From Antennarius striatus (lineage: Eukaryota > Chordata > Actinopteri > Lophiiformes > Antennariidae), in assembly GCF_040054535.1 (NCBI RefSeq), contig NC_090782.1:24975501-25039500 (forward strand): a DNA stretch of 64,000 nucleotides, given 5' to 3'. The position numbers and the translations under genes were made by a program. A model generated the notes under the pieces. The model saw only the letters and a list, made by a program, of their open reading frames with translations, was not told where the DNA came from and did not search any database. This document shows, one piece after another, positions 1 to 64,000 of this stretch. Position 1 is the first letter of the stretch. Each line of letters starts with the position of its first letter.

Positions 1-1196
1 TGACTTCCAGATTCTTCCTCGTCGGAGTGTAGCAATAACGCGGTCCGTGTCTCCGCCCGTTTGCCCTGCATGCTGTAGCCCCGCCCTGATAGTGTATGTA
101 GCCGCCGGCGTGTGCGTAGCTAGCCACGCCCAACTGTATCTCCGTGGAGCATGACTTTACAAATTATTTTGTGTGGGTTTTTTTTAAAAAAAGGAAACCT
201 TTTTTTTCCCAGCGTGTTTGTTTATGAAGAAATATTTTCTATGGTTCAAAATATTCAGTTTGACTATTTTTATGAACTACAAGCTGCTTTGGTAACGGAC
301 AAGATGTTGGGAGACGACCAAACCTCCGTGTTCCTCGGAAAAAATACACATTTATCTGACGGTATTAGCATGCTACGGCTAACACAGCCCGGTTCTATTC
401 TAGCATGCACAGCCTGCACGCGTGTTGTGATGAAGCATCGTAGGCCGACACGCGCTGACTCGGCTTAAATGTCATGCATGCGCTAAAGGAAGCGGTCGTC
501 TTTGAATGTAAGGTGCTTTTTTTTTGGTGTTCTTCATGCGAGGACGTCCTCAGGACGGTTCGATCAGGCCGGAGGCTCCTCCTCTTCCTCCAACAGGTAG
601 CCGGTGTTCAAATGTGCCAACCTATTTTCATAAACATATCAAAAGTTTTGTCGTGAAGCTGGAGCACAGCTGGATGTGTGGCTACGGTGGTTGTCGAATG
701 CATAATCGCTGTTTGGAGTTGTTCCTTTAAGAGTTTTTGTAACACGCTTTGTCGGCCGGCGTCGATTCTGGAGGTTTGTTTGGACGCCGTCACCTGATCG
801 AACGACGTCGTCGCGTTTCTTGAAGTCTAAACGGTAGCCAACGCTAACTTTTGAGTTTCTAAGAGATTAAACAATGAGGATTTTTATACACTTGCTTTTA
901 ACCGTTGCCGGAACGTGAATGGAAAGGAGTTGTGTACACTATATTTACTGTAAAATTGGATATTTTCATACTGTATAATACGGGTTTCAATTGGTATATG
1001 TAGGTATTACTAGATATTATTGTACATGGTCTTTTTTCAGAGATATATTATGAATGATTCGATATTTGTCGAGTTCTTTTGTTGAAGATGTATTTATGGA
1101 GACGTTTTATGTGAATGTACATTTTGTTAAAGACGATATTTTATACTAAGTGTTTGCACTGCGATGATATTGACGTACTATGACGATATAAATAAA
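1..1196 (+). other. possible 3' UTR of an upstream + strand gene (adcy1 by synteny)
   Basis: No convincing coding frame is visible. From about 840 the stretch is AT-rich, unique-looking and rich in TGTA and ATTTA-like words, and it ends with AATAAA at 1191-1196 followed by a GT-rich stretch, which fits the end of a vertebrate mRNA. In mammals ADCY1 lies upstream of IGFBP1 in the same orientation, so this could be the tail of adcy1. The sequence itself does not identify the gene. It could equally be plain intergenic DNA. Confidence 0.3.
1191..1196 (+). terminator. candidate poly(A) signal AATAAA
   Basis: A canonical AATAAA hexamer closes an AT-rich UTR-like stretch. A G/T-rich region follows within about 30-80 bases, as expected for a cleavage downstream element. 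No gene body has been identified upstream of it. Confidence 0.3.
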
Positions 1197-1692
1197 GCCA
1201 GTGGAGGCTTGTCTCCTATGAAAGGTTGCTGTGCGTACTTCCACGAACAAACACAGAGTACATTGGGGGGAGGGGATGGGTATGGGTCAGTTTTCATCTT
1301 ATGTAACAGCAGACAGCATCTGATGCAAGAAGCATCACAGAGGTCAATGTCAGCAGGAGTCCGACGGCGCTGGAGCGTCACGCTGATGTTATGAACACGA
1401 CGGCCGATGGATTGCTTCACAACTAGCAGAGAAATGCTAACGCGATTCAGCTAGCATAGGTACAGGTGTGATTTTATAAAGCAATAACAAGTCAGAGGTG
1501 TGGCCATGCCTTCTGGCTGGGTGTTATTCTAATGACAACAATTGTCGTCATGGTTACCTGGTGTTCATGGGATGTTAAAGTTTAAAAAAAAAATTTTTTT
1601 AAGTAAAAAAATCTAGTTGGAAATTTGATGAATGCCCTGAACCCGCCCCCTTTCTCTGGACCCTCCCACCATCATTCCTCACGATTATTCAT

Positions 1693-1740
1693 CCTAGTTT
1701 GCCTATTGATCCTAGTTTGCCTATTGATCCTAGTTTGCCT
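1693..1740 (+). repeat. 18-bp tandem repeat, about 2.7 copies
   Basis: The unit CCTAGTTTGCCTATTGAT occurs twice perfectly and then as a truncated third copy ending in GCCTGTCG. It has no evident function. Confidence 0.8.
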
Positions 1741-2312
1741 GTCGTTAAACACTTAAATTGAGTTCAGCAGTGTAACAGGTCACAGTTTACAACACATTTA
1801 AAGTTTTTCTAGCTGTAAAAAAGTAAAAACAAATTTGTTTGTTTTTGGCATTTTTTTTCTCATTCTGTCCAAAGGTGACTTCAGTGAGTTCTAAATGTTT
1901 CTCTCCTCACCCATCTCCCCCTCCTCCTCACCCCCAACAGAGGAATCCAACAAACTAACAGGGTGTGTGTGTGTGTTTGTGTGTGGGGGGGTTCGGTGTT
2001 GATGGGGGTGGGGGTGAGAGGAAAGAGAACAAAACAAACAGCAGCCCGATCATTGTTTCTGTTTGTGCGGCGATCTGAGTGCGAAGGGATGTTTCAGGTC
2101 CTGTCTCAGGAAGCGGCGGCTTCCAAAACGTTCATCAGCGATGTGAAAATGTTTGCGCTGGCGTGTGTGGAAGTGCTGTGGCATGCGGAGCATCCTGAGT
2201 GACAGGTTGTCATGGCAACACAACACAAGAGCGTGCCCCGACACGACAACATCGAGGTTATGTTCCGCAATGAGCAAATGATAAAGCTCCACAACGACTG
2301 TGTGCACCTGAT

Positions 2313-2313
<1 letters not shown>

Positions 2314-2375
<62 letters not shown>
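2314..2375 (+). repeat. (GT)n microsatellite
   Basis: An uninterrupted GT dinucleotide array of about 62 bp. Its reading frames of alternating Cys/Val or His/Thr are not genes. Confidence 0.95.
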
Positions 2376-2383
<8 letters not shown>

Positions 2384-2662
2384 CACCTGCTGGACTCGAG
2401 ATGTGATCAAAAACACCCGGCTCGGGCGCGCCAACGCAAACACTCACACACTGCGAGATAAGCCAGCGGAATAGGCGTGGCTTACAGCTGTGGTGCGAGG
2501 GAACGGGCGTCCGTCAGCGACCTGATTCAGATGGTTGCCGCAACGACACAGCTGAGCGGGACCAGGGTCAACGAACCTCCCCTCGCCTCCCCATCCAGTG
2601 ACCCCCGTGTGTCAACATCCCTTACTGTAAGCGTGGGAGGAAAAGCACAGCCCCCACTCCTT

Positions 2663-2664
<2 letters not shown>

Positions 2665-2727
<63 letters not shown>
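2665..2727 (+). repeat. (GT)n microsatellite
   Basis: An uninterrupted GT array of about 63 bp, only about 290 bp from the previous one. Confidence 0.95.
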
Positions 2728-2728
<1 letters not shown>

Positions 2729-3806
2729 CGTGGGTACGTATTTGCGTCAGATGTTTAAGTGACGTGTCTGAATCCTGCACCTGAGAACAAACGGCAGGTT
2801 GTGTCGCCATGGCGAACGGGATTACCCACAACAACAACAACAACACGGAACAATCTGTGCGCCGCTGCTCTCTCATGTTCTGTAACGTGTTCTAATCTGG
2901 TGAACAATTTCATTCTGACCAGATTAAGTCGGCTAAAGCGGGATTGTTGAAACATTTATGGCTGTCGACTCTGTGACATCAGAAAATGAGAAACTCGTGA
3001 CCCTGGTAGTCTTGTGTTTACGGAGGCCTTCCTGACGTTCCCAACGCGTTCCAAACTTGTGTGTTTTCAGACCGTCGGAATCTGGAGCACGCCATTCCAC
3101 CGGGCGGTTTATCAAATCCATATGTAGGGCTTGGAGCTCCCAGATGAGTCCAGGGAAGCAATCTGAAAACTTTCTTGCAGGAGCAACAAGGTTGCGAAAC
3201 ATTTCTTCGAAGTCCAACGAACAAAATAACAGCCTCTGATTAGTGGACAGAAAACATCCTCCCACAACATTGTTCCTCATCAAGGACTTCCCCGGCGTAC
3301 TTACGTTATTTTCTGGACATGTTTTCTCCAGCGCAGACACACACGGGGGTCAATGAACTCCGTGTTGTGTAAGAACAGTCTCGACCTTTCCTAACCTCGT
3401 CCCGCCGCGGCTTCGTGTTTGGTCTCATCCCAACGTCCACGCGGGATGGAATGCGACGAGCCGAGATAAAACGCCTCCGAAGGGGGCAGAAAAAGTCAAA
3501 ATAACCTCCCAAACAGAAAGGTTCACGGTGACCAGATACATCCTGGAACTACTTTCCCGCTCACTCAACAACCCCAGTCGACCCGTTCGCGCAATGCTCG
3601 TTGGGGGAGTCAAGATGAAAAGTCCTTTTGAGAATGTCCCCACTGTGGGGCAAATAAAGGAGTATCTTATTTTGTCTTGTCTTAAGTTTTGGTGCAGATC
3701 CGAGTCGAAACAAGATTTACGTTGGGTTTCTCAATGGATTGGCAGGAAATTTAAGGATATCAATCATGTCGTTTTTGTTCGGCGTTCGACCTGAAGTAAG
3801 AATGAA

Positions 3807-3940
3807 GTAATCCCTCGCACATTTGCACATCAACATGCGCAACCTCACCTCAATGTGGATTTTTAGTAGGTACGTGATACCATACACGCATTCTATTGAC
3901 TGACGGCATCCGGAAGTGCGCTACGGTCCATGAGTCTCGG
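3807..3940 (+). repeat. dispersed repeat, copy 1
   Basis: This ~134 bp segment, beginning GTAATCCCTCGCAC and ending TGAGTCTCGG, is repeated with moderate divergence at 42289-42426 in the same orientation. Shared landmarks are CACATCAAC, GTGATACC, ACACGCATTCTATTG and CTGACGGCATCC. Two copies 38 kb apart indicate an interspersed element. The start resembles fish DNA transposon fragments containing 'taatccctcgc', but I cannot assign a family. Confidence 0.65.
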
Positions 3941-4087
3941 CGAGAGAAAACGTGTTCATCTGTTGGTTGGTTCTCTTGGGGACGACTGAGCGAAACAGAA
4001 CCAAAGAGAGTCCAAGCAGCTCCTGAGGCACACTTCCTTTTTATTCACTGCTGGGGCTTGTTTTTTTAGGATGTTCTGGACAGATTG

Positions 4088-4089
<2 letters not shown>

Positions 4090-4140
<51 letters not shown>
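4090..4140 (+). repeat. (CA)n microsatellite
   Basis: An uninterrupted CA array of about 51 bp. Confidence 0.95.
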
Positions 4141-4142
<2 letters not shown>

Positions 4143-4290
4143 TTCCGGAAGTACAGTCGGATGTGAAACTCTTGTTACAACTGGACCTGACGGTACGAAC
4201 AGAACCGACCCGCTCACGAGATCGTTTCCAGTTGTCTTTGCCAAATGCAATCGTACGGAATGGACTCCTCCTCCTTCTCATTAGAGCACG

Positions 4291-4312
4291 CACACACACA
4301 CACACACACACA

Positions 4313-4395
<83 letters not shown>
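4291..4395 (+). repeat. (CA)n microsatellite
   Basis: A CA array of about 105 bp with a single CCCACA interruption near 4315. An AG-rich stretch follows. Confidence 0.95.
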
Positions 4396-4397
<2 letters not shown>

Positions 4398-5620
4398 AGA
4401 GAGAGAGAGGAGGAAACTCAACACAATGGCCGCTGGCGCATGGGAGCCTGGATTTCCTGGGTTTCCCACACACAAGTGTACAATCACAAGCTCGCAAACA
4501 CACGGTCACACACACAGGCACACACATAAACCATCACACAACACGCCAAGACACCGGACTCTAATGAATTAGTCCCCCCATTGACGATATTAAAGCGGCG
4601 AGTGCCCTGAGACCCCGGCTCTGTTTCCGTGAGTTTCTCCCAGACCTCAGTCGCGATCGGCGTCGCCTGTTTAATAAGACATGGATTATCCGATTAAGGG
4701 AATCTTGCAAGAAGGAGAAGAAAAAGAACAACTTTGCGGGGGGATTAGTGTCATTGTACCCGTTCACATCACATTCCTTGCCGCTGATTCTCAGATCACG
4801 CCGTTGGCGTGTCCTGGGGCCGGGTTGGCTCCCAGGGGCCACCGGTGATACCGACCCGATCCCGTCGCCAGATTTCAACGTTTTATTTGATAGGAATTGT
4901 ACATCGATCAATAAGAAGACTGGAAATCAGGTTTCCAGTCAGAAGGATGAATTTGAACCAACTTTATTCAGTCGGATTCAGTCCGGAAACAACCGACGAT
5001 GTTGGGGGAGGAGCTACGTCCATCTGTGACGAAGAGTTTGGGAAGGATCACAAAGATCTTAAACTTGTTTTTTCTTGTGGAAAGTGGACACGCAGACACA
5101 CACGCACATGCACACGCACACACACACACTTCCTGATGTTGTCATGACCAGGTGACACCAATGTGGGCGGGGCAACCACACGGGAAGGTGGCAGGGATGA
5201 CGGGACGACATGACCCGGGTTGACAGGTGAAACGCTAACAGGATGCTATCAGCCATAACAAGCGCTCGGCTATCGCACTCTGTTTTGTCTCGAAACCGCT
5301 CGGAGACGTGGGCGTGTCCGTGGGCGTGGCCATGGGCGTGACCGCACTTAGTCTGGTTTTACACTTTTCAGGACATTCATCAACATTTCAACGTGTCGCC
5401 ACAAAACGCGGCCAAACCAGCCACGCACCTGACACCCTGGCCCCGCCCCTTCTGTGTGACATCACTGCAGGCGAGCCTCGGGCCGTCCCATCTTCACAGG
5501 TGTGCATTCTTTGCGTGGGTGTGATTTTAAACAACCCTGTTTTTGTGAACTCATCTGTCGTAGTGCCCCCCCCCCCATGCGACCCCCTCCAAAGGTTGAA
5601 ACCACCTTAAATGGAGGGTT

Positions 5621-5623
<3 letters not shown>

Positions 5624-5698
<75 letters not shown>
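5624..5698 (+). repeat. (GT)n microsatellite
   Basis: An uninterrupted GT array of about 75 bp. Confidence 0.95.
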
Positions 5699-5701
<3 letters not shown>

Positions 5702-7769
5702 CTCCTAACACAACAAGTCTGTTTTCCCCGGTTCTCTTGTCAAAGACAAACATTCCAGTCGTGGGACGCTCAATGCCAGGGTCCGTTTGATCTTCATCAT
5801 GTGACATCTGAGAGAGGCGGGAACCCCTGCTTATCATCAGGCCCCCCCAACACCGACCCGTACGGGGCCAGGTCTGAAGGCTCTGATGTGTCCCGCTGCG
5901 TGCATGTGTTCCGTCCCTGACCTGATATAACTCCGTCCCGTTGGACGATTCTGCCTCGCTGATCCGACAGCGCAGAAGGAAACGCACACCAGCCCCCCCG
6001 TCAGATTCCTTAACCCCCCCACGTCTCTCCATCTTTACATCAACGCACTAATTACAAAGACAATCCCATGATGCTCAGCAGCCAGCCAGCCATATCATGG
6101 CCCGACGTCCAGCTGGATGTGTGGGTCACATGACACAAAAATGTCCTGCCATGCAGCGTCCTATCAACGCCTCCGGGCCCCCGGGAGTCCACATTCCCTC
6201 ACAAGGACGCGGTTCATGTGAGGACAGCCTTATAGTGACGTACAGGAAGCATATGACCGCCGCCGAGGCGTTCAGAGGTGGGTAACGGCGGCGTGACCGG
6301 TGTGGCGAGTCCATGTCACAACAACCACACAAATCTTTATCTAGATTCACGTCGCAATCGCAACACAAAACTAAAGAAGAAGAAGGAAAGCCCTCCTCAT
6401 CATCGCTGTGGAGATTCCATCATCATAACAGACAAACGGGTCTGATGTAGATGTTTAGTCCTGATTGGAATCAATTCAAAGCACAAACACATGAGATGAA
6501 GCGTGTAAACTCCTGTTTACAGCCTGTGTTCCTGATGAAACCCTGAACATTAAGGGAGTTCCAGCCAAAAGTCCCGTCCTGTAGGACATGTGGTATTCAG
6601 CTGTATTTATAGGATGGATTAAATGTGGAATTCCTTCTCATGGAAGTTTTTCACCAGTGGGTCAGTGGAGTGTTCCATCTGATGGGACGTCACGCTGTCG
6701 GCCTGGAACAATGTGGGACAGAGGGTCAGACGGGGGGGTGTTTATGTCCTGAAAGTAGCTCCAAAGTGATGAATTTATTCGGGAATAATGACAGAATTTG
6801 CATGAATCCAGACGAGGGACAGAAACTCGTCCAATCAGAGTTCATCAAGAGGTAGGAGAAGGCTAATGCGGTTAGCTCAGAGGCTACTGAGGTGGGCTGG
6901 AACACCTGCTCAGGTAAAACCAGATGAGACCTCGTCTACAAACACACAATGATAAACTAGATCAAACAGAGGTGCATGCTTACACTGTTAGCTCACAGGC
7001 TACGACCGTCTGACCGATCGACTAACAGACCAACCGACCGACCGAAGTCAGACTGGCCATACGCTGACCAACAATTCAATAAAAAAATTTTTAGAACGAC
7101 CGAATGACCCAAAAAAAAAAAAGATTTTGGCCAAAACAAATATTCTGACTGGCTGACCCCCCCCAAAAAAATTTTTAGACTGACAAACTGAACAAAAAAA
7201 AATTATTCATTGGAACGACCAACCAAAACAAAAAATTTTTTTTGGAACGACCGAACGAAAAAAATTATTTAGACAAACCGACCAAAAAATATTTATTTTA
7301 CCAAAAAAACAAACAAATGTTTTTTGGACAGACTGACCAAATACAAACTAATTTTAACCCGACTGACCGGTCGAAAAAAAAAATTTTTGTCAGACCAACC
7401 CACATAAAAAATTTTTTTAGACCGACCAACTGAACAAAAATTTTTTTATTTTGAACAGACCGAACAAATAAAAACTTATTTTGACCCGACTCACCCATGG
7501 AAAAAAACATTTTTAGACCAACCAACCAACCAAAGAAAAACATTTTTTAAGACTGACCGACCTACAAAAAAAATTTTTTTGGACCAACTGACCAAAAAAA
7601 AAATTTTTTAAAAACGACCAACCGAAAAAAAATTATTTACACCGACTTACCAAACAAAATTTTTTTTAACCCGACCGACTGGTTGAAAGGAAAACATTTT
7701 TGACAGACCAAGTGAACAAAAAAAATTTTTTTTTGGACCGAACGACCTACAAAAAAAAACCGACCAAAA

Positions 7770-9809
7770 AAATTTATTTAAACCGACCAACCAAAAGAAA
7801 TTACAACTTTTTTTTTAACCAAAAACAAGAATGATTTTTGGACGGACCAACCAAATAAAAAAATATTTTAGCCCTACTCACAGGTTGAAAAAAGACCAAC
7901 CAACCGACCACAGAAAAACATTTTTTTTAGACTGACTGACCTACAAAAAAAAATTTGTTTGGACCAATGACCAAAAAAATTTTTTTGAAATGACCAACCG
8001 AAAAAAATTATCTACACCGACCGACTAAAAAAATAATATTTCTTTTTTATGAAAGAGAATGTTTTTTGGACGGACTGACCATATAAAAAAATATGTTTTA
8101 ACTGAACTCACAGGTTTTTTAGACCAACTGACCAAATAAAAAATTTTTTTTAACCCGACCGACAGGTCGAAAGAAACATTTTTTTGACCGACCAAGTGAA
8201 CAAAAAAAGTTTTTTGGAACGACCGACCTACAAAAAATTGTTTACTTAGACCAACCAACCAAATCAAAAATTTTTGGAACAACCGACCGAAAAAAATTAT
8301 TTAAACTGAGAAATTACTTTTTTTTTTTAACCAAAAACAATGATTTTTGGACGACCGACCAAATAAAAAATTATTTTAACCCCGACCGACTGGTCGAAAG
8401 GAAATTTTTTTTTGACAGACCAAGTGAACAAAAAAAATTTTTTTTGGACCGAACGACCTACAAAAAAAAACTTTACTTGAACCAACCAACCAAACAAAAT
8501 TTTTTGGAACGACCGACCAAATAAATGTATTTAAACTGACCGACTAAAAAAATAACATTTCTTTTTTACTAAATAGAATGTTTTGTCGACGGACTGACCA
8601 TATAAAAAAAATATTTTTTAACTGAACTCAGGAGCTTTTTTTAGTCCAAGTGACCAAAAAAAATTTTTTTGTAACCCGACCGACAGGTCTAAAGAAACAC
8701 TTTTTTGAACAAAAAAAAAGTTTTTTGGACCAACCGACCTACAAAATTTTTTTTGGAACAACCGACCGAAAAAAATTACAATTACGAAATTACTTCTTTT
8801 TTTTTTCCACCAAAAACAATGATATTTGGACGACTGACCAAATACAAAATTATTTTAAGCCAACTCAGAGGTCGAAAAACATCTTTTTAGACCAACCAAC
8901 TGACCAAAGAAAAACATTTTTTTAGACTGACTGACCTACAAAAAAACTTTTTTTGGACCAACTTACCAAAAAAATTTTTGAAACGACCAACCGAAAAAAA
9001 TTATTTACACCGACCGACTAAAAAAATAATATTTCTTTTTTATGAAATAGAATGTTTTTTGGACGGACTGACCATATAAAAAAATATTTTTTAACTGAAC
9101 TCACAGGTTTTTTTAGACCGACTGACGAAAAAAACATTTTTTTAACCTGACCGACTGGTCGAAAGGAAAATTTTTTTGACAGACCAAGTGAACAAAAAAA
9201 ATTTTTTTTGGACCGAATGACCTACAAAAAAAAACCTATTTGAACCAACCAACCACACAAAATTTTTTGGAACAACTGACCAAAAAAAATTATTTAAACT
9301 GACCAACAAAGAGAAATTACAATTTTTTTTAACCAAAAACAAGAATGATTTTTGGACAGACCGACCAAATAAATTATTTTATCCCTACTCACAGGTTGAA
9401 AAAACATTTTTTTAGACCAACTAACCGACCGAAGAAAAACATTTTTTTAGACTGACCGACCTACAAAAAATTTTTTTTGTGGACCAACTGACCAAAAAAA
9501 TTTTTTTGAAATGACCAACCGAAAAAAATTATCTACACCGACCGACTAAAAAAATTATATTTCTTTTTTATGAAATAGAATGTTTTTTGGACGGACTGAC
9601 CATATAAAAAATATTTTTTAACTGAACTCACAGGTTTTTTTAGACCAACTGACCAAAATAAATTTTTTTGTAACCCGACCGACTGGTCGAAAGAAACACT
9701 TTTTTGACAGACCAAGTGAAAAAAAGAAATTTTATTTGGACCGAATGACCTACAAAAAAACCCTACTTGAACCAACCACACAAAGTTTTTTGGAACAACT
9801 GACCAAAAA
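7770..9809 (+). repeat. 2.04-kb higher-order repeat unit, copy A
   Basis: This unit holds four monomers of about 519, 474, 528 and 519 bp, judged from the spacing of the ggacggactgacc anchors. Most of it reappears almost unchanged 2039-2041 bp downstream; compare 8041-8700 with 10081-10740. The edges are approximate because the monomers grade into each other. Confidence 0.8.
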
Positions 9810-11850
9810 AATTTATTTAAACCGACCAACCAAAAGAAATTACAACTTTTTTTTTAACCAAAAACAAGAATGATTTTTGGACGGACCAACCAAATAAAAA
9901 AATATTTTAGCCCTACTCACAGGTTGAAAAAAGACCAACCAACCGACCACAGAATAACATTTTTTTTAGACTGACTGACCTACAAAAAAAAAATTTGTTT
10001 GGACCAATGACCAAAAAAATTTTTTTGAAATGACCAACCGAAAAAAATTATCTACACCGACCGAATAAAAAAATAATATTTCTTTTTTATGAAAGAGAAT
10101 GTTTTTTGGACGGACTGACCATATAAAAAAATATGTTTTAACTGAACTCACAGGTTTTTTAGACCAACTGACCAAATAAAAAAAATTTTTTAACCCGACC
10201 GACAGGTCGAAAGAAACATTTTTTTGACCGACCAAGTGAACAAAAAAAGTTTTTTGGAACGACCGACCTACAAAAAATTGTTTACTTAGACCAACCAACC
10301 AAATCAAAAATTTTTGGAACAACCGACCGAAAAAAATTATTTAAACTGAGAAATTACTTTTTTTTTTTAACCAAAAACAATGATTTTTGGACGACCGACC
10401 AAATAAAAAATTATTTTAACCCCGACCGACTGGTCGAAAGGAAATTTTTTTTTGACAGACCAAGTGAACAAAAAAAATTTTTTTTGGACCGAACGACCTA
10501 CAAAAAAAAACTTTACTTGAACCAACCAACCAAACAAAATTTTTTGGAACGACCGACCAAATAAATGTATTTAAACTGACCGACTAAAAAAATAACATTT
10601 CTTTTTTACTAAATAGAATGTTTTGTCGACGGACTGACCATATAAAAAAAATATTTTTTAACTGAACTCAGGAGCTTTTTTTAGTCCAAGTGACCAAAAA
10701 AAATTTTTTTGTAACCCGACCGACAGGTCGAAAGAAACACTTTTTTGAACAAAAAAAAAGTTTTTTGGACCAACCGACCTACAAAAATTTTTTTGGAACA
10801 ACCGACCGAAAAAAATTACAATTACGAAATTACTTCTTTTTTTTTCCACCAAAAACAATGATATTTGGACGACTGACCAAATACAAAATTATTTTAAGCC
10901 AACTCAGAGGTCGAAAAACATCTTTTTAGACCAACCAACTGACCAAAGAAAAACATTTTTTTAGACTGACTGACCTACAAAAAAACTTTTTTTGGACCAA
11001 CTTACCAAAAAAATTTTTGAAACGACCAACCGAAAAAAATTATTTACACCGACCGACTAAAAAAATAATATTTCTTTTTTATGAAATAGAATGTTTTTTG
11101 GACGGACTGACCATATAAAAAAATATTTTTTAACTGAACTCACAGGTTTTTTTAGACCGACTGACGAAAAAAACATTTTTTTAACCTGACCGACTGGTCG
11201 AAAGGAAAATTTTTTTGACAGACCAAGTGAACAAAAAAAATTTTTTTTGGACCGAATGACCTACAAAAAAAAACTATTTGAACCAACCAACCACACAAAA
11301 TTTTTTGGAACAACTGACCAAAGAAAATTATTTAAACTGACCAACAAAGAGAAATTACAATTTTTTTTAACCAAAAACAAGAATGATTTTTGGACAGACC
11401 GACCAAATAAAAAATTATTTTATCCCTGCTCACAGGTTGAAAAAACATTTTTTTAGACCAACCAACCGACCGAAGAAAAACATTTTTTTAGACTGACCAA
11501 CCTACAAAAAATTTTTTTTGTGGACCAACTGACCAAAAAAATTTTTTTGAAATGACCAACCGAAAAAAATTATCTACACCGACCGACTAAAAAAATTATA
11601 TTTCTTTTTTATGAAATAGAATGTTTTTTGGACGGACTGACCATATAAAAAATATTTTTTAACTGAACTCACAGGTTTTTTTAGACCAACTGACCAAAAT
11701 AAATTTTTTTGTAACCCGACCGACTGGTCGAAAGAAACACTTTTTTGACAGACCAAGTGAAAAAAAGAAATTTTATTTGGACCGAATGACCTACAAAAAA
11801 ACCCTACTTGAACCAACCACAGAAAGTTTTTTGGAACAACTGACCAAAAA
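9810..11850 (+). repeat. 2.04-kb higher-order repeat unit, copy B
   Basis: This is the near-identical successor of copy A. The anchor spacing series 519, 519, 473, 530 repeats that of copy A. Differences are mostly one-base changes in homopolymer length. Such high identity points to a recent tandem duplication or gene-conversion event, or to an assembly duplication. Confidence 0.8.
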
Positions 11851-13210
11851 AAATAATTTAAACTGACCAACAAAAAGAAATTACAATTTTTTTTTTAACC
11901 AAAAACAAGAATGATCTTTGGACAGACCGACCAAATAAAAAATTATTTTATCCCTACTCACAGGTCGAAAAAACATTTTTTAGACCAACCAACCGACCAC
12001 AGAAAAACATTTCTTTAGACTGACCGACCTACAAAATAAATTTTTTGTGGACCAACTGACCAAAAAAATTTTTTTGAAACGACCAACCGAAAAAAATGAT
12101 CTACACCGACCGACTAAAAAAATAATATTTCTTGTTTACTAAATAGAATGTTTTTTGGACGGACTGACCATATAAAAAAATATGTTTTAACTGAACTCAC
12201 AGGTTGTTTAGACCAACTGACCAAATAAAAAAATTTTTTTAACCCGACCGACAGGTCGAAAGAAACATTTTTTTGACCGACCAAGTGAACAAAAAAAGTT
12301 TTTGGAACGACCGAACTACAAAAAATTGTTTACTTAGACCAACCAACCAAATCAAAAATTTTTGGAACAACTGACCGAAAAAAATTATTTAAACTGAGAA
12401 ATTACTTTTTTTTTTTAACCAAAAACAATGATTTTTGGACGACCGACCAAATAAAAAATTATTTTAACCCCGACCGACTGGTCGAAAGGAAAAATTTTTT
12501 TGACAGACCAAGTGAACAAAAAAAATTTTTTTTGGACCGAACGACCTACAAAAAAAAACTTTACTTGAACCAACCAACCAAACAAAATTTTTTGGAACGA
12601 CCGATCAAAAAAATTTATTTAAACTGACCGACTAAAACAATAACATTTCTTTTTTACTAAATAGAATGTTTTTTGGACGGACTGACCATATAAAAAAAAT
12701 ATTTTTTAACTGAACTCACAGCTTTTTTTAGTCCAAGTGACCAAAAAAAATTTTTTTGTAACCCGACCGACAGGTCGAAAAAAACACTTTTTTGACCGAC
12801 CAAGTGAACAAAAAAAAAGTTTTTTGGACCAACCGACCTACAAAAAATTTTTACTTGGACCAACCAACCAAAATAAAATTTTTGGAACAACCAACCGAAA
12901 AAAATTACAATTACGAAATTACAATTTTTTTTTTTCACCAAAAACAATGATATTTGGACGACTGACCAAATGCAAAATTATTTTAAGCCAACTAAGAGGT
13001 CGAAAAACATCTTTTTAGACCAACCAACTGACCAAAGAAAAAATTTTTTTTAGACTGAGCGACTTCACAAAAAAAATTTCTTTTGGACCAACTGACCAAA
13101 AAAAATTTTTTGAAACGACCAACCAAAAAAATGTATTTACACTGACTGACCAAAATTTTTTTTATTTTTTTAACAAATAGAATGTTTTTTGGACAGACTG
13201 ACCATATAAA
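11851..13210 (+). repeat. higher-order repeat unit, partial and diverged copy C
   Basis: This copy follows the same monomer order with anchors at 12157, 12675 and 13191, but with more substitutions and indels than A versus B. It fades out before the strand-switch zone. The last clear block similarity to copy B is around 12.4-12.9 kb. Confidence 0.65.
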
Positions 13211-13860
13211 AAAATATTTTTTAACTGGACTCGAAGGTTTTCTTTAGACCGACCGACCAAAAAATATTTTTTTTAACCGACCGACTGGTCAAAAGGAACA
13301 TTTTTTGAGAGACCAAGTGAACAAAAAAAAAATTTTTTTTGACCGAACGACCTACAAAAAAAAACTTTACTTGAACCAACCAACCAAACAAAATTTTTTG
13401 GAACAACCGACCAAAAAGAATTATTTAAACTGACCGACAAAAAATATCATTTCTTTTTTACTAAATAGAATGTTTTTTGGATTTTTTTTAACCCGACCGA
13501 CAGGTCGAAAGAAACACTTTTTTGACCAACCAAGTGAACAAAAAAAAAGTTTTTTGGACTGACCGACCTACAAAAAATTTTTTACTTGGACTAACCAACC
13601 AAAAAAAAAATTTTTGGAACAACCGACCGAAAAAAATTATTTAAACCGAGAAATTACAATTTGTTTTTTTTTAACAAAAACAAAAAGGATTTTTGGACGA
13701 CCGACTAAATAAAAATTATTTTGACCCAACTCACGGGTCGATAAGAAATTTTTTAGACCAACCAACCGACCAAAGAAAAACATTTTTATAGACTGACCAA
13801 CTGACCGGAAAAATTTTTTTTAGAACAACCAACAAACCCCCCAAAAAGAGTTTTTGGACT

Positions 13861-14286
13861 GATGGATGGAAAAATGTTTATAGACCAACCGATCATTTGA
13901 AAAACAACCGAAAAAAAAAAATGCACAAAAATTTTTTTTCGGTCAGGTTGTTCAAAAAATTTTTATTACCAAAAAAGATTTTTTGGAGACCGACCGAAGA
14001 AAACATTTATTTCTTAGACCAACCGGAAAAAATGTTAAAACGTCCGACCGACTAACCCCAAAAAATATTTTAGACAATCGGTCCAAAAATATTTTATTAG
14101 AGTAACCGACTGACTGACCAAAATAAAAAAATTTATAGACAAGCCTTCTGAAAATTTTTTAGTTTAGAATGACAAAAAAAAAAAAATTCATGAAATAAAT
14201 TTTTTTTGACCATAGTTCTGTCTAAAAACTTTTTTTATTACCATTCTAAAAAAAATTTTTATGGACCTAAAAAAATAGGTTTTTTT
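13861..14286. repeat. strand-switch zone of the array
   Basis: The orientation of the tetranucleotide cores changes from GACC-type to GGTC-type within about 430 bp. The first GGTC-type unit, CGGTCAGGTTGTTC, is near 13940. GACC-type units persist until about 14120, and only GGTC-type cores dominate after 14287. The zone also contains cores that are degenerate or absent, for example 14150-14270. No gene, origin motif or target-site duplication is recognisable here. Confidence 0.75.
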
Positions 14287-16799
14287 GGTCGGTTGGTTTG
14301 TCCAACTTAATTTTTTTGACAAGTTGGTCGGAGTGAAAAAAATTATTTTGGTCTCAAAAAAACATTTTTTCGGGAGAAAAAGGTTTGTTTTTGGTTGGTG
14401 GGTCATGCTCGATGGGTTCGGTTTGTCCAAAAAAAAAAGTTTTTCTAGAAAGGTTGGTCGGTCAAAGAAATAAATTTTTTTTTCAACCACTATAAAATTA
14501 TTTTTTTTGGGTCGGTCGGTCTAAAAAATGTTTTTTTTCAGGTAGTTGCTCTAAAAAAACTTATTTTGACTGTTCTGTATTAAAAAGTTTTTTGGGTCGG
14601 TCAGTCCAGAAAAAAAAATTCTCGGTCAGTTGGTCCAGAAAATTTTATTTTGAAAGGTTGGTCAGTCACAAAAACTTTTTTTTTCAACCACTCAGTTGGT
14701 CTAAAAGATTTTTTTTTTGTAAGTCGGTCAGCCAGCTGGTTGCTCTAAAAAATACTGTTTTTGGTCAAAAAAAATGTTTTTTTCAACTGGTTGATTGATT
14801 AAAAAAGTTTTTTTTTTCACCTGGGCAGTCGCTCTTAAAAAATATTTTTATCTGACTAGTTGTTCTAAAAAAATTTTCTGGTTAGTTGGTCTAAAAAATT
14901 TTTTTCGACCAGTCAGTTGGGTTAAAATAATTTTTTACTAGGTCGGTCCGTCCAAAAAACTTTTGTTTTTGTTAAAAAAACAAATTAAAAAAAAACTTTT
15001 TTCCTCTTTTGGTCAAAATTTTTTTGTTCGGTCAGTTGGTTGGTTGCTCTACAAGTTTTTTTGGGACCAGTCTGGTTAAAAAATTTTTTTGGGTTGGTCG
15101 TTCCAAAACAACTTTGGTCGAACAAACAAAAATTTTTTTCGTCTAAAAATTTCATTTTTTTGTTGGTTGGTCTCAAGAAATCTTTTTTTGGTAATGAAAA
15201 ATGTTTTTAGACCAAACTATCGACCAAAAAGACAATTTGTTTTGATAAAAAAATTTTCAGACGTTCTTGAAAAAAAAATTTTTTTTACCAGTTGGTCGGT
15301 CTGAAAAAATTTTTTTTCGGTAGGTCCAAAAAATTTTTTTTTGGTAGTTCGGTACAAAAACTTTTTTGGGGGGGTGGGTCAGTGAAAAACATTTTTTTCG
15401 GTTGTTCAGTTGGTAAGAACATTTTTTTTTCAGTCAGTCGGTCTGTTGTTCTAAAAAAACTTTTTTTCACCGGTCTGTATAAAAAATTTTTGTAGGTTGG
15501 TCGGTCAAAAAAATGTTTTTTTTGACTGGGTGGACACTATAAAACATATGTTTTTTGGACTAGTTGTTCTAAACATTTTTTTGGGTCGGTCGGTTGGTCG
15601 TTCTAAAAAATTTTTTCCAGTCAGTCAGTTGCTCTATAAAAATATCTTTTTGACTGGTCTATGTAAAATTTATTTTGTAGGTCGGTTGGTCCAAAAAACA
15701 ATTTTTTTAGGATGGTTATTCAGTCAAAAATTTCTTCGTCGGTCGGTCCGAAAGATAATTTTTCAGCTGGGCAGTCACTTTCAACATTTTTTTAATCTAA
15801 CCGGTTGGTCTAAAATTTTTGTTTGGTTTGGTCGATATAAAATTTTATTTTTCAGTTGGTCAGTCCACATACATTTTTTGGTTGCTCAAAAAAAATTTTT
15901 TAGAACACTTAATTGGTCTAAAAAATGTTTTGGTTAGTTCTTCAAAATTCTATTTTTTCAATTTTTTTTATCGGTCAGTCCAAAAAAACTGGTCAAACAA
16001 ACAAATTTTTTTTTCGTCTAAAAATTTCGTTTTTTCGTTGGTCGGTGTCAAAAAATCTTTTTTTGGTAATGAAAAATATTTTTAGACCAAACTATCGAAC
16101 AAAAAGACAATTTGTCTTCATAAATGTTTTTTCGGACGTTGTTGAAAAAAAATTTTTTTCAGCCGGGCGGTCACTCTAAAAAAGTTTTTTTTTTACCGGT
16201 TGGTCGGTCTGAAATTTTGTATCGGTAGGTCCAAAAAATTTTATTTTGGTTGTTCAGTATAAAAACTTTTTTGGGGGGGTGGGTCAGTCAAAAACATTTT
16301 TTTCTGTTGTTCAGTTGGTAAGAAAACATTTTTTTTCAGTCGGTCAGTCTGTTGTTCTAAAAAAATTTTTTGACAAAATTTTTTTGGGTTGGTCAGTCGT
16401 TCTAAAAAATTTTTTCCAGCCGGTCAGTAGCTCTATAAAAATATATTTTTGACAGATCTGTGTAAAATTTATTTTGTAGGTCGGTTGGGCCAAAAAAAAA
16501 TTTTTTTGTAGGTTGGTTGGTCCAAAAAAATAATTTTTTTAGGATGGTTATTCAGTCAAAAAAATTTTCGACGGTCGGTCCAAAAGATAATTTTTCAGCC
16601 GGGCAGTCACTTTCAATATTTTTTTAATCTAACCGGTTGGTCTAAAATTTTTGTTTGGTTTGGTCGATATAAAATTTTGTTTTTCAGTCGGTCAGTCCAC
16701 AAACATTTTTTGGTTGCTCAAAAAAAAATTTTAGACCACTTAATTGGTCTAAAAAAATTTTGGTTAGTTCTTCAAAATTCTATTTTTTCAATTTTTTTT

Positions 16800-17746
16800 A
16801 TCGGTCGGTCCAAAAAAACTGGTCGAACAAACAAAATATTTTTTTTCGTCTAAAAATTTCGTTTTTTTGTTGGTCGGTGTCAAAACATCTTTTTTTGGTA
16901 ATGAAAAATATTTTTAGACCAAACTATCGAAAAAAAAGACAATTTGTCTTCATAAATGTTTTTTCGGACGTTGTTGAAAAAAAATTTTTTTTCAGCCGGG
17001 CGGTCGCTCTAAAGAAGTTTTCTTTTTACCGGTTGGTCGGTCTGAAAATTTTCTACGGTAGGTCCAAAAATTTTTTTTTTGGTCATTCGGTATAAAAACT
17101 TTTTTAGGGGGGTGGGTCAGTGAAAAACATTTTTTTCTGTTGATCAGTTGGTAAGAAAAATTTTTTTTTCAGTCGGTCGGTCTGTTGTATAAAAATTTTT
17201 TTGACCGGTCTTTATAAAAAAACTTTTGTAGGTCGGTCAGTCAAATATTTTTTTTTTGGACAGGTTGTTCTAAAAAAATTTTTTTGGGTCGGTCGTTCTA
17301 AAAAAATTTTTCCAGTCGGTCAGTCGCTCTATAAAAATATCTTTTTGACAGATCTGTGTAAAATTTATTTTGTAGGTCAGTTGGTCCAAAAAAACTTTTA
17401 TTTTAGGATGGTTATTTGGTCAAAAAATTTTCGACGGTCTGTCCAAAATATTTTTTTCAGCTGGGCAGTCACTTTAAATATTTTTTAATCTAACCAGTTG
17501 GTCTAAAAAATTTTTTGAGGTTGGTGGATATAAATTTTTCGGTCGGTCAGTCCACAAACACTTTTTGTTTGGTCAAAAAAACATTTTTTCGACCGCTTAG
17601 TTGTTCTAAAAAATGTAATTTTTTGGTCAGTTATTCAAAATTCTATTTTTTCAGTCAGCCAGTTGGTTGCTCTAAAAAATTTTTTTGGGACCAGTCTAGT
17701 TAAAAAATTTCTTTGGGTAGGTCAGTACAACGAAAAATTTTTTTAT
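16800..17746 (-). repeat. ~946-bp right-arm monomer, copy 1 of a near-identical pair
   Basis: The segment starting at TCGGTCGGTCCAAAAAAACT (16801) is repeated at 17748 with only a handful of differences. A third start lies at 18694. Reading frames in the two copies are offset by 945 bp and nearly identical, which marks a recently homogenised part of the right arm. Confidence 0.8.
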
Positions 17747-18693
17747 CGGTCGGTCCAAAAAAACTGGTCGAACAAACAAAATATTTTTTTTCGTCTAAAA
17801 ATTTCGTTTTTTTGTTGGTCGGTGTCAAAAAATCTTTTTTTGGTAATGAAAAATATTTTTAGACCAAACTATCGAAAAAAAAGACAATTTGTCTTCATAA
17901 ATGTTTTTTCGGACGTTGTTGAAAAAAAATTTTTTTTCAGCCGGGCGGTCGCTCTAAAGAAGTTTTCTTTCTACCGGTTGGTCGGTCTGAAAATTTTCTA
18001 CGGTAGGTCCAAAAATTTTTTTTTTGGTCATTCGGTATAAAAACTTTTTTAGGGGGGTGGGTCAGTGAAAAACATTTTTTTCTGTTGATCAGTTGGTAAG
18101 AAAAATTTTTTTTTCAGTCGGTCGGTCTGTTGTATAAAAATTTTTTTGACCGGTCTTTACAAAAAAACTTTTGTAGGTCGGTCAGTCAAATATTTTTTTT
18201 TTGGACAGGTTGTTCTAAAAAAATTTTTTTGGGTCGGTCGTTCTAAAAAAATTTTTCCAGTCGGTCAGTCGCTCTATAAAAATATCTTTTTGACAGATCT
18301 GTGTAAAATTTATTTTGTAGGTCGGTTGGTCCAAAAAAACTTTTATTTTAGGATGGTTATTTGGTCAAAAAATTTTCGACGGTCTGTCCAAAAGATTTTT
18401 TTTTCAGCTGGGCAGTCACTTTAAATATTTTTTAATCTAACCAGTTGGTCTAAAAAATTTTTTGAGGTTGGTGGATATAAATTTTTCGGTCGGTCAGTCC
18501 ACAAACACTTTTTGTTTGGTCAAAAAAACATTTTTTCGACCGCTTAGATGTTCTAAAAAATGTAATTTTTTGGTCAGTTATTCAAAATTCTATTTTTTCA
18601 GTCAGCCAGTTGGTTGCTCTAAAAAATTTTTTTGGGACCAGTCTAGTTAAAAAATTTCTTTGGGTAGGTCAGTACAACGAAATTTTTTTTTAT
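17747..18693 (-). repeat. ~947-bp right-arm monomer, copy 2 of a near-identical pair
   Basis: This directly follows copy 1 and matches it across nearly its whole length. The differences I noticed are single bases, for example tttata versus tttaca near 17212/18157. Confidence 0.8.
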
Positions 18694-21600
18694 CGGTCGG
18701 TCCAAAAAAACTGGTCGAACAAACAAAATATTTTTTTTCGTCTAAAAATTTCGTTTTTTTGTTGGTCAGTGTCAAAAAATCTTTTTTTGGTAATGAAAAA
18801 TGTTTTTAGACCAAACTATGGATCAAAAAGACAATTTGTCTTGATAAATGTTTTTTCGGACGTTCTTGAAAAAAAATTTTTTTTCAGCCAGGTGGTCGCT
18901 CTAAAAAAGTTTTTTTTTTCACCGGTTGGTCGGTCTGAAAGTTTTTTTTTCGATAGGTCCAAAAAAATTTTTTTGTGGTCGTTCGGTATAAAAACTTTTT
19001 TTGGGGGGTCGGTCAGTGAAAAAAATTTTTTTCTGTTGTTCAGTTGGTAAGAAAAAATTTTTTTTCAGTCGGTCAGTCTGTTCTAAAAAATTTTTTTGAC
19101 CGGTCTGTATAAAAAGTTTTTTGCAGGTCGGTTGGTGAAAAAAAATTTTTTTTCCGACTGGGCGGTCACTATAAAACATATATTTTTTGGACTGGTTGTT
19201 CTAAAAAAAATTTTTGGGTCGGTTGGTCGGTCGGTCGTTTTAAAAAAAAATTTTTCCAGTCAGTCAGTCGCTCTATAAAAATATCTCTTTGACTGGTCTG
19301 TGTAAAATTTATTTGGTAGGTCGCTTGGTCCAAAAAAAATTTTTTTGTAGGTTGATCGGTCCAAAAAACTTTTTTTTAAAGATTGGTTATTCGGTCAAAA
19401 AAATTTTCGTCGGTCAGTCCAAAAGATATTTTTTTCAGCTGGGCAGTCACTTTAAATATTTTTTAATCTAACCGGTTGGTCTAAAAATTTTTGGGGGGGT
19501 TGGTCGATATAAATTTTTTTTTTCGGTCGGTCAGTCCACAAACATTTTTTGGTTGGTCAAAAAAAATTTTTTTCGACCGCTTAGTTGGTCTAAAAAATGT
19601 AATTTTTTGGTCATTTCTTCAAAATTCTATTTTTTCAGTCAGTCGGTTGGTTGCTCTAAAAAATTTTTTGGGACCAGTTTCTGGTTAAAAAAATGTTTTG
19701 GGTAGGTCAGTCCAACAAAAAAAATTTTTATCAGTCGGTCGGTCCAAAAAAACTCGAACAAACAAAAATGTTTTTTTGTCTAAAAATTTAATGTTTTTGT
19801 TGATTGGTCTCAAAAAATCTTTTTTTGGTAATGAAAAATGTTTTTACTCCAAACTATCGAGCAAAAAGACAATTTGTTTTGATAATTTTTTTTCGGACGT
19901 TCTTGAAAAAAAAATTTTCACCTCAGTCTGTCCAAAAAAAAATTTTTTTCAGGTGGGCGATCGCTCTAAAAAATTTTTTTTTTTTTACCGGTTGGTCGGT
20001 CTGAAAAATTTTTTTTCTCGGTAGGTCCAAAAACATTTTTTTTGGTCAGTCGGGGTCGGTCAGTGAAAAAGTTTTTTTTTGGTTGTTCAGTTGGTAAGAA
20101 AGTTTTTTTCTCAGTCGGTTGGTCTGTTGTTCTAAAAAACTTTTTTTCACCGGTCTGTATAAAAAATTTTTTGTAGGTCAATCGGTCAAATTTTTTTTTT
20201 TTTCGAATGGGCGATCACTTATAAAACATGTTTTTTTTTGGACTGGTTGTTCTAAAAAATTTTTTGGGGTCGGGGGGGCAGTCGTTCTAAGAAATTTTTT
20301 CCAGTCAGTCAGTCGCTCTATAAAAATATCTTTTTGACTGGTCTGTGTAAAATTTATTTTGTAGGTCGGTTGGTTCAAAAAAAATTTTTTTTGTAGGTTG
20401 ATTGGTCCAAAAAAACTTTTATTGTAGGATGGTTATTCGGTCAAAAACATTTTTTGACGGTCGGTCCAAAAGATTTTTTTTTCAGCCGGGCAGTCACTTT
20501 AAATATTTTTTAATCTAACCGGTTGGTCTAAAGATTTTTTGGGGGTTGGTCAATATAAATTTTTGTTTTTTCGGTCGGTCAGTCCACAAACATTTTTTTG
20601 GTTGGTTAAAAAAAAATAATTTCCAACCGCTTAGTTGGTCTAAAAAATGTAATGTTTTGGTCAGTTCCTCAAAATTCAATTTTTTCAGTCAGTCGGTTGG
20701 TTGCTCTAAAAAAATTTTTTGGGAAAAGTCTGGTTAAAATTTTCTTTGGGTAGGTCAGTCCAACGAAAAAATTTTTTATCGGTCAGTCCAAACAAACTGG
20801 TCGAAAAAACAAATTTTTTTTTTTTCGTCTAAAAATTTCGTTTTTTTGTTGGTCGGTGTCAAAAAATCATTTTTTAGTAATGAAAAATGTTTTTAGACCA
20901 AACTATGGACCAAAAAGACAATTTGTCTTGATAAATGTTTTTTCGGAAGTTCTTGAAAAAAAAATTTTTTTCAGCCGGGCGGTCTCTCTAAAAAAGTTTT
21001 TTTTTTTACCCGTTGGTCGGTCTGAAAAAATTTTTTCGGTTGGTCCAAAGAAATTTTTTTTTCTGTTGTTCAGTTGATAAGAAAATTGTTTTCTCAGTCG
21101 GTTGGTCTGTTGTTCTAAAAAAACTTTTTTTCACAGGTCTGTATAAAAAATTTTTTTTGGGTCGGCCGGTCAAATAAAAATTTTTTTCGACTCGGCGGTC
21201 AATAGAAAACATATTTTTTTGGACTGGTTGTTCTAAAAAAATTTTTTGGGTCGGTCGGTTGGTCGGTCGCTTTAAAAAATTTTTTCCAGTCAGTCAGTCG
21301 CTCTATAAAAATATCTTTTTGACTGGTCTGTGTAAAATTTATTTTGTAGGTCGGTTGGTCCAAAAAATTTTTTTTTTGTAGGTTGATTGGTCCAAAAAAA
21401 ACTTTATTTTAGGATGGTTATTCGGTCAAAAAAATTTACGTCGGTCGGTCCCAAAGATATTTTTTTCAGCCAGGCAGTCACTTTAAACATTTGTTTAATC
21501 AAACCGGTTGATCTAAAAATGTTCTTTTGGGTTGGTTGATATAAAAAAAAATTTTCCGGTAGGTCCAAAAAATTTTTTTTCAGTCGGTCAGTATAAAAAC

Positions 21601-23406
21601 TTTTTTCGGGGGGCCAGTCAGTGAAAAAAATTGTTTCTCTGTTGTTCAGTTGGTAAGAAAAATTTTTTCTCAGTCGGTCGCTCTGTTGTTCTAAAAAAAC
21701 TTTTTTTGACCGGTTTGTATAAAAAGTTTTTTGTAGGTAGGTCGGTCAAATACATATTTTTTTTTGGAATGGGCGGTCACTATAAAACATATTTGGTTTT
21801 GGACTGGTTGTTCTAAAACATTTTTTTGGGTCAGTTGAACGGTCATTCTAAAAAAATTTTTCCAGTCGGTCAGTCGCTCTATAAAAATATCTTTTTGACC
21901 GGTCTGTCTAAAATTTATTTTGTAGGTCGGTTGGTCCAAAAAAACCTTTATTTTAAGGATGGTTATTCGGTCAAAAAAATTTTCAACGGTCGGTCCAAAA
22001 GATATTTTTTTCAGCCGGGCAGTCACTTTAAATATTTTTTAATCTAACCGGTTGGTCTAAAAATTTTTGGGGGGTTGGTCGATATAAAAAATTTTTTCAG
22101 TCAGTCAGTCCACAAACATTTTTTGGTTGGTCAAAAAAAATTTTTTTCAACCGCTTAGTTGGTCTAAAAAATGTAATTTTTTGGTCAGTTCCTCAAAATT
22201 CTATTTTTTCAGTCAGTCGGTTGGTTGCTCTAAAAAATTTTTTTGGGACCCAGTGTGGTTAAAAAATTTTTTGGGTAGGTCAGTCCAACAAAAAAATTTT
22301 TTATCAGTCGGTCGGTTCAAAAAAACTGGTCGAACAAACAAAATTTTTATTTAGTCTAAAAATTTCATTTTTTTTGTTGATCGGTCTCAAAAAATCTTTT
22401 TTTGGTAATGAAAAATGTTTTTAGACCAAACTATCGACCAAAAATACAATTGGTTTTGCTAATTTTTTTTCCGGACATTCTTGAAAAAAAGTTTTTCACG
22501 TCGCTCGGTCCAAGAAAAAATTGTTTTCAGCTGTGCGGTCGCTCTAAAAATGTTTTTTTTTTACCGGTTGGTCGGTCTGAAATTTTTTTTTTTCTGTAAG
22601 TCCAAAAAAATTTTTTTGGGTCGGTCGGTATAAAACTGTTTTGGGGGGGTCAGTCAGTGAAAAAAAATTTTTTTCAGTTGTTCAATTGGTAAGAAAATTT
22701 TTTTTTCAGTTGGTCGGTCAAATATTTTTTTTTTCGACTGGGCGGTCACTTTAAAACATATTTGTTTTGGAGTGGTTGTTCTAAAAAAATTTTTTTGGTC
22801 AGTCGGTCGGTCGGTTGTTTTAAAAAATTTTTACCAGTCGGTCAATTGCTGTATAAAAATATCTTTTTCACTGGTCTGTGTCAAATTTATTTTGTAGGTC
22901 AGTTGGTCCAAAAAACTTTTTTTTTAGGATGGTTATTCGGTCAAAAAATTTTTCGTCGGTCGGTCCAAAACATATTCTTTTAGCCGGGCAGTCACTTTAA
23001 ACATTTTTTAAATCTAACTGGTTGGTTTAAAAAAAAATTTTGTTTTCGGTCAGTCAGTCCAAACAAATTTTTTGGTTGGTTGAAAAAAATTTTTTTCAAC
23101 CGCTAAGTTGGTCTAAAAAATGTAATTCTTTGGTCAGTTCTTCAAAATTCTATTTTTTCAGCCAAGCGGTTGCTCTAAAAAATTTTTTTGGAGTGATTGG
23201 TGTAAAAAAAATTTTTGGTCGGCCGGTCAGTCGAAATATTTTCTTTGTCGGTTTAAAAAAATTTTTTTTTGGTTAGTCAGTCTGAAGAAAGTTTTTTTTC
23301 GATTGGTCGGATGCAGGTCCAGGTCAGTTGGATGCAGGTCCAGGCCGGTCGGTCGGTCGGTCGATCCCCTGCTCTAAATAACCACACAACTATCTACTTA
23401 ATCTAA

Positions 23407-23872
23407 CGCCCCGTCCACACGATGACGGATTTTTTAAAAAACGCAACTTTTTAAAAACGCATCGAAAACGATTCGCGTCCACACAACATTGTTTACAAAA
23501 AAATCTCTGTCCACACGTAAACGCAGCAGTGCGTTTTCGAAGACGGCTATAAGCATGCCAAACCATGTGGTGGCAGTATTGAGTCAAATTTTATCCAATA
23601 GGACACCTCATTGTTTTCACAACACACGGGCCCATAAATATGACGTCACAGAGGTTTTCGTCGCAGGCAAGACGTCAGCGTTTTTTAGAAGTTGCGGATT
23701 CACCGTCCACACGACAACGCAGACCCAGTGTTTTTAAAAAAATCCACCTCGGCCAGCATTTTTAAAAAGTTGCGTTTTCGGTCCGGGTATCTGCGTTGTT
23801 GTGTGGACGGAAGGCGTAAACGCAACAAAAAAGTTGCGTTTTCAAAAAATCCGTTATCGTGTGAACGGGGCC
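23407..23872. mobile_element. MITE-like non-autonomous DNA transposon, ~466 bp
   Basis: The left end at 23407-23435 and the reverse complement of the right end at 23844-23872 agree at about 26 of 29 positions, with the shared core CACACGAT.ACGGATTTTTT. The similarity continues inward as ACGCAACTTTTT. The interior repeats GTCCACACG words and holds no transposase. The style resembles abundant fish hAT-type non-autonomous elements, but the superfamily is not proven. Flanking 8-bp target-site duplications are not clean (taatctaa versus taagacaa). The element lies 30 bp beyond the end of the satellite array. Confidence 0.7.
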
Positions 23873-23945
23873 TAAGACAACTGTTACCGTTAGTTACTGT
23901 TGGTGACGTCACCTTGCACCGCCAGATGATCGTGTCATCATCAGT

Positions 23946-23987
<42 letters not shown>

Positions 23988-23999
23988 TTCATCATCTTC
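23946..23999 (+). repeat. (CAT)n microsatellite
   Basis: A trinucleotide CAT array of about 54 bp with a few CTT interruptions at its right end. Confidence 0.9.
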
Positions 24000-24669
24000 A
24001 CACAGCAGCTCACATTAAAGCCTCATTTATTTTCTGGACGTCACGTGACCGACCGTTAACCCGGTTGACCGATGATGCAATCCGATCACGTTGTTGCGCG
24101 AACCGGAAGTCAGTTGCATCAGAAAAGTGACTCAGAGCAGAGAAAAATGAACGCGGTCCGGGGGACCAATCAAAGCGCAGCGCGTCTCTGTCCGTGTCAG
24201 CGGGGGTGGAGTGGGGGGGGGGGGCACCGGGACCACATGGCCGGTCTGGGACACCAAACGCTTGACGTTAAACTGTGAAAACGCGTCTGTGGTCATGTCC
24301 AGGCTGGGCTCTATTACTGCCCCAGGAAACGGGGTAATTACTGCTGGACACCTCCCAGACCGAACCCACGCGCTCCCGCCGTGACCTTGATTTGTGCAGC
24401 TATTTGTGAAAAGTTGGAGTTACGGTCCCTCAGATGTTACCTCCCATTCCGCGGGGGCGGGGTGTGCGCGCGGCGTGGGCGCGCGTAATGTGCGCTCAAT
24501 ATTACCCCCCCCCTAAACTTTAGTAAAAAGAGCGCAAACTGCCGTCACCGGTCACGGGGGGGTGGGGGGAGAGAGTTGCATCAGTGTGAGAAAAGGGGGG
24601 GTTGTTGTTGGTGGTGGGGGGGGTCAGCGCCTCAAACATCAAACACCGGTGGCGTCACTCCTCGCCGGT

Positions 24670-24708
24670 ACGTGCGAGCACGCCCGTTCCAAAATAAATA
24701 TTGACGTG
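24670..24708 (+). promoter_or_regulatory. candidate hypoxia-response and forkhead-like motif cluster
   Basis: ACGTG occurs at 24670-24674 and 24704-24708, and CACGC (GCGTG on the other strand) at 24679-24683. Between them lies the forkhead-like AAATAAATA at about 24692-24700. The vertebrate igfbp1 gene is known to be induced by hypoxia through HIF and repressed by insulin through FOXO. The motifs are short, so this remains a positional suggestion, about 130-170 bp ahead of the TATA box. Confidence 0.35.
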
Positions 24709-24750
24709 AATGTTGTATTCAAATGAGCCGCCTGACCGGACGCACGCCGG

Positions 24751-24755
24751 CCAAT
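24751..24755 (+). promoter_or_regulatory. igfbp1: CCAAT box of igfbp1
   Basis: CCAATCAGAG is a good NF-Y type CCAAT box, about 80 bp upstream of the TATA box, a typical distance for a vertebrate promoter. Confidence 0.5.
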
Positions 24756-24834
24756 CAGAGCGCGTCGTATCATCACACCTTCTTTTCAGAAATCATTCAT
24801 AACCGATGCGTCAAACACTCGCGGAGAACCCGGC

Positions 24835-24840
24835 TATAAA
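24835..24840 (+). promoter_or_regulatory. igfbp1: TATA box of igfbp1
   Basis: TATAAA sits in the context GGCTATAAAAACGG, 178 bp ahead of the start codon. Transcription would then begin near 24865, giving a 5' leader of about 150 nt with no upstream ATG. Strong TATA boxes are usual for igfbp1 promoters. Confidence 0.75.
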
Positions 24841-24913
24841 AACGGCTGCGCGCAACGCGCAGTTAGACATCCTCCAAAAAATCAAAGGAAAGACTTAACT
24901 GAGCAGGAACCGG

Positions 24914-24968
24914 CTGACTGTTGTCTGACTGTTGGCTGACTGTTGTCTGACTGTTGTCTGACTGTTCT
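24914..24968 (+). repeat. five tandem 11-bp repeats in the igfbp1 5' leader
   Basis: The unit CTGACTGTTGT is repeated five times head to tail with one or two changes per copy, ending 44 bp before the start codon. It contains no ATG and so creates no upstream reading frame. Confidence 0.85.
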
Positions 24969-25012
24969 CTGCTTCTTCTCCGCGCTGCTCTACATCCACT
25001 CTCCCGCTCACT

Positions 25013-26564
<1,552 letters not shown>

Positions 26565-26602
26565 GAAGAACCGACCACTGATGGAGAGCTGACCGAAAAA
26601 AG

Positions 26603-26634
26603 GAAGAAGAAGAAGAAGAAGAAGAAGAAGAAGC
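26603..26634 (+). repeat. (GAA)n microsatellite in igfbp1 3' UTR
   Basis: About eleven GAA units lie 40 bp after the stop codon. Confidence 0.9.
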
Positions 26635-27493
26635 CACTGTTTTCCTTTTTGATAGCTGTTTATTTATTGTCCATGGTGGTGTTGAATTCAGGTACACTGT
26701 CATTGCGGGGGCCGAGCGTCCCTTCCTCCCTCCCTCCTCTTCAAACACCCGTCCCAAAGAGAGAAAAATATCTATTTTTGTTTTTCTGAAAAAAGATTTT
26801 GATATTGATGCATTTACTTCTCCTGTCTAGCCTTATTTATTTCCACGTATTTCATTTCATTTGTAATTATTTTATGAGTATTTATATCATTTGTGAGCCT
26901 TATTGTTATATTTTTTATTTTTATGGCTGTATAAAGTGTATATATGTATCTTGGCTCTGAGTAACTCCACTGAGTTGAGCTGGCCCCACCCTGAACGAGT
27001 CGTCTGGAGGTTTCGGGGCAAACCAGGCAGGAACAAAAGCACTGAGTGACCAAATGTCGTTTAGAAGTCTTTCTAAATGTTTCCACGCTTCCTTTCCATG
27101 TTTGTCCTCCGATGTGACACATAATCAACTCAATGCAAAACTGTCCTCAGAAAACACTTCCCATGGTTCCATGGGCTTACAGCTAGCATGACGGGCGGCG
27201 CCCGTGGGCGGCGCCTCTCAGACGGGTAAAATCTACATTAACCTACCTCCGATACTTGAGTGTCTGCTGTCAGTTGTGTTGATGTCATTAAAAACTTGTT
27301 TTGTTTCTCTCTGACCAAGAACACATGACCACAAAGAGCGGGTCAGCGTTAGCGCGCTAACGCGTGATGATTCCGCTACATGCTGCTGTTGTTGGTAGAG
27401 GGAGTTTGTGTTTTGTTCTGTTTTTTCCGTGAGTCGATTCCAAAGTTACTAACTGCTCACTGGTGTATGTATACTTTTGTAATGAGATGTAAT

Positions 27494-27518
27494 AATAAAA
27501 GGTGTTATATTTAATAAA
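27494..27518 (+). terminator. igfbp1: igfbp1 poly(A) signals
   Basis: Two AATAAA hexamers at 27494-27499 and 27513-27518 lie 0.93-0.95 kb after the stop codon at the end of the AT-rich tail. Confidence 0.55.
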
Positions 27519-27535
27519 AACATTAACCTCAGCTA

Positions 27536-27842
27536 TGGGCTCGCTGGCCTTCCTTTCACCTCAGGCGGGTCTATTTAGCGCGTCTATAGGAGGAAGAGTC
27601 GCCTCGCTTATGGAGGTCTGTGCAGATGCTGTCCTGGACCACATGTTCTATCTAAATCGGGCGTGTTTGCGTGCCGTGTTATCATGGCGATCTAAAGTGG
27701 AGGTCCACGTCTAACTTTAGCCGGCCGGCAGGGACATGGAGCTCAGCGCTGCCTTTTGACCCGCGCTCTGTTTGCCTTGGTCGGGCACAGGAATTCTCCT
27801 CCACCTCTGGTGCCCACTGCCAGCCTGCCTGGCACCACCACA
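27536..27842. other. short gap between the convergent igfbp1 and igfbp3 transcripts
   Basis: About 300 bp of moderate GC content separates the predicted 3' ends of the two genes. No coding sequence or repeat is recognised. The exact ends are inferred from poly(A) signals only. Confidence 0.45.
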
Positions 27843-28001
27843 TTTATTTTTAATGCTTTTACAAATTGAACCTTTGCTTCCGTCCTTATTGACGCATTCC
27901 GAGCTCGACGGGTGCTCGCTTGCATTGGAGGACTCCGGTGCGAAGGAAGTCAATGATAACAAAAAAAATAAAAGTCTCTTTAAACGTGTTCACTTTTTAT
28001 T
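27843..28001 (-). terminator. igfbp3: candidate igfbp3 poly(A) signals
   Basis: On the minus strand AATAAA occurs at 28001-27996 and again at 27848-27843. They are the first canonical signals I found downstream of the igfbp3 stop codon, implying a 3' UTR of about 2.8-2.9 kb. Confidence 0.45.
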
Positions 28002-28591
28002 TTAAAAAACAACAACAACAACAACAGAGATATTAAATACAAATTATACTCAGATTTTCTCCAAGAAAATAATCGCTGTGTGATTTCTAGTTCAGAATCA
28101 AAAAAACAAAACAAAAACTCTTTGAAGGATAAACTCGATAAAGAAAATACATTTACCCGTGAACAGAGAGATTCTTAACGTGACCAGCAGGGAAAAAATT
28201 AAACAATCAAAAGTGACGGAAGTGTGACCCTGGCTCCGCGTGAACGGACTGAGACGGGATGGCGAGGCGTGCATGGAGAGACTTATTGAGAGGTGACAGG
28301 TTCATGGGTCTTAAACTGAAGACCAGAGACCTGAGTGACCGATTTCGCCCCGAAACGAAACTCGCCTGCTGGGCGACAGAACGAATATTACAAAATAAAA
28401 CATTCCTTAGTGATTATAATCCCCAAAATACACTGAATCATATAGACTTTGCTGTGCAATAGGTGAGAATTGTAAGAAAACCTAGTTTGGATCAGCTTAT
28501 AATTCTTTCTTAGATAAATAATTTTCATTTTTTTAAGTACTGTACATGATGTCTAATCAGACACGTAGCTGGCCAGGAAATAATAATTATA

Positions 28592-28592
<1 letters not shown>

Positions 28593-28664
<72 letters not shown>
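28593..28664. repeat. (TA)n microsatellite
   Basis: A TA array of about 72 bp with one GT interruption near its left end. It is self-complementary and lies inside the inferred igfbp3 3' UTR. Confidence 0.95.
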
Positions 28665-28669
<5 letters not shown>

Positions 28670-30759
28670 GACACACAAATAGTAAGGAGGGAGTAGCTTA
28701 GACATATCTCTATGTGTTCCTCCCCTTACATCAAGTCTCTGAGCAGATGGACGTAGCACCAACAGGCCGGTTGTAAGTCGCTTCTGTTTGCAAAGGACAG
28801 TCTACAGCTGATTCCGCGCCACCGAGCGACCAGGCAAGCGTTCCCCCGTCGACGCTCCCTCAGCTTTTCAAGTCTTTACACAGGATGTGGAACAGCATCG
28901 GGCAGGAAGCTCCTCCCTCTCACCCCCTACCACTTGCGTGAATGCGTATTTGGTGCCGTGTCCACCTCGTGGAGATTTGTTGGCGTACGATCATACGAGC
29001 ATTTCTCAAACAAACAAACAGTGACAACAAGAGAGAAAATAGTTGCCCTGAATGGAAAGCGTCTTTTACAGGAGGGGGCTTTCAGAAGTCCTGGTGTCGC
29101 TTGTTTTCCTCCCCCTCCCTGGGTTATTATTGTTTTCTTACAGTATCGCGCTGTTTCATCTGACATTACCTCCGAGGAAAGGCATGCCGATGCAGAAAGG
29201 TCCAATTGTCTTTAACTGCATGCATGACGGGTAGCGGCGCAGCTAAAGTGCTTTAAGTGCTTGTGCTTGAAGCGTAAGGGTTTGGGTGTGCGGGGTGTTG
29301 GGTTGGGGGGCAGCTGGTCACACCAGGCTTTTCCCAATTTTTTTGTAAAAAGCTGACACCAGGTTGTACCGCTGACAGGAGGCAGACGAGGGGGGGGTAG
29401 CGGGGCAGGTTCTGGGACGGCATCAGGCACCCAGACAAAGGTGAGGCTTCAGACCTTGGCGCTGGTACCACACGGGGTAAAACCAGGGGCCGGATCTGTT
29501 CAGGGACTCATCTACCGGGACATGAGCCCCTCCGTTAGTACTCCACCAAGAATCTGCTGTTTGAGTATTAAATATGCGCTCTCTGTTAGCTTGACTCAGG
29601 AAACCACCTCTCCATGGGATATACCATGCGCATTCGCACATTAGCACTTGTAAAAAACCTCAATCACAGTTTTTATGAACTGCCAAACCGTCCAATAGAG
29701 TCTCCATCGCTCTAGGACTGACATTATTGCTAGATGGGACTGGTTAGCTTGTAGCTTCTCACAAGATCAATGTGGTTGGGGACAGACGGTTAGCATCATA
29801 TCTGTGTTTGCGTAGCTTGTTACTACAGTAGTGAGAGCCTGAACACGGGTGTGTTGTTATCAGAATGAAAGAGTTTGCTGACACCAGAGGGGTGGTTTTA
29901 GGACTTCCTCTTGGAGAGAGTCACCCTCCGTGTGGCTGCTAGCGAGCGAGGCTAATTCTAATGTTTCAGAGCAGGATTGATGAGTATTTGATACTGAAAG
30001 GCAGATTTCTGGTGGAGCAAGACTGTGGCTGGCGGAGGGGTCGACTTTTAAGGCACTTGATCTGCCTCCATTCCTTCCAGGTAGGAGGTTGAGGGAACAG
30101 CCAGAGGCAGCAAAGAGGGCCCTCGGTGGCCATTGTGCTGGATAAGAAGTCAAAGCCCTGCTATCCCATAATGCCTCACTTCAAAATGCACCCCGAGCCA
30201 CATGGCGTTGTGTTCTGAATTGTTAACCGGGGGATGTCGGAACCGAACTTCGTGACACACAGTATTTACACTATGAGGAGAGCACACGCTCACGTCATGC
30301 ACAGACATGCAGGTGTGCACAGATGTGTGCGCACGCACAAACACACACGCAGGTTAACACACAGACGGGAACACACAATAGAAACGGTGTTGGTGTTGTC
30401 GGGTCACAGTCACAAACAAGTCCTCTTTAAAGCGAGTGGAAAAGTCCCTCCTTTCTCTAAAAGGATAGTGCAGATGGTCGATTCTCTCTCTCTTCCCCTG
30501 CTTTTAAAGGAAGGACAGAGGATACCTAAACAGGACGGAAAGCTGTGATGGACAGGAGGCTTAGCTCCGCCCTTCCCCTCCCCCCTTGTTCTCGCCGAAA
30601 CCCTCCAACAGAAACGAGACCCAATGTCGACGGTCCAGAGCCCTTTCAAATGTTTGCATGAAACTATAAGCAAGAGCAAAGTAGGCTCTCTCTCTCTTTC
30701 CTCCCCTCCCCTCATTCTCTGTCCTCCTCTCTCCGTCCACTGGGCGTCCCTCCGTCCTC

Positions 30760-39473
<8,714 letters not shown>

Positions 39474-39601
39474 CGTGCCGGCTGAAGCTGGTCACAAAGG
39501 AGCGGTGTGCGGGTTGTCGCTGGGGCTTAAAGGGACTCTCTGTGACGCAGCGGGCCGGTTAGCCTTCTCCATCTGTGTTTTCTTTTACGCGAACTTCTCG
39601 T

Positions 39602-39607
39602 TTTATA
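39602..39607 (-). promoter_or_regulatory. igfbp3: TATA box of igfbp3
   Basis: On the minus strand CTGTATAAAACG contains TATAAA, about 130 bp ahead of the start codon. Transcription would start near 39575, leaving a leader of about 100 nt. Confidence 0.65.
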
Positions 39608-42288
39608 CAGGCGGGGAAAAAAAAGAGCCAACAAGTCACACCCTCCTCTGTATGAATAATGTAAACGGAGAGCCCCGACATGAGGGACCACTGCGTCCAG
39701 CCCGGATCACCGAGCCGCTCCAGCGCGCAGCTCCGTTAATCTCTCTAATGATTCACAGACGCTTCATCTGCTGCGTTCAGGAACCTCCTTGTTCGCAAAC
39801 GTGTTGTTATTTACGCGCCATTTGTCACACAGAACGGACGGCTGGAACGCGGTTTCCTGAGTGTGCGTGGGGTTACGTTTCACGTTGGGGGAACAGAAAT
39901 ATTTAGTGTGATGCAGATTTCCACCAGAGAGAGAAAGCAGCAGCAGAGAAGGTCGCTTCTGTTTTGGCTGCTCCCAAACCCTCGGTGGGGGGTGGGGGGG
40001 TCACACCGCTGGCCACATCCCCTGCTGGCATCGCTGGTATGTGCGCGCATACCGCTGCCCCCCTCCAAAAAAAGCGCAGTGCTGATAAAACATTCCTCTG
40101 GGCAGGTGCGTAGGTGGCCTCAAACCGTTTCTCCTTTACGCACAACCTCAGCATCCCAGTGGAAGCTGCAGCGCTCAATCAGAGCCCCCACCACACACAC
40201 ACACACACGGACTCACCTTTCACATACCCCCCCCTCCCTTAGCAGACCTGGCAACTCCACTCAAGCCCTACCGCCAAGCACGCAGACCCCCCCCCCCCGC
40301 GCCTGTACCTTCTACCTCACCGGATTTCAAATTATTAGAAAGAAAATGTTCAGATTCTGCAGCCTCAGCATCGCAACCCCCCCCCCCCTGTCCAGCATAT
40401 CCTCTTCTGCAATAACAAACGCGGGAGGGGGGCACACGCTGAGAAAATAAAGCAATCAGTATCGCCCATTGTGTGATTTCTACCACAGAAGCAGAAAAAC
40501 TGTTGAGACTGCATTATGAAAAACAAGCAGCGGTAAGGAAACACCCCCAGGACCCCCCCCCCCCCAGAATGTCTCCAGCCAAGATTAGTTTTCTTATTAT
40601 TTGATGTTTTTGCTCCTTCTGCATTTATTTGGAGTCTGACTTGAGTCGCTCCAGGTCCTGGTTTCCCTGGAGGAACCTGAAACCGAAGCAGCTCCAGACG
40701 GACCGGGTTCCTCTCCGGCCTCCAGGTCGGGTCGACGGGTCGGAACACAACCACCTCCTGTCCCTCACATGGACCCGGATCAGTTTGCTTCTGGACAGTG
40801 TGGGTATGAAGTTAAAAAAGAAGAAGCACACCCCCCACCCCCACCCCGGCACCTGCTCTGTATGGCGTTTAGATACCTGTTGAAGAGGAAGCTCACCTCT
40901 GATTGGTCGTACGTCCACCAGGAAGTAACGGCTTCGGCATCTTCCTCCTGATGAGGGGGAAAAAGATGGGTCACTTCCTGTTTTCTATCCAATCAGGCGA
41001 CAGTTTCAGGGTTAGAAAGTCAGAAATATGATTATTAAATTAAATCATCTTTAATGATAAGATTTTCAGATCCCACCCACTTCCTGTTTGTTTTTTTGTA
41101 GCTTCCATTCCTCGTCTCTTGTGATTGGAGGAAATTTTGATTCTCCTGTTTTTAATCTTTGCTTCAGCGCCTCCATCGGCATTCCTCCAATGCATTCCCA
41201 CAATGCATCATATTTCAGGCTTCTCTTTGTTGGTTTGTGCTGAACGTCTAACGCCCTCGAGGGCGTGTTGTTTAAAACGGCGTCCAGTAAACAACAAAAT
41301 AACACAGGAAAAAACAATTATTTGCTTTCTGTGTTATAAGGGGGCGGAGCTTGTCCTTTTAGCAGGTCTAGCTTCTCAATAATTGATTCAGTTGAGGGTA
41401 AACGCATAAAAAAAAACTCCATCGACTGCAGTTCAAGTTAAGTTTATCGAGTCGTTTGATTTCCACCACTAATGGTTGTGATGATGCTAAAAATCTTTGC
41501 AATGACTTCATTTTCTGCTCCACGAAATCATGTTAACGTCTGTACAACAAAACCCAAATGTTTTAAGACGGTCGGGTTTGTGTCGCCGCTGCAAAACTGA
41601 GGACTCAGAATAGAGTCAGGGAACATTAAATGACTAAATTGTGAGACTTGTCCAAGCTCACCAACAGGCCACAGATAAAGTGACGATCCAATAATGGTCA
41701 GAAACAGATCTTCCCCCAAGACTAAAAACTTTTTTTTTAAAAATAAAATCAACACAAAAACCAACGGACCTATCAGATCTCAATTACCTGCATGAGCACC
41801 GACAGCTCCACCGTCCGAACAGCCCCACCGTCACCGGCCCCGCAGCACTCACGCAAAGGAAAGGACAATTCAAAACATTCTAAAAGTTAGCAGTACTGCT
41901 GCCACAGTCCAGAATATTGTCTTGGGGGAAAAGTAAATACAAGTCTAGAATAAATACAAGGACTTCAAATGGGCATAATAACCTAAGAAACTAAATGGAA
42001 CAAAATAAAACAATGGAAACAAAACAGCAAAAAGACGACTTATAGCAGCATGTGCAGCAATCAACTCCTGAGCCAGAAAGGAAGCATGGTAACAGATTAC
42101 ACCAAGTCCTGGCTGATTCCTGCTACCAAACTCTGGTGGCTGAGGAGGGACAGTCTTTACCCGTCACATTCGGCTCATTTTATGCCAACGCCACCGTCTT
42201 GGTTTCTTGGTTTTATACGAATTCCATCTTAATGAAATGAGGTAAACTAGCCCACGGCCGTACGTAGAGTACCCTCTTTGGGAATACA

Positions 42289-42426
42289 GTAATCCGTCGC
42301 ACATTCTCACATCAACGCACGCGACTTCACCTCATCGCGGATTTCTAGTCGGCAGTCACGTGATACCGTACACGCATTCTATTGGCTGACGGCATCCAGA
42401 AGTACGCTACGTTCTGTGAGTCTCGG
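42289..42426 (+). repeat. dispersed repeat, copy 2
   Basis: This is the partner of the copy at 3807-3940, in the same orientation. It begins GTAATCCGTCGCACATT and ends GTGAGTCTCGG. Differences are scattered point changes, so the copies are old. Confidence 0.65.
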
Positions 42427-45400
42427 ACTTCCATGAGACAAAAAACAGACATTTCAAAGCACTTTAACAGACAGAAAACCCCAACTGAACCCTCCAGAGC
42501 ATTGGTGACAGTGGTGGGGAAAAACTCCCTCGTTGAGGAAGAAACTCCGGGCAGAACCCAGACTCTTTTGGTTGGGTGGAAAATAAATAAAAGGAAGACA
42601 AGAACAGGGTAAGAGAGAGAGAGACAGAGAGAGAGTGGCAGATAGGCCAGACAGTCAGTGTTGCTTGATTTTTACTCGTTTGTAGATGTTTTAGCCTCGT
42701 AGAGATGCGTCAGGCGGTGTGAACGGGGATTTATGGAGTTCAAGATCTACAGTTGTTCGAATTTGTCTTTACGATTCTGTTGGGTTGTTTTTTTTTACAC
42801 AGATAGGAAACATGTGACTGTCAAATTTAAATTTTATGTGTTTTCCATGTTGGACAATCCTAAAAGTTTCCACATATAGTTCATTTTCTTGGAAAGATCA
42901 CGCTTTCTCTGGCGATGACGGCTTTTATTTAAATCTGTTAAATGATTTATGTTTCTTCGTATCGCGGAACGCCGTACGGTAACGTTCTCTTCCTGTTTTA
43001 TCTGTTTCTAATAAATGGGTGGAATGAACACGGCCTTCAGGCCACAGTTAGAGAAACATCTGGAGACGACAAAATAAGACGTTAAGACCCTGAAAGGTGA
43101 AGAGAAAACCTAGAAAATAAAGTCGCTTCAGGTTTTTAATGGAAGCAGCTACATGTGGGGGCAAAGCAAAGCTGCCAGGCGAGGTTCTGATCAGTTCGCG
43201 GTCGAGTCTCTGCGTTTGTTATGGCTTTGGTTGGATATGCCTGGCAGCTCCTGGGAGGAGGTCCGAGTACGAGGCTCAGGATTCGACCACGTGAATTCAT
43301 TTTCATATTAAAAAGACATTTGAAGATCACAGTTTGGCAGCGTTTTAGCACTGTCTGAGGAATTATATCCATCCGTTTCCAGAAAGAACAAACCAGGACC
43401 AAAACAAAGAGGAAGAATGCGAATTCTGTTTTCAGCGTTCCCATGAGTCTTTTAAAATATAGAAATTATTTCCACACAACTTCAGATTCATAAACAATGT
43501 TTGACGATCCTCCAGAATGCATGGCTGAAAGCACCAACAGATGGATGATGGAAGACATTCAGATGCTTAAAACTTGAGAAGAAGTTTGAGTCTGTGCTCC
43601 ATGTATCCCATCAGCCACTGGTGCAGCCCACTGGGTCTGCTTCTGGCCAATAAGAAGTGCACATTGGAGTCAGATCTGGATCCCAGTAGCAGTCAGGAAC
43701 TGTTGGATAGATACTAGAACTGATTCAGATAGTATCTGAAACCAATTTGTTGTCACATCTAATGTTCCTGATCCAGATCCAGAAGAAAAACCGCATGGGT
43801 GAGACCAAACTAACAACTAAAACCAATGTGATCAAGATTAAAGGGGCAAGATTTTCATCATCCAGGAGTCACATGATGATGGTGGACCTATCAGAGTGAT
43901 ATATACAGGAACATCAACGCATCACAAAGCGTCATAATTCCTTGAATGCAGAGAATGAAGAGCTAGGTGAGCGTGGTCCTTCTGAGATGATCTGGTTAGA
44001 TTAATGCCACACCCACATGCGCATACAAGAAACAGTCAAGTACAAAGAGTCTTTAGGTCACCCCCCTCCCCTGACCTCCCCAACCAGGTGGAGGCGGAAG
44101 GTGCCAATTGAAGAGTTGAAGCGGAATCAAGGCCAGATCTTGCTTGGCACTCTCAGGTTGACCAACGCAAGGGACACTTTCCTGAGAGCAAAGCTAATTC
44201 CAGATCGCTAAGAGGATCAGTTTCCCTTCCTGTCCTAGCACACATACCCAGCTAGCGCCGCTTGGAAGCCTTCGGGTTCGCCGCTCGCCAAGGCACAGCG
44301 GCGTCAAACGCTTCCCCCCACGCTTTCCAAAAGCCACTGGTGCCTGCAGCATTGGACCGGATCAGAGAGCGTTTGACTGCAAAGGCAAAGTCCTCACTAA
44401 GAGGATTGAGATCTTAAACCTAACCCACACAAAGGCCAACGGTAACCAGGTAAGAGCCAGCAGCGCAGATCATGAGGGTGATTCATCAGGGAACCAATCA
44501 GGATTGAGATGAAACTACTGGGGATAGGAAAGCATGAAGTGGCGGGGGACACAGTCAGATCTTGGAAGACGAGGTTTCTACGGAATTAGTGATGTCACTT
44601 CCTGAGCCTGGGTGCGTTCTGGTCGACGGATCCTTTAGAAGAACCCACGAATGGAAGCTCAGGGTAGAAAGATGAGAGAGGAAGTGAAGTCATTGGTGAA
44701 AGCTGATGGTTCAACCCAATGTCAAGCAAAAGGGAACTTTCTGGTGTCTTTAAACGCCGTCTCCACTCTCTGATTTTATGGAGACTATTCCCGATTCCTT
44801 TCCTCACCGCTCTGGACCTGTGTCCCGATTTAACTTGAAAATGAAAATCAGAAGCAGAAAGGCAACTATTTCATCTGCTTCATGTCACTTAACACCGATA
44901 TCACAAAAAGAAATTGCTGAAGTATTACCGCAAGTCCTGGATGGTGGGCGTTCTGCCAGCCAACATTTGCGGCGTGGCTTCGACTTTGTTTGGGCGAATT
45001 AATTAATCGATTATCACGACATTCTTTCTGCTTTGACGGAAAAGCAAAGGGAGCTCATGGATTTGAAATCAAAAGGGAAAAGCTAAATAAACACCTCGTC
45101 TGTCTTCCTGGCTGATAAAGAGACAGGTGTTAGCAAGCGCTGCCAAGAAGGCCAGAGCACAGCCCATTACGTATGAATGTAAGCCCTGTGTATCTTGACA
45201 CATGTTGGAGCCTGACCTGACGCTGAGCAGGTGTGTGTACCAGCGCCGGCTAAAAGGCAGAATGTCCTGCACACCAGCTGCAGAATGGCTGCGGCTGAGA
45301 CCTGCCGCATGTTAAACCCGGGTGCCTGACGCGCTGTTTGGATTGCGGGTGACTGATTGGGTCGTGATGTGGAGCCCTTCCACCACGTTAGCACTCAGGC

Positions 45401-47593
45401 GGCTAACAGCTGCTCCGAGCAGCACCCAGATGTGTCTTAATGGACGGTGGACGTGTGGACGGGCTGACAGGCTGTATAGGAAAATGTAGATGTGGCCGTG
45501 ATGTTCGACATGTATGACGGCACCTGGAGAAGCCTTTCAGACCCAATCCGCTGCTAAAGGTCCAGGTTAGGGCTTTAGGAGGATTTAGAAATGGAATACA
45601 ATACCAGCAGGAATGGAATACAATATTTATAATTATGTTATTAGCATATAATCTCATGAAGATAAGGAATGATGGCGTTCAGCCTGCAGTGGCCACTACA
45701 TCTTAAATACCGGACTTATAAATCAGAACTCAGGTTATATTACCTGGGCTACAGACACATTTTCCATTTTGTCTCATCTTTATTAAGTAAATTCTGCAAA
45801 TTCCAAAAGACTAAAGTCGTGTTCAACTGACGGCAAAAAAGTTCTGCAATCGTCTACTTGGGGTTTTTTTTTCTTCTATTTTTTAAAAAAATCTGCAAAA
45901 ACAACTGCAGTGTGCATACCAGTTGGCAGTGTAATGATAAAAACATCTTTTAGTAATGATAAAAACATCTTTTAGTTATCAACAACTGAATCAATCCATA
46001 ATTCTGTTGGCAGGTGGAAGAAGATGTCACCGACATTAAACTTCTCAAAACCGCTCCTGTCAGGTAGTCCAGGTTTATCCAAACCAAAATCAGAATAAAG
46101 GCTCGTTTACACTATACGACGCTAACATCGACGTGGACGCACTTCCACGCATCCTTTAGTTTCCAGCAGAGGGCAGCGAGGAGTCAAAGGTTACGGCTTT
46201 TTAACAGCGACCAACACGGCGTGGGCAGAAGGGGTTTTTGTTTACCCGTCAATGAGGCAACATCACACACCTGTTTGCTCCGCCTCCGTGGCGACAGCGG
46301 AGGTGGTAACCGTGCCGACAGCACACCTTTGTGATCTCTTTAAAATATGTTTGAGCATCACATACCCTTTTATTAACCGATTGTTTGAGGCTACCTACTT
46401 CTTGCTTACCGCGTCCTTCCATAAATGCCCTGCCCTTCGCATCGGCGATCCGTCAAGGGGCACGTTGAGCTCTGCAGACAGTTTAAGTGAAGCGATAGAG
46501 TGAGAGTGCGTGGGGGGGGGGGAGAGAAATTAATGGTTCCCCCCCCCCCGTCCCTGCTTATCGCGGTGGTGATGGGGGTGGGGGTGGCAGTAAAGTAGGC
46601 TGGTAAAGTAAATACTCCTCGCTCCTCTGGCAGCAATGGAAAAAGAGAGAAGAATGAAAATGTAATCTCACCCCAGCTTTTAAATCTGTCTCCCCTGCAG
46701 GGGTGGGGGCGGGGCGGGGGTCAACACAGTTCCCATCAAATGGCAGATTAATGCTGTGTGACTCATGCGTGGTCACATCCCGGTCCTCCGGTGCTGCTGG
46801 GAAGGCTGTGTGGGAGTCGGATGGCCAGGGGGGAGACGGGAGGAACAGATCGGGCGAGTATCGGATGGTCGGATTTGTAGGAAGAGTAGCGGGAGAGCAA
46901 TGATCAAGATTTGAAGCCAAAGCAATATGGCCGCCGGGGCGGGCATCCCTATAGGCCAACTGCCCCCCGTCAGAAGCTGCTAACGGCGAAGAATGTCCGG
47001 AAGCCTCGCGACACAAAGATGAAAAGATGAGATGAAACCGTGAAAAGACGCGAAAAGTGAAAGCTCTGTTTGCCATCAATGAGGTTTCGATTGATTCGTT
47101 CGATCAGCAGGTACTTTGTCTACATGATGATGTCACCGTCCCTCTCTCCTGGTGGAGGGAAAGAAAATCATTTCCTTATTTGCTTGATGGGCAAAGACGG
47201 ATTTTAGGACGTGTCCTCTTGAGAATTCCATCCTCATCCAGTCGTCGATCACCCCCCCCACCACCACCACCAATGTATTTGAATAAGCGCACTTCAAAAA
47301 GTCTCACGCTGTCACCAACTCCAGCCACTACCTGTCAATCAAGCACCCAACCAATCACAGAGCATCTGCCAGAAGGAATCACGTGAACAACATGGCGTAA
47401 GGCATCTGACGTCGAATCTCCAGTCTTCTCTCCTCGGAAACACCTCGTACGCGTCGGATTCGTATAGTCCGACGTATGTTTGCCTCGACCGACTGCGAAA
47501 TTCCTCACGTCAGCTGTACTTCTCGCACAAAATATTTGGGAGCTACTCGACACGATGAAGACTAGAAAGTAAGCAAGACCCAGAGAGAAAACA

Positions 47594-47596
<3 letters not shown>

Positions 47597-47654
<58 letters not shown>
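47597..47654 (+). repeat. (CA)n microsatellite
   Basis: A CA array of about 58 bp. Confidence 0.95.
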
Positions 47655-47657
<3 letters not shown>

Positions 47658-50600
47658 TATCCTTTCTTGGAAAGCCACAATTTTCTAATTATATCCTGGC
47701 TTTCAAATAAAAAGCGTTTACAGCCGATCCGTTTGCGTAAATGCCATTCCTGTCTGTCCAGAGATGCTCCATTCCTGCCCAGAGACAATAAATAGTTTAT
47801 TGCTTTTATTCGTCATGGTTTTATGTATTGCCAAGCCCTGAAAAGAATTTTTTTTTAAAAAGCATATTTTCCCACTAATGACCGTGTGTGATTTATAGAG
47901 GCTTTGACATGGGGGTGTCAGTGCTTTCAAACCCAGGCATAATTAGACCTCTGGAGCTCCGCGCAGCGCAAAACACATCGGACAGAAGGGCTGTGTTTCC
48001 CAGAGAGGCTGTGCGGTTTGGGTCGGATGCTGAACACTGGTGAATGAGAAAAACGCCTGGAGGTTCCCCACCACCACCACCACCCGCCCCCAAACGCACA
48101 CACACGGATACACGCACGCCCACAGAGGTCAATGATATCTGAAACTAACATAATGATTGGCTTTGACACACTTTCAGGATCGGATACAAGAGGAGAAGAA
48201 AGAGCGTACAGATCGGCCAAAGGGGTAGTCGAGCATGAGCTGTTCCCCTGCCGGGCGGAGAAACAACCGATTCCCCCTCCCTCCTTCGTCCTCACTGACC
48301 CTGAATGCTCACCGTGATCCTAACAGGTCACCAAAGAGCAGGAGTTCACACTTCTTGGATGCCCCTCCTCTGGCTCCCGCGCCTCCTCTTCGCACCTTCC
48401 TCCTTTGTCTCGTTGTCCTCTTCGGGTTCCTCTTTTGGGTTCCCTTCAAGTGATTTCTAATGACACGCTGCATTCTCCCCACAACATGTATTTCAGAGTT
48501 AATGAATCAGGCGGTACATGGCCTCGTTAAAGTTGAAAGCGCTGCTCGCCACCGCAAAAGTATATGGTGCTCTGGATCGGGGGGCCGTTCGCGCCGAGGA
48601 GCAGGCGGCGCTGCAGCTGCGTGTTCGGTGGTGAACTCCATGAGTGTTGAGCAAGAAGGTAAATCAATCAAGAAGTAAGTTTGGATTTTTACTGTGTTTG
48701 TTTCTGGGCTGCATTCAGGAACTACAACACTTGAGCGAACACAGAGTCGCTGCACCGAGCTCCAGTTGGAGGATGTTCCTGGGTTTTTCCAGTGGTTCTC
48801 CCAAATCTAAGCCACAAGTTTACAATCATTGACCAGTTGGTCCCGAAACGGTCCAACCCTTAACTTTGTGACTATGATAGTGGTTCCTGACAAATCTTAT
48901 CCCATTCAAAAACCATCCAGTTCTGCAACATTCCTGTTTTACCTTCTCCTTCAGATCCACCAGAGGGTTTCTAGGGATTCCAGGTAGACTGCCTCTAGAA
49001 TGATCCAGGACTTCTTCTGGAACCAGGTGGACTCTGATCTCTGCCCAACTCTTCTAGTAATTCCTGATCCTCGATGGATTTCAGGCCATCGTTGATCATC
49101 TCCTAAGGTATTTGAGTTTGCCCGTGAGGTCAGACTCTGAACTGCTTTCTTCGGTGGCTGACGGCTGAGTCATTCACTTGTTTGTCTGTTTCTTTATTGT
49201 TTTCCCATTGACTTTTCAAAGCAAAAAGATAACATCCTGAAAAACAATACGAGGCAAAAAATGTTGAAGAGACGACTCTTTTCTTGGTTTGGGAGGACAG
49301 ACAGACAGACAGGCAAGAGCTGACTTCGGCCTGTAGAGGGTTTTCTAATCCGGTTCTGACGCATCATACACCACCACCACCACTAGATTCATTCCTTTGG
49401 GGCAGTTCCCCTACCTGCCCAAGAAATTTCCTCCAAATCTGTTTGTGAAGTTCTGACTAATCCTGACAGACAGCTGAAACCCAACCTCCCTGCAGGCGCG
49501 AGTGATTATTCTTTGTCTTTCATCCAGGTACATTTCTGATTTCGAAAGTAATACCTGGACATAACTTCAAATGTTAGTCATCCTCAAAAAACTGGAAGTT
49601 CCAGGTAGTTCTACTGTAAGTCTCTGTGAGTCACTGCCAAAGGGAATAAACACTGATGTCTCATTCTGATAAAACAAAAGGTCTATTTTGTGTGAGAAAC
49701 CACAAATCTGGCCAAACCAGGATGTGATAAAAGACGTTTGACATCAGCAAACGGCCTCGCCGTCACATGGACACCCCTCCCTTACCCCGCCGACAGGTAG
49801 ATAAGTCATCACTTCCCATCAGTCGTGTCCGAACATTATTTTACAAGGTACTTTTCCTTTAACGGATTTAATTCTGCTGACAAAAGACAACAGGAGAGGA
49901 AAAACAGCGTCATAGGATGACGTCTGGGAACCAGATTGAAACCTGGGGAATGTTCTTTGTTCAAATCTCATCCAACAATCGCAGAGCTTCCACGTTTACG
50001 AGGCCAGCGAGTGAAAAGGAAACACAGCTTCATAAAACACCAGTGAGCTGCTGAAGGACAAGCGGAGGAACAATTTATGGCATTGGTATGGTCTCAGCTC
50101 CACAGCGGCGGCGCTCCTGATGATTATCAGGACAGATTGATAACATTGATTTTTTGCAGCGCGTCACAGTCACCTGACCAGCGACAACTGGTGGAGACGG
50201 ATCAGGAGGTTTTAATAGCCAATCACAGCCCGGCTTTAAGCCGCGCCAGTCATCCCTCAGGACCAATGGTGCAGCGTGCAGCTGGGCTGAAGCCCCGCCT
50301 TCTTGAGCTGTGCAGTCAAGGGGTTAAAAAGAAATTCATTATGGTCAAATCATCTGGTGGTGGAACAAGAAGAGGCTTCATCCGTCCCCTGGGATGAGCT
50401 GGAGATCTTCTGAGGTTCTGTTCCTTAACTGCAAACATTTAATGCGTTTATGTTATTTAAGTACGTTGATCTCTTTATAGGGAGTCCCAGTTTAACCTCT
50501 AGAGGTGCTTGAATATGAAATCATATCAAAAATATTTGCAGCGCCATCCCAGCTTCCTCATGAAATGTGTCTAAAGACGTCTTAAAGCCGAGAATAAATC

Positions 50601-51956
50601 CCACAAATTAGACTTTTAATTTTTGAATCTTGTTCATTTGAGGAATTTTAAAGCAGCAAGTCGTTTCATTGCTTGAAATTGGTTTTGGTTAGTGGAACGT
50701 TTAAATACAAGACTAGAATTAATTTCTCTCAGTTTGAGGCTCCAATTCTTCCAGTTTAAAGCTCCAGTTTGTGGCTCCAATTCTCCCCATTTGAAGCTCC
50801 AGTTCTCCCAGTTTGAGGCTCTGGGCTGTGATGAGATGATGCAACTCCACCGCGCTCTTACATCAGGCAGGACACCTACCTGATCTGGCCATGGAAGGGT
50901 TAACCCGCCTTAGCCTGCGTGCAGTAATGCACAGGTCATTAAACACGCGTTACCCCCCCACACACACCCCACCCACATCTCTCTGCAGCCCTTTTACTTT
51001 ATTTTAATACCCCTCCCCTCTGTGCTCTATGCTCCACCACCCCAACCTCTAACCTAAGTGGCAGGTGGGGGCATAAAATGTTGGGAGGTCCTCCGGCTCA
51101 GGACATCAAACGGATGCATCACGGGTGAGTCACCCCCCCGCCGTCTCCAGATTGCTGCCCTGCATCTTGACAGCAGAGCGGCTGATAAAACACTCGCCGG
51201 ATGGAGAGCGGGCCATGATTGGTCGCGGAGGAATGTAATCATTTTATTATGTTTCACTGCAGGGCCTCGGGACGCCGAGACCTCACCTCACACGCCATCC
51301 CATTCCAGTCGCTGTGTGTGTGTGTGTGTGTGTGCGTGTTCTGATTGTGGTGTGTGTCCAGATCGGTGCACACACATTCCTTCCATTTGTAACATCGGTG
51401 TGCTGCATGCATGAAAGCTTCTCCTCCGGGAGAAAAGAAAGATGTTTGTGGCGTTGGCCATCCTAACACGACCGGAGTGTTTCAAGTCTTTAGCTGCTAA
51501 TGTCGAGCCGGAGAAGAAGAGAAAGGTCCAGGTTCTGTAACCATAACGTCGGTGTATTTACACCGATTCAGGAGGTTGTTGTTTTTACCAGTCTTTTTGG
51601 GTCAGGAAAGATCTCACAGAAAAGCCAACAGAGTAGCAGTTAGCAGCGAACAGGTTTAAAGAAGAAAACTGAAGCCAAGACGGGGATGAAATCCGCCGTG
51701 GAACAGGAAATGTCACAGGAGAAGTCGATGTCGGGTGTGCCACTCCCTCTTTGCAACTCAAAAGTATGCATTTAAACCCCCACCGCCACAGGGAAACGGT
51801 CTGTTTCATTCAAATCTGTCAGAAACCTCTGGCCAGCCAGGTGAACAAGAAAACCATCATGGATCCATTGTTTATCAGGTTCTACTCCAAAGTCCGATGG
51901 TTCTTTTCCTTGAGTCTACCTCCTCCGATCCATCCAGTTCATGGTAGTCAAATTTC

Positions 51957-52214
51957 CAAAAGACTCAATGGTCAAAAAGACTCAACAATCCAAAAGACTC
52001 AATGGTCAAAAAGACTCAACAATCCAAAAGACTCAGTGGTCAAAAAGACTCAACAATCCAAAAGACTCAGTGGTCAAAAAGACTCAACAATCCAAAAGAC
52101 TCAATGGTCAAAAAGACTCAACAATCCAAAAGACTCAATGGTCAAAAAGACTCAACAATCCAAAAGACTCAATGGTCAAAAAGACTCAACAATCCAAAAG
52201 ACTCAGCAGTCAGA
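51957..52214 (+). repeat. 17/34-bp dimeric minisatellite
   Basis: Two 17-mers, AAAAGACTCAATGGTCA and AAAAGACTCAACAATCC, alternate to give a 34-bp unit present about 7.5 times. In the third and fourth copies CAATGG is CAGTGG. The array has no stop codon in any forward frame, which is why repetitive QKDSTIQKTQWSK-type frames span it. Confidence 0.95.
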
Positions 52215-52956
52215 AGGACTTGTCTGACCAACTTGTCTTGCGATGTTCAAAAGGAGCATCTCTGAACCCGAATGGAGTCCTCGCTGCGTTACCAGTTTTC
52301 TATATAAGATCTATGAGTCAGTTGACAATCATTCCTTTAAACAGGCCGAACTGGTTTTTCGACAAAGGAAAAGATCATAGTCAATCACTACTGTATGATT
52401 AAAGGTTTTGCATTCCCCTCCTTATTTGCCAGTACCTGTTAGTACCTCGAGTCGGATGTTCTATTCTCCCCCCTCCGTTTGTTCCCTCTGTCTGGTTGTT
52501 TTTCGGTTGAAATCCCTGAACTATGTTTTCGGTTATGTATCTGGTTCCTCCACATCCTTTTGTTTCAGGACACAAATGTCACGGTATAATCTCTGCCGTG
52601 ACATGTTTGTATTCATGTTTCCGTAGCCACGGCTTCATTTGAGAAAAATCATTTGCGTACTTCGCCCAGTGATTCATATCTGCAAGATTTTTTTCTTTGC
52701 CCTTCCAAGAATTTTCCTGAAAATCCCGCCAGTTGTTTTTCTGTCATCTGCTGACAGTAAAACAAATCAAACACAGTTGGCAAAGGTAATTAATTACCCC
52801 TCTCACACACAGATGACTTTCATTTTGTCAAGTAGAATCATTTCTTGATCAGTTCATCCAAATGAAAGTCAAACTTTGGATCGTCTTCATTCGATTTTGT
52901 TCCCTTCATCGTCCTGTAATGAAGAATAAAGCCTTTATGATAACAGCGGGTATGAA

Positions 52957-53364
52957 TCACAGCCGTTTCTGATCTTCATTAAGGATGTTGAACCATTTTT
53001 TTCCAGCTTCGTCCTCCAAGATGTTAGTCACACAACAAACAGTAAAAGAGTATAAAGGGTCGTTTGCCGGCGAAGTGACAGTAGGGTCACCTAAAGATCT
53101 ACCAATTCTTCTTTTCAAAGGCTTTTTGCCAAAGGTGTCAGAAGTAGGGCACAGTTCACAATAAGTTGAAGGGGTTGAGAAGAAGGCAATGATCAGAACC
53201 CAAAAAAGTCCAAACATTTCAGAGGTCAACCATGTTTCAGCGGCAGACAGAAAATCTATCTGCTGCTGCAAATCCACAGAAGTCGCGACACTGTGACAAA
53301 CGCCATCAAGTGCCATAGACAACGGAGAGAGAGAGAGAGAGCACAGGGGTCTAGACAGTGCCAT
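52957..53364 (-). other. unrecognised open reading frame with a signal-like segment
   Basis: The frame is 135 codons on the minus strand. An internal Met at codon 50 is followed by a hydrophobic stretch (FGLFWVLIIAFF) resembling a signal peptide, then a cysteine-containing region with KKPLKRRIGR and VCCVTN. I do not recognise a family. It has no visible splice partner and its base use does not differ clearly from its surroundings, so it may be chance or a fragment of an old element. Confidence 0.18.
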
Positions 53365-54608
53365 TTAAAAAGCATGGCCCTCAGCCTGCCTCATAAACTG
53401 TACATTATTCTGGGAAAGCAGCAGGAAACCAGCTGGACTACAGGAACTACAACGGGAGAGAAAGAAGAAAATATATAGAACATTCTCTTTCTGTCTAAGA
53501 CCATTGCCTCCAGCCTATGGCGTAATGAGGAATACATATTCAATCCAGAGACTGACTCTGGGTGAGTTGATAGGAAATGAGGGGAAAAGAGGGGAAAGAC
53601 ATAAGGACACAGTTGGGGTGGTTTGGTGTCGGATCAAGACTGGTAAAAAGCACCTTGATAGAAAACCAAGTTGCTTGGTCGGCATACCATGACCTTAAGG
53701 GTCAAGGCAATCTCAAGGAGGTGGCCGTTGAGGAAGCCGTCTGGGCCGTCCACTTACAGGCGCCAGTATACTCCAACAAAAGTACACAATGGCATCTTCA
53801 ACCCACCGCCCCCGATTGTGGTCGATGCAGGTACTACTTGGGTTTCCTTCTGTAACTTAGACGCCACTTTCTACAACTGGTTTCTCCAGGACACCCCTGG
53901 GCTGGAGGTTCGTTCACTTCATTCGTCCTAAGGTTCAAAACATTTTGCACCCAGTCCAGGCTGGGAACCTCTACGGATTCCTCGATAGATGTTGAAAAGG
54001 ATGTCTGGACAAGACACTGAATGTCAACTTGGTGCAAAAGCTTAAAGGATGTGTCTAAATTCAGACTGTCAAGTTGTCCTCCATTTAAACTACCACACCG
54101 TGCACATGGTGTGCACTTTTGGGCCGGGTATGATTCTGTGGTATCTACGAACCTTGAAGACAAGGGGTGAATCTCCCCTCGGTGATAGCTTCTGGTTTTA
54201 TTGTTTTAACCCGGCGTAACATGAATCAAATATCTTGACGGGCTGCAGATTGTTCAAGGCGAGGGCAGGGAGGTAGGTGGTGGGGCGATATGAGTGTCAC
54301 ATGGATGTGAAATGCATTGTCACAGCCTGATAACACGTATAAATAACGACAGATCCCTCCTTCCACCTCTCCACGCCAGCCTCCCTCGTCTTCCCCCGGT
54401 CCACCAGGAGCTCTGTTTAGACAGGATAGAATTCTCCGGGCCCACATGGGTGAAGCTCTGTCTTGTCTCTCCGTGGTGAGACAAGACTTACCCCTCAACC
54501 CCAACCCCACCCCCATCCATCATACTCTTTGGCAAGCGGGAGCCAGTCAGCTGATCCGTCCTGCTGAGGGGATTTGGCGTTCCACGTAGGCTATTTAAAA
54601 AGCGCTGA

Positions 54609-54610
<2 letters not shown>

Positions 54611-54642
<32 letters not shown>
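54611..54642 (+). repeat. (CT)n microsatellite
   Basis: Sixteen CT units, followed by three CACT units. Confidence 0.9.
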
Positions 54643-54646
<4 letters not shown>

Positions 54647-55030
54647 ACTCACTTTTTCACTATCTTGTGCACCGGCTCTTTTACAGCCAACCTACCCCTC
54701 ACCCATTCCTCCCATGTTGCTCCCTTTCCCCATCCCCCCTTCTTTTCAATCTTTTTTCTTCCTGCTCCCTCCTGCCTCGGCGTCTCGAGCCGCATGAAGA
54801 GCGAGACTTCTTCAGGAATCGCGGATTCATCCCAGAATAGTCTCGTATGCAGAGAACGACGTTCCGAAACGTTTTCCGATCTCGTTGCCTTTGGGGCAAC
54901 AACGGATATCGTGTGAATACCAGGGCAGTAGATGGCAATGTAAGCTAAATCAACACCAGAGAGTAAGAACACCCTAGAGATTCAACCCGTCCCTGCACAA
55001 TTCATGCACACACTGTTTGCGATACTTATA

Positions 55031-55043
55031 TGTGTGTGAATGT

Positions 55044-55086
<43 letters not shown>
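55031..55086 (+). repeat. (GT)n microsatellite
   Basis: An imperfect GT array with GAA and ATG interruptions in its first 20 bases. A second short one lies at about 55264-55298. Confidence 0.9.
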
Positions 55087-55087
<1 letters not shown>

Positions 55088-56658
55088 AACCAAGAGTAAT
55101 CATGCAGGCTTTATATACCAGGGGGGGCGGGGGGGAGGGTATCCAGCGCATGGACTCCCACATTTACCCTCTTACATTTACAACGGAAACAAAAACATGG
55201 CCTTGGGACTTCACGCCAATGCATAACGCAGGAGTGTGTGTGTCTCCAAATGCCTGTTTATAGGTGTGTGTGTGTGTGTGTGTGTATGTGTGTGTGATTT
55301 CTGAACATTCCTGCAGATTCCTTCAGACGTAAACGATGCCAGGAAATGCGTTTGATTTCTTTACCTAGACAAACGAACGAACCTCCTTTAACGCCTTCAA
55401 ACCTGGAGGGCTCTTATCACGCTGGGGGGGGGGGATGTGGGGGCAAGGGGACATTCATTAGCTTGTGTTTTAGCTGCCGGTAAAAACGTCCTCCTGACTG
55501 GAGTCACATATATTTGATGTCTGCACTCAACAGGATCAAAAAAGACTCGGTGAGTCACGACTCAGACGAGTCTCATGACACCGATGACCAAAGACGAAGA
55601 AGGATCTCGGCTCCGACTGGAGCGGCGGCCAAGGAATTTGTTCATGTGAGGGTTGTGATCCGGAATAACTGGCATGACGCAGGTATGAGGAAGTTATTAC
55701 TAGCGGTTAGCAATTAGCACGTAAGTGAAAGAAGAAAATGTTCCCACAATGTCTCAGGTGGGCCGTGAAGAAACCACTGATTAGATCCAGGTAAAGGGGC
55801 GGGGCCAGTTTTGTGCCACTCTTCTCATCGTTCACATATTCTTCCTGTTAGTCCTCATCTTCCTCTTTGTCTCTTCTTCCTGTCATTTTTAATCGTATTC
55901 CTTTCATTTCCGTCCTTTTGTACTCTTTTCCCTCTGTGACTTTTCCTCCTTCTCTATCTGTTGTTACAGAATTAGACTACCATCCACTCGTTTTCCTCCC
56001 ATCCCTTCTTCCTTGTCCCTCTCTGTCTAACCCCGTCATCTCTCCATCCACCACCCTCCCAACCAGCTGAATGAGCTCATTGTCATCTCGTGAAGAGTGC
56101 AGGTGTGCCTCTTCTTCTTCACCTCCGACCCCCGGCCCTCGACCCCACAAAGCCCTTTGTGAACTCTATTTACTGGCGACTCCAATGAAACTGCAGTCCA
56201 TTACCAACATCTCCTCTCTCCTTTTCTCTTCCCATTTTCTCCTCCTCTCAAGAAACCAATTAGCGACAATACAAGTAGGTTAGACTCCCTATTCAGAGTG
56301 GCCATTGTCCAACACAATACCAGGAAGCATTGTGAGCTAACAATTAGCGGCGATGGGGCAGTGTAGAGTGTCACTGACATTGTTGGGAGTTGCACAAGGC
56401 TGGGTTTGTTCCCAAAGCCGGAGCTGGACGGTGTGAAGGATGGCAGCGGGGGGGGGGGGTGTCAGGTGCTGAATTAGCCTGGACCCGGCCCATGTGGACC
56501 CGGGCGCACCAGGTGCTTATCGGACGCCGAGCTCAGGATACGGGAGTAGATCCCTGAGAGAGAGCGTGGCTTTCTTTGGGTCTACATGTTTATGTTGAAG
56601 GTAACCCTACCTGCATTGGATTGGGTGTGCATGCATGCATACCTCTATTTGCGTTTGA

Positions 56659-56659
<1 letters not shown>

Positions 56660-56711
<52 letters not shown>
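56660..56711 (+). repeat. (GT)n microsatellite
   Basis: A GT array of about 52 bp. Confidence 0.95.
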
Positions 56712-56713
<2 letters not shown>

Positions 56714-58041
56714 GTGTGTGAAAGCTGCGTCGGGTTACTTGTGTTTCTGGTTGGTCTTTGTCTGCAGGTGTTTCAGAGCAACCAAGTAAAGGAGGAGTCA
56801 TCTCAGGGCCTTCCCCCGACCTCGTGGCCTCCGGGCCGAGACACCCCCATTAGCCCATGCTAATGCAAACAGCAGCACCCTCTCCAAAGCCTCCACCCCC
56901 CCCCCCCCCCAGCACCACCACTGAGAGGTTTCACCTGGCTGGTGACTCCGTCCTAGAAGGTCACGACCAGAGGGTTAAGGGTTCAGTCATCATTGTTATC
57001 CTCCTCCTGCCACCAGCGACACTCTGAACAATCCCCCCCGGACACACCCCCTCTGCAGCATGACATCATTGCTTAAACAGTCAGCGAGTCTGGAGGAGGA
57101 GGCGGAGTCTTGGACAGCTGACGCCGGTCAGGTTTGACCTAAACGGATGAACCGGACGACGAGAGATAAGGTGGAAGTGGGAACGGGACACGCCCGGTGA
57201 TTATCGCGGTGAGGTCAGCGGACGGGGGCGGCTGAGAAACCGCTTCGTTAGACCGGCTCACAAACACGGACCAGAGGAGATCCTGTTTGGAGTCCTGCAG
57301 GGGTCAAATGAAATCAGATGCTGAAGTCCTGCAGGGGTTCCTTCCAGGTTCCTTTGATTGTAGGTGTGGCAGTTTCTCTAGGGGGGTATTCTGATGCCTT
57401 TAGCCCCCATTGGTTAAAATGATGGGTGGGGCAGAGGGGATGGAGCATGGAGATACTGAAGGTAATCATTGAAAGCAGTCCACAACGACCTGTTTCTAGC
57501 CTGACCCCCCACCCCCCAACTTTGAAACTTTACTTTTACCTCATTTAATTCATGACATCATCACTTTGGTTTCTAAATTGGATTTCAAGTCCTTCTCGTT
57601 CCGCCTCCCTCTCTCGGTTCCTCCCTTTGACGGCAGGTAGGAGGTTTGGAGGACACGAGCGCGAGAGACAAAGATGTCCGCCACTGGAGACGCGTCCACA
57701 CATTCAGGTTTTTAAACGCTCGATAAAGATGGGAATAAAAGACGGGAAATGAAAAAGAAAAGGAGAAAGAATGAGGCTGAAACTGAAGATGAGGAAAACA
57801 AAACCGCGGCTGAAACGTGAGCCAGTCGGAGAAAACACCGAAGACAACACATCTAAAGGCTAGCTAGAAACAACCAATCAAGACCCGGATCGTCCGTCGA
57901 TTACATTTAACTTTGTGTCATGTGATCATTTAACCCCCGTTAATGCAAAGATATGGATTTGATCGGCGCCGACGCGTCTGAACGCGCACTGAATCAGCAA
58001 AAGTGAGTCATCGCATTTCATTAGTGATGCAATGGCCTTCC

Positions 58042-58042
<1 letters not shown>

Positions 58043-58071
<29 letters not shown>
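58043..58071 (+). repeat. (CA)n microsatellite
   Basis: A short CA array inside an otherwise repeat-poor island. Confidence 0.9.
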
Positions 58072-58075
<4 letters not shown>

Positions 58076-58247
58076 CTCCCTCATTAGGTGTATTGTGGGG
58101 ATGCTGATGTAATGCAAGTTAATCTGTTGGCCCCTGGTTGGCTCGGTGGCCCAGTGGGAGCTCTTTGTGTGGGATATTACCCCGGCCCCGCCCCCTGGAG
58201 ACAGGTTCATTAAGACCGAGGCTGATACCCAGGCGCTCAGGCCTTTT

Positions 58248-58249
<2 letters not shown>

Positions 58250-58283
<34 letters not shown>
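58250..58283 (+). repeat. (GT)n microsatellite
   Basis: A GT array of about 34 bp. A further one of about 22 bp lies at 58431-58452. Confidence 0.9.
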
Positions 58284-58284
<1 letters not shown>

Positions 58285-59791
58285 AGCTCCACCAGAAACA
58301 ATGCTATGCCATAAAGGCAGTGCTTTCTCAGCAGGAGCCTGAGAGCACGTTCAAGCCCCCGGGGGGGGGAGAAGGAATCTTTGCTGTCGTGAGGAGTTCA
58401 TAAACTTTGCATTAGCCGTATGTGCGTGCGTGTGTGTGTGTGTGTGTGTGTGCATGTCCTCCTACCTATGGGTTGAGATGAGGACAAGGTCAGTTGAGGG
58501 AACGGTGGATCAACCTCAGGGAACAACCTTCCAGACGTTCTGTGATTTATTTTGACAGACTTTTGGCGATGCAGGCAGAAATATGGATGAAATATGAGCT
58601 TCTGTTCGCTCTGGATTGAAGCAGCACAGTTTAATTATTACATTCCCCCTCAATCCATCTGTAAAACATACCACCCCACCCCCCCTCTGCACAAATGAAC
58701 AACATCGGTCAACTTTAAATTATGTCCATAAAATACTGAAAACATCTGCGGAATAAATTCAAGATGTCCAACAAGTCATCTGAACAATTTTTTTTTTGTG
58801 TTAAATTCAGGAGAAAATAAAACGTGTTCTTCAGGGGTTTAAGAACTAATTTCCATTTTAATGCAGGGGAACCAACGGGGGTGTAGGAACAGCAGAACTC
58901 AACGACTCCACCAACGGGACGGTGAATTATTTAGGGTCCAATAATTTTATGGAAGCAGAAAGGTTTAAAAATATCCAGACTTTCATTTAACCGCCTCGAT
59001 TGTCGTAAAAACAAATCCAGACTCAACAGAAACCGATTAAAAGTCTCCAAACTGATTGATTAAACCTTTAATCCCGGGACCAACGTGAAAGGGTTCTGGC
59101 TCTGCCTGCTGCTTTGGCTTTGCGTTGCATTAAAGCTCGTATTAAATGACTGACAACGACTCACCTGACGTGAACTGCCACGGATGGAAACGTGCCTGGA
59201 GGGCAGCACACACGCCTGCCAGAGCAAACACAAGACAAGCTCTCTGATTTGTCTGATTTGGGACTCGTTCCTCCTGAACGTAGTGTTTGATATTGTTTTT
59301 GGAAGCTTCTGGATCTCGACAAAGACTTAAATAAAAGTTCTGTGGATTTGAACCAAGTTTGGGTGCAAACAAGTTCATACCTGGAAGCTAGGGTGGAGCA
59401 GGAGTCCTGGGAGAGGTCTCTGTAATGCAGAAGAAGGTGGGGCATTTAAGGCAGGGCTTGGCGCCCCAAAAATTTAACCTTGGAGTCTTCGGTTTGACCT
59501 CTAGAATCAGTTGGGTCAGATGTGGCAGCCAATGGGGAGGGCAGGCGTTGCTACATTGAGTATTGCATGGGCAACCCAAGTATGACAGACCCAACAGCCA
59601 CTAGTATGACCTGCAGGGTCATTAGCATGTTATCGCTAACGGCTAATGGCTGGGTTTGGTGCAGCAACAACACATGACGGATTAAAAAGTCCTAAATAAA
59701 TAGATGAGTCCCACCCCCCCACCCCCCAGCCACCAAGCTAAAAATAGGGACGGGATCATTGGTGGGCCGGTGTGGTTTAAATGTTGTGATG

Positions 59792-59815
59792 GTGTGTGTG
59801 TGTGTGTGTGTGTGT
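59792..59815 (+). repeat. (GT)n microsatellite
   Basis: Twelve GT units just before a repeat-poor stretch with TEAD-like motifs. Confidence 0.9.
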
Positions 59816-59903
59816 AGCAGCAGCGCTCTTAGCCCGGGCTTTAAATAGCTAACTCAAATAAAGCCAGAGGAGGCCGGGGATCAGAGGGACTCTGTGAGGG
59901 AGG

Positions 59904-59968
59904 CATTCCCAAACAGAAGCCGGCCTTCGGATTCCCAAACAGCATTCCAAACAGCGATGCCAGGAATG
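59904..59968. promoter_or_regulatory. cluster of three TEAD-type CATTCC motifs
   Basis: CATTCC occurs at 59904 and 59943 on the + strand and at 59968-59963 on the minus strand, three in 65 bp, within a repeat-poor stretch. TEAD factors bind this M-CAT word. Enhancer function is inference only. Confidence 0.3.
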
Positions 59969-61546
59969 TGACGTTGTCCCGCCGCCGGACCACCAGGGGC
60001 TTGTGTGCCGCACGACAGGAAGGGCAGCAGGAAGTGCAAGCAAAGGGCCACCTAGGGGACGAAAATGGCAGCAGGTGAGTCAGGACCGGCCCCCATCCAC
60101 CCTGAAGATGTCCGAGTCCCTGAAGGGGAGGACGATCCCCCCCACCACCACCACCACCACCCCACAGAGGAACCTCTTTTACACACTGTGTTAAATTTCT
60201 ATTCTTTCCCGTCCTTTCTACCTTCTGACGGCCTTCTTTGTGTTCAGGCTGTGGGAAAGTTTCTGGTAATGGTGAGGTCATCCTCCACGACACCCCCCAC
60301 CCAGCGTCACCGCTCTGCCCCCACCCTTCGCCCTTCACGCTGCCCCTCTTTCTCCGGGCCAGGCAGGACTCAGACATGTCCCCCGTCACGTCTGTCCCAC
60401 TTCTAATTCCTCAGCCCACCCCCTACCCCCCAAGAGAGACCGGGAGCCCGAACAGAGCCTTATTCAGAACCGCTATCTGAGATCTGCTCCGATGAGACGC
60501 ACCATCAACCGGAGGCCTTTATTTGCCATGAGTGGCCCCCCCTCCGTCATGCTGTCTTTCTCAAACAAGCTTGAACACACTTTGACATCGCCGGCCGGTT
60601 CTTCCTTCCGGTATTGACCCGCTCCGCTCCAACGGGTTCTCACAAGAACCCAAACAAGTCCTCCGTCCTGGAGCCTCATGTTTGTGGCCCCTGCCTGTTG
60701 GACTCCGGTCCCGACAGCGGTGGGATCGTTGGCCCATCAGCGCCATCTGTTGGCAGGGAGGCAAACGACTGCTCCAGATTTCAAATGATCATGTTCTGTC
60801 CAAAAGTTTGAACTCTGACGTTACCACGGCGACGCAAACAGCTGTTCAAAATATTAACAAAAGCACTTCTTGTTCCACAGACCTCCATCGACCGCCACTG
60901 AAACCTCCAGAACATTAATCTAGAAATTATTAGAAATCATCTGATTGAATGGAACTGCAATTGTTAAAAAAAAAAAATGTAAAGGATAAATACATTTTGT
61001 GTGTTTGTTAATCCCATAATTGGACTGAATTGTCCAAAGATTCTATATATCTACCTGTCTATCTGTATCTACCTACTTACCCATCATTATCTGCCTATCT
61101 ATTTGCAGTCCTGCTTAGTTTGCACACCAAGATAATAGATCTGAAGAAAGTGATTGATTTTTGTCTGGAAAAGGTCTAGAACCAGACTGGGTTCTGGTCG
61201 GATTCCTTCCCGATCATTCCATCAGATTTTATATCAATTTGTTTTTTGAGTTATCAAACATGAAAAATGAAGAAAATGAAATACGACCCTGATTCCAGTC
61301 AGACCCCTCCACTGAACAGAACACATTTGGGTTGTAAACCCCATGGGCCGAGGACGACTCCCCACCCCCGCAGCTGAAGGACCATTATGTGAACAATGAA
61401 TACAAACATCAAGTGTTTCAGTACAATAAATGTAAATTAATCTGTATTGCTGTGAAGGAAACACATTTACATCCATATTAGTAACAAAAGCAGACGGCAG
61501 CTCCCGCATCCGTCTGATCCGGGTCAGAACCGCAGGTCCGTCTGCC

Positions 61547-61934
61547 TTTAATCCACATACAGCGTGTTAATATACAAAAATATATGACAAGTATATTCTG
61601 GAGACTTTTACATCTGTAAAAAGGGATAAATACTATAAACACAATCCATTAGGAGTACACGCAGACCCTGAAGGCATCTAGAACCGAACCGGACCTGATG
61701 CTGATACCAGATTTCTAGAGTTAGAGTCTCTTAAAACACGTTTGTGTGCAGACAGAATAATTAGTTCATTGTGAAGAAGTTTGAGGCTTTTATCTTCTCA
61801 TATCTATATAAAAAGCGTCCGCACGCCCCCTGGTGGTGACATCCTGCAGGGCAGTCAGTACAAAAGGAGTTCACTGTGCAGGATGGACCCACAGGACCAG
61901 GTTCTGGAGCTTCATCCACTCCTGGCTCGCTCCC
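61547..61934 (-). other. tns3: inferred tns3 3' UTR
   Basis: The minus strand after the tensin stop codon is AT-rich and non-coding. The nearest poly(A)-like signal is ATTAAA at 61552-61547, about 385 nt after the stop. No AATAAA was seen on this strand between the stop codon and about 61.0 kb, so the true end may lie further left. Confidence 0.35.
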
Positions 61935-62076
61935 TTACTTCTTATGTGACCCGATCATCACCTTGGAGACAAAGTTGACGATGGCGCTGGCCGGCTGCTC
62001 CGGGTCGTGTTCCGCGAACAGGTGGCACATGTTCTCCGTCTCGCTCTGAGACTTCCTGGCTACGAATCCAAAGATC
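61935..62076 (-). CDS. tns3: tns3 last coding exon
   Basis: 142 bp after CTCCAG, ending with TAA at 61937-61935. It encodes [12 protein letters not shown] through the C-terminus KVMIGSHKK. Confidence 0.88.
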
Positions 62077-62410
62077 CTGGAGGAAGAAGAGTCAGACGGG
62101 AACGTTTAGACGGATCACCTGGATCACCTGAGGAGCAGCTGGAAACCCATCAGGACTTACTTTGCAGTAGAACCGCTGTCCCTGGTCCACCTGTTGGACC
62201 AGAACACAGGTCCACATTAAGGATGAATGCTGAAGCATCTACATGTTTACTGAATTACCCATAATACACCTGAGATCCTCTCCTGAACCAAACACTTCCT
62301 GGTTAAAACACTCACTTCCTGCCCAGCGGATCCAGAGAGCAGAAGATGACGGTGCTGACGGCGTAATGTCTCCTGAAGAACAACCTGCAGGAAGACGCTC
62401 CATCAGTCCG

Positions 62411-62455
<45 letters not shown>

Positions 62456-62634
62456 CACTCACTTCCTCTGGTTGTCGGTCAGCGTGATGCCCTGAGCTGA
62501 CACCTTGAAGTGGACGACGGTGGACGCCGGTGGGGGGTCCATGGAGAGCGTCAGCGTGGTCGCCTTCTGCACCGCCTGATGACCCGTCAGAGACTCCAGC
62601 GCCACGGAGCCCAGGTACCACACGTTACATGCTG

Positions 62635-62686
<52 letters not shown>

Positions 62687-63002
62687 TCAAGGAACAAGCC
62701 TTCCCCCTCCAGAGGACCAATCAGCGGGCGTTGGTGTCCCACCTGCTCCTTGTTTGAGGAGTTCAGCTGCAGAATTTGACGACGTCTGAGGAGACGAGTC
62801 GTTTAGCTCCTCCATCGGGTCTGAACACACACACACACACACACACACACAGTTACTGACCAATAAACACAGTTATAGACAAACAGCTGTCACTGTGGAA
62901 TATGTATTTTAACAACACTGGACTGAAAAGATGGTTAGAAATAACATTGTAAAAAAAATAAAAAATTAAATGTGTTTTTATATAATATATAAATGACATA
63001 CA

Positions 63003-63040
<38 letters not shown>

Positions 63041-63943
63041 TGTATATAATGTAATATTAATGTAAGAATTTGAAAGATTTTAAACGAAGGTTTCGATAAA
63101 AACTTTTATGAACTAGTTTATTAAATTATTTCTCCAAAAGATTTTGGTCACGTAAAAACACAACTAACTTCGGCATCTATTTTTGTATCAGATGGATAAA
63201 TAAAATCAGTAAAAAATATTTTAATTCAATAAGTTATTTAGGATTTCTTTGTTTTTGTTTAAAAAATAAAAGTAGATTTGACAGTGAATGTCCCAAAACA
63301 GGAAAGTTATTTCGTAAAAACAGAGCATTAAAGAAAAAGAAGAATAAAGAGAATTTAAGCCGTATAAATGTACCTCTGTTGGGCAGGATGAGTTTACAGG
63401 GCAGAGCCAGGGGGGTGATGGAGTGTTGACACACCAGAGCTGTGAGGCTTCCTGTCAACAAAACGAATACCATAATATTAATAATATTAGTAATAAAAAA
63501 ATAAAGGTAATATTTGTATTAATTTACAAAAAGCTCCTTGCAGCTTGGTATCCTGGCCGCTAGGGGGAAGCAAAGAGTCATGACACTGGCAGCCGATCCC
63601 ATAACAATCTCATTCGGGATTCTTAATGATTAACAACGGGCTCGGATTGGTGGAGATCATTGGCACTTAATCAACTAACTTCATCTTCATAACGAACACC
63701 TACAAAATCAGGCTTATTATAAGTTACCACGGCAACTACTTTACAGGAAGTCCTTGTTGTTGTCCACTTGGGTTCTTCTCAGCGTTCCTTTAAAACAAAC
63801 ACGATCACCATTTTTGCATCAACTCCAGACACGTCTTTGCGTCTCACCGAAGTACGGCTCGTTGGGACAACCCTTCAGACGGACGCCCTTCTGGGTGCAC
63901 TCGATCAGGAAGTGCCTCACCAGCTCATTGGCCAGATCCCCCG
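61935..63943 (-). CDS. tns3: tensin 3, C-terminal part (SH2 end and PTB domain), partial at right edge
   Basis: Seven exons on the minus strand are visible: 63943-63848, 63451-63374, 62820-62743, 62631-62463, 62384-62316, 62190-62161 and 62076-61935. All junctions are GT/AG with matching phases. The protein runs from the second half of an SH2 domain ([31 protein letters not shown]) through a short linker into a PTB domain ([66 protein letters not shown]), ending KVMIGSHKK. This pairing is unique to tensins, which link integrins to actin at focal adhesions. The family member is chosen by synteny, since TNS3 flanks IGFBP3 in mammals. The 5' part lies outside the window. Confidence 0.88.
62161..62190 (-). 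CDS. tns3: tns3 30-bp micro-exon
   Basis: Only 30 bp after CAACAG and before GTAAGT. It encodes WTRDSGSTA with split lysine codons on both sides. The phases match its neighbours, and the peptide fits the tensin PTB loop. Confidence 0.8.
62316..62384 (-). CDS. tns3: tns3 exon, PTB domain middle
   Basis: 69 bp after CTGCAG and before GTGAGT. It encodes [19 protein letters not shown]. Confidence 0.85.
62412..62453 (+). repeat. (GT)n microsatellite in a tns3 intron
   Basis: Read as (CA)n in the transcript, it begins ten bases after the donor GT of the exon at 62631-62463. Confidence 0.95.
62463..62631 (-). CDS. tns3: tns3 exon encoding the first half of the PTB domain
   Basis: 169 bp after GTGACAG and before GTGAGT. 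It encodes [16 protein letters not shown] through [14 protein letters not shown] (GT)n tract replaces the normal pyrimidine tract before it, and a (CA)n tract follows its donor. Confidence 0.88.
62636..62685 (+). repeat. (CA)n microsatellite at a tns3 acceptor
   Basis: Read as (GT)n in the transcript, it runs to within four bases of the 3' splice site of the exon at 62631-62463. Confidence 0.95.
62743..62820 (-). CDS. tns3: tns3 exon encoding the SH2-PTB linker
   Basis: 78 bp after GTTCAG and before GTGGGA. It encodes an acidic/serine-rich linker ending [10 protein letters not shown]. The intron upstream of it ends in a (GT)n tract on the transcribed strand. Confidence 0.85.
62825..62851 (+). 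repeat. (CA)n microsatellite at a tns3 acceptor
   Basis: Read as (GT)n in the transcript, it runs up to the TTCAG acceptor of the exon at 62820-62743. Confidence 0.95.
62998..63045. repeat. 48-bp perfect palindrome with (TA)n core
   Basis: ATACAG and CTGTAT bracket about 18 TA units, so the whole block equals its own reverse complement. It lies in a tns3 intron. Confidence 0.85.
63374..63451 (-). CDS. tns3: tns3 exon encoding SH2 end
   Basis: 78 bp after TTGACAG and before GTACAT. It encodes [20 protein letters not shown] and the start of the linker. Confidence 0.85.
63848..63943 (-). CDS. tns3: tns3 exon encoding SH2 segment
   Basis: 96 bp, phase 1 to phase 1, after CTGCAG and before GTGAGA. 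It encodes [11 protein letters not shown] through KGCPNEPYF, the middle to C-terminal part of the SH2 fold. Confidence 0.85.
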
Positions 63944-64000
63944 CTGCAGAGTCACACGGGACATGTTAGCATCTGTGCGGCGTCCCCACGCCACTATGCT

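Follow-up and report, generated by a model that had tools for sequence, protein, structure and literature searches.

The major satellite of the mouse is pericentromeric and forms megabase-sized arrays of a homogeneous 234-bp monomer, in which sub-repeats of about 28–30 bp with A-runs have been built up into larger units. A/T tracts that recur over kilobases near genes are also found in nematodes, in the periodic An/Tn clusters (PATCs), where they are phased at about 10 bp. Changes of direction within satellite arrays are on record as well. Directional switches are reported for 1.7% of mouse minor and 1.9% of mouse major satellites, inversions are mentioned in human HSATI arrays (PMC10880262), and inversions within alpha-satellite HOR units are described as few (PMC9859433). 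The macro-dyad satellite arrays of Tribolium consist mostly of two opposite sub-arrays, a few to tens of kb in size, with diverged monomers at the inversion sites and a potential for hairpin formation. The families involved are abundant, lie in megabase, putatively (peri)centromeric regions and have thousands of inversion sites with a similarity of 98–99%, and macro-dyad satellite arrays are reported to have been documented in Tribolium only (PMC13081366). Here we describe a two-armed tandem array in a 64-kb stretch of DNA from the fish Antennarius striatus (hereafter the window).

Layout of the array and relation between its arms

Positions 7004–23376 are occupied by a diverged tandem array of ~29–30 bp units, each composed of a run of RACY tetramers (GACC, AACC, GACT and AACT) and an A/T tract. 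The initial annotation had proposed a bipartite block with arms on opposite strands, and this two-armed array was confirmed as real: the + strand carries GACC in the arm to the left, and GGTC in the arm to the right, of a changeover at 13.9–14.3 kb. The array comprises the following parts:

7004–13920, + strand: left sub-array of ~29–30 bp units, (RACY)1–4 plus A/T tract, GACC-type, with higher-order periods of ~515 and ~2040 bp
13900–14290, no strand assigned: junction, a diverged zone of mixed orientation
14270–23376, − strand: right sub-array, the left arm's unit on the opposite strand (GGTC on +), with a higher-order period of ~945 bp in part

Counted per kilobase, GACC has a density of 30–38/kb at 7–14 kb as opposed to 1–6/kb at 14–24 kb, and GGTC reaches 21–34/kb at 14–23 kb and 1–4/kb at 7–14 kb, with 14/kb in the array's final kilobase, which partly falls outside the block. 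The GC skew ranges from −0.16 to −0.30 in the left arm (1000-bp windows starting at 7001–13001) and from +0.139 to +0.201 in the right arm (starting at 14501–22001), its sign being negative until ~13.9 kb and positive beyond ~14.3 kb. GC content is 0.29–0.33 in the block and ~0.37–0.67 in the windows beyond it, and the block edges, 7004 and 23376, proved correct to within tens of bases. The left arm is ~7.2 kb long and the right arm ~9.1 kb.

Within the unit, the RACY tetramers stand at 4-bp steps, one to four in a run in the left arm and one to five in the right, and the A/T tract follows the run. The suggested alternation of tetranucleotide cores with A/T tracts is borne out by the autocorrelation of these tracts, which peaks at 29, 57–58 and 87–88 bp in both arms alike, and by a pattern of a tetramer pair plus an A/T tract, which has 15 matches in the window (11 separate places, the others overlapping), all of them within the block, as against a mean of 0.00 in 100 dinucleotide shuffles. 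Among tracts with a length of at least 8, pure A-run-then-T-run tracts account for 52 of 188 in the left arm and 71 of 265 in the right, and pure T-run-then-A-run tracts number 13 and 10, respectively. The length of the whole unit gives no clear sign of 4-bp steps, its mod-4 classes holding 67/56/50/30 units in the left arm and 73/63/57/50 in the right. With its tandem head-to-tail units and higher-order repeats, no Pfam match in the three scanned of the six block ORFs of at least 110 aa, and neither an Rfam family at gathering score nor a tRNA within the window, the array appears to be non-coding satellite or minisatellite DNA.

The relation between the arms was examined by BLAST, with L defined as 7004–13920 and R as 14271–23376. 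Comparison of L with the reverse complement of R produced at least 300 matches (best score among those listed, 139 bits), whereas the direct comparison of L with R gave 14 (best, 41 bits), R reversed without complementing gave a single match of 41 bits, and of four Markov versions of the reverse complement of R, three gave 3 matches each (best, 46 bits) and one gave none. The excess over all these controls indicates that both arms hold one unit in opposite orientation. Shuffling the units of the reverse complement of R gave best scores of 196, 167, 141 and 123 bits in four trials, no lower than the 139 bits of the true order, so the arms share no detectable longer arrangement. On this result, a mirror-image inverted duplication was rejected, none being detectable. 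The initial annotation had spoken of a giant, loosely symmetrical inverted structure; one repeat family in opposite polarity is indeed present, but the shuffled controls and the difference in higher-order repeats lend no support to symmetry above the level of the unit.

Higher-order repeats, junction and core variants

The two arms have been built up in different ways. In self-alignments of the left arm, shifts of ~520, 1034 and 1532 bp gave 78–79% identity and a shift of ~2053 bp gave 89%, as compared to 67–69% for the shifts in between that yielded long alignments. Slices of 512 bp taken four apart were 92–100% alike in seven of nine pairs and 83% alike in the remaining two, the first and the last (gaps uncounted). 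In the right arm, shifts of ~932–958 bp gave 81–82%, alongside many other, less regular shifts, such that a single 945-bp period does not describe the arm (for example, 85% at a shift of 6246 over 685 columns). The most homogeneous parts are:

7762–12852, + strand: left arm, 7762–10793 recurring at 9801–12852 (shift 2039, 97.3% over 3058 alignment columns)
16793–19106, − strand: right arm, 16793–18156 recurring at 17738–19106 (shift 945, 97.0% over 1370 columns)

For 200-bp tiles, the best same-strand match within the block scores as high as 361 bits in the interior of the arms, as against only 36–55 bits in the three junction tiles (13804–14403), 65–76 bits in the three tiles that follow and 45 bits in the tile at the left end (7004–7203). 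The right outer end falls less than the left, with 211 bits in the last tile (23004), the tiling having excluded the final ~170 bp; opposite-strand scores are 48–124 bits throughout the block. Two arrays that homogenise apart from each other would be expected to show such a pattern of scores along with periods specific to each arm, with old edges at the junction and at the left end. The sub-arrays, opposite in polarity, thus appear to undergo homogenisation independently.

An isolated GGTC unit at ~13937, inside the left arm, makes the junction a mixed zone of ~350 bp. This zone also contains an imperfect 80-bp palindrome (13929–14008, 43.7 bits), but 3 of 55 tiles of 400 bp outscore it (44.6–50.0 bits), so this palindrome is unexceptional for the block and lends template switching no specific support. 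Arrays of this kind are difficult to assemble, no interior stretch is less similar than the junction and copies that are 97% alike exist, all of which would suit an assembly artefact, with separate arrays or haplotypes misjoined at 13.9–14.3 kb or the 2039-bp copies falsely duplicated. We consider such an artefact unlikely: the junction is made of the array's own unit in both orientations and has no run of N, and many copies differ by 8–20% or more, which long reads easily separate.

The variants of the core differ in a characteristic manner. The two-base step between AC cores is CG in 80 cases, CA in 85, TG in 61, TA in 3 and other in 73 in the left arm (n = 302), and CG in 92, CA in 80, TG in 68, TA in 4 and other in 61 in the right arm (n = 305); CG, CA and TG together make up 226/302 and 240/305. 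Were the two step positions independent, TA would be expected ~65 and ~59 times, respectively. Less redundant subsets agree (TA in 1/91 and 1/150; p = 0.002 and 3e-6), with p-values that are weakened by the non-independence of repeat copies. In alignments of six copy pairs, the rate of change at CG sites is about four times that at all remaining sites, e.g. 10/186 versus 38/2813. Counting a dinucleotide site whenever it is present in either copy, by one rule for all dinucleotides, transitions are most frequent at CG (56/513) among the 12 dinucleotides, followed by GC (6/86), with CA at 44/823 and AC at 16/1056. When all substitutions are considered, GC sites (13/86) change as often as CG sites (69/513), and CG stands out in transitions only. 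CpG observed/expected ratios are 1.35 and 1.29 in the arms, above the 0.81 and 0.66 of the flanks, indicating that many CpGs remain and that decay is far from complete. The best reading of GACC, AACC and GACT is that they represent a single ancestral (GACC)n tetramer and its CpG-transition products, and the mutation pattern, along with known mutation chemistry, suggests that the array is methylated in the germline.

The array is thus probably a locally grown minisatellite or satellite that underwent an early inversion near 14 kb, after which its arms were amplified separately and its core diversified mostly by CpG transition. Growth would have begun when a (GACC)n tetranucleotide core was joined to an A/T tract, giving the ~30-bp unit. 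Part of the array would then have been inverted early on, possibly by a template switch within a self-complementary AnTn tract. The left arm could afterwards have been amplified, by unequal exchange or by replication slippage, into ~515-bp and later ~2.04-kb higher-order repeats and, separately, the right arm into ~0.945-kb repeats in part of its length. Unequal crossing over is not productive between units that run in opposite directions, which would leave the junction and the outer end of the left arm old and diverged. The order proposed for these events is read from one sequence. Both the separate amplification of the arms and the change of skew could instead reflect growth dependent on fork direction, with an origin near 14 kb and a GACC unit that expands only when it is oriented one way with respect to the fork. 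The skew at replication origins changes from negative to positive, the sign that is seen at the junction. Nevertheless, the skew stops at the flanks and an inversion would still be required to yield both polarities, which makes fork-dependent growth very improbable. The layout of the block, unusual as it is, is consistent with the known rules of repeat evolution.

Neighbouring genes and predicted pairing of the arms

Two genes and a putative mobile element lie close to the array:

23407–23872, no strand assigned: MITE-like element of 466 bp, flanked by TAA at either end, its terminal inverted repeats aligning over 51 columns at 88%; separate from the array
25013–25390, + strand: IGF-binding protein exon-1 frame, called igfbp1 by position
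39054–39473, − strand: second IGFBP frame, starting at 39473

With starts at 25013 (+) and 39473 (−), the two IGFBP frames face each other. We take them to be igfbp1 and igfbp3 from the tail-to-tail arrangement of these genes; a PDB comparison of the frame at 25013 gives IGFBP4, 3 and 5 as its relatives, so the names rest on that arrangement. The end of the array at 23376 is followed by a TATA-like TATAAAA at ~24835 and by the exon-1 ATG at 25013, in agreement with the proposed location of the block ~1.5 kb upstream of igfbp1. The MITE-like element sits between the right end of the array and igfbp1, and its terminal inverted repeats and flanking TAA would fit a PIF/Harbinger-type element. Transposon ends bracketing the block were sought by comparing 6000–7040 with 23300–24900, which gave short matches only, the longest in the array's own motif.

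Elsewhere in the window, array stretch 15000–17000 has no match and stretch 7004–9050 has a single weak one, a 40-bp minus-strand match to the left arm at 63246–63285 (85%, E 1.7e-5), which is A/T-rich, has no tetramer run and probably reflects composition. A 34-bp minisatellite at 51955–52205 (7.4 copies, 99%) is built from a pair of ~17-bp halves that carry GACTCAA and A-runs, and has an array-like flavour; it is unmatched by either of those two array stretches. Another minisatellite, with a 22-bp unit in ~14 copies, lies at 33467–33780 between the two IGFBP frames.

The arms had been thought capable of forming long hairpins, and in predicted RNA folds they do pair with each other, in any register, more than pieces of the same arm. 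Joined 600+600-nt pieces of L and R (five random pairs) reached −316 to −349 kcal/mol with 243–286 cross-arm pairs, as compared to −193 to −202 kcal/mol and 53–82 cross pairs for L+L (n = 3), −286 to −307 kcal/mol and 30–148 for R+R (n = 3), and −216 to −255 kcal/mol and 135–210 for Markov versions (n = 3). The true junction (600+600 nt) gave −338 kcal/mol and 227 cross pairs, and a 1301-nt junction RNA −370 kcal/mol, a value without shuffled controls. These energies might be taken to mean that the array is a macro-dyad with a structural role, whose polarity is kept for long hairpins or cruciforms or for long double-stranded RNA, with special chromatin near igfbp1. Yet pairing is independent of register and of the true junction, which is how a by-product of polarity should behave, the Markov versions already retain much of the cross pairing, and three ordinary pieces of the window are as low or lower in energy (−323 to −433 kcal/mol), though with fewer cross pairs (38–110). 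Pairing is therefore a property of polarity and composition; as modelled, it is no evidence of a selected structure, and we regard the structural role as improbable. Slightly less probable still is a more elaborate version, a gene-side vertebrate macro-dyad with a single inversion, independently evolving arrays and a polarity maintained through long hairpins, which the arms would form on transcription or as single strands and which would impose methylation and silencing upstream of igfbp1. Local growth with an early inversion would require no sequence-specific function, and any putative effect of the array on igfbp1 would act through chromatin.

Other structural features were less pronounced. 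As DNA, one 600-nt strand of the left arm folds better than 100 of 100 shuffles (z = −4.03). Evidence for a cumulative bend from the AnTn tracts is weak. The coherence of A-tracts over 200 bp at 10.5 bp is 0.349 in L versus a null of 0.303 (sd 0.018) and 0.297 versus 0.299 in R; the best of six periods gives 0.369 at 10.7 in L and 0.390 at 10.0 in R, both of which exceed the null by little, fall at periods that differ between the arms and come from redundant copies. With phasing so weak and inconsistent, strong planar bending beyond single tracts is unsupported. A hairpin-driven co-variation of T-run and A-run lengths across the loop was rejected: the whole left arm, with its redundant copies, gave r = 0.22 (permutation p = 0.005), but the relation fails over the initial 2040 bp of that arm (r = 0.14, p = 0.20) and in the right arm (r = −0.04, p = 0.71), and nothing was found for run-length co-variation across the dyad. 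For two-tier G-quadruplex motifs, the left arm has 1.01/kb on its − strand (Markov, 0.20) and the right arm 0.44/kb on its + strand (Markov, 0.43), a control stretch has 1.24/kb, above both arms, and three-tier motifs are absent from the arms, so that G-quadruplexes were discarded as well.

Comparison with described repeats

A strict pattern of the unit had no match in the viral contigs of a non-fish collection, and a looser one matched genome contigs in 29 stretches and viral contigs in 6, likewise from non-fish collections, with one match each, which we read as chance. The repeat is unnamed in the titles and abstract openings that were found in the open-licence literature, which is no proof of its being unpublished.

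Compared by description, the array is like the mouse major satellite in the size of its sub-repeats, in its A-runs and, given the switches reported in PMC10880262, in its change of direction. With the PATCs it has in common recurring A/T tracts near genes, but its period is ~29 bp and its helical coherence is weak. In this one 16-kb sequence, repeat growth can be read side by side at three levels (4 bp, ~30 bp and ~0.5–2 kb), and the same array makes the effect of an orientation switch on homogenisation readable.

The nearest known architecture is that of the Tribolium macro-dyads, as described in PMC13081366. Like these, the array holds one repeat in two opposite sub-arrays, has diverged monomers at the inversion site and shows hairpin potential. 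Unlike them, it is a single 16-kb gene-side locus with very diverged units and with higher-order patterns that are unrelated between the arms. The resemblance to macro-dyad satellites is therefore one of layout, and it is known here from one array only, beside IGFBP genes. If long reads confirm it, a gene-side array of like layout in a fish would widen the range of macro-dyads beyond Tribolium, the only genus in which PMC13081366 reports them as documented.
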